Both the position numbers and the translations under genes were made by a program. Shown piece after piece: positions 1-30,958 of a stretch of DNA of 30,958 nucleotides. Positions within the stretch are counted from its first letter, which is position 1. Each line of letters starts with the position of its first letter. The notes below the pieces were generated by a model. That model was not told the origin of the DNA and did no database searches. It saw nothing but the letters and a program-made list of their open reading frames with translations. The DNA is from a virus: positions 1 through 30,958 of IMG/VR virus record IMGVR_UViG_3300025098_000186. One strand, given 5' to 3'.

Positions 1-2
1 TG

Positions 3-107
3 AGCAAGGTACAACGTACATTAACGTCACCAAGCAAAGAAGATACATGGACAGATATTTGCGGTTATGCTGCATTGGCAGGGGAGATGATGACAAATGA
101 AAAGTAA
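3..107 (+). CDS. 3' end of a small conserved phage protein (DUF6378/DUF1599-like), cut by the window edge
   Basis: An open frame enters from the left edge and ends with TAA at 105-107. The visible 34 residues include EDTWTDICGYAALAGEM. This resembles the C-terminal helix of small phage proteins of the DUF6378/DUF1599 type, which carry an E/D-[DS]-[TS]-W-x-D-x-x-GYAAL motif; I recall the match from memory and did not search it. Function is unknown. The next gene starts inside its last codons (ATG at 97), so the two are probably translationally coupled. It is the first visible member of a rightward, probably early, gene group. Confidence 0.55.
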   Translation, partial: SKVQRTLTSPSKEDTWTDICGYAALAGEMMTNEK

Positions 108-207
108 GTTTACAGAACAAGAGATCCACATGGCCGGCTTGATCGGCGCCATAGTTGGATTCATTAGCGGCGCTGGTTTAATGATGCTGGTCGGGATTAT
201 ATTTTAG
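97..207 (+). CDS. 36-residue single-TM membrane microprotein
   Basis: A 36-residue ORF with ATG at 97 and TAG at 205-207. A purine-rich stretch, GGGGAGATGATGACAA, lies just upstream. The N-terminus is charged (MKSKFTEQEIH). The rest is one hydrophobic, glycine-rich helix with small residues spaced for helix packing (GLIGAIVGFISGAG). This suggests a single-pass inner-membrane peptide. Its ATG lies in the tail of the previous gene, and the next gene begins 13 bases after its stop, so it sits in a tight operon. No family is recognised. Confidence 0.5.
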   Translation: MKSKFTEQEIHMAGLIGAIVGFISGAGLMMLVGIIF

Positions 208-219
208 GGTGATAACAAT

Positions 220-582
220 ATGAAAAATTACGTTTATAAAGGGGAGATTTTGACTGAAGACATGAAGCTGTCAGCGGATTGGTGGAATTTCTTTTTAAAA
301 AAATGGGAAAGAACTCCGAACTCCCCCAGTTTGCAATGCATATCAAATCTTTGCGGAAACATAGTTGGGCCAAGCCAATGCGGTGTAGTGTTGCGGCGCG
401 GCTACAGTGCCTCATTTGATACAAGCATACCGATAATAGAAGTTGCTTCTGCTGTTGGTTATATCACCTTAGATCAAAGAAAATTTCTATACAATTATAT
501 GAAGTCTGTAACTACAAAAAGTTCTTCCAAAAAGAAAATTAGCCAAAAAGCATTTAATAGAATTATGCATATGGCAAGTTGA
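220..582 (+). CDS. hypothetical protein, 120 aa
   Basis: The ORF starts at ATG 220 behind AGGGTGATAACAAT (weak SD AGGG) and stops with TGA at 580-582. The product is soluble and has no membrane segment. It has an aromatic N-terminal region (KLSADWWNFFLKKWER) with a short cysteine-containing stretch after it. A middle segment (IPIIEVASAVGYITLDQRKFLYNY) looks helical, and the tail is very basic (TTKSSSKKKISQKAF). The basic tail would fit nucleic-acid binding, but I recognise no family and assign no function. It is the last plus-strand gene before the convergent junction, and the non-coding hairpin region follows directly. Confidence 0.6.
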   Translation: MKNYVYKGEILTEDMKLSADWWNFFLKKWERTPNSPSLQCISNLCGNIVGPSQCGVVLRRGYSASFDTSIPIIEVASAVGYITLDQRKFLYNYMKSVTTKSSSKKKISQKAFNRIMHMAS

Positions 583-587
583 ATCGT

Positions 588-699
588 GTGGGTGGCCGCT
601 GTAAAAAATGTGACGCATTTGGTAGAGCGCGACCAACAACAAACCGACCAAGCCCCGTGGCATAGAATGGTTGTATGTTAGTGGAAAGCCACCCACTAA
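588..699 (+). ncRNA. possible structured RNA or 3'UTR at the convergent junction (low confidence)
   Basis: The stretch between the last plus-strand gene and a plus-strand terminator has no convincing ORF. It contains several potential helices. GTGGGTGGC (588-596) is the exact reverse complement of GCCACCCAC (688-696). AAATGT (606-611) can pair with GCATTT (615-620), and TTGGT (619-623) with ACCAA (632-636). TTAGTGG (678-684) pairs perfectly with CCACTAA (693-699) around an 8-base loop. The last hairpin and the long-range stem compete for the same bases. The region could be a small phage RNA, a 3'UTR element or simply chance pairing; only pairing potential is seen. Confidence 0.25.
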
Positions 700-708
700 A
701 GTTTTATA

Positions 709-756
709 GCAGCGCACGAAATTGGTTCAACCTTTTTATGCGCTGCTTTTCTTTTT
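709..756 (+). terminator. rho-independent terminator of the plus-strand genes
   Basis: GCAGCGCA (709-716) pairs perfectly with TGCGCTGC (739-746) around a 22-base loop. It is followed by TTTTCTTTTT (747-756). The T-rich tail is on the plus strand, so the element ends rightward transcription from the left-hand genes. The last minus-strand gene stops at 736, inside the element. In the minus direction only UAUAAAAC follows the stem, so it would be a poor terminator there. Confidence 0.65.
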
Positions 757-948
757 ATTCATCATTGAGATCCTCTTTCCTTTTGCCACAGCTTCGCTCT
801 TGGATGAAGCGCCCCAGGCTTTCAAAGATTTAAGGAGAGGCGTGTCCGTGCCGTCCTTGTTCTTTGTCGGCCCAGGCATCTTGCCCATGCGCTGCAAGAA
901 CGCTGCGCGCCGGCCACTGTTGCCGGTTCTTTCTGGCGACCTGCTCAT
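736..948 (-). CDS. small basic protein, 70 aa, last gene of the leftward block
   Basis: A 70-residue ORF with ATG at 946-948, starting one base after the stop of the preceding small gene. It is rich in Lys, Arg, Ser and Gly (RTGNSGRRAAFLQRMGKM near the N-terminus, MMNKKKSSA at the end). No membrane segment, signal or recognisable domain is present. Its composition resembles that of the gene before it, so the two may act together or be small nucleic-acid-associated or virion proteins; that is inference. Its 3' end overlaps the plus-strand terminator hairpin. The plus-strand reading of this region is a hydrophobic shadow frame. Confidence 0.55.
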   Translation of the reverse strand: MSRSPERTGNSGRRAAFLQRMGKMPGPTKNKDGTDTPLLKSLKAWGASSKSEAVAKGKRISMMNKKKSSA

Positions 949-949
949 T

Positions 950-1120
950 TTAAGCCTTACCGGTCATTATGGTTTTTTTCTTAGCGGTCTTTGCGCTATC
1001 CTTGAAAGCCTGCGCGGTTGGTGCGCCTGGTGCACCGGGCTTGCGCATCCGCTCGCCAGATCCTGCGGCAATGCGCTTTTTCTTTGCGTGAATGTTTGCG
1101 TATAATCCCTGCTTAGGCAT
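950..1120 (-). CDS. small basic phage protein, 56 aa (MPKQGLYANIH type)
   Basis: A 56-residue ORF starting at ATG 1118-1120, overlapping the last 8 bases of the endolysin gene, and ending with TAA at 950-952. The N-terminus MPKQGLYANIHAKKKRIAAG resembles short basic proteins common in marine phages, which begin MPK-x-GLY and continue with a Lys/Arg-rich stretch and a G-S-G-E-x-M-R-K-P-G-A-P motif. Here GSGERMRKPGAPGAPTA is present. The family function is unknown to me. The overlap with the stop of the lysis gene implies coupled translation. A longer frame at 967-1170 is a shadow of this gene and the endolysin end. Confidence 0.7.
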   Translation of the reverse strand: MPKQGLYANIHAKKKRIAAGSGERMRKPGAPGAPTAQAFKDSAKTAKKKTIMTGKA

Positions 1121-1628
1121 CTGCCATCTCCAATGCTGTTTCTAGCGTTTCCTTGTTGCGGCGCGTCCAACCCTTGCCAAACGTCTCAAAAGTTTTCAGT
1201 CGCTCATAGAATCTCTGCCGCGTATGATACACAGATTCTATAATTTCTCTAGGGTCTTTATCAGCTACAGCCTGCAACGTCATAGGCCCGATTGCCCCGT
1301 CTTGCTTTGCGCCTACGGCACGCTGAATAGCCTTGGCTGGCCTGCCGCTGCCGGAATTAACAGCCCAATCGAACGCGCACCAATCCAAGCCGCTTCCTAG
1401 ATCGTCGCCGCGCACCTTGTCCCAATAGTTTTTCTTATATATCGGAGCCACATCATCCGGTGTTAGGTCGCGCATTTCCTGCTCGGTGCTTTCGCGGCCG
1501 ATCCACTTGTCATAGACAGCCTTGGTCACACCTAAATTTGTCATCCCCCCTGGATCTTTCGGGTGATTCACAAAGCCACCTTCGTGCTTGAGTAGCATTC
1601 TTAAACAGTATCCAAAGTTCTCTTTCAT
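1113..1628 (-). CDS. endolysin, GH108 N-acetylmuramidase with peptidoglycan-binding C-terminus
   Basis: A 171-residue glycoside hydrolase family 108 lysozyme, predicted to cleave MurNAc-GlcNAc bonds of peptidoglycan for host lysis. The catalytic motif LKHEGGFVNHPKDPGG lies at residues 13-28, with Glu16 as the expected general acid, followed by TNLGVT, both typical of the family. The C-terminal half (about residues 80-165) has the PG_binding_3 pattern ending in RRFYERL-like sequence. Length is normal for the family. There is no signal peptide, so release should depend on a holin. The strong SD GGAGG lies 6 bases before ATG 1628. The start overlaps the holin stop by 4 bases (ATGA). Confidence 0.93.
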   Translation of the reverse strand: MKENFGYCLRMLLKHEGGFVNHPKDPGGMTNLGVTKAVYDKWIGRESTEQEMRDLTPDDVAPIYKKNYWDKVRGDDLGSGLDWCAFDWAVNSGSGRPAKAIQRAVGAKQDGAIGPMTLQAVADKDPREIIESVYHTRQRFYERLKTFETFGKGWTRRNKETLETALEMADA

Positions 1629-2017
1629 TTTTTACCTCCGAAAAATTTAGTTGCTGATCTTACTGCAAAGCTGCTGGCAACGATTACCCCCAAAGTGTAA
1701 CTGTACCAATCTGGCATTTTTTCCAGCGCCGCAAAGCCATTAGTCACGGCATCGTCTGCCCACTTAAAGGGCAAGAACGCCAGGATAAGCGGGATAGAAA
1801 AAAGCAATACAAGATACTCATCTTTCCAGCTACTTTGCGTCCCCTGGGCCATAATCTTTTCCCAATCAGCTTCAGACGTAGCAGCCGATTTCATTATGGT
1901 TGCCTTGGCCTCCGCTTCAACTAGCTTCAGGTTTGCGGATGCAGCCTGGGCGCTGGCCTTGCCTTTGAGCCAGCCGCCAGCAAGTTCAGAGATTGGGCCG
2001 ATCAGAGCCTGTATCAT
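1625..2017 (-). CDS. holin, GTA_holin_3TM-like
   Basis: A 130-residue protein with an amphipathic N-terminal part (MIQALIGPISELAGGWLKGK) and a helical Ala/Lys/Glu-rich middle. Two clear hydrophobic segments lie at about residues 68-85 (EYLVLLFSIPLILAFLPF) and 103-120 (YSYTLGVIVASSFAV). It ends KFFGGKK, a basic tail typical of holins. This layout matches the GTA_holin_3TM family (gene-transfer-agent and phage holins). It sits directly upstream of the endolysin with a 4-base overlap, which supports membrane permeabilisation for lysis. Its own ATG overlaps the stop of the EF-hand protein. Confidence 0.78.
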   Translation of the reverse strand: MIQALIGPISELAGGWLKGKASAQAASANLKLVEAEAKATIMKSAATSEADWEKIMAQGTQSSWKDEYLVLLFSIPLILAFLPFKWADDAVTNGFAALEKMPDWYSYTLGVIVASSFAVRSATKFFGGKK

Positions 2018-2322
2018 TTCTTAGCCTCCATCGCATTGAATCCAAAGTAACCAACGACCACACCACTAGCAGCCACCACATACACGCTTGCAATGTCGGC
2101 AATGAGATCGGCAGCAGTGTCTAAGCCCAACGCAGAGGCCCCTACAATAGCGAAAGGGTAGAGCAGCATACCAGCAGCGCAAGCCATAGTTAAACGGCGC
2201 TGTGTGTCCCGCTTTGCATCAGCATCAGAAAGCTCACGCCAACGATCCTCAAGCGCCAACTTCTGCCACTCAACCTCGTCGATAGTGCCATCTTTATTTA
2301 CGTCATACTTATCAAACGTCAT
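2014..2322 (-). CDS. EF-hand membrane protein of the lysis cluster, 102 aa
   Basis: A 102-residue protein with a canonical EF-hand loop near the N-terminus: DVNKDGTIDEVE, with D, N, D, I and E in the calcium-coordinating positions. A charged helix follows (RWRELSDADAKRDTQRR), then two hydrophobic segments (CAAGMLLYPFAIVGASALGL and ASVYVVAASGVVVGYFGF). It is probably a two-TM inner-membrane protein with a cytoplasmic or periplasmic calcium-binding head. It sits immediately before the holin and endolysin, so a holin, antiholin or lysis-timing role is plausible but inferred. Its ATG overlaps the stop of a 41-residue small gene. Confidence 0.75.
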   Translation of the reverse strand: MTFDKYDVNKDGTIDEVEWQKLALEDRWRELSDADAKRDTQRRLTMACAAGMLLYPFAIVGASALGLDTAADLIADIASVYVVAASGVVVGYFGFNAMEAKK

Positions 2323-2437
2323 TTTCTAAACTCCTAGCGTAGTTAATAGCGTAGTGTTTGTGGTGCGTAATGATAACGACCCTGCCTTCTTTGTCATACA
2401 CAACATAATCACCCTTCTTATTCTGGTATAACCTCAA
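2312..2437 (-). CDS. small protein, 41 aa, probable TTG start
   Basis: This frame reads RLYQNKKGDYVVYDKEGRVV followed by IITHHKHYAINYARSLENDV and ends at TGA 2312-2314, overlapping the EF-hand gene start. The frame has no ATG; the TTG at 2437 is the first plausible start after the upstream in-frame stop. Codon use and the alternating beta-type pattern (DYVVYDKEGRVVIITHH) look coding. Similar short K-K-G-D-Y-V-V-Y-D proteins are common in marine phages from memory. It overlaps the end of the upstream 45-residue ORF. Function is unknown and the start is uncertain. Confidence 0.5.
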   Translation of the reverse strand: MRLYQNKKGDYVVYDKEGRVVIITHHKHYAINYARSLENDV

Positions 2438-2555
2438 AGCAATACACCGTAGTCTGGCTTGTAGTTATCAAGACCTTTGCATCTTCGAGAGCTTCTCTGC
2501 ACTCATTCTCAGTAGTGAACTGATTGAGTTGATAATGCTCAATGTTGTTGTTCAT
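2418..2555 (-). CDS. small hypothetical protein, 45 aa
   Basis: An ATG at 2553-2555 opens a 45-codon frame, N-terminus MNNNIEHYQLNQFTTENEC, ending EVIPE and TAA at 2418-2420. It is acidic overall and soluble, with two cysteines. No clear SD precedes it. Two small frames, this one and its overlapping downstream neighbour, fill the 260 bases between the larger genes with almost no spare DNA, which supports both being real. Function is unknown. Confidence 0.45.
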   Translation of the reverse strand: MNNNIEHYQLNQFTTENECREALEDAKVLITTSQTTVYCFEVIPE

Positions 2556-2581
2556 AACTTGAAACCAAACTAAAAACCACA

Positions 2582-3055
2582 TCACCATTTACCCTGATAG
2601 CGACCAAGATAATAAAAGCCTGTCACTATACCAGCCCCCGCAATGGCAAATATGATTGCACCAAGGGTATAGTTGATAGCGTTGTCTATCATCTCTTGTT
2701 TTTTATAAGCCTCTTCCCTGCGTATCTTGCGCATCTCACCTTCAATAGCGAGAACTTCTTCCCACGCAGAAGGGCCATACGTCCAGGAGATATGATCCTT
2801 AATCTCTTTACGCATAGCCTCCATCTTTTTTTTATGAGCAAAGATTTCAATAGCATTTGAGCTATTGTCAGACATCATCTTGTAGAACGGAGGGTTCTTT
2901 GTCTTGTCTTCAGCGTACTGAAAATCAGAAAAAGCGGAGCCCCATTTTGCTAGGGTTCCGCTCATTTCTTGGATGTCCTTGCCAGCACTAATACCCTGCT
3001 TCAGAATATTAAAGGCGCTAGTAGCTAGACCGACCGCTGTTACCGGGTCAATCAT
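2582..3055 (-). CDS. hypothetical protein, 157 aa, with C-terminal TM segment
   Basis: The N-terminus (MIDPVTAVGLATSAFNILK) is hydrophobic to amphipathic. A long charged helical middle follows (about residues 60-122, rich in Lys, Glu and Met). A C-terminal transmembrane helix lies at about residues 130-150 (TLGAIIFAIAGAGIVTGFYYLG) and the end is basic (RYQGKW). Proteins of this layout are frequent next to lysis genes in marine podoviruses, but I know no assigned function. It lies 4 bases after the XhlA-like gene, within the lysis cluster. A holin partner, antiholin or spanin-like role is possible but not shown. Confidence 0.68.
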   Translation of the reverse strand: MIDPVTAVGLATSAFNILKQGISAGKDIQEMSGTLAKWGSAFSDFQYAEDKTKNPPFYKMMSDNSSNAIEIFAHKKKMEAMRKEIKDHISWTYGPSAWEEVLAIEGEMRKIRREEAYKKQEMIDNAINYTLGAIIFAIAGAGIVTGFYYLGRYQGKW

Positions 3056-3059
3056 TTTG

Positions 3060-3254
3060 TCAGCCCATCTTTGTCAGCACTGCCACTAAGAGTGCAATGA
3101 TAAAGCCTGTTGTGCCGATCATAATTGCTTCCATGCGCTTGACACGGCCAAACAGATCTTTGAATTGGATTCGCATTTCTGTCTGCATAGCAATCACTTC
3201 TTTCTCAAGACCGTCTATCCGCTCATGCGCTGATGCTACTGTTCTCTTATCCAT
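3060..3254 (-). CDS. XhlA-like coiled-coil/TM protein, candidate holin component
   Basis: A 64-residue protein. The first two-thirds form a heptad-like amphipathic helix (RIDGLEKEVIAMQTEMRIQF), and a single hydrophobic helix closes the protein (IMIGTTGFIIALLVAVLTKMG). This matches the layout of the haemolysin XhlA family, whose members pair with holins for lysis. The start ATG overlaps the stop of the preceding gene as TAATG, and the next gene follows after 4 bases. Assignment rests on architecture, not on a diagnostic motif. Confidence 0.65.
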   Translation of the reverse strand: MDKRTVASAHERIDGLEKEVIAMQTEMRIQFKDLFGRVKRMEAIMIGTTGFIIALLVAVLTKMG

Positions 3255-3817
3255 TAGTCGGCGTCCTTAACTTCTTGTGGCGTACCATCCACTACAGCCT
3301 GTGCTTCTGCACGTTCAGCTACATCTGTTGTAATCAGAGGGTTCTCAATCGTTTCCTCTACAGGCTCTGCCATAGGATCATCCTCAGAGTACACCATGCG
3401 TGTGACCGTAGGCTCAACAGGTTCAATGGCTGTGACTGTGATTACATCGTGCATCACATCTTCCATTTCCATTGTTTCTTCGTTGAACACCTGTTCACCA
3501 GTAGGCTGCATCTCAGTGACCTGATTGCGACCTTCTGCGACCACATACTGTGCTAGTCGGGCCACTGCTACACGGTAGTCTGCAAGCTGTTGGTTGAACT
3601 GCTTTTCGTCTGCCGCTGCCTGTAGTTCTTCTGGAATATCACCGTCAAAGCAGTCTGAGCCTTGTTCAATGATTGCGTCTAGGACTTCCTGATAATGGCG
3701 GTTTGCAGGGTCTAGGGGGACAGACATTTCCGTGCCGTCAATAGTGGCTTGGATGCAGTTAGTATCTCCGCCAGTGTCAGTTATGTACTGGGCTGTTGTA
3801 ATGTTCACATTATCCAT
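3254..3817 (-). CDS. tail-fibre-associated hypothetical protein, 187 aa
   Basis: An acidic, soluble 187-residue protein. The N-terminal region (about residues 20-75) has the motif VPLDPANRHYQEVLDAI, seen in small phage proteins encoded after tail fibres. Residues 70-100 are helical, and a Glu/Val/Thr-rich, probably disordered tail follows, with PVEPTVTR and EPVEETIENP. SD GGAG lies 8 bases before ATG 3817. Its position directly after the receptor-binding protein suggests a fibre accessory or assembly protein; that is inference. The low-complexity C-terminus lacks any recognised domain. Confidence 0.6.
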   Translation of the reverse strand: MDNVNITTAQYITDTGGDTNCIQATIDGTEMSVPLDPANRHYQEVLDAIIEQGSDCFDGDIPEELQAAADEKQFNQQLADYRVAVARLAQYVVAEGRNQVTEMQPTGEQVFNEETMEMEDVMHDVITVTAIEPVEPTVTRMVYSEDDPMAEPVEETIENPLITTDVAERAEAQAVVDGTPQEVKDAD

Positions 3818-3819
3818 AA

Positions 3820-4995
3820 TTATAACTCCGCATCAAAATGAGCGCTTGTACCAGGGCTTGTAATTCTAGCGTATGCACCTGCATTGTTAGTAGTTGATGT
3901 ACTACTGCCAAACTGCATAAAGTATGTGTCTGGGGTAGTTGTAACATAAGGTGTTGCACTAGCAGCCGCAGCAACGGCAACGTGTGTATACCCGAAGTCA
4001 GATACTGTACCCGAAACACTAAAGGTTGGAGAAACTCGCATTGTTTTTATTAACTTGCCGTACCCAAAAAAACTTGTACCTGAAGTAAAACCTGCGGCTA
4101 ATGTGTAATTTGTTCCAGAGCCACCAAGAACTTGGAAATACCGCTGGCACAACGCCAGTTCTTCCCCGTAGGATCGGGCGTGTTCAAAAGGCGTGGCGAC
4201 TTTGCCTACTTCTAGTTGGACGCCTGTGATTTCAAAGTAGTTATTAACCGTGTCTAGTAGCCTAACCTGACCCTCCACTGCCCTCGCAGCACCTGCGACA
4301 GCCCAGTTGTACGGAGAAACTATGTCATCTGGCCCAGAGTCTAAGTTGAAATCTATAAAAAAACCAGTAGTGTCAGTATAGTTTATGGAGCGTTTAGTGT
4401 TGGGTTCAATTACTACGCTTTTATATTCCCATGTGTCTGGGTTAGTGATAGTGTAGGAAGTTAAATAGGAAGCATTACCTGCGGTGTTCAATGCATAAGG
4501 TTGAAGGCTATAAGTTCCTGCCTTGTTAGACTTTACCCAAAAAGATAGTGTAATGTATTCCGCATTAGAAGTTCCGTATTTTAAGTGTCTCACGTCACTA
4601 CCTTCAATACTATATCTCAAGCTGTAGTTTTCACCAGATACTGTTGTTTGTGCTGAGGTAGTAAGTAGCTTTAATGAATGCGAAAACCCAAAGGGTGCAT
4701 CTGCGATAAGCTCTTGTGACATCGTAACATTGTAATTCATACCGCTGTTGGCAATAGTATGCCATCTGTCTACCGTGTGATAACCGTAGCCTGTGATGTT
4801 AGCACTCGTTCCCCGCTGTGCAATCCGCATATCACCATTGATAATCAGGTTCCTACGCCCTGCACCAATCAGGTTAAACTGTTCCTGTGGTGTCTCCGCA
4901 CGAAGCATAGCCTCTCCAGCTATACCTGTGGGTTTCTTTAGATCAGCCAGTTCCTCCCGAAGGTTTACGGCTGGTTTTGATACTTTAACTGTCAT
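3820..4995 (-). CDS. second receptor-binding/tail-fibre-type protein, 391 aa
   Basis: A 391-residue protein with a short helical N-terminus (NLREELADLKKPTGIAGEAM) that may attach to the virion. It is followed by RRNLIINGDMRIAQRGTS and HTVDRW, a signature of many phage and prophage tail-fibre or carbohydrate-binding proteins. A jelly-roll-like beta domain follows (about residues 65-285), with ITLSFWVKSNKAGTYS and ITGVQLEVGKVATPFEH, a typical CBM_4_9-like end. The C-terminal 100 residues are Ser/Thr/Gly/Ala-rich beta sequence, possibly the receptor-contacting tip. It is encoded 3 bases after the main fibre stop. Role in host adsorption is inferred. Confidence 0.75.
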   Translation of the reverse strand: MTVKVSKPAVNLREELADLKKPTGIAGEAMLRAETPQEQFNLIGAGRRNLIINGDMRIAQRGTSANITGYGYHTVDRWHTIANSGMNYNVTMSQELIADAPFGFSHSLKLLTTSAQTTVSGENYSLRYSIEGSDVRHLKYGTSNAEYITLSFWVKSNKAGTYSLQPYALNTAGNASYLTSYTITNPDTWEYKSVVIEPNTKRSINYTDTTGFFIDFNLDSGPDDIVSPYNWAVAGAARAVEGQVRLLDTVNNYFEITGVQLEVGKVATPFEHARSYGEELALCQRYFQVLGGSGTNYTLAAGFTSGTSFFGYGKLIKTMRVSPTFSVSGTVSDFGYTHVAVAAAASATPYVTTTPDTYFMQFGSSTSTTNNAGAYARITSPGTSAHFDAEL

Positions 4996-4998
4996 CTA

Positions 4999-7900
4999 TC
5001 AATCCTCTGCTACTAGGCCATTAGAGGCACTGATTGCTGCACCGACTGCATCGGTTGTGTTGTCTACTCGTCGTAATCCTTGGAAGACTGAACGTCCTGC
5101 GCTTGTACCGACATGAAGCAACTCTGTGCTATCGTCGTAGGCCAAAGCTGTTACCGCATCAGACGAGCCGTATAGCGTTGCTTGGGCATTCTCTTGGAAT
5201 AGCACCTTCTCGTCGTTGTAGATTTTAGCGATCTGTTCTGGGGATGGGGCTGTGGCTGAGATGCGGAGTAGGGCTATTGAGCCGCCAAAAGGTAAAGACA
5301 ACCCAGACCTTCTGTAATCACCAACTCTTAGTCTCGCATCTGTGCTTGAAATACTGTCTACAGATGAAGCATCCCCTGTATTTTTAAGGACGCCGTCCAC
5401 ATATAGTTCCAATGTGCTTCCTCGGCGCACCCATGTACCAAAATGCCAAGTATCATCATCTACGGCTGAACCTGAGTTGACATAAACACGATCAGTACCA
5501 TCATCCAAGGATATTTGAAGGTAACTATTTGTAGCGGCTATCTCAAAGCTAATAGCTTTGTCTGTCGTTGCACTATCTCTATCAAAAATTGTTCGTGTCA
5601 GAGCAGTTGCTTCATGTTTGAACCAAGCCATGCCACAGCAATCACCCGTCCCAAAGTCCAAGTCAGAGTTATAAGGCTGCTCAAGATAGTTACTGCTACT
5701 AAACCCACTATACGCCACCAAATCCGCACCAGTAGCCACAGGGGTTTTGGTCACAGTGCCGAACACTTGTAGACCGTTGCCGTTCACACTGCGGTCTTCT
5801 TCGGCTAGGCGTACTGAGACGTTGTCGAATAGAGCAGTATTTCCGTTTGTGTTGCTGTTAGGTTTTAGCGTTATGTATATAGTTGTTTGCGTAGGAATAA
5901 CGGTGAACGAATTTAACCCAGCCGCTGTTGAACTTCCATAATCTGCACCATTTGCAGCATTACCAATTCTAATATTTGGCCCAGATGTTCCTAGCAAACC
6001 TTCCACGCTAATCGTGTACGTTTTTCCTACTTCGACTGTAATAGCTTGGTGCGCCCGACCAGCACTCGCAATTCCGTTGGTAACTTTTAGTCTAGCGGAG
6101 TCTACGGATAAAATGCCCGAATTAGTAGCACTCCACCCAGTAGTATTACTAGCAAACGTACCATTCGTCACCAACTCACTGCCAGTAACGTCAGTATCAT
6201 CGGTGTCGGACAAGGTGGCTAGTTTGATGTCGCCGTTCATCCAGCCTGTGTTGTAGTCTGATTTAATGTAAGCGATCATCGCACTGCTGCTAATACCACT
6301 TACTGTCTCAGGTGCTTCCGCTATTATATCAAGTCCGTAGCTAGCATTGTCACCGCCCATTGCAAATTGGTCTTTTTGCATAGGTGCTATTGAGGGTTCA
6401 AACGTACCCCCCAGTGATATATTGGGGATACTACTATCAGAGTGATAATATCTTCCGTTTAGGGCAGTAAATCTAGCGTTTACTAGCTGTGCCGATACAT
6501 CTGCTGTAGGCATATCAACAACGTGTGTGATATTATTAGTAAGGTTAACATTACTTGCATCTATTATTAACTTGTTATCGGTTGTAATTTTTACAGAAGA
6601 CCAGCGGTTATAATTAGCAAACGTGTTTGTAATATCAACAACAGTCCCATCATCCTTAATAACACTCACGCCACCATTCGTCGCCACCGCAATAGTCGGC
6701 ACAGGCAATCCTGTAGCAGCATCAATCGGGGCGTTGGGCAGAACGGTCATGGCTACATCGTTGACTGCGGAATTAACAATAGTTCCATAGTTAGAAGAGT
6801 TTACATTGACAGTTGTGCTATTACGGCTTGCAATACCTTGTTGTTTTACCGTAACGCTGTTTGATGTTATCCAGTAACTTTCCTCTGCGAGAAAATCCAC
6901 TAACATTAGGCGAGCATAACTCCCTGTGTTTCCTAGTGCAATTTTACCGTTGATGGACGTAATAGAACTCACGCCTGTTAGTAGGAAGTTGTTTTCTCCG
7001 TTTATATTAAACACCATCCACATAGGCAAATCAGGATCATCACCATCGTAGATCGTAACCTGATTAGTCTCAGCCACAATAACAGCAACCGCAGGGAACT
7101 CCTTACGAGAGCCACGGGTGCTAGTGTTCAGTGTCTCATTGTACCAGCTTGTATTCTGTGTGCGCTTACGCCATGCACCGCCATCGCTGTCCTTGCGGGT
7201 GTCGTACACGAATACGTCTACGGCTGTGTCGCTGATGTCTTTGGCTATAGCTGTGAGGTCAAAACCAGCAAGCGCAGACGCAGTGTTGGTTGCAGAGGTG
7301 GCGGCGGCTTCAGCCGCTAGTTTGTAATCTTCAGCCGTGTCACGAGCAGCCTGAGAGGCAGTAGCAGAAGAGGCGGCATTAACCCCAGAAACAGATGCTT
7401 CACTTGCTTTAGTCGTTGCTATACCAGCCTGTGTTGTTGCAATTCCTGCTTGAGTTGTAGCCGTAGCAGCATTTGTTGAAGCGTTTTGAATGTCAGTAAT
7501 GTTTGTAGCGTTTGTGTTTACGGACGTAATATTAGTCGAAACCGTATTGACGTTAGATATATCACTAGCAACAGTTGTAATGTCAGCTTCATTTCCGGCA
7601 ACGTCATTAATGTTTCCTGCGTTTATAGCAACAGCAATAACATAGCCAATATCATCTGATACAGCAGTAATCGCACTAACATTATCAGCAAGAGAATCCA
7701 TATCAGCGATAACTGCCGCAGGGCTTAGTGCGTTCATATCAGATACAGCATCAGCTGTACCCAAGCGACCAATCTCTGTCGATACGCCGGAAACAGTAGT
7801 CACATCAGAAGATATACCTGCAACAACGCCAATGTCTGTACCGTCAGCAGCAACGGTGGTCACATCGGAAGATATACCCGAAACAGTAGTTATATCGCTA

Positions 7901-8619
7901 TCTATGCCAGCAACAGTTGTAATGTTGGCATTGTTTCCTGCAACAGTATTGATGTTTGTAGTATTGCCAGCAACCGTTGTTACATTAGAAGACATGCCGG
8001 ATACTGTAGTTACATCCGTGCGTATTGTATTTACGTTTGTAATAGCATCAGTGGCAACCGTACCATCTTGGATCTCCGCTAAAGTCTTAATGTCAGCAGA
8101 GGCATTTGCAACAGACTGAGTATCAGCAATACTAGGCCCAGCCTCTGGGTCGCCGGTTGTCTCGTTAAATGCCAAAACCTTACCAACACGCTGCTCTTTA
8201 AAAGGCAGTGTCGCGTCAGTAACAAAGTCACCGACACTGAACGTCAGCGCGCGATCTATAGACTCACTTAATCTTTGGTCAACAAATGTAAGCTTGTCCA
8301 AGCTCTCTTCCAAGCTTTGCGCAGGGAACGGATCATTGGGAACCAGGTCAAGCCCTTGGGTGAGGGGCTGTTCCCGAATGATAACAACAGTAACTCCAGA
8401 CGCCGGTGCAGTGCCAAACACTACGTTGCCGCCCCCGACATCGCCAACGCCCGTCACAGTGTAATCGGTTGTAATCGTCTGGACAGTCTCTGTGCCATCA
8501 CTGGCTCGAAGGATAACCGTCAGATCGTCCCGGTCGAAAACCTTGAAGCCATACGCAAAAGTTGCAAGCGATCCATTGCCGCTATAACTTGCTCGGTTTG
8601 TGCTGCTCGATACTGTCAT
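4999..8619 (-). CDS. main tail fibre, 1206 aa, with decapeptide repeats and lectin-like domains
   Basis: The N-terminus (residues 1-160) matches the T7 gp17-type attachment domain: SYSGNGSLATFAYGFKVFDR, TDYTVTGVG, and SLEESLDKLTFVDQRLSESI before DRAL. Residues 201-290 are nine in-register decapeptides (SNVTTVAGNT type), continuing more loosely to about 410. A beta-rich middle follows. A carbohydrate-binding-like module (about 835-970) starts near GSELVTNGTFASNTTGWS and ends ALFDNVSVRLAEE. A concanavalin/LamG-type domain (about 980-1120) carries WFKHEA, WHFGTWVRRGSTLELYVDG and GGSIALLRIS. The protein should be the side fibre that contacts host glycans. It starts in a TAATG overlap with the ejection-protein gene. 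Confidence 0.88.
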   Translation of the reverse strand: MTVSSSTNRASYSGNGSLATFAYGFKVFDRDDLTVILRASDGTETVQTITTDYTVTGVGDVGGGNVVFGTAPASGVTVVIIREQPLTQGLDLVPNDPFPAQSLEESLDKLTFVDQRLSESIDRALTFSVGDFVTDATLPFKEQRVGKVLAFNETTGDPEAGPSIADTQSVANASADIKTLAEIQDGTVATDAITNVNTIRTDVTTVSGMSSNVTTVAGNTTNINTVAGNNANITTVAGIDSDITTVSGISSDVTTVAADGTDIGVVAGISSDVTTVSGVSTEIGRLGTADAVSDMNALSPAAVIADMDSLADNVSAITAVSDDIGYVIAVAINAGNINDVAGNEADITTVASDISNVNTVSTNITSVNTNATNITDIQNASTNAATATTQAGIATTQAGIATTKASEASVSGVNAASSATASQAARDTAEDYKLAAEAAATSATNTASALAGFDLTAIAKDISDTAVDVFVYDTRKDSDGGAWRKRTQNTSWYNETLNTSTRGSRKEFPAVAVIVAETNQVTIYDGDDPDLPMWMVFNINGENNFLLTGVSSITSINGKIALGNTGSYARLMLVDFLAEESYWITSNSVTVKQQGIASRNSTTVNVNSSNYGTIVNSAVNDVAMTVLPNAPIDAATGLPVPTIAVATNGGVSVIKDDGTVVDITNTFANYNRWSSVKITTDNKLIIDASNVNLTNNITHVVDMPTADVSAQLVNARFTALNGRYYHSDSSIPNISLGGTFEPSIAPMQKDQFAMGGDNASYGLDIIAEAPETVSGISSSAMIAYIKSDYNTGWMNGDIKLATLSDTDDTDVTGSELVTNGTFASNTTGWSATNSGILSVDSARLKVTNGIASAGRAHQAITVEVGKTYTISVEGLLGTSGPNIRIGNAANGADYGSSTAAGLNSFTVIPTQTTIYITLKPNSNTNGNTALFDNVSVRLAEEDRSVNGNGLQVFGTVTKTPVATGADLVAYSGFSSSNYLEQPYNSDLDFGTGDCCGMAWFKHEATALTRTIFDRDSATTDKAISFEIAATNSYLQISLDDGTDRVYVNSGSAVDDDTWHFGTWVRRGSTLELYVDGVLKNTGDASSVDSISSTDARLRVGDYRRSGLSLPFGGSIALLRISATAPSPEQIAKIYNDEKVLFQENAQATLYGSSDAVTALAYDDSTELLHVGTSAGRSVFQGLRRVDNTTDAVGAAISASNGLVAED
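7390..8019 (-). repeat. 30-bp (10-residue) coding repeats in the tail fibre
   Basis: Codons 201-290 of the tail fibre (7750-8019) repeat every 30 bases. The residues are TDVTTVSGMS, SNVTTVAGNT, TNINTVAGNN, ANITTVAGID, SDITTVSGIS, SDVTTVAADG, TDIGVVAGIS, SDVTTVSGVS and TEIGRLGTAD. Looser copies with the same period continue to about codon 410 (7390). Nucleotide copies are diverged but in frame. The period points to a fibrous shaft built from short strands or turns. Confidence 0.8.
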
Positions 8620-11600
8620 TATCTACGACCCTCGTTTTTTAACTGTTCGACCTGCTCGTATGCTTGCCGCATATTTGCATATTCTGGGTTTTCAAGCAAC
8701 GCCAAGAACCCTGCTTCTATAAATTTTTGGTTTATTGAACGAAGCATCGTTACTTTGGCTTTATCTGGGATACCTTTATATTGGTCAGATCCAGTTACTG
8801 CCATAATAGTTTGCCTAAAATCCAGCGACCCAAAGCCTGGGGTGTTAATGCGGATTTCATTTTTCGCCAGATTTACCAAGTCAGACTGCATGCCGTAGCT
8901 AAGTTTGATTTGACCCATTTTCTGTGGGTTGGTCAAAGGCCATTTGTTTGTCATGCGCTGCAATCGGATCAGCTCTTTTTCGTAATTTTCCAGCTCATCG
9001 CCGCGCTTTAAGCGAAGGCCTGATATATTACTAAACAACGCGGCGCCTGGATTGGCGGCAAAGCTAAACTCATCCGATCCTTTTGCGTTGCCTAGTGTAT
9101 CATATACAACAGCGTTTAAGTCGCGCTCATCCCGAATGAAGCTGTCCTTGGATTGTAGCGCGCTGACCTCTGTAAGATACGCACGAAAATTTGTCCCTAA
9201 GTCTCCTTTGGGAGTACCGACAATAGCATAGTTTGGCGTCCCGTCTGCAAGTGGGTATGCAAAAGACTCGTTTCCATCTTCGTCAATGACAATCTTTTTT
9301 ACATCTTCAATTGTGTAATACTCAATATCCTCCCGAGGCTTGACCCTTGTCGGATCAGCAAGCCGCGCAAACATGCGCTGCAATGAGCTTAGTGGATTTG
9401 GAACGCCAATTGGGCTTGCGCTCTCTGCGTAGCTGCGTGAAATTTTTGCTGGGTCAAAGCCGTCCATATAAGCAACCATATCAGCAATTCCTTGCAGCAT
9501 TGGCAGCTCTTTATAATAATTAGCAGTGGCAAGCATCGCTGCTGCTCCAAGATTTTGTTGCAGCTCAGGATCACTTGTCAGGTTCATGCGTTGAACTGTG
9601 TCAGCCGTAATTGCGAGTAACCCGCCAACAGGCTCAAACCCTTGGAAGCTTACATACATTAAAGGGCCATTTGGAGCGCCGAAAGCATCATACAACGGCA
9701 TATCCTCTGGGAAACCTTTTCCTTTTAAAACGAAACTATAAGGTTGCCACCCAGGCGGCAGGGCGTCCCGAGACTTTTGATCGCTTGGCATGCCGCCGGT
9801 AATGCGGCCATCGTGTGCGTATTTTTGTGTTGTCATTATAACTGCGCCACCAACAGTTAATCTGCCGAGGGCAAGTTGTTGCGCGCGCGGCCCGTTAGCG
9901 CCAAGTGCATCGAAGGATGTTTTGCTAAATGGTGTATATTCCATTGTGCGCAACAACGCATTCGTTGGAGCTGTAACGAATGGCATGATAAACCGGCCTG
10001 CTAAAGTGCGCTGAAACTTTCCAGCATATTCACCCATAACACCTAAGTCGGATTGCAGCGTGTCAAACTTTGCTTTGTAATTTAAATCATCTGCAACAGA
10101 GCCTGGATCAAGCATCATCATGCCGGCTTCATCCAAAGCCTCTTGCTCGGTCATTCCTTTCCGCAATGCGTGTTGATAACGCTTGTTTATAGATGTGTAA
10201 AACTCGCCGCGTTGGGAAATGGTTTTGGTGAACTCATCGGCCGAAAGCAATAGGCGGAATGGTATCCGCATCCGCTTGCCCAATTCATCAAGAGATCTAC
10301 CAAAAAAACTACTGTCAGACCCAGAAGTGGCTGCGTAATTCTCAATATCTAACTTGCTTGCTCCAGAAGGCATTTCTGTACGCCAAGCAATTGACGCCGC
10401 TTTCATTGCGTCGCCCCAAGCGTCCGACCACCCCTTTAAGCGAAGAAGGGCATCTTCCATGTAAATTTGATCTTCACTAATAGGCGCGTACACTTCTCCA
10501 AAAGGCTTTCGCGCAGATCGAATTACACTGCCATACATGCCGGCCATAACTTCAGTTGGGAGCTGAAACAGCATAAAAGCACTAGTGCCAATTATGTTCT
10601 TCATTTGCGTGGCCGGTGATGACAACAGGCCAGCCAAATAAGCCTCATGCACCATCTGCTTTGTTTTGGCATACTTGCCAACATTGGCGACTTGGTTAAC
10701 TCCCTGCACATGATTTTCTTTTGCAGCCTTTAACAGAGCAACAGCTAATGCGTCTGTGACGCCGGCAGATCCGCTTTCAGAAAGAAGCCTTGTGGCCTCT
10801 TCGCCAAAGCGCGTGGCGTCTAGCTCTCCATCAACTCGGATCTGAAATGACTGCAATGCCCGAGCTGCTTCTGTCTGAGCGCCTTTGAGCTGCAATTGAA
10901 TGCCGCTGTGAATGGCAAGCTGCCTGCGAAAGCGAAGTCTGTCGGCATTTGTTCCTTGGCCACTCTTAATCAGCTTTGCTAACTCCTCAAGCTTTGTTGC
11001 GCTTCTTATTAGCAACTCACGAGATGCAACAAACATCTCTGCCGTCATGCCTCCTTCGCCTATTCTGCGAGAAAGCAGGCTGCGCGTTAAGCCAATCTCA
11101 TCAGCAACTAGCTCCTTGGAAACTTTTATTGTTTCCTTATTGGATATAGTGCCTCTGGTTATAGTGGCTGTTTCGCCTTTAAAGTTGTCGCCAATTGCTG
11201 TGATGATTGCCTTAACATCATCAGCCGTGTCGATGTAGTCAAAGTTAAAATCACCGCCGTCTTGCAAGGATTTAATGTTGTTCTTCTTTACATCAAGGCG
11301 ACTTAGAACTGCCTGAGCAACCTCATCAGAAGCAGTGCCTGTTTCAGGCTTAAAACCTCTTACCTCTGCGTTAAGAGCTTTTTGCGCGTCTTTCCTAACA
11401 TTAGTCGCGGCTAGCTCTGCCTCGGCAGCGTCATCAGCCAAAGCAGTTTGCGCGTCTTGCAGCACATCTGTCGGCGCCTCTTGACCAATACCAGGCGCCT
11501 TGAGGCCACGCTCTTCAAACTTTGCCACACCTTCAGGGCTAAGAACCTGGCCGGCAAGAGCGCGCTTGGTTGCGCTTTCCGAAAAGGCGCCTTGATTTGG

Positions 11601-11903
11601 AACCAGCCCCACCTCTTGCGGTGTAGGCATTCTAGGAGCAACAGACGGATCAAACGCCGGCGTTGCCGCGATCTCATCAGGCGTCATCACACGCGCGGCT
11701 TCAGGGCCAACAGGCTTGGGCTTAGGGGGATCAGGCCGCACACTTGGGTCAAGCTTGTTAAGAAGGTCAAACAGCTTGCCAACGCCTGCTACCTGCACAC
11801 CCTCTTGCTCTGGGCCTTGGGCAAACTCAGTTGGCTGGCCAACCGCAGTGATGCGCTGCTTGGCCTCTTGCTCTTGTGCTACCTGGTTTGGATCAAATGC
11901 CAT
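8619..11903 (-). CDS. large internal virion/DNA-ejection protein, 1094 aa
   Basis: A 1094-residue protein in the position of the T7 gp15/gp16 ejection proteins, just before the tail fibre. The N-terminus (1-150) is Pro/Ala/Gln-rich and disordered. Residues 150-420 are long alpha-helical. Residues 421-460 contain AYLAGLLSSPATQMKNIIGT and a hydrophobic run (SAFMLFQLPTEVMAGMYGSV), a pattern seen in large marine-podovirus internal proteins. The remainder is helical and aromatic, with FIMPFVTAPTNALLRTMEYT. No peptidase or lytic-transglycosylase motif is evident. It is expected to be packaged in the head and ejected to help DNA cross the envelope. The start ATG 11903 lies 5 bases after the upstream small gene. 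Confidence 0.75.
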   Translation of the reverse strand: MAFDPNQVAQEQEAKQRITAVGQPTEFAQGPEQEGVQVAGVGKLFDLLNKLDPSVRPDPPKPKPVGPEAARVMTPDEIAATPAFDPSVAPRMPTPQEVGLVPNQGAFSESATKRALAGQVLSPEGVAKFEERGLKAPGIGQEAPTDVLQDAQTALADDAAEAELAATNVRKDAQKALNAEVRGFKPETGTASDEVAQAVLSRLDVKKNNIKSLQDGGDFNFDYIDTADDVKAIITAIGDNFKGETATITRGTISNKETIKVSKELVADEIGLTRSLLSRRIGEGGMTAEMFVASRELLIRSATKLEELAKLIKSGQGTNADRLRFRRQLAIHSGIQLQLKGAQTEAARALQSFQIRVDGELDATRFGEEATRLLSESGSAGVTDALAVALLKAAKENHVQGVNQVANVGKYAKTKQMVHEAYLAGLLSSPATQMKNIIGTSAFMLFQLPTEVMAGMYGSVIRSARKPFGEVYAPISEDQIYMEDALLRLKGWSDAWGDAMKAASIAWRTEMPSGASKLDIENYAATSGSDSSFFGRSLDELGKRMRIPFRLLLSADEFTKTISQRGEFYTSINKRYQHALRKGMTEQEALDEAGMMMLDPGSVADDLNYKAKFDTLQSDLGVMGEYAGKFQRTLAGRFIMPFVTAPTNALLRTMEYTPFSKTSFDALGANGPRAQQLALGRLTVGGAVIMTTQKYAHDGRITGGMPSDQKSRDALPPGWQPYSFVLKGKGFPEDMPLYDAFGAPNGPLMYVSFQGFEPVGGLLAITADTVQRMNLTSDPELQQNLGAAAMLATANYYKELPMLQGIADMVAYMDGFDPAKISRSYAESASPIGVPNPLSSLQRMFARLADPTRVKPREDIEYYTIEDVKKIVIDEDGNESFAYPLADGTPNYAIVGTPKGDLGTNFRAYLTEVSALQSKDSFIRDERDLNAVVYDTLGNAKGSDEFSFAANPGAALFSNISGLRLKRGDELENYEKELIRLQRMTNKWPLTNPQKMGQIKLSYGMQSDLVNLAKNEIRINTPGFGSLDFRQTIMAVTGSDQYKGIPDKAKVTMLRSINQKFIEAGFLALLENPEYANMRQAYEQVEQLKNEGRR

Positions 11904-11908
11904 TTACT

Positions 11909-12091
11909 TCACTTCTCTTGAAACTGCTCAGGGATTCCGACTTCTTCTTCTGCGCCCAATTTTACTGTTTCGCCCATAAAAGCCAATTCAAGGTATTGGT
12001 CTCGCGTCATAGGCAAGCCAAACTTTTTCATTAGCGCGACAACACTATCGTCATTCCCAAGTTGGGGGGTTAACTCCGCCTGCTCGTTCAT
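11909..12091 (-). CDS. small acidic protein, 60 aa
   Basis: A 60-residue ORF with a very good SD (AGGAGGT, 7 bases before ATG 12091) inside the 3' end of the 860-residue gene, which it overlaps by 41 bases. It stops 5 bases before the next gene. It is acidic and helical (DDSVVALMKKFGLPMTRDQYLELAFMG split by MTRDQ) with no membrane segment. The strong ribosome site and tight packing argue that it is real. It may be a small virion or chaperone-like partner of its large neighbours, which is only inferred. Confidence 0.65.
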   Translation of the reverse strand: MNEQAELTPQLGNDDSVVALMKKFGLPMTRDQYLELAFMGETVKLGAEEEVGIPEQFQEK

Positions 12092-14633
12092 CTACCGACC
12101 TCCTCGTTTCGTTCAAATCAATTTCGCCGTCTTTGTATCTTTGCCAGATTGCATTAACATCAGAGACATTTTTTGCGCTTTGCTTAAACTTATCTGTAAA
12201 TAATCCGCGTACCGCTTCCCAAGTTATTGATTGCATCTGCCGTGGCAGGATACCACGTTCAGCCGCTGCCCGTCTATACGCTTCCGCATATAGTCCGTAG
12301 TTTCCAGAAACGCCTGTTTTGCTAGACCCTTTTGTTGTCCCTCTTCCTTTGACGCTCATGTTTTTAAAGTTGTGGTCAACTTCAAGAGAGTTTCCTGACA
12401 ATGGGCGCAAAAGGCCAGCAGCCACAGCATGGGTGTCAATTGTTACATCACCAAACGGAGAGTTGGGATCATATATATTGTTATAAAAGTTTCTTACCTT
12501 ATGCCGTTCACCCATTAACCTAGAGATCGTGCTTACATCCCCGTTAACGTCAATCGAAGCAACAGCTTTGCCAATCTCGTTTAGCGACCCCCAAGCTGCC
12601 TTGCTAGGACGCCCATCAGCATTAGTGGCTGTTTGCAAGAAATCGCCTTCTGGGCCGACAACTTTGTAATCTGGTGAATTGTAAGTTTGATCGTAAAGCC
12701 TAACAAATAAAGCGCGTAATCCTGATTGGACTGCGGGATCTTCGTCAACAATTTCTGCGTAAGATTTGCCTTTTATGGCTTCCAACATAGGCTCATATTT
12801 TGGTTTATTTAAAGATGGCAACGATCTGAATGTTTGCTCCATGTCATCAGCAAATTTAAAGTCTCTCTGTTTTACGGAAACATCAAGAACTCGCTGCGCC
12901 AAACTGACGTTTTGATACCAATCTTTTTGGGGCGACAAGGCTGCAAGCGCGCCAGCAATAGATGTGTCAGGCACGTTGTACTCGCTTGACCAGCGATCAG
13001 TAATCGCTCTAGCCCCATCGTACCACTTCTGGCTCCTCACCCTAGTCGCTTCAGGGACTTGATCGTGAAGGTAAAGCAAGTTGTCTGTCACATGAGCTAT
13101 AAAGCGTTCAGATGTTTCGTCAACTCCTTCACCCTTAACAACTTTCATGTTGGGGTAATCTTTAGTGATGTTTACATTAAACTCATATAGTTTTGGATCA
13201 GCCCTCATTTCTTCTAGGCCAACAATAAGATCCCCTGCCATTGGGTCTTCTGTTGACGCTTTCGCCGTAGGAAGTCTGGTTGAAATTCGCCCAGGCAATC
13301 CATCAGTCACATCTGGCGCAGCCAGCTTACCAGCCGCAGCAAGACCCCGATCTACTATAGGCCCAACAGGATTGCTAAACATTGTTGAGCCTTCTTGCGC
13401 TATGCGCTGCTCGGCCTCTGCGCCTGCCTTGATTAAAGAAGGCTCTAACACTTTAAAGCCTTTTTTCATAAGAGCTGCAATTGGCTTGCCAACAACAGTA
13501 GCCTCGGCCAAGCCTGCTGTCATAAGACCCAGCCCCATCAATCTTTGGAAGCTTCCACTGGCTCCATCATCAGATCCAAACGCTGACGCAACGGAAGATG
13601 CGGCGTCAAGTGCTAAACCCGTTGTCGCGTAAAGAGGGCTAATAGGAGCGCCTTGATTGCCCTGATTAAACATTCGATAACCTTCTTGAATGTCCAAAGC
13701 TCCGAAAGTGGCGAAATCTGCAACGCCTACCTGTAAAGGGTTTGTCTCTCCCGTGCCAAATAACGCATTAGAGTACACGCTTGCAGAGCTTCTCATAGCT
13801 CCAGTTGCCGCTCTAATTGTTTCGTCAATAGTGCGGAAATTTACCTGAGCATTACGCTGCGCCGCATCTTGCTCTATTAAGGCCCTTGCCCTTTGTTCAG
13901 CCTCTTGTATGACACTAGGATCAGTTTCGTCTTCTACAGAAGCTCTTATATTCGCTGCCTCGTCAATGACACTGGGGCTAACTCCTTGCTCCTCTAACAG
14001 CTCTGCTCGCATTCCCTCAGTCGCAAGTCGCACGGCAAGGTCTTCAACAAACCTAGTCCCTGCTTCTCTAATCGTAGGGTCTCCCTCGCCAAAAACAAGA
14101 AAAGGCTCCCCGCTTGCTAGCTTCCGCGCTATTTCATCTGGAGATAAAGTTAAGTCTTCCTGCGGCCCCATAAGGCCGGCGGCTTCCACAACGTCAGGCG
14201 TGTAGCCGGCAGCGTCAAAGTCTTCCATAGTTGGCATGGCGCCGGTGGCTTCTTTGCGCTCGTTGGCAAACGAAATAGCGCCCTCTATGGGGGCTGATTC
14301 AGTCGTCGGCGCCACAAGAGAAGCAGGAGCTGTCTCCATAACCTCTGGTTGCGGCGCTGGGTAGTAGCGTTGAAACTCAGGTGTCTCAGGGCCAAACTCC
14401 ATGCCTTCGATCAGTATGGATCTTGGAGGGTCTACCGTTTCGCCCTCTTCACCAATCTTTATGTACCCGCCTTGGGACATGGGCAGAAGGATGTCGTGAG
14501 TATTGGTCTCGGTGTTAAAGACGCTCTTCTTGTTCTTTTCAATAGCAGGGTTAATACCAGCCTCAACAACAAGATTGGCCTCAAGGTATTTGTCCATTTC
14601 ATAGTCGGTGTCGTTGCCCAATAAATCTGCCAT
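12051..14633 (-). CDS. internal virion protein, 860 aa, with a C-terminal HhH-glycosylase-like domain
   Basis: Residues 1-240 are acidic and low in complexity. Residues 240-480 are helical, with a Gly/Ala-rich segment (about 335-390). The C-terminal part (about 535-825) looks like an enzyme domain. It has GALAALSPQKDWYQNVSLAQ (561-580), KVRNFYNNIYDP (712-723), GDVTIDTHAVAAGLL (728-742) and a closing YAEAYRRAAAERGILPRQMQ (782-801). The order 'AxLSPQ-W-xN-A', 'K-x-x-F-x-x-NI', 'VTID-x-HAV' recalls the DUF7178/HhH-GPD-like phage domains; this is from memory. The neighbours are ejection proteins, so the domain probably rides in the virion. Start ATG 14633 overlaps the previous stop (TAATG). Confidence 0.7.
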   Translation of the reverse strand: MADLLGNDTDYEMDKYLEANLVVEAGINPAIEKNKKSVFNTETNTHDILLPMSQGGYIKIGEEGETVDPPRSILIEGMEFGPETPEFQRYYPAPQPEVMETAPASLVAPTTESAPIEGAISFANERKEATGAMPTMEDFDAAGYTPDVVEAAGLMGPQEDLTLSPDEIARKLASGEPFLVFGEGDPTIREAGTRFVEDLAVRLATEGMRAELLEEQGVSPSVIDEAANIRASVEDETDPSVIQEAEQRARALIEQDAAQRNAQVNFRTIDETIRAATGAMRSSASVYSNALFGTGETNPLQVGVADFATFGALDIQEGYRMFNQGNQGAPISPLYATTGLALDAASSVASAFGSDDGASGSFQRLMGLGLMTAGLAEATVVGKPIAALMKKGFKVLEPSLIKAGAEAEQRIAQEGSTMFSNPVGPIVDRGLAAAGKLAAPDVTDGLPGRISTRLPTAKASTEDPMAGDLIVGLEEMRADPKLYEFNVNITKDYPNMKVVKGEGVDETSERFIAHVTDNLLYLHDQVPEATRVRSQKWYDGARAITDRWSSEYNVPDTSIAGALAALSPQKDWYQNVSLAQRVLDVSVKQRDFKFADDMEQTFRSLPSLNKPKYEPMLEAIKGKSYAEIVDEDPAVQSGLRALFVRLYDQTYNSPDYKVVGPEGDFLQTATNADGRPSKAAWGSLNEIGKAVASIDVNGDVSTISRLMGERHKVRNFYNNIYDPNSPFGDVTIDTHAVAAGLLRPLSGNSLEVDHNFKNMSVKGRGTTKGSSKTGVSGNYGLYAEAYRRAAAERGILPRQMQSITWEAVRGLFTDKFKQSAKNVSDVNAIWQRYKDGEIDLNETRRSVDERAGGVNPPTWE

Positions 14634-16414
14634 TAGTCAAACAATCCTTGATTAGCGTATCTTGCTTTGATTTGTGATTTTAAAACAAAAATTTTGTCCC
14701 TAAGTTGCTCTTGCTGGGTGGCCTCAAGGCCGTCATAAAAAGCGTCTATTGAATTTAAAGGATCTGCAATGTCTATCGTCAGGCCAATTATTTGTGATTG
14801 ACCAGAAGAAACATAATTTAAATACTCAGCTCTCAACTCTTCCCTGTAAATAACGTCAAACTCATCTCTTTTTTCCATAGCAAACTGACGAATTTCCGCT
14901 AGCGTCATGGGGTTACCTTCAGACTCTCTGCGGCTAAACTCATCCCTTAAAGCAAAGTCAGCATTTTCAAAAGCTGCTTTAGATGCCTGAGCAAGCCTGT
15001 CATCTCTTCCAATTGCCATTTGAGCATTATAACGGAAATGCCGAGAAAGCAGCCTTGAACCTACAGCCAGCCCCTCATCCGCCTCATTTGCAATCTTTGT
15101 CCGCAAGCCGTTGTACTGGCCTACGTCCAAAGAGCTTCTTTTAGCATTAAGATCTGCAACTGTCAGCATGCCATTCTCTGCCGTTCCATAAAGCTCACTA
15201 TAGACAACTGCATCACCCTTGCCGGCAGGCCTAAAGGCCGTAGGTGCTTCAGAAACTGACATAGCTTCTTCCATCGCCTCTTGCTGCGCAGGGGTGGCCC
15301 ACATTTGGCTAGTTAAGCTTTCGTGTAAAACCACTTGAGCTTCTAAACCTGACAGACTTTGGAAAGGAATGCCTCTTTCTTCGTAACTATCAACAAGCCT
15401 TTCAAAGATGGCAGGATTTAAAACTTGCTGCAATGTGGACTTAGAAACAGTGTCTGTGCTGTCCAATGAAACAAGAAGGTTATAAGCTTGTGTGTTGTTT
15501 TTACCTATTTCCTCTTCGTACTCATCGTCTATTTTTTCTTTGGCGCTAAAGAATGTTGAGGCCATTTGTATTGTGTCCTGCACAACTGCATTGGCCTCTT
15601 CAGCCGGCACAGCCATTAGCATATTCAGAACATGAGGCGGCAAGGTGGACATTCCAACCATTGCTTCCGCTTCCAGTTTACCATTACGCACCTGTTGAAT
15701 TTGGCTCAAAACCGATGAAAGACCTATTGCTTTGTTTAGGTCAGTTCCTGCGTATGCTGGGATAAGGTTCTTAAAAGCTTTTGACAAAACTCTTTGGCTA
15801 ACATTGCCCATAATTTCTGGGTTCACACCGCCGTTTCTAACAGCTTGCTCAACCATAGATTGTAATTGAGACTGCTCCAGAGCAAGCTCATCAGATGTAA
15901 TATCTAGGAAAGGATTGGAATAAATAGAAACCTGCTGGTCTTCCCGAGCCTTCAGTGCAGCCTGCCTGCGCTTTTCAATCTTTAGGTCAATAACCTCTTG
16001 CAGCCTAAACTTAATAGGTATTTCCATTTGGCGAAAGCTGTTGTCAAAATCTTGCAGCGCGTATTTGTTCTTGCCAACAGTAGCGCGCATTTGGTCATAA
16101 ACGCTCTTGACGCCCTGCGCATATTTAAGCTCACCGTCAAAAATGTTTCCGACATCCCTGTCTTTTTCGAGCTGGCTAGACAAAGCCATCAAGCCTTCTT
16201 TGGCTGAAAAGATCGCCTCGTTCTTTTGTGTTTCGGTAATCATCTTATAGCGCATGTTGGCATATTCACCAACTTGGTTTGCAACCTCTGTCGCAATGGC
16301 GCCTTTCTGCAATTCAGCCTGGACGAAAGGCTGCGCATTCATCCTAGCTGTGATACGAGCGCCAGGTGCTTCAGATGTTGGGCGGCCCTGTGATTTATAA
16401 ACTGGTATTCTCAT
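14633..16414 (-). CDS. internal virion protein, 593 aa, alpha-helical
   Basis: A 593-residue, almost wholly helical protein rich in Gln, Ala, Glu and Met. The N-terminus (MRIPVYKSQGRPTSEAPGAR) and the following helix (AELQKGAIATEVANQVGEYA) resemble the second internal-core protein of T7/BPP-1-type podoviruses. No membrane helix or catalytic motif is visible. It follows the small internal protein with a TAATG overlap and precedes two larger ejection proteins, giving the usual internal-core gene cluster. It probably forms part of the core above the portal and is ejected. Identity is by position and composition more than by motif. Confidence 0.7.
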   Translation of the reverse strand: MRIPVYKSQGRPTSEAPGARITARMNAQPFVQAELQKGAIATEVANQVGEYANMRYKMITETQKNEAIFSAKEGLMALSSQLEKDRDVGNIFDGELKYAQGVKSVYDQMRATVGKNKYALQDFDNSFRQMEIPIKFRLQEVIDLKIEKRRQAALKAREDQQVSIYSNPFLDITSDELALEQSQLQSMVEQAVRNGGVNPEIMGNVSQRVLSKAFKNLIPAYAGTDLNKAIGLSSVLSQIQQVRNGKLEAEAMVGMSTLPPHVLNMLMAVPAEEANAVVQDTIQMASTFFSAKEKIDDEYEEEIGKNNTQAYNLLVSLDSTDTVSKSTLQQVLNPAIFERLVDSYEERGIPFQSLSGLEAQVVLHESLTSQMWATPAQQEAMEEAMSVSEAPTAFRPAGKGDAVVYSELYGTAENGMLTVADLNAKRSSLDVGQYNGLRTKIANEADEGLAVGSRLLSRHFRYNAQMAIGRDDRLAQASKAAFENADFALRDEFSRRESEGNPMTLAEIRQFAMEKRDEFDVIYREELRAEYLNYVSSGQSQIIGLTIDIADPLNSIDAFYDGLEATQQEQLRDKIFVLKSQIKARYANQGLFD

Positions 16415-16929
16415 TATGTGAACATCCCACTAGAGGAAGCAAACCGACCTGCCGTTCCAAAGCTCTGGATCAAACTTGTTGTTCCCTGCGCTCTTAGCCC
16501 CGCAGCTTGCGCCCCACCTTCCATGCGCGACAGTTCAGCACTCAGCCTAGAACTTTCTTGCTGATCGTTGATCTGCATGTTTGTGACCGTGTTATTAAAA
16601 TCATTGATAGCTTGGTCATACTCAAACTCTCGCGCAGCCTGACGCAAAACTCGCATTGGAGTGCCGTGAGATATGTCTATGCCAGCTCCGCTGTACTGAG
16701 CGACAACAGAGCCTTGAGCTTCCCTAAAACGAAACCGATCAACCCGCTCTTGCAAAACTGCATTGCGGTTAATGATCTCACGTTGCTTTTCAAGTAAGTC
16801 AATGTCGCGCTCAATTAGGCCAGCGTTAAACTCACCAACTCTTGCAGCAGCGGCAGCAGCTTTGTTCGCAGAGCTTTTTGCACTCAGCCCACTAAGGACT
16901 GTTGCCCCAAGAGTTAAGATCTCAAACAT
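16414..16929 (-). CDS. small internal virion protein, gp14-like, 171 aa
   Basis: The frame could start at TTG 16935, but ATG 16929 has GAGG 9 bases upstream and gives the usual N-terminus MFEILTLGATVLSGLSAKSS. That N-terminus is a hydrophobic glycine-rich segment, followed by an Ala-rich helix (NKAAAAAARVGEFNA). A charged coiled-coil-like stretch follows (ERDIDLLEKQREIINRNAVL), then the motif VAQYSGAGIDISHGTPMRVL. This motif and layout are typical of the smallest internal-core protein of podoviruses (T7 gp14 analogue), which forms a pore in the outer membrane during ejection. It directly follows tail tubular B. Confidence 0.78.
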   Translation of the reverse strand: MFEILTLGATVLSGLSAKSSANKAAAAAARVGEFNAGLIERDIDLLEKQREIINRNAVLQERVDRFRFREAQGSVVAQYSGAGIDISHGTPMRVLRQAAREFEYDQAINDFNNTVTNMQINDQQESSRLSAELSRMEGGAQAAGLRAQGTTSLIQSFGTAGRFASSSGMFT

Positions 16930-16940
16930 ACTCAATCACC

Positions 16941-18950
16941 TCACAAATCAAATGTGTTCATGCGCGGATATAGCGCCAGAACAGTCATTGGCAGGGGCTG
17001 TGATTGCCGCACATAAATGCGATCACCGTCAACGAAACCGCCTTCAAACTCGATTTCCTTGTCTCCTGTGAATAATGGCACAGCTTCATCCATATTCATA
17101 GAGCTGTCGCGGAAAAATATTCTATCCGCACTTTCCGAATCGCTGCCCACCTCTGCACCAACCGTTTCATGGAATCGCACAGTGATGTCGTGTATGCGCT
17201 TTGGCTTGCCTTGGGAAGTGCCATCCTGAGACCCAGACTCTAAGCGCAGTGTTTGCATTTCACTGGTGTAGCCAAACCCAACGGCGCCCGTTGTAGCGGA
17301 GAAATCTAACGTCACACCGCCGCCTGAAACTGTCTTTCCAGCATGTGTAGCGCCATTCGCTAGTATCGAAAGATCTTCACCCTCTAAGTGATACAGGCCA
17401 GAAAGAGTTGTGGTTGCAGATCCTGAGTAGACCAAACCGCTGTCCACAAAAAAGGCAGCAGTCGTGTCGCTGCCAAAGTCAAATGTTTTCATCACTTCAA
17501 CATACTGCTTGGTGACGCCGTTGATCGTGCGCTTAACAATCATGTAAAGCTCATCCTCACCGCTATCTGTCGGCAAAGTGATAATGCTTTCAACCTTAGC
17601 CTGACCACCGTCAAACGCTCCGCCTATGATATGTTTGTGCCACGCAACAATTTCTTCTTCACGCCGATAGGTCAATCCAAGCAAAGTGCCGTCAGTGCGG
17701 CGCGCCCATATAATACTTTCAGGCTCTTGCTGATAAGCAAACTCTCTTATGCCGCCTTCAGTTAGATGCTCAGACAGGATTGTAATGTCTGGGGCTGCAT
17801 AACCTGCAACATCCACCTCGCCTATATAACGAAACTCCCTGACCTTGCGCGCTCCGCGCTGGGCAAACAAGGTAACGTCAGCAACCTGGACAACTTCGCT
17901 GTCAATACAGCCATAGTTAGAATACTTGCGGATCACTGTCTGCGTAGGCGTAACAGGCCCACCATTAGTTGTTGTCAGCACATACTCACCGCCAGATGTT
18001 CCAATGTTAAGTATTCGAGTAGCTGACAGGTAACGGATTGCGTTTACTTTGTTGGACGCAATGGTGTAGATCAGAGCATCATCGTCAGAAGTGCCAGTGT
18101 GAAAATTTAAATAGTCAGCACTTTTAGAAAACCACAACGTCTGAGGATTGTTGTTAGTTGCCGCAAAAACCAACCGCTGTTCAAAAAACGTGACAACACT
18201 AGGGTAATTGTCGACGCTAGTGAGAACTGGCGTGTTGTTTTCGTTAATGGTGGGAGTATTAAACGTCCAAGCATTATGATCGGTGCGAGACAATGTGCGG
18301 ACAGCGTGGCTTGGATGCACCAAGTACATAACATCCGCAGACTGTGCAAAGCGCACATCGCCTACCTGCGCGGATGTGTAGGGCGTTGCAACCTCAAACA
18401 GCTTGTCAACGCTAACTCCTGAACCGGTGTAGGTGGTAAAGCTTGTCGCATCAACATACCTTCCAAACAAGTCAGTCAGCGTGAACGTGTTAGTTGCAGA
18501 ATTTGCAATAAGATAGTTTCGAGAAACTAGCTCGGTCATGCCACCACCTTCATTGTAAAGGTAAACTTCATCGCCATCGCTGAAGCCGTGGTTGGAGCTT
18601 GTGAAAGCGGCAGGATCAGACTTTGTGATTCTTGAGACACTCTTTGCACTATCAACAAGAACCTGCAAACCATTGCGGAAGACCCGCATGTACTGATCGC
18701 CAAACTCTAAAACATATGTGTCGGCTGTTTTAAACTCAAAAGGTATCAAACGAGTAATGCTTGAGCTGTCCTTCACCTCACCCAAATATTCTGTGCCTGG
18801 GCGGCGCGTAACGCCACCATGAGGCTGCACTATCATGTTTGTAAGCTCTGACAGACCCTCGCGGTACTTCTCAATCGTAACGCGCCCCTCAAGACGCGGA
18901 CTGATTTCTCCTGCTGTGAACGTGCTAATCGCTGGGGCTGATCGCGCCAT
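16941..18950 (-). CDS. tail tubular protein B (nozzle), T7 gp12-like, 669 aa
   Basis: The 669-residue product begins with the family signature FTAGEISPRLEGRVTIEKYR, then TNMIVQPHGGVTRRPGTEYL and IPFEFKTADTYVLEFGDQYM. These are hallmarks of T7 gp12-type nozzle proteins. The middle has the expected beta-rich blades (YPSVVTFFEQRLVFAATNN, PQTLWFSKSADYLNFHTGT). The long beta-sheet structure forms the distal tube through which DNA leaves. SD GAGG lies 5-6 bases before ATG 18950. It starts at the stop of tail tubular A. Length is somewhat below T7 gp12 (794 residues). Confidence 0.92.
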   Translation of the reverse strand: MARSAPAISTFTAGEISPRLEGRVTIEKYREGLSELTNMIVQPHGGVTRRPGTEYLGEVKDSSSITRLIPFEFKTADTYVLEFGDQYMRVFRNGLQVLVDSAKSVSRITKSDPAAFTSSNHGFSDGDEVYLYNEGGGMTELVSRNYLIANSATNTFTLTDLFGRYVDATSFTTYTGSGVSVDKLFEVATPYTSAQVGDVRFAQSADVMYLVHPSHAVRTLSRTDHNAWTFNTPTINENNTPVLTSVDNYPSVVTFFEQRLVFAATNNNPQTLWFSKSADYLNFHTGTSDDDALIYTIASNKVNAIRYLSATRILNIGTSGGEYVLTTTNGGPVTPTQTVIRKYSNYGCIDSEVVQVADVTLFAQRGARKVREFRYIGEVDVAGYAAPDITILSEHLTEGGIREFAYQQEPESIIWARRTDGTLLGLTYRREEEIVAWHKHIIGGAFDGGQAKVESIITLPTDSGEDELYMIVKRTINGVTKQYVEVMKTFDFGSDTTAAFFVDSGLVYSGSATTTLSGLYHLEGEDLSILANGATHAGKTVSGGGVTLDFSATTGAVGFGYTSEMQTLRLESGSQDGTSQGKPKRIHDITVRFHETVGAEVGSDSESADRIFFRDSSMNMDEAVPLFTGDKEIEFEGGFVDGDRIYVRQSQPLPMTVLALYPRMNTFDL

Positions 18951-19555
18951 TAGAACCTCGACTCAATAAATTCGCTTGCTTCCAGGCGCTGCGGCGCGCC
19001 TTCAGTGCCATCAACAAAGGCGGCTTGTTTTAATTTGTCAGAGTATTCTGCCGCCATCATTTGCTTGACAGTGTTGGAGCCAGTAATAGCGTAACTGACC
19101 TCAAACGCTATAGCCGCTGCCAAAGTGTCAATCAGATTGGCATCATACTCTTGAGGGTCTGTGACCCGAGCAACATATTTTATTTTGGCAACGCCTTCGT
19201 CAGAAAGCAGCTTTCGCCCTTCAATAACGAACACAGGGCCGCCAGTGTTGCTAAACATGTTATCCTGCGGGTATGACAAATTTCCGTTGCTAAACTCCAG
19301 AACTCTAAGGCAGTATGGATTTGTCGGCAAAGCAAACTGATTTGCATATCCGAAAGGAGGGGAATCGCTTTCCTTTGCCAGCTCTGCGCGGCGCAAAAGA
19401 CAGTTCCAAGGATGCGCACGAAACACGCTGTCGCGGACACTATCAAACCTTTGGTTGATTAGGCGCGCTGGCTTGCTGTTTTCTTCAAAGCTTGAAATGT
19501 TATTCGCACCCAAGCTGTTCAGCGCGTAGTTTGCAATATCAACCGTACTGGTCAT
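18950..19555 (-). CDS. tail tubular protein A (adaptor), T7 gp11-like, 201 aa
   Basis: A 201-residue protein with the family pattern ANYALNSLGANNISSFEENS, then RLINQRFDSVRDSVFRAHPW and NCLLRRAELA. The middle PYCLRVLEF and the end VSYAITGSNTVKQMMAAEY are also typical. Members form the dodecameric adaptor ring between portal and nozzle. Length matches T7 gp11 (196 residues). It follows the major capsid gene after a perfect hairpin and precedes the nozzle gene, the standard order. Its stop overlaps the nozzle start. Confidence 0.9.
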   Translation of the reverse strand: MTSTVDIANYALNSLGANNISSFEENSKPARLINQRFDSVRDSVFRAHPWNCLLRRAELAKESDSPPFGYANQFALPTNPYCLRVLEFSNGNLSYPQDNMFSNTGGPVFVIEGRKLLSDEGVAKIKYVARVTDPQEYDANLIDTLAAAIAFEVSYAITGSNTVKQMMAAEYSDKLKQAAFVDGTEGAPQRLEASEFIESRF

Positions 19556-19573
19556 CAGCTCTCTCCATGTGAA

Positions 19574-19601
19574 TTTAAGGGGCGGCGAACCGCCCCTTAA
19601 A
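19574..19601 (-). terminator. 12-bp hairpin after the major capsid gene (candidate late terminator or attenuator)
   Basis: TTTAAGGGGCGG (19574-19585) and CCGCCCCTTAAA (19590-19601) are perfect reverse complements around a four-base loop, which reads UUCG in the minus-strand RNA. The 3' arm ends UUAAAUUC, a weak U-tract. It lies 3 bases after the capsid stop and 19 bases before the tail tubular A start, where T7 has its late terminator Tphi. Partial termination here would raise capsid over tail expression; that is inference. Confidence 0.7.
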
Positions 19602-19603
19602 CC

Positions 19604-20470
19604 TTATGATTCTACGCACAAAAGCTCAACAACCTTAGACTCTTCCATGCGGGTCGCACCAAGAGTTTGGCAGTAGTAAACTTGAGTTGCGTAAGACTTG
19701 TCGGCACGTTCATCAATGCGCGCTGTAGGCTCTTTACCCATAGCGACTTTGATGCCGTCTTCAGCCCATGCGAAGCAACGGCGGTCAGAAGAGCCGTCAA
19801 CGCCCAAGCGGTTTGAAACAATGAAGTTGAAGCCAACAAAAGTGTTGATTTCACCCATCGCCAAAGCTTTTACAGTGTTGTAATCGCTTGAAGTTACAGT
19901 TGTGTTGTTCAGCAGATCAGTGACCTGCTTAGGCGAACAAGCAATGTAACGTGGGATAGATGGATCAACATTGCCAGCATCAAGGATTTCCTTGGCTTCA
20001 ATCAATTTCGCCAATGTTAAGCCAGCAGCGCCAGCAGCGATTTGATTGTTTGTTGTGTCAAACGCTGTAGTTGTCGAGCCATCTTTGCCTGTGAGCGAGT
20101 CGCCCAAAGCCGCAGTGATGATAACGTCATCCATAGCCCGACCCATAGCAGCCGCGGCGGCACGGGAATATGTGGACGTTGGATCGACAAGCATACGAAC
20201 CTTGTCCTGATCGTCGATCAGGTCAGCATATTCGTAGTCAGACATTGTGACCATACGGCGCGAGTGCGGCGTATCAATCAACGGTGTATCTGAGTGACGG
20301 GTTGTACGAAGAACAGCAGCGGCTGCTCCAACTTGATCGAAAAATGCTTTTTCGCCGTTTACGCTTTCGACATCCACTGCGTTGCGCAGCAGAGAACCCA
20401 TTTGCTGAGACAGCATTTGGATATTTGACGAAAACTGATTGACGAAAGCTGTAGTTACTTGAGTGGACAT
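19604..20470 (-). CDS. major capsid protein, 288 aa
   Basis: A 288-residue protein of the podovirus major-capsid type found in BPP-1-like and marine phages. Features include QFSSNIQMLSQQMGSLLRNA at the N-terminus and GEKAFFDQVG. It continues with RHSDTPLIDTPHSRRMVTMS, YEYADLIDDQDKVRMLVDPT and SKQVTDLLNNTTVTSSDYN-like sequence in the C-terminal half. A long N-terminal helix followed by a compact HK97-like fold is expected. The scaffold gene lies immediately upstream and adaptor and nozzle genes downstream. The SD is near-perfect (AAGGAGGACATC before ATG 20470), as expected for the most abundant virion protein. A 130-base leader precedes it. Confidence 0.92.
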   Translation of the reverse strand: MSTQVTTAFVNQFSSNIQMLSQQMGSLLRNAVDVESVNGEKAFFDQVGAAAAVLRTTRHSDTPLIDTPHSRRMVTMSDYEYADLIDDQDKVRMLVDPTSTYSRAAAAAMGRAMDDVIITAALGDSLTGKDGSTTTAFDTTNNQIAAGAAGLTLAKLIEAKEILDAGNVDPSIPRYIACSPKQVTDLLNNTTVTSSDYNTVKALAMGEINTFVGFNFIVSNRLGVDGSSDRRCFAWAEDGIKVAMGKEPTARIDERADKSYATQVYYCQTLGATRMEESKVVELLCVES

Positions 20471-20600
20471 GATGTCCTCCTTAGCTTTGTTTCAGTTAAT
20501 GTTACTGCGCTTGGTTATCCCTGGCGGGGCCGTGCTACTGCTTAGGCCAGTTAGTCCACCTGTCTCACAGGTTTGATGTCGTGGGCCTTACGGTTTTCCA
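20471..20600 (-). promoter_or_regulatory. 130-base leader of the capsid gene with a small hairpin
   Basis: This is the only sizeable gap inside the structural genes. On the minus strand it carries ACCTGT-GAG-ACAGGT (20558-20572), a perfect 6-bp stem with a 3-base loop. It ends with the strong SD AAGGAGG. No ORF fills it and no clear bacterial promoter is recognised. It could hold a capsid-specific promoter, an mRNA-stabilising leader or a processing site; nothing in the sequence decides this. Confidence 0.35.
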
Positions 20601-21410
20601 CTATAGATACTCTCTGAGCCTTAGCACTTCTTCAACGTATGCGCTATGCTCTGGGTGCATCTTATCAAAATATGGGCCATCTCGTCTAGTCATCTCTGTA
20701 ATTCGAGACTGAGCCTCATTTGGAGTCATTACAAGCTCAGTTGGTTCACCAACCAAATTGTCTTCTCCAATCTGCTCTGCCAAGGCAGAAAACATTTTTA
20801 TAACTTCTGGGTGATCTCCAAGCATGCGGCCATCCGAAAGCTGCACATCCCCGAACATGTCCATGCCCTTTTCGCCCAGCAATGTCTTGGCGGCTTTCTG
20901 AGCCATTTCTATGCGCTGTTCATACGCTTGGCCGAACTCTTGCCGCAGAACTTGCTTTGACTCATATACGGCGCTCTCTGCGCGACTCTCAGCCTCTGCC
21001 GCAGATGTCTCACCTGTCTCGTTGATAAACTTAGCAATGCGATCTACCTGGCGAGGCTGCAACCCAGCTTCCCACATAGCCTGCTTTAGGCCAGAGATAG
21101 CATCTTCGTTCATGCCATCGCCTAAGTTCATTTCATAAGCGTCAGCACTTTCTGGCCGGCCAACAGAATTGTAAAACTCATTGTACTGGTCATCTGTCCA
21201 GCTCTTACCAGGCTTTGCAATTTTATCAGCGCCAATCATGCGCTGCGCGTTCACATAGCTTTTCGCCAAGCTGGCTGGGTCTGTAAACGTCCGCAGTGAC
21301 GGCTCGCCACGCAGATCCTCTGGTAAACTGTCCAAAAATCCTACAGGCGCAGCTTCTGCACCCCCTGCGACTTCTTGAGATCCAGTGTCTTGGATTGCCT
21401 CTTCGCTCAT
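20601..21410 (-). CDS. scaffolding/capsid assembly protein, 269 aa
   Basis: A 269-residue acidic protein directly before the capsid gene. The N-terminus is acidic and disordered. The recognised podovirus scaffold block follows: FLDSLPEDLRGEPSLRTFTD, then LAKSYVNAQRMIGADKIAKP and WTDDQYNEFYNSVGRPE. The second half is a long helical segment, typical of scaffolds that guide shell assembly and then leave. The C-terminus (HPEHSAYVEEVLRLREYL) is the expected helical capsid-binding end. ATG 21410 overlaps the stop of the Bbp19-like gene by 4 bases. No protease domain is present. Confidence 0.88.
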   Translation of the reverse strand: MSEEAIQDTGSQEVAGGAEAAPVGFLDSLPEDLRGEPSLRTFTDPASLAKSYVNAQRMIGADKIAKPGKSWTDDQYNEFYNSVGRPESADAYEMNLGDGMNEDAISGLKQAMWEAGLQPRQVDRIAKFINETGETSAAEAESRAESAVYESKQVLRQEFGQAYEQRIEMAQKAAKTLLGEKGMDMFGDVQLSDGRMLGDHPEVIKMFSALAEQIGEDNLVGEPTELVMTPNEAQSRITEMTRRDGPYFDKMHPEHSAYVEEVLRLREYL

Positions 21411-21616
21411 CGTTTTTCCTTCTCTTCGGTCAGCATACGGACAATCAGCAGCACCGCTGCGCGCTGACCTTCATTAAATGCAGTTTCATAAGGATTGTCC
21501 GAAAACGTGGTTGTCTCATATCCAAACCTGGATTTAAGATCACTTAAAACTTTTGCGCCATCCTCTGTATTAAAGGTGCGGCGGTAAGCTAACTTCAGAT
21601 CGTCTATTTGCTTCAT
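21407..21616 (-). CDS. Bbp19-like small virion-associated protein, 69 aa
   Basis: A 69-residue protein with AYRRTFNTEDGAKVLSDLKS near the N-terminus and FNEGQRAAVLLIVRMLTEEK at the end. This two-helix pattern (Y-R-x-T-F-x-T-x-D-G-x-x-V-L-x-D-L, then EG-x-R-x-V-x-x-x-I) is that of the Bbp19-like domain first seen in Bordetella phage BPP-1. The gene lies between portal and scaffold, as in related phages. The exact role is not known to me. It is joined to both neighbours by ATGA overlaps. Confidence 0.8.
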   Translation of the reverse strand: MKQIDDLKLAYRRTFNTEDGAKVLSDLKSRFGYETTTFSDNPYETAFNEGQRAAVLLIVRMLTEEKEKR

Positions 21617-23214
21617 TGACCACCACCCTGAGTGGCCTTAACCAAAGGCGCAACATTGCCAGCAGCCTCAGACGCCATCATCTCACGCTGCATCTGCTCC
21701 TGAACCTGAGCCTGCTCGGCCTGCTCCTTGCGAACCTGCTCAACCTCATCAGAACCCCTGATAACCCGGGCCGGCAAGCCTGCTGTCTCAACCAAATACT
21801 GAACCATCTTGTCGCCGTCCAAGTAATCAGTAACAGGAGCAACCTCGCTAACCTGAAGCAAAATCTCAAACCCGCGCAGCATAGCCTGCAAGTCTGTAAG
21901 CTTTTGAGCCTTGGCAAGTGGAGAAACGTATTCTATATCAATGCTTTGCCCTTGCAACTCTTCAGGCGGCTCTGGAAGTAGGCCAGCTCTGAGAAGTAAA
22001 GCAAAGGAACGGTCGATCAGCGGCTGGAGTAGCTCGGCCTGCAACCGTCCTAAAACAGGGCCGAGCAAACGCATTTTCTCCTCGTTCCTCTGCAATACCT
22101 CAGTTGCTGTCATGTTGGAGCCTTGGCCTAACAGCAACTGATCCACATAAAAAGCTTGACGTATCGCATTTCGACGCTGCTCTTCCATGTTCAGGCCCAA
22201 AGGATTGTTTGCGCCAATGTTCAAAGGCTCCAACCGATCCCGTGTCCCCGAGCGGTAAAAGTTTAACGCGCCTGGTGTAGTGCGAACAGGCATCATAAAA
22301 CCGTCATCTGGAACCATTAAAGGCGGATCAATCTGCTTTTGAGCCGCCTTGATCGTAGTTTCAGACATCTTGTTCAACATCTTAACGTCAGGCAAGGCAG
22401 TCATCGCCGGCGATCTGCCGTAAGTAGAGACGCTGTCTTTTACAAAGCGCGGACACATAAACGGAAATTCGTCAAAGCCACCCTCGGAAAGCAGCTCACG
22501 ATTGTCAGCCAAATAATAAACAGACGCGACAGGCTTGTTCTTGGCTAACTTGCCAGACGCCTCGCTGCGCGGAAAGACAGCGTGGATTACTTGATGCTCC
22601 TTATAAGGATCATCTTTTAAATCTTTTTCGACCTGACGCGGCATTTTCGCACCAGGAAACTGCATGGCAATCGCACGGGCCGTTAACTTGAACTTACGGT
22701 AAACAGTGTCAACCCTGCCACTAGGATCTTCGCTTATGCAAACCTCGGCAATGTGGCGACACGCAAAACGCAAGCCATCGCCTTCAGACTCAACGTAAAA
22801 AGACCCCGTGCCAAAAACAACCAAATCATAATACAGCTCATGGATTTCTTGCTGAAAGTTAGAACGATTGAAATGCTGGTACATCTGATCCATGCAGATC
22901 TCTAGCCACTCATTCGCAGCATCGTCTCGCTGCAAGGCGGTGTCGCGGTAACGCATTGAAAACCAAGGAGTGCTTGGAGAAGTCAGCATGCCATGCAACG
23001 AAGACGCCAACAACTCAACAGCGTGAATTGCCGTGCCGTCAAATATTAAGTCAGTGCGCTTGTCGCCCTGGGTTCGCTTCTTGGTAATATCCGCCTTACG
23101 AGGCAGCATGAAATCAGCAAGCTCCTGCCAGTGGGACTCCCAATTGGTTCTTTGGCTTTGTAACGTCTTGTATCGCTTATCTAACCGAGCAACTAAGGGT
23201 TTTACTTCTGCCAT
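21613..23214 (-). CDS. portal (head-to-tail connector) protein, 533 aa
   Basis: A 533-residue protein of the Head-tail_con family (T7 gp8-like). Signature parts are RTNWESHWQELADFMLPRKA, ELLASSLHGMLTSPSTPWFS and FNRSNFQQEIHELYYDLVVF. DVKMLNKMSETTIKAAQKQI and a Gln/Glu-rich C-terminal tail follow. Twelve copies form the ring through which DNA is packaged and ejected. The length agrees with T7 gp8 (536 residues). Its ATG overlaps the stop of the small upstream gene by one base (TAATG). The C-terminal tail (about residues 490-533) is low-complexity. Confidence 0.95.
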   Translation of the reverse strand: MAEVKPLVARLDKRYKTLQSQRTNWESHWQELADFMLPRKADITKKRTQGDKRTDLIFDGTAIHAVELLASSLHGMLTSPSTPWFSMRYRDTALQRDDAANEWLEICMDQMYQHFNRSNFQQEIHELYYDLVVFGTGSFYVESEGDGLRFACRHIAEVCISEDPSGRVDTVYRKFKLTARAIAMQFPGAKMPRQVEKDLKDDPYKEHQVIHAVFPRSEASGKLAKNKPVASVYYLADNRELLSEGGFDEFPFMCPRFVKDSVSTYGRSPAMTALPDVKMLNKMSETTIKAAQKQIDPPLMVPDDGFMMPVRTTPGALNFYRSGTRDRLEPLNIGANNPLGLNMEEQRRNAIRQAFYVDQLLLGQGSNMTATEVLQRNEEKMRLLGPVLGRLQAELLQPLIDRSFALLLRAGLLPEPPEELQGQSIDIEYVSPLAKAQKLTDLQAMLRGFEILLQVSEVAPVTDYLDGDKMVQYLVETAGLPARVIRGSDEVEQVRKEQAEQAQVQEQMQREMMASEAAGNVAPLVKATQGGGQ

Positions 23215-23429
23215 TATTTTATCCCATAACTTGTCATCAATGTACGCTTAGGGCGCGATTTGGAATCCTTAACACCCTCAACCGCACCGCCTTGCGTCCG
23301 ACCAGCCATCTTTTGCTGCGCACGCTCCAAAGGATCAACAGTAGATTGCCCAAGCAACGCAGCAGGCTGGGCAGCATTGCCGCCCATAATCCCCGCAATA
23401 TTGCTCAGCTTCTTTTTCTTAATAAGCAT
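23214..23429 (-). CDS. small basic protein before the portal, 71 aa
   Basis: The frame is open from TTG 23441, but ATG 23429, 4 bases after the upstream stop, is the better start and gives MLIKKKKLSNIAGIMGGNAA. The product is basic and Gly/Ala/Gln-rich, and ends SRPKRTLMTSYGIK. The end resembles the RRSTILTTPSGLLG stretch of the preceding gene product, so the two share a short basic motif followed by a small hydrophobic one. No domain is recognised. Position suggests a virion or assembly role. Confidence 0.6.
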   Translation of the reverse strand: MLIKKKKLSNIAGIMGGNAAQPAALLGQSTVDPLERAQQKMAGRTQGGAVEGVKDSKSRPKRTLMTSYGIK

Positions 23430-23433
23430 AATG

Positions 23434-24018
23434 CTATCCAATCAATGACCGGCGGCGCCGCGTCTTCTTGTCTTCCTCGCCAGAACCAAGCAAACCGCTA
23501 GGTGTCGTAAGAATAGTTGATCGGCGCCCCTTCTTCATAAGGTCAATCGCCTCATCTTCAGCAGGGCCAACAGAGGTTGCACTTGCAGCAGCAGCCTGGG
23601 CAGCCCCGCCAGCAGCAGTGCCAACAGATGAAACAGGATCAGCCTCGCCAACAAAATCAGCGTCTTCGCTAAACGTGTCCTGACTAATCGTTTCAACTTC
23701 CGTCAAGGCAGTGTCAGTTTCGGTATCAAGCGTAGTGGTTGTGTCTGCGGCTGTGTCAGTTGCGGTGTCAGTTGCAGTAACCGCTGCCACAGGAACAGGA
23801 TCATCGTTGTCGCTCTTCATCATTTGTTCGACAGCGGCCATAGATCTTGCCTGCCGTTCAGCCAAATCACGATCATAAACATCGTTCTTCTCTTTAATGC
23901 CAATATCCATTAAAAGATCGTCAGTCGCACTGTTTTTAGGTGCGTTCATAGTGGAACCTCTAGGAGCACCTTCGTCGCGCGTTGTGTCTTTTGGCGTAAA
24001 GTCTAAACATCCACCCAT
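23434..24018 (-). CDS. acidic low-complexity protein, 194 aa, with conserved basic C-terminal motif
   Basis: The protein begins MGGCLDFTPKDTTRDEGAP. A charged helix follows (about residues 40-68), then a Thr/Asp/Ala-rich disordered stretch (about 75-145) and an Ala-rich segment. The C-terminus holds LMKKGRRSTILTTPSGLLGS and ends KTRRRRSLIG. The R-R-x-S-T-I-L-T-x-x-x-G-L-L-G motif recurs in podovirus proteins encoded near the portal; the function is not known to me. Its ATG overlaps the stop of the acetyltransferase gene (TAATG). The disordered body makes domain searches weak. Confidence 0.62.
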   Translation of the reverse strand: MGGCLDFTPKDTTRDEGAPRGSTMNAPKNSATDDLLMDIGIKEKNDVYDRDLAERQARSMAAVEQMMKSDNDDPVPVAAVTATDTATDTAADTTTTLDTETDTALTEVETISQDTFSEDADFVGEADPVSSVGTAAGGAAQAAAASATSVGPAEDEAIDLMKKGRRSTILTTPSGLLGSGEEDKKTRRRRSLIG

Positions 24019-24491
24019 TACAAAACCTTCCTATACTGAGAGCCAACCGGCTCATAACCAAACTTTTTAATCAGCTCATTCGATCTAGGCATCGAAATGC
24101 CAGAAGAAGTGCCGCCAACTAAAATCTTTGCCCCCTTATCAAACGCCCAAGACTCAAACATCTTTAACAACCTAACACCAATCATACCACCACGATGCTC
24201 AGGTGAGACATACCATAAATTGTTCTGAGCTGACAAGGTTTTTGAAAAATACAACTGATAGACCCAGCCAGACATAAATCCAACAACCTCGCCACCACGC
24301 TCCGCAACAGCAAGAAAACAAGACTCATCATCATAAAGCCAAGACAAATGACCAGCAAAAACAACATCGTCAAAAACAATGTTGTTAAATTGCGTCTCTT
24401 GATGAAAGTCACGGCACATCTTAAAAATCGCAGAAGCATCACTGCGATCCGCTAACCGATATAAACAAGGATCACGCCGCAAATGGATCAT
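24018..24491 (-). CDS. GNAT-family N-acetyltransferase, 157 aa
   Basis: A compact GNAT fold. An N-terminal helix region (SDASAIFKMCRDFHQE) leads to the central strands ESCFLAVAERGGEVVGFMSG. The acetyl-CoA-binding loop YVSPEHRGGMIGVRLLKMF (residues 94-112) contains the R/Q-x-x-G-x-G/A-type pyrophosphate motif, here R100-G-G-M-I-G105. The C-terminal strand region is NELIKKFGYEPVGSQYRKVL. It would transfer an acetyl group to an unknown substrate. The gene overlaps the 3' end of the large terminase by 20 bases and sits among head genes, so co-expression with late genes is certain but the role is not. GNAT genes at this place occur in other podoviruses. Confidence 0.82.
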   Translation of the reverse strand: MIHLRRDPCLYRLADRSDASAIFKMCRDFHQETQFNNIVFDDVVFAGHLSWLYDDESCFLAVAERGGEVVGFMSGWVYQLYFSKTLSAQNNLWYVSPEHRGGMIGVRLLKMFESWAFDKGAKILVGGTSSGISMPRSNELIKKFGYEPVGSQYRKVL

Positions 24492-25749
24492 AATCCATTA
24501 CCGCCATTTTCTGAGAAACCGCCATGCGATCCCTGCTTTCTCGCAAACCAACTGCCAAATACCTAAAAGCATCCGCTGCATGGCTCGACCAATCATGGAC
24601 AGGCGAAGACCTAAAACTCCTAGTGCGCTCATTATACGCCCTATGATACTGACGCAAACACTCCAAACCATGACCACACTTCTCCCTGTCAAACCATAAA
24701 CGCGGTATCAACATCTGACCCGCATGTATGCCATCCTCAATAGGCAGCTTAGGAACAACTCGAAAGTTCAACCCCAAGTCCCAAGCAACCTCACGCCTAC
24801 TCTTGCCAGATCCTAACTCCCGAACCTCAATGTCGTGCGGCGCATTGTGGTCGCCATACAAATAGTTCTTAGACGTTAAAATCTTGCAGTAATGAGGCAA
24901 CCCCTCACCACGGGCCTCGTAAAAGTCTATCACATGTATAGCACGACCAACAGATTGCGTGAACCAAATCGCCGTGCTGTCGCCAACTCCCAAGTCCCAC
25001 CATGTATCAACACGCACACTAGGATCATAAGGAACATTGGAAATCCGCCCATCCAACTGAGCAACCTCCATCTCCTTGCCATAAACAGCACCAGGAACAT
25101 TCGCATTCCAAGAACACTCAAATTCCTGCTGATACTGGTCATGCGTCATCATAGACTTGGCAGCGTCCAATTCCTCATCGTCCAGCAAGCCTGTCTCACT
25201 CGCCTTGTAAACCGCAGCCAGCCAATCAGGATTAGAAGCAGCCTCCTCATACTTATCAAAAAAAGCATTGTGACCCTTCGGCGTCCCAACAAACACACAC
25301 CAGCCCTTGCGATCAGATAACGCCGGCCTCAATACCTCGGGAAAAACATTCTCAGGCATGTCGGCAACCTCATCCATAACACAACCGTCAAGATAAATCC
25401 CACGCAAGCTGTCTGGATTCTCAGCGCCAAGCAACGATATTCTCGCGCCGTTAGGCAAATCACAACGCAATTCAGTCTCGTGAAACCGAACATTCGGTAT
25501 CTTGCCTGCAAACTGTTTTATATAATCCCAGGCAACATTCTTCGCCTGACGATAGGTGGGCGCCATATAGGCATACCGGGGGTTCTCTTTCCCAGACATC
25601 AAGGCATCGCGCAAAACATGGTTGATCGCCCACACCGTTTTGCCAAAGCGGCGGTGGCAAACAACAACCCCCCAACGCTTTAAAGACATCTCATTGTGCA
25701 GCTTTAACTGCAACTCCCTCGGCTCATAAGGAATCTCAATGTGCGTCAA
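24472..25749 (-). CDS. terL: terminase large subunit, 425 aa, TTG start
   Basis: The DNA-packaging motor. The ATPase part has Walker A CHRRFGKT (residues 31-38), Walker B CVMDEV (123-128, D126/E127) and the coupling motif FVGTPKGHN (153-161). The RNase-H-like nuclease has WWDLGVGDS (D252), the middle acidic VIDFYEARG (D275) and HAADAFRYLA (D393). It acts with the small subunit at the portal to cut and translocate DNA. The start codon is TTG (25747-25749), overlapping the upstream TGA, with GGAG close by. Another start inside would remove conserved N-terminal sequence (IPYEPRELQLKLHN). Confidence 0.95.
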   Translation of the reverse strand: MTHIEIPYEPRELQLKLHNEMSLKRWGVVVCHRRFGKTVWAINHVLRDALMSGKENPRYAYMAPTYRQAKNVAWDYIKQFAGKIPNVRFHETELRCDLPNGARISLLGAENPDSLRGIYLDGCVMDEVADMPENVFPEVLRPALSDRKGWCVFVGTPKGHNAFFDKYEEAASNPDWLAAVYKASETGLLDDEELDAAKSMMTHDQYQQEFECSWNANVPGAVYGKEMEVAQLDGRISNVPYDPSVRVDTWWDLGVGDSTAIWFTQSVGRAIHVIDFYEARGEGLPHYCKILTSKNYLYGDHNAPHDIEVRELGSGKSRREVAWDLGLNFRVVPKLPIEDGIHAGQMLIPRLWFDREKCGHGLECLRQYHRAYNERTRSFRSSPVHDWSSHAADAFRYLAVGLRESRDRMAVSQKMAVMDYDPFAA

Positions 25750-26018
25750 TGCTCCGTAACCCTCTTCTGATCCTTAAATATCAATATGCCGTTACTCTCA
25801 AGGATAGCCTCGTACAAATCAATAAGCAATATTGCCGACTCAATCTGCTCAGATGCACTGCGGCTGGTAACTACGCTGTCCCTCAAAGCCTCCAAGTGGC
25901 CGAGCATGGCTTGCTGCGAAGGCGACAGGGAGTAAGTCAAAGTGTCTCTAGCTCCGGTGTAATATAGAGGTATAAGGGCGCGCGGTTTTGCGGGGGGTGG
26001 GGGGGTCGGTTTGCGCAA
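25746..26018 (-). CDS. hypothetical protein before terL, up to 90 aa, start uncertain
   Basis: The open frame ends with TGA at 25746-25748, overlapping the terL TTG. The well-supported part is from LSPSQQAMLGHLEALRDSVV onward. It is helical, ends in IFKDQKRVTEH, and is followed immediately by terL. The first 15 residues come from C-rich tracts (PTPPPP) and begin at a TTG at 26018. A safer start is ATG in the AML stretch. The product could be a short terminase-associated protein. It may instead be the C-terminal part of a longer protein broken by a length change in the C tracts, joined with the frame at 25937-26242. Confidence 0.5.
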   Translation of the reverse strand: MRKPTPPPPAKPRALIPLYYTGARDTLTYSLSPSQQAMLGHLEALRDSVVTSRSASEQIESAILLIDLYEAILESNGILIFKDQKRVTEH

Positions 26019-26242
26019 AACGCATGGCTTAACCGTGGCGTCATAATAACTATTATGTTAAATAGAACACAAGGCATTGTTGTTGCTGTAGATTTTTTGC
26101 GCGACTGCCATGCATCAAACGCAAACCACAAGATGTTGTGCCTACCCTGCCTCGCTGGCCTGGCGCCGAGGTGTCTCAGCATGCCGGCCTCACGCGCGTA
26201 GCTGTCAACGACAGGATGTGTTGTATACACAAGATCCGACAT
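25937..26242 (-). CDS. uncertain small ORF after terS
   Basis: ATG at 26240-26242 overlaps the terS stop as TGATG, and a TTG lies just before it. The first 60 codons (MSDLVYTTHPVVDSYAREAG, then RHNILWFAFDAWQSRKKS) look like a real helical protein. The later part, after a hydrophobic stretch (CVLFNIIVIM), runs through C-rich tracts and overlaps the next frame by 82 bases. No family is recognised. Either the gene ends in a way the tracts have altered, or only the N-terminal half is coding. Confidence 0.35.
   Translation of the reverse strand: MSDLVYTTHPVVDSYAREAGMLRHLGARPARQGRHNILWFAFDAWQSRKKSTATTMPCVLFNIIVIMTPRLSHAFCANRPPHPPQNRAPLYLYITPELETL
25992..26005. repeat. G6-T-G7 homopolymer tracts
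   Basis: On the plus strand six G (25992-25997), one T and seven G (25999-26005); on the coding strand C7-A-C6. Such tracts are prone to slippage and to base-count errors in sequencing. They lie exactly where two overlapping minus frames meet. Confidence 0.9.
26042..26057. other. short perfect inverted repeat CATAATA-AC-TATTATG
   Basis: CATAATA (26042-26048) and TATTATG (26051-26057) are exact reverse complements separated by two bases. In the minus direction the right-hand end offers TATTAT with TTGTGT 18 bases upstream, a weak promoter-like pair that could serve terL. The palindrome could also be an operator half-site pair. It lies inside the uncertain ORF. Confidence 0.25.
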
Positions 26243-26706
26243 CAATGCTTTGTTACTCTCTCTTCCTTTTGGTCAGGCACAACCTCAGTGGTATTGACCT
26301 CGACATCCCCACCAGCCCAACTGATTGTGAACGTCTGGGCTTGTGGCTGGTCTTCTTTCTTGTCCCTTACGCCCCAAGGCATGTTCCGTGCTAGCGTCCA
26401 TTTCAATGTATCAATCTCAAGCCTACGACGTTGCACCTCCGCGTTAGCCAGCCTGTTATCCTCAAACGTAGGCAGTGGCGACACTGCCAGGCTGTTGATG
26501 TGGTCAGTGAAATATTCTGACTGCATGACCCTACCTCTGCGATAGATCTCATACAGATCATCATCACGCAGCACGGCTTGCATGACGCCTTGATAGGTTG
26601 GCATGCCGGCTGTCTTGAGTATGTCTTTGAGTGTTTCGCCTACTGCCAAGCGGTCAGCGATCTTGTGCATCAGCTCGGCGTTAATTTTTACTGGTTTCTT
26701 TGCCAT
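26242..26706 (-). CDS. terS: terminase small subunit, 154 aa
   Basis: A 154-residue protein of the Sf6 gp1/P22-type small terminase group. The N-terminal helix-turn-helix region is ADRLAVGETLKDILKTAGMP (residues 17-36), for recognising the packaging site. It is followed by LYEIYRRGRVMQSEYFTDHI and RRRLEIDTLKWTLARNMPWG, the oligomerisation core. The C-terminal tail is short and polar. It is expected to form a ring that binds phage DNA and stimulates terL. It is the first gene after the terminator, with SD GAGG 6 bases before ATG 26706, and probably opens the late operon. Confidence 0.85.
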   Translation of the reverse strand: MAKKPVKINAELMHKIADRLAVGETLKDILKTAGMPTYQGVMQAVLRDDDLYEIYRRGRVMQSEYFTDHINSLAVSPLPTFEDNRLANAEVQRRRLEIDTLKWTLARNMPWGVRDKKEDQPQAQTFTISWAGGDVEVNTTEVVPDQKEERVTKH

Positions 26707-26729
26707 GTGTGCCTCATCTGTTTTTTGGG

Positions 26730-26738
26730 ATCATAGCA
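26730..26738 (-). promoter_or_regulatory. candidate extended -10 promoter of the late operon
   Basis: In the minus direction TGCTATGAT (26738 to 26730) matches the extended -10 form TGnTATAAT with one mismatch in the hexamer. A -35 element is weak: TTGCGC lies 16 bases upstream, inside the terminator stem. It is placed between terminator and terS, about 24 bases before ATG 26706, so transcription would start just before the terS ribosome site. This points to host sigma70-type RNA polymerase reading the late genes. Confidence 0.4.
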
Positions 26739-26769
26739 CAAAAAAGGCCCAGCGCAATAATGCTGGGCC
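26739..26769 (-). terminator. rho-independent terminator of the replication operon
   Basis: In the minus direction GGCCCAGC and GCTGGGCC (arms 26762-26769 and 26746-26753) form a perfect 8-bp GC-rich stem around an 8-base loop, followed by TTTTTTG within 26739-26745. It separates the replication genes from terS. Its arm shares the GCCCAGCG core with the hairpin at 29795-29818. Confidence 0.85.
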
Positions 26770-26780
26770 AGTTGTTGAGT

Positions 26781-26814
26781 GTTGAGCTGTGGAAACAGGT
26801 GGAAGCAGCTCAAC
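26781..26814 (-). promoter_or_regulatory. stem-loop before the terminator, carrying an iteron-like word
   Basis: GTTGAGCTG (26781-26789) and CAGCTCAAC (26806-26814) are exact reverse complements around a 16-base loop. CTGTGGAA (26787-26794), which reads TTCCACAG on the minus strand, overlaps stem and loop and equals the tandem octamer of the repeat array at 27525-27540. There is no U-tract, so it is not a terminator by itself. It may protect the 3' end of the mRNA, be an outlying protein site, or both. Confidence 0.5.
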
Positions 26815-26830
26815 GGGCAATTACTTTTTA

Positions 26831-27418
26831 TCAGAATGGAATGTCATCATCAAACACTTTCGGCTTTGCTCGGATGTCGATCACCTCTGCGGCTGGGAAT
26901 GATTCTTTGACTGCCTTCTCGAACTCTCCTGCGTTGTGGTCTCTGAAGTGTCTGTATGCCAGGGCCACCTCTCTGAGCGTTAGCAGCTCTAGGTCTGGCC
27001 GTTGCTCTTTGATCTTTTGCCACGACCTTCCGTCTTTCATAATGCCAAAGGTCTCGCCATCCAGTTCCATCTCCCAGATGTCTGTTGAGGCTCTCTGTGC
27101 GCCTAGTCTCTCTGCCTCTGCGTCCATTGCATTGAGGCCTCTTACGACCACCTCTGCTCTGACCTTACATTCTTCTGGATTGTTTTCTTCGATAGCCTTG
27201 TTCATCTTTGCCATTGCAGATCCATACTTCTGCGCTGTCTCGACGCTCACTAATTCTGGCAGCATGTCGATGCCCCACTTTGTGTCCATTTGTATTGCCA
27301 GCCGATCCATTGGTGCTATTGCGTAATCACACATGATTTGATCCTTATGAGCTTGCGGGTTGAATATTCTGTCTGCCTTCTTTTGGCGCCTTGGCCTCCG
27401 AGGCTTCTGCGTTGTCAT
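26831..27418 (-). CDS. replication-associated protein with an SSB-like C-terminal tail, 195 aa
   Basis: The frame is open from GTG 27430, but GGAG ends just before three ATG codons; ATG 27418, 6 bases after GGAG, is the best start (MTTQKPRRPRRQKK). The N-terminus is strongly basic. The body (about residues 30-170) is mixed alpha/beta with ETAQKYGSAMAKMNKAIEEN, ELDGETFGIMKDGRSWQ and LELLTLREVALAYRHF, and I recognise no family. It lacks an OB-fold pattern. The last residues are KVFDDDIPF, and FDDDIPF is identical to the end of E. coli SSB, the tail that binds many host replication and repair proteins. It follows the repeat-rich region and ends the replication operon, so a host-replisome adaptor or initiator role is inferred. 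Confidence 0.72.
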   Translation of the reverse strand: MTTQKPRRPRRQKKADRIFNPQAHKDQIMCDYAIAPMDRLAIQMDTKWGIDMLPELVSVETAQKYGSAMAKMNKAIEENNPEECKVRAEVVVRGLNAMDAEAERLGAQRASTDIWEMELDGETFGIMKDGRSWQKIKEQRPDLELLTLREVALAYRHFRDHNAGEFEKAVKESFPAAEVIDIRAKPKVFDDDIPF

Positions 27419-27426
27419 CATCATCT

Positions 27427-27570
27427 CCACAGTTAAATCACCACAGTTTCATATAATCCACATTCCACCACAGTAGTATGCATATACATACAACTACTGT
27501 GGTGGAAGTATTTGTGGCCTTTTCTTCCACAGTTCCACAGTTCATCCACAGTTCGGAAAAGCAACTGTGG
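27427..27570. repeat. CCACAGTT iteron-like array, candidate origin or operator region
   Basis: Exact CCACAGTT starts at 27427, 27441, 27527, 27535 and 27546, with the reverse form AACTGTGG at 27563. CCACAGT (27468) and ACTGTGG (27496) occur in the arms of an inverted repeat. TTCCACAG is a direct tandem at 27525-27540. TAATCCACA (27454-27462) and TCATCCACA (27542-27550) each match the DnaA box TTATCCACA at 8 of 9 positions. The array fills the gap between the primase-helicase gene and the SSB-tail gene. Replication initiation, or binding of a phage regulator, would explain it. Confidence 0.7.
27463..27507. repeat. perfect 15-bp inverted repeat within the iteron array
   Basis: TTCCACCACAGTAGT (27463-27477) and ACTACTGTGGTGGAA (27493-27507) are exact reverse complements around a 15-base AT-rich spacer, ATGCATATACATACA. 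No U-tract follows in either direction, so it is not a standard terminator. A cruciform or a dimeric protein site with an AT-rich unwinding spacer is more likely. Confidence 0.85.
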
Positions 27571-27586
27571 AACTGTTGGGAAAGCA

Positions 27587-29776
27587 TCAGACTTCCTCCC
27601 AATTGATCCACTCACCGACCACCACGCACGGCACATCTCTTCCGCTTCGTGTGTCTCTTATCTCTGCGACTTTGAGGTTGCCTGTGCTGATCCACTTCTT
27701 TGCGATTGCCTTGGCCTTTGCTTTGTCCCCTGGCTTGTCTGTATCGAGGTCGAGCTGTTCTGCGACTGCATTGCCGATCCAGCTCTTTGCTCTGATGTCT
27801 GATCGGTATGCCTTGCCTTCTTCCTCTGCCTTTCCGACTGCTCTTTGCACATCGTACAGGTCTTTGGCTGTCACGCCGTCGAACAGGTCAGGCAGCTTGA
27901 ACTCTGTTGCTACGCCTATGTGTTCACCGTTTGCGATCTCGACTGAGATCATCTTGCGGTATGTTGCCTTGTCTGACGGTGGTGCGAGGTTTGCTTTGCC
28001 ATCGTCTTGGCGGAATATCCCGAGGGCTTCCTGTTCGTCCACACCGAGGGCCATTGCGTCTTCTGGCGATATTCTGTTGATTACTCTTGCTGCTCTTGCT
28101 GCACCGATCAGACTGCCTGCCCCTCGCACTGAATCCACTGTTGCGTCTTCTCCGTTGCCTTTTCGGATATGATGCACAAGCTGGACTGAGCTGTTGGTAT
28201 CTCTTGCCAGCTTCCTGAGCATTGATACGACTGCCTGTATGCTTCCATTATTATTCTCATTGACCAGGTGGGCAGATATGAATGGATCTAGGATCACGAC
28301 TTTTATGTTGTTGTCTTTGATCTTTCGGATCATGAATGCCAGCAGCTCATCGTTCTGGATCAGGCCGTCCCTGCCTTCTGCTGCCAGTGTGATCTGCATG
28401 GTGTCCTCGCCATCCATAAACAGCTTGCCTTTGATGTCATCTGGCTTGAGGCCATAGTGCTGCATTGCTGCTATGGTTCTCATTTGAAGTTCCGAGATCG
28501 GATCTTCCAAATTTATGACCCATGTGTTGCACTGTTCCTTGACCCTTACGCCAAGCAGGTCTTTGCCTGTCGATATTGCCAGTGCTTCCACAATGATTGC
28601 TGATGTCTTGCCTATACCGCCGGCCGATGCTGTTACGCTGATATACTTCTTGATGTAGTCGTATCCATACACCCACTCTCTGCGCGGCAGTGTGAGAGCA
28701 TCAAACATTTCGTAGGGCGTGGGCCAATCATTGCCTGTATCGGCCTCTGTGTGGCTCTGTGTTGGCTCTGTGGCTATCTGCAATGTCTGGTTTTGCTGCT
28801 CCATGCGCTCGGCTGCTGGATCTGGCGGTGGCGTCCAGCCTTTTGCTCTGGCGCCGTCGATTGCCTTCTGCACCTCTGCCCTTGTTTCTTCTACTGAGTA
28901 GCCGCCAAGGGTAAAGCCATCTGTGATTGCGTGGATCTCTTCGTCTGCTAGGCCTTTGTTGACGTATGATCCAACCAGGCGCACCATATTGTGATGCCAA
29001 TCCTCTCCTGCTAGCACGTTTTGGACTGCCATCTGCCTGTCCATTGCTTGCTGGCCGAGGTCTATGTTGATTGTGCTAGCAGCCTGTGGCTCTGCCCTTG
29101 GGAAGGCGCGCATCATGCGCTCAAACTCTACTGGCTCTCTGTCTGTACTAAATTCTGTACGCATTGTGACCAGCTCTGGGACGTATCCTTTGTCTTGTTT
29201 CTTTTGGTTGGGCCATGAGACTGTGCCTGCCACGCGCATGATGCGTGATGGGTTGATGACTGCTGCATCTGTTTGGAGCGAGGCGGCGATTGCTTTTTGT
29301 ACGTCACGCCATGCCTGCATGTTTTGCACTGGCTCTTCTAGCTGCCAGTATGCGTGGCCTCTTGCGAATGGCGTTGTTCCTGTCTTGATAGACATTGTGA
29401 ACTTTGGGCCGGCGAAAGATAGGATGTTTTCCATTGCGCCGGCAGTGTCTGCGTCTGCAAAGCAGTAGAACGCGGCTAGGATGTCTGTGTCTTTGGCTGC
29501 TTGGCCTGCTGGTATATCCACGATTGGATCAATTGGATTGATGCACATATAGATATTTTGCTTGGCGGCGTTCATTGCCTCGGCGTGCTGGGCTGCGTCT
29601 TCTATGTTTTTTAGTGCAAATCTTGCGGCGTTTGCTGATCCAGATTGCGATATAGAACGTATCTCTATGAGCGGTTGGCCCACAGTGTTCCAATTTTCTG
29701 TGATCTGTGCTATGAACTGCTTAATGATTTCGGTTTTGGGAGCCATTTCCATTTGTTCTTCCACTTCCATTTTCAT
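27587..29776 (-). CDS. primase-polymerase/helicase fusion, 729 aa
   Basis: The N-terminal part (about residues 95-200) has the pattern of archaeo-eukaryotic-type primases such as RepB. It has FADADTAG (acidic D108, D110), GHAYWQL (140-146) and SRIMRVAGTVSWPNQKK (177-193). A PriCT-like helical linker follows (about 255-310). Residues 350-570 are a RecA/RepA-type ATPase, with Walker A AGGIGKTS (385-392), Walker B VVILD (493-497), then LVHHIRKG (533-540) and RGAGSLIGAARAAR (551-564). The C-terminus is a charged helical tail. It should unwind DNA and make primers, perhaps also extend them. The SD GGGGAGGA stands 5 bases before ATG 29776, just after a hairpin. Confidence 0.82.
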   Translation of the reverse strand: MKMEVEEQMEMAPKTEIIKQFIAQITENWNTVGQPLIEIRSISQSGSANAARFALKNIEDAAQHAEAMNAAKQNIYMCINPIDPIVDIPAGQAAKDTDILAAFYCFADADTAGAMENILSFAGPKFTMSIKTGTTPFARGHAYWQLEEPVQNMQAWRDVQKAIAASLQTDAAVINPSRIMRVAGTVSWPNQKKQDKGYVPELVTMRTEFSTDREPVEFERMMRAFPRAEPQAASTINIDLGQQAMDRQMAVQNVLAGEDWHHNMVRLVGSYVNKGLADEEIHAITDGFTLGGYSVEETRAEVQKAIDGARAKGWTPPPDPAAERMEQQNQTLQIATEPTQSHTEADTGNDWPTPYEMFDALTLPRREWVYGYDYIKKYISVTASAGGIGKTSAIIVEALAISTGKDLLGVRVKEQCNTWVINLEDPISELQMRTIAAMQHYGLKPDDIKGKLFMDGEDTMQITLAAEGRDGLIQNDELLAFMIRKIKDNNIKVVILDPFISAHLVNENNNGSIQAVVSMLRKLARDTNSSVQLVHHIRKGNGEDATVDSVRGAGSLIGAARAARVINRISPEDAMALGVDEQEALGIFRQDDGKANLAPPSDKATYRKMISVEIANGEHIGVATEFKLPDLFDGVTAKDLYDVQRAVGKAEEEGKAYRSDIRAKSWIGNAVAEQLDLDTDKPGDKAKAKAIAKKWISTGNLKVAEIRDTRSGRDVPCVVVGEWINWEEV

Positions 29777-29794
29777 TGATTCCTCCCCTGAACT

Positions 29795-29824
29795 GCCCAG
29801 CGGCTATGACCGCTGGGCTTTTTT
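29795..29824 (+). terminator. plus-oriented hairpin terminator between the SSB-like and primase-helicase genes
   Basis: GCCCAGCGG (29795-29803) and CCGCTGGGC (29810-29818) form a perfect 9-bp stem with a 6-base loop, followed by TTTTTT (29819-29824) on the plus strand. It therefore fits a terminator for rightward transcripts, although the genes on both sides are leftward. In the leftward mRNA the same hairpin stands between the SSB-like stop and the strong SD of the next gene, without a U-tract. Confidence 0.7.
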
Positions 29825-29827
29825 CAT

Positions 29828-30439
29828 TTAAAACTCTGCGTCAGCTGGGGCTGGTGCAGGAGCTGGGGCCGGTGCGGGTGCAGCTTCTTCGACTGCTATC
29901 CCTGCGGCGACACCTTCTTTCAGGCAGTCAGGCTTGTCTACCCACTTTACGATCTCAAAGATCGGGTAGCATGTGGAGCCTTTGGTGAACTTGATTTCCT
30001 TGGCCTCAACCATTTTGATGAGTGGCATTTGGCCGTTTGTGCCTTGGCTTAGTTTTGGAGCGAGATCTGTTAACGCGGCCCACACGCCGGCGCCTGCCTG
30101 CTCCCACATGGCGACCTTGCCGCCACCGATAGCACACTTGACCGAAAAGCCTTTCTTGTAATCATCACCGGGCTTGCCCATCATTTGATTAACTGTTGGG
30201 TTCCATTTCCACTCGGGAGCTACGCCAACCATGCCGTCTGACTTCTGCCATCCTGTCTTTAGGCTGTCCAAGTCAATGACAAAGCCGTTAGTCTGCGCAG
30301 CCTCAAACTCATCCTTTGCCGCACCGTCACGGGTATAGAACTGCTTGGCGCGGACGGAGCCGTCCTGTGTGCCGCGTGCTGACCATTGCAGGAATGTGTT
30401 AACGTCAGAGCCTGATGCCCCTAGATCTATTTCAAACAT
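29828..30439 (-). CDS. putative phage ssDNA-binding protein, 203 aa
   Basis: A 203-residue acidic protein. The core (about residues 10-175) has FLQWSARGTQDGSVRAKQFY, SLKTGWQKSDGMVGVAPEWK and GDDYKKGFSVKCAIGGGKVA. YPIFEIVKWVDKPDCLKEG follows, a pattern I associate with single-stranded-DNA-binding-type proteins of alphaproteobacterial and marine phages. It then has a Pro-Ala linker (185-199) and ends ADAEF, an acidic-aromatic tip like those used by T7 gp2.5 and SSB to contact replication partners. It lies between a nuclease and the primase-helicase, which supports a replication role. The OB fold itself cannot be proven by eye. SD AAAGGA precedes ATG 30439. Confidence 0.65.
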   Translation of the reverse strand: MFEIDLGASGSDVNTFLQWSARGTQDGSVRAKQFYTRDGAAKDEFEAAQTNGFVIDLDSLKTGWQKSDGMVGVAPEWKWNPTVNQMMGKPGDDYKKGFSVKCAIGGGKVAMWEQAGAGVWAALTDLAPKLSQGTNGQMPLIKMVEAKEIKFTKGSTCYPIFEIVKWVDKPDCLKEGVAAGIAVEEAAPAPAPAPAPAPADAEF

Positions 30440-30499
30440 TTTGTATCCTTTACGTTGTTTGATTGTTGGAGTTGTTGTGCGCGTAACCCTGCGCTGGGA

Positions 30500-30958
30500 T
30501 TAGATGCCATACATTTCTTCCCGCAGATCTTCTGCCCCGTTCCAGTAGAACGTGTTAGGGTTGACGGGTATGACCTCTCTAATATCTTCCGCGCTACCTG
30601 AGCGCAGGAACTTTTCCAGACGAGCGATCTGCTTCTTGGCTTTGCCAAGGATCTCTGTTGGATCGCCGTCTTCAAGCATGTTTGTTTTCTTTGATGACAC
30701 ATAAAGAAACTTGACCACCTGGTTGCCTCGGGCCTTCTGGTAGATCGCGCGTTGCAGTTGATGCTCTGGCGACATCTTGCTTGGGATGCGGCCTGTTGTT
30801 TTAAGATCAATGACCACGCCGTGATCTGGGAATACAAAGTCAAGGTAGCCGATCACAGGGATCTCGAAGTCATCTGTCTTGGCTGTGATGCTGATCTTTG
30901 TTTGCCCGTCTTCAGGAAACTCAGGCTTGCCGTAATGCTCAAGCTCTTGGAGTGTTAG
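30500..30958 (-). CDS. PD-(D/E)XK nuclease, RecB/Cas4-like, N-terminus beyond the window
   Basis: The frame is open to the right edge, beginning LTLQELEHYGKPEFPEDGQ, so the GTG at 30856 is not the start and the gene continues outside. The nuclease core is visible. GYLDFVFPDHGVVIDLKTTG gives the catalytic D of GYLDFV and the D-x-K of VIDLKTT. The QLQRAIYQKA helix matches the Q-x-x-x-Y motif of RecB/Cas4-type exonucleases. The protein ends with TFYWNGAEDLREEMYGI. It probably processes or degrades DNA during replication or recombination. The SSB-like gene follows after 60 bases. Confidence 0.85.
   Translation of the reverse strand, partial: LTLQELEHYGKPEFPEDGQTKISITAKTDDFEIPVIGYLDFVFPDHGVVIDLKTTGRIPSKMSPEHQLQRAIYQKARGNQVVKFLYVSSKKTNMLEDGDPTEILGKAKKQIARLEKFLRSGSAEDIREVIPVNPNTFYWNGAEDLREEMYGI

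Follow-up and report, generated by a model that had tools for sequence, protein, structure and literature searches.

Bacterial SSB uses a short C-terminal hook to hold replication enzymes, and the end region of DnaX tau contacts Pol III alpha in E. coli. The acidic tail of T7 gp2.5 serves T7's own polymerase and helicase; this tail ends in DEDGDF and is not of the IPF type. In the accessible part of the HK620 report, the SSB of that phage carries a tail, NDYPPF, that is needed for Sak4, that is, an SSB-type tail likewise employed as a phage protein hook (PMC5928155). The available text on SPP1 describes a phage that replicates with host polymerases and whose gp40 helicase binds host DnaX and DnaG, such that the host replisome is captured via the clamp-loader axis (PMC6316719).

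The locus described here lies in an IMG/VR virus record of 30,958 bases from a marine phage, the whole of which we call the window, and it may combine elements of these systems in a different arrangement. Whereas the HK620 tail, in the portion of the source at hand, is on the SSB itself (PMC5928155), the SSB-type tip of the window phage is on a separate protein, P0001, and the phage's own candidate SSB is without it. Whereas SPP1 gp40, according to the accessible text, itself binds host DnaX (PMC6316719), the window phage appears to encode a tau-like piece itself, along with the SSB tip. We posit, at a probability of roughly 0.45, that P0001 acts as an adaptor in the phage replisome: it would present host Pol III to the phage helicase and, through the SSB tip, take hold of the host machinery at a second point. 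The features concerned are as follows.

26242-26706: Sf6-type small terminase (PF20901, E 1.8e-16)
26831-27418 (coding 26834-27418 plus stop), minus strand: P0001, adaptor candidate, 195 aa (reading frame, model, conservation)
26834-26854, minus strand: SSB-type tip FDDDIPF, P0001 residues 189-195 (sequence, conservation)
26864-26980, minus strand: tau-like segment, P0001 residues 147-185, TLREVALAY...FPAAEVIDIRAK (profile comparison with the DUF3646 type of DnaX tau)
about 27431-27586, no strand: intergenic stretch, candidate origin or operator (perfect inverted repeats 27463-27477/27493-27507 and 27529-27542/27563-27576)
27587-29776, minus strand: RepA-type AAA_25 helicase, with weak primase-like PHROG matches in its N-terminal part (profile search)
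29828-30439, minus strand: candidate phage SSB ("ssbA" type), predicted to be beta-rich and OB-like, ending in DAEF without an IPF tip (sequence, model)
30500-30958, minus strand: PD-(D/E)XK exonuclease-like gene, cut by the window end (profile search)

The P0001 frame runs from an ATG at 27418 to a stop at 26831-26833, and an alternative GTG at 27430 would add four residues. Its C terminus reads KVFDDDIPF and that of E. coli K-12 SSB reads MDFDDDIPF; the sequence-only reading, which had equated the last seven residues of the two proteins, was exact on this point (FDDDIPF) and was also correct about the basic N terminus (KPRRPRRQKK). In the AF2 model (25 aligned sequences; pLDDT 79.7, pTM 0.61), helices are found within residues 14-104 and strands and helices within residues 114-173, with low confidence in residues 1-12 and 184-195. 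The predicted structure has no OB fold, as the same reading had anticipated, and P0001 matches no SSB family. In total, P0001 shares with bacterial SSB the last seven residues, placed after a stretch predicted to be disordered, and differs from it in a body that is predicted to be non-OB.

What is this body related to? Among solved structures (PDB, Foldseek), no fold match was found at an E of ≤0.001, and a PDB sequence search likewise gave nothing significant. A second structural comparison (VIA) aligned mostly residues 19-109 with helical bundles (e.g., DnaK and SCIN) at a best Z of 8.2, which is below the level advised by the tool for helical models. Among the predicted viral proteins of BFVD, there are 13 matches at an E of ≤0.001, of which seven are called "uncharacterized," five are nameless in the tables, and one (A0A6J5NZ37) is called "terminase small subunit." P0001 and its relatives match no named family in Pfam, NCBIfam, PADLOC, or PHROGs, and P0001 does not match the TerS family; the sole weak PHROG match, phrog_32193 (E 0.001), is not annotated as to function and gives no functional clue. 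A near-DNA search of the P0001 region in phages returned no match, and a match to a Haloarcula virus (E 6e-3) looks unrelated by eye. The proposal that no described family has such a design therefore stands for these four collections and for the literature searched (most subscription journals lie outside its scope), in which we found neither a non-SSB phage protein with an SSB tip nor a phage tau mimic.

Relatives of P0001 were collected from eight viral_contigs scans, two genome_contigs scans, and annotated phage records, which together gave at least 358 loci with a complete P0001-like frame; some contigs were counted repeatedly, so these loci do not equal contigs. We work below with a unique set of 214 members (window included) that are distinct by their last 150 residues, a set that leaves out open P0001-like frames, two duplicates (L149 and L001), and repeats of the same last 150 residues. 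Six of the viral_contigs scans supplied the best 80 of 98, 114, 118, 300, 87, and 102 confirmed loci; one of them (80 of 300) was seeded on a tip-less member, and the first genome_contigs scan yielded no P0001-like locus. Because the shares of tip-bearing and tip-less members are shaped by the choice of seeds and by these best-80 listings, they do not represent natural frequencies.

With this understood, the tip is present in 140 of the 214 unique listed family members and absent in 74. The 32 loci of the first scan all carry it, as FDDDIPF in 30 and as FDDEIPF in 2. Beside an ssbA-type SSB, 85 of 90 unique listed members have the tip, versus 1 (loose definition) or 0 (strict definition) of 5836 other distinct stop-to-stop frames from the same DNA (≥100 aa, six frames, many not genes); given 85 of 90 against 1 of 5836, the P0001 tip is beyond chance. 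Across 38 tip-bearing representatives (clusters at ~85% identity), the linker columns have entropies of 2.6-3.4 bits, versus 0.40 for the Ile and 0.69 for the Phe/Trp; the rows were chosen for having the tip, and the Pro column is thus zero by construction. Several synonymous codons are used at the near-fixed tip positions. Conservation of the tip holds beside the ssbA type of SSB and breaks down in the wider family. The sequence-only reading had named homologues that keep the body and lack the acidic IPF end as evidence against its interpretation, and 74 of the 214 unique listed homologues are of this kind.

Some natural tips are extended. P0001-like proteins at four loci (L092, L093, L159, and L161) end in DEIPFG, with an extra residue after the tip, and the SSBs of L210 and L293 end in DDEIPFMMEWR or DDEIPWIMEWR. 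These six proteins could be used to probe the need for a free terminal Phe.

A second likeness, newly noticed here, precedes the tip: on profile comparison, residues 147-185 appear similar to the last part of DnaX tau in its Caulobacter (DUF3646) form. DUF3646 (Pfam PF12362) exceeds its cutoff in Caulobacter alone among 14 control genomes, and we take tau of this type to be "alphaproteobacterial." For comparison, DUF3646 places were located in 50 of 200 genomes of Pseudomonadota (the phylum of the genome that holds L297, described below); 30 were fetched, and 23 gave usable frames. A profile of 55 P0001 relatives aligned with the profile of these 23 tau C termini with a score of 46.3 and a probability of 88 (E 3.1e-6, which is the value for a single comparison). 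The match spans ~37 columns, covers P0001 residues 147-185, and closes with FPAAEVIDIR/FPGATIVDVR. Sixty column-shuffled tau profiles reached at most 20.6 (mean, 13.2) and the reversed profile 15.3, versus 46.3 for the real one. Residues 105-185 alone gave a probability of 92 against tau, and neither the N-terminal part of P0001 nor the SSB profiles gave anything against the tau profile.

The signal is also seen, with modest E values, in searches of larger sets. The tau profile retrieved 135 of the 214 listed family members and 53 of 4823 other frames (≥150 aa) at an E of ≤10, and its best 25 matches are all P0001 family members (best E, 4.7e-4). In the reverse direction, the two best bacterial matches of the P0001 profile in the 200 genomes (E 0.027 and 0.037) both lie inside a tau gene; at an E of ≤1, this profile found tau in 2 of the 50 DUF3646 genomes, and, besides a phage in G001, ten further matches with an E of up to 1 lie elsewhere as far as they are comparable. 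Single-sequence searches give less. One relative (L132) matches NCBIfam NF006585 (DnaX gamma/tau) over residues 65-189 with an E of 9e-5 and 21.3 bits against a cutoff of 604, a match that alone proves little because unrelated models, of beta-lactamases, reach 0.019 in the same scan. Pfam DUF3646 picked out 1 of 25 members (E 0.011) in a search in which unrelated families reach 0.006, and P0001 itself does not reach its curated cutoff (no match). On a Caenibius plasmid, the tau profile favors the SSB by a small margin (E 0.0072, against 0.011 for the P0001-like protein).

How does P0001 compare with tau as a whole? It has no similarity to E. coli-type tau (E. coli and 13 others), and DUF3646-type tau aligns with domain V of the E. 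coli type down to the last stretch (probability 65.5, E 5.8e-5, 90 columns). In the profile comparison, it is the last stretch of domain V of the DUF3646 type that residues 147-185 match, and the order of strands and helices in this domain, from reading the tau sequence, seems like that of P0001. DnaX tau has AAA+ clamp-loader domains; these are absent from P0001, which at 195 aa has no AAA match. A match of ~37 columns may reflect a short mimic or convergence, without common descent. Of the listed members, 73 of 74 without the tip and 125 of 140 with it retain the loose motif F..Ax[VILMF]; since it persists in both groups, this tau-like motif may be more basic to P0001 than the tip is.

The tau set also offers an observation of its own. 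Five of the 23 DUF3646-type C termini (L365, L368, L376, L379, and L393) are acidic with a terminal Phe, reading DDEIEF, GDDIEF, GDDIIF, DDDIDF, and ETDDF, and they resemble the ends of the window SSB type (DAEF/DMEF) and of some tip-less P0001 relatives (EDEIDF and the like). A second shared tail type, acidic with a final Phe, may exist.

Where P0001 is tip-less, the tip is often found on the phage SSB instead. The SSB gene is complete in 139 of the 214 unique loci (the other 75 are without a complete SSB gene in the fetched DNA), and in 128 of these 139 unique listed loci exactly one of the two proteins bears the tip. The bulk consists of 85 loci with a tip on P0001 and a tip-less ssbA-type SSB and 42 loci with a tip-less P0001 and a tip on an SSB of a second type, ssbE; the remaining one (L319) has an ssbE-type SSB that ends in DDELAF, without the Pro, and a P0001 that ends in the tip EDEIPW. 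A single locus (L164, ssbE type) has both tips, and ten have neither (five ssbA and five ssbE). Within these ten, the P0001 tip is damaged or extended in four (L312, L323, L332, and L335), an IPF or IPW stands a few residues before the SSB end in four others (L210, L248, L292, and L293), and L102 and L217 show neither remnant. Outside the 139, the Caenibius sp. WL plasmid record has a P0001-like protein with DGLPF plus five residues and an ssbA-type SSB that ends in EDDVDF. Counted from the side of the tip-less members, an SSB was seen for 52 listed ones; 47 of these SSBs are of the ssbE type, 42 of which carry the tip at their end. Because of these 42 of 52, the tip looks, from the sequences, like a module with two possible seats, SSB or P0001. 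Only two loci (L319 and L164) weaken the simpler account in which SSB type alone dictates where the tip sits.

Whole clades account for most of this complementary pattern. A tree with 55 representatives implies six changes of the P0001 tip and four of the SSB tip. It contains two supported pairs that differ in SSB tip, for which the P0001 tip differs in the opposite way in 0.5, not at all in 1.5 (averages), and in the same way in none; in a 47-row tree relating SSB type to the P0001 tip, the two supported pairs divide into 1.3 opposite, 0.7 without difference (averages), and none the same way. With so few switches, kinship-aware tests of complementarity cannot reach 0.05 in either tree. The locus with both tips (L164) stands beside Roseobacter phage CRP-811 in the first tree (87/81, below the starred level), a placement that is lost in the second; by the first, it is as if L164 had been caught between tip states. 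In another phage, ctyzp037 (L149:6416-8716, MW202711.1), it is the RepA-type helicase that ends in GETFDDIPFD, one residue past an SSB-type tip; there, SDPIPF is the end of the P0001-like protein and QADDFEDF that of the product encoded at the SSB position.

The two SSB types themselves can be characterized to some extent. The window phage does have another candidate SSB, as the sequence-only reading stated, namely the 29828-30439 product, for which no family match was found. Foldseek gave a best E of 0.026 and none at 0.001; on a second look, its list contains 11 entries with a Z of ≥2, mainly DNA-binding OB-fold proteins and all below the advised Z of 8, headed by a phiC31 integrase-RDF chain (Z 6.6, rmsd 4.8 over 144 residues), followed by RB69 SSB (Z 4.5) and then by BRCA2, RPA, SSB, and MCM at lower Z. 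As an aside, the phiC31 entry raises the thought that a recombination directionality factor is perhaps related to a phage SSB. The ssbA-type C terminus follows the pattern acidic-x-EF, as DAEF or DMEF in all 48 early-set sequences (47 loci and the window); in the final set, the last residues are more varied, and none of 90 listed ssbA-type SSBs has the IPF tip. The end of this type resembles that of T7 gp2.5, which is likewise acidic with a final Phe and without Ile-Pro. The ssbE type is exemplified by the CRP-811 SSB, which resembles T7/Enc34 SSB (PF10991, E 3.3e-5, 24.1 bits against a cutoff of 26); three others, from L216, L217, and L210, match the profile of CRP SSBs (E ≤2e-19) but nothing in Pfam.

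The gene neighborhood is consistent with a role at the phage fork. In the window, transcription proceeds from the exonuclease-like gene through the candidate SSB, the helicase, and P0001 to the small terminase, and repeated CCACAGTT words accompany the two perfect inverted repeats of the intergenic stretch. A helicase was seen in 188 unique listed loci; in 181 of them, P0001 lies downstream of it on the same strand, at a distance of ≤1.5 kb. In all 134 listed loci with both genes, the SSB is upstream of the helicase. The phages CRP-811 and CRP-831 have the order exonuclease, SSB, helicase, and P0001 homologue, and CRP-821 and CRP-823 have the helicase and the P0001 homologue in the stretch examined; such hosts as are known agree with the adaptor reading, in that the CRP phages infect Roseobacter and the Caenibius record comes from an alphaproteobacterium. 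In 24 records (the window, 21 viral contigs, and 2 isolates, possibly fragments), no match to a polymerase of family A, B, or C reached its cutoff; a DNA_pol_B match in G204 (14.2 bits, below the cutoff, in a frame with a stop) was left uncounted. The window helicase protein may have primase-polymerase activity, since it matches the PHROGs DNA polymerase/primase (1.4e-36, helicase part) and, weakly, DNA primase (0.019, N-terminal part). In the part of the source available on the CRP-822 group, some phages have a polymerase, subgroups without one depend on host machinery, and the gene of the P0001 homologue receives no comment (PMC12629253).

A phage with its own helicase and SSB and no replicative polymerase needs host Pol III, and we propose the following mechanism for how P0001 could bring it. 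The helical body would dock either on the RepA-type helicase of the phage or on DNA that the phage SSB has coated. The tau-like segment (residues 147-185) is predicted to bind Pol III alpha, and the tip (residues 189-195) is predicted to bind host readers of the SSB tail, e.g., chi or PriA. With both handles engaged, host Pol III would be drawn to the phage fork, and the tip on P0001 would be dispensable where the phage SSB ends in it, with the tau-like motif staying. More tentatively, and with the odds leaning against so broad a statement, we speculate that the whole family mimics a pair of components of the host replisome, with a tau-like segment that binds Pol III and with the SSB tip, and so links a foreign helicase to host Pol III; the tip would then be a mobile module, passed between SSB and adaptor over the course of phage evolution.

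Much of the same evidence could be read in other ways. The neighbor of P0001 in 181 of 188 listed loci is a RepA-type helicase, the N terminus of P0001 is basic, and a repeat-rich intergenic stretch adjoins it; these features would suit a helicase loader or an origin-binding organizer whose tip recruits primosome factors of the PriA or DnaG type and whose likeness to tau is a short convergence. We consider this unlikely: the tau match exceeds the column-shuffled and reversed controls and is also visible in whole genomes, and P0001 matches no loader family in the collections searched. It is less likely still that P0001 works as a soluble decoy, drawing Pol III and the host readers of the SSB tail off the chromosome, even though host SSB and tau would face competition from the tip and the tau-like segment and the body has no recognized enzyme domain. 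Gene order links P0001 to the phage helicase and SSB, and the P0001 tip is mostly absent where the phage SSB has it, a pattern more in keeping with a common task at phage DNA than with titration. The position of a tau-like segment before the tip likewise favors recruitment of host polymerase over sequestration of host proteins, insofar as sequence can speak to it. That P0001 is a packaging protein related to the terminase small subunit, with an incidental tip, is very improbable: P0001 adjoins the terminase genes in the window, and one BFVD match bears the terminase name, but a separate small terminase gene of the Sf6 type is present in the window, none of the other 12 BFVD matches has that name, and the CRP homologues lie beside a helicase with no annotated terminase in the stretches examined.

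If P0001 is the adaptor that we posit, then a phage without a replicative polymerase places its own helicase before host Pol III via a copied coupling piece, and the SSB tip is functional when moved onto another protein. An unnamed family that occurs in many viral contigs from marine and fresh waters would thereby also gain a function. Its members with and without the tip amount to a natural set of experiments on the role of the SSB tip at the fork.

Two further observations concern the surroundings of the family. A betaproteobacterial MAG (L297, CP070643.1:830710-847282) contains the exonuclease-SSB-helicase-P0001 module, in which P0001 ends in INDPIPF and the SSB in LDDMEF; the module may be a prophage or a binned phage contig. 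In the window, near the large terminase gene, a 157-aa open reading frame at 24018-24491 looks, by eye, like a GNAT acetyltransferase.

Follow-up and report, generated by a model that had tools for sequence, protein, structure and literature searches.

A candidate iteron origin and its predicted winged-helix reader in the primase-helicase of alphaproteobacterial-type phages

Genes and repeats at the locus

At 30,958 bases, the window (the whole stretch of DNA analysed here) is an IMG/VR virus contig that has no terminal repeats and may be incomplete; judged from the hosts and sources of its nearest annotated relatives, the phage appears to be of the alphaproteobacterial type. The genes for a 729-aa primase-helicase (27587..29776, minus strand) and a 199-aa protein (26831..27430, minus strand, with a GTG start at 27430) are followed by the terminase genes, and all are read leftward, so that the repeat array found in the 156-bp gap between the first two lies downstream of the primase-helicase gene and just upstream of the 199-aa gene. 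A gene for a GNAT-family acetyltransferase (24018-24491) sits between the terminase large-subunit and connector genes.

The primase-helicase matches AAA_25 (E 1e-30), the primase and helicase families of PHROG and, in profile comparison, RepA of RSF1010 (PDB 1g8y, E 4e-18). Its helicase domain (28154..28705, minus strand, residues 358-541) is, to judge from these matches, homologous to RepA, and PDB and Pfam searches with the full-length protein matched no SaPI-type or MCM-type helicase. The AEP/RepB-like primase signal at the N-terminus is weak, with RepB_primase (PF16793) reached by one of 19 members (E 8e-4). The C-terminal domain (27590..27871, minus strand, residues 636-729), which we propose as the reader of the repeats, is a predicted winged helix. 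Its AF2 model (pLDDT about 90) comprises the elements H38-53, H68-75, H83-98, E102-108 and E115-121, which is the helix-helix-helix-strand-wing-strand layout, and its closest structural neighbours are winged helices (RecQ, MarR, MCM and others, with Z up to 8.0). Foldseek by itself returned no hit to the domain with E below 0.001; the prediction is based on this element order, on the confidence of the model and on the many winged helices that match it at Z near 8.

The product of the 199-aa gene, which would be 195-197 aa long if started at internal ATGs, found no match in Pfam and PHROG searches. Its C-terminus (26831-26860, minus strand) reads KVFDDDIPF and resembles the tip of bacterial SSB, which recruits replication and repair proteins; as a lead only, such a tail would suit the recruitment of host replication proteins. 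Homologues in relatives end in FDDPIPF/W, and those of the CRP roseophages have no such tail. A 203-aa protein (29828..30439, minus strand), likewise without a family match in Pfam and PHROG, is a probable ssDNA-binding protein; the name is taken from Roseobacter phage CRP-811, in which the gene at the corresponding position carries that annotation.

The initial annotation had described six octamers and two heptamers between the primase-helicase gene and the gene with the SSB-like tail, at a density far beyond chance, and all of this was borne out. When both strands are counted, the record contains six copies of the octamer CCACAGTT, all of them exact and all inside the gap: five copies lie on the plus strand (27427..27434, 27441..27448, 27527..27534, the abutting 27535..27542, and 27546..27553) and one is inverted (27563..27570, minus strand). 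With the first of them, the array reaches into the GTG start and ribosome-binding region of the 199-aa gene. Shuffled versions of the record contain the octamer 1.04 times on average and four times at most per 30,958 bases, so about 0.005 copies are expected per 160 bp. The commonest 8-mer reaches six copies at the array and no more than three in any of 605 other 250-bp segments taken from the record. Because the record has no terminal repeats, further copies may exist in any missing part; related records of 33.6-35.1 kb with the same word, themselves possibly incomplete, have no more than one copy elsewhere.

The two CCACAGT heptamers, at 27468 (plus) and 27496 (minus), both lie in the arms of a palindrome (27463..27507) that consists of two head-to-head half-iterons (TTCCACCACAGTAGT / ACTACTGTGGTGGAA). 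Its 15-bp arms (27463-27477 and 27493-27507) are perfect and enclose an AT-rich centre (27478-27492), which makes it a candidate unwinding or hairpin element. A second inverted repeat (27529..27576) has perfect 14-bp arms at 27529-27542 and 27563-27576, and as a single strand the gap folds far below its shuffles (z = -8.7). No terminator or terminator-like tract was found in the gap, and a known RNA element was ruled out as its identity, since an Rfam search returned sub-threshold matches at chance level and no family. The switch in GC skew expected at 27.5 kb was not seen: the skew is monotonic, without a switch in the window, in six related records or in CRP-811, and is uninformative on the origin, counting neither way.

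The initial annotation also proposed an origin that uses both a phage protein and host DnaA, and pointed to near-matches to the DnaA box. Three sites in the gap, including the degenerate site TAATCCACA (27454..27462, plus strand), are indeed one mismatch from such a box (TTWTNCACA), but none is exact, and exact boxes are found in the gaps of very few relatives. Such near-boxes arise because CCACA is part of the repeat. Most gaps of relatives with CCTCACC repeats contain one or no site within one mismatch of the box, and no CCACA site takes the place of TAATCCACA there. Host DnaA as a partner was therefore rejected, the exact boxes being absent from the gap and the near-boxes mostly lost in the CCTCACC relatives; an origin remains the best supported part of the proposal.

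Repeat words and protein segments among relatives

Scans of IMG/VR yielded about 100 loci with a primase-helicase of 100% to 57% identity and a further group near 48%. At nearly every region-intact locus among the about 100 read, an array is present in the gap and broadly follows one plan: paired repeats near the stop codon of the primase-helicase gene, a palindrome with an AT-rich centre and, ahead of the following start codon, a further repeat or two. The palindrome has class-specific arms in the relatives, and its short AT-rich centre, judged by eye, is retained. The array is weak in L184 and L118, and none was found directly downstream in L112 (Rhizobium phage RHph_X2_26) or L121 (Parasedimentitalea).

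The repeat word switches in all copies of an array together, between CCACAGTT, CCACACTT, CCACACCTT (as in L059), CCTCACCTT (as in L061) and CCCCACCTT. Absence of the octamer array from relatives that keep both flanking genes had been named as grounds for dismissing the array. Because the word changes between relatives, the literal octamer is indeed missing from many such genomes, but taken at face value this is misleading, as the array is still there with another word.

These changes bear on the view that single-strand hairpins, either primase sites like the ssi sites of RSF1010 or mRNA structures, do the work and that the repeats are merely their arms. The inverted repeats are perfect and fold strongly, as described above, and a stem-loop downstream of the replication gene is in use in pRN1 (PMC4234260). 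However, direct repeats outside the hairpins switch as well, which base pairing alone does not demand, and neither a terminator-like tract nor an Rfam family is present. Hairpins as the sole active element thus appear highly improbable; they may act jointly with the iterons.

We compared maximum-likelihood trees of the enzyme core, the 199-aa protein and the C-terminal domain for the same 42 genomes, with repeat classes assigned by our own count of the words and with CCACAGTT and CCACACTT merged, as they are one base apart and mixed in some genomes. On the domain tree, which derives from a short alignment of 94 residues, the repeat class needs to change three times, the minimum possible, as opposed to nine times on both the core tree and the tree of the 199-aa protein; shuffled class labels need about 20 changes. 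With the same rows, the tree of the upstream SSB-like protein requires 11 changes versus two for the domain. Mean domain identity is 92% in same-word pairs (cores above 90%) versus 54% in different-word pairs, and genomes with different words can have almost the same core: the core and domain identities are 95.8% and 49% in L059/L064, 96.8% and 44% in L104/L105, 95.1% and 43% in L071/L107, and 94.6% and 63% in L067/L070. Word-discriminating residues cluster at positions 641-725 of the 729-aa primase-helicase; those of the 199-aa protein mostly split the near-identical clade of the window from all others. Among the protein segments tested, the C-terminal ~95 residues of the primase-helicase alone track the word, as far as sequence comparison can tell. 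The 195/199-residue protein, which the initial annotation had put forward as the binder, was rejected as the reader, given the nine class changes on its tree against three and a structural model for which comparison found no match to a DNA-binding fold.

The correspondence is not exact to the base. In the trio L057/L058/L086 the domains are nearly the same, yet the arrays consist of CCACAGTT, of CCACACTT and of a mixture; in L168/L182, near-identical domains accompany a CCACAGTT-dominated and a CCACACTT-dominated array. The words in these genomes are one or two bases apart despite the near-identity of the domains, so single-base differences are either tolerated or lagging. No simple residue-to-base code could be derived: residue 711 is Q in every CCTCACC-class domain inspected, the distant L089 and L185 among them, but K in both the CCACACC and the CCCCACC class.

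Linkage, pairing and alternative roles of the array

Since the domain and the array are adjacent in most genomes, linkage could yield part of the correlation. The array, whether an origin or a regulatory site, might then be read by a host protein, host DnaA or another phage protein, with the domain hitch-hiking by adjacency. Apart from the adjacency itself, this view draws on the smaller contrast obtained with the terminase small subunit (eight class changes on its tree versus four for the domain).

An extra gene that separates the two argues otherwise. This gene, PAPS-reductase-like by its resemblance to a family annotated in CRP phages, sits between the primase-helicase gene and the array in L065, L080, L105, L059, L074, L101, L034 and L012; in CRP-821 and CRP-831 a gene of the PAPS-reductase family follows the 199-aa gene instead. 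Between L065 and L080, DNA identity is 83.8% at the end of the core and falls to 57.9% across the domain; it rises to 93.3% within the extra gene (99% as protein), falls again to 54.3% over the array and returns to 82.6% for the 199-aa gene. Across L065, L080 and L105 the extra gene is 92-93% identical in DNA, yet the domain and the array on its two flanks differ. The gene looks like mobile cargo, and its position between domain and array could reflect a later insertion.

The second argument comes from the array scaffold. L077, L100 and L104 have a longer scaffold, with a gap of 416-446 bp and extra hairpins (GAATTTCCTACGGAAATTA, AAAAAAACCGCCTC...GGGCGG); a hairpin similar to that of the longer scaffold, TGAATTTCCTCCGGAAATTTAC, occurs in L285 of the sister group described below. 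Between L104 and L077/L100 the spacers are 64% identical and the repeats 42-43%, the word following the domain and not the scaffold. L070, a genome with the short scaffold, has a core 98.8% identical to the core of L104. The 199-aa gene, finally, is as near to the array on the other side, yet does not track the word. Taken together, the extra gene, the shared scaffold and the non-tracking 199-aa gene speak against adjacency alone, at least as judged from these comparisons. In addition, a host factor is not expected to switch with the phage lineage, and we regard a reader other than the domain as quite improbable.

Related C-terminal domains followed by an array are also encoded by plasmid elements of Rhodoplanes, Microvirga and Methylobacterium, the Rhodoplanes array consisting of eight copies of GCGTCACC. 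Among the alphaproteobacterial plasmid elements L116-L119, domain and array are clear in L116, L117 and L119 and weak in L118, and no homologue of the 199-aa protein was detected in the genes that follow the array. In the Microvirga and Methylobacterium elements the primase is a separate Toprim protein. The Rhodoplanes element (L116) has a NusG-family antitermination gene (4566-5114) after its array; it also carries a terminase gene and so may be a phage-plasmid. Elements of Caenibius and Novosphingobium have words of their own. Two isolated roseophages, CRP-811 and CRP-831, retain the 199-aa homologue and have an unrelated helicase C-terminus, and their words, ACTACAAA (ten copies) and TGTATAAA (seven copies) respectively, are unrelated; in CRP-811 (PV211010; host Roseobacter sp. 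FZCC0198) the array is found near 4.4 kb. PMC12629253, as covered here within an incomplete survey of the literature, yielded no described origin for the CRP roseophages. In the sister group near 48% identity (L269-L314), the primase-helicase has another C-terminal sequence (MTTRVVNNMLDLIDKGPEDGEKYS...), and one small gene separates it from repeats similar to GTGCGCCA or AGTGCGTC, which are at least a few hundred bases downstream.

These elements also bear on an operator, the alternative already raised by the initial annotation, in which the C-terminal domain on the array would control the 199-aa gene and the packaging genes that follow while replication starts elsewhere. Two repeats stand just before the start codon of the 199-aa gene and overlap its ribosome-binding region, and where the extra gene is inserted the array remains beside the 199-aa gene, away from the primase-helicase gene. 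On the other hand, no sigma-70-like promoter was found in the gap, the plasmid elements keep the array downstream of the helicase gene with no 199-aa homologue after it, the proposed reader is itself a helicase-primase, and iterons together with an AT-centred palindrome are a typical feature of origins. We consider an operator in place of an origin unlikely; an additional operator role is possible, given the overlap of the repeat at 27427-27434 with the ribosome-binding region of the 199-aa gene.

The reading that we favour, with a probability of a little over three in four, is that the gap is an iteron origin read by the C-terminal winged helix of the primase-helicase and that domain and array form a matched, repeatedly switched pair. 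The sequences themselves show the array and its palindromes, the concerted change of the word, and the tracking of the word by this domain but by neither the core nor three neighbouring proteins; replication from the array, binding of the repeats by the domain, helicase loading and priming we infer. The winged helix would bind the 8-9-bp repeats of the adjoining array and, by occupying copies in both orientations, would load the RepA-like hexameric helicase. The palindrome would open at its AT-rich centre, and the N-terminal primase would prime synthesis, presumably for the host polymerase. Domain and array would have changed many times over, by exchange or by re-specification, and mostly without regard to the genes on either side.

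Known systems and implications

Precedents from SaPI Rep, P4 alpha, RSF1010, pRN1 and PLE make this a kind of system that is already known. In P4, the alpha protein has an SF3 helicase and binds iterons through its C-terminal part; the oriV iterons of RSF1010 are longer than the 8-9-bp repeats found here. In SaPI Rep and SCCmec Cch2, a C-terminal domain reads iterons directly downstream of its own helicase gene (PMC7581432). The window resembles them in having a helicase C-terminal domain and short iterons directly downstream, but those proteins are DUF927/MCM-like or D5-like helicases of staphylococcal islands, whereas here a RepA/RecA-like (AAA_25) helicase is joined to an N-terminal primase in alphaproteobacterial-type phages and plasmid-like elements. 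P4 alpha likewise combines a primase and the initiating helicase in one polypeptide (PMC7145576), its primase being of the bacterial Toprim type (PMC4234260); our analysis found no sequence relation between it and the window protein. The proposed initiator of the window is best read as working like SaPI Rep or P4 alpha and is not filed as a member of the SaPI Rep family.

RSF1010 has a homologous helicase and a set of helicase, primase, iteron binder and hairpins that is the same in kind, but distributes the proteins over separate RepA, RepB' and RepC (PMC4234260), whereas the window has one fused protein and 8-9-bp repeats. ORF904 of pRN1 combines an AEP-type primase, a helicase and a C-terminal winged helix, with the origin directly downstream of the gene (PMC4234260); it differs in its SF3 helicase and in a stem-loop origin without iterons. 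In the PLE satellites of Vibrio cholerae, origin repeats and the DNA-binding domain of the initiator covary and have been swapped, for which an origin-directed phage nuclease is a proposed driver (PMC8263062); PLE RepA is a RepA_N protein with no predicted helicase or primase activity (PMC7145576). At least two swaps are known among five PLE variants, compared with at least nine changes of repeat class, involving several words, on our core tree of 42 genomes. What seems to be new is the union of a RepA-type helicase, a primase and a C-terminal winged-helix reader in one protein, together with the frequency of switching.

We tentatively suggest, as a possibility that we hold to be somewhat less than even, that selection keeps changing the origin word, the cassette of domain and array being switched against origin-directed attack, decoys or co-infecting relatives. 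Among the loci examined, no free-standing C-terminal domain, such as one fused to a nuclease in an origin-directed attacker, was found outside the primase-helicase. If selection of this kind is at work, origin specificity would switch frequently in free-living phages, and the switches would provide a natural series of protein-DNA recognition.

The analysis names a probable origin and its reader in a group of phages that is represented mostly by metagenomic sequences. It also offers a rule for related phages and plasmids, which is to inspect the DNA just downstream of the RepA-type helicase gene and take the repeat word from there. Domain/array pairs occur naturally by the dozen, several of them with nearly identical cores, and are material for studying how winged-helix residues choose bases, and the same pairs may serve in asking why phages change their origin specificity so often.
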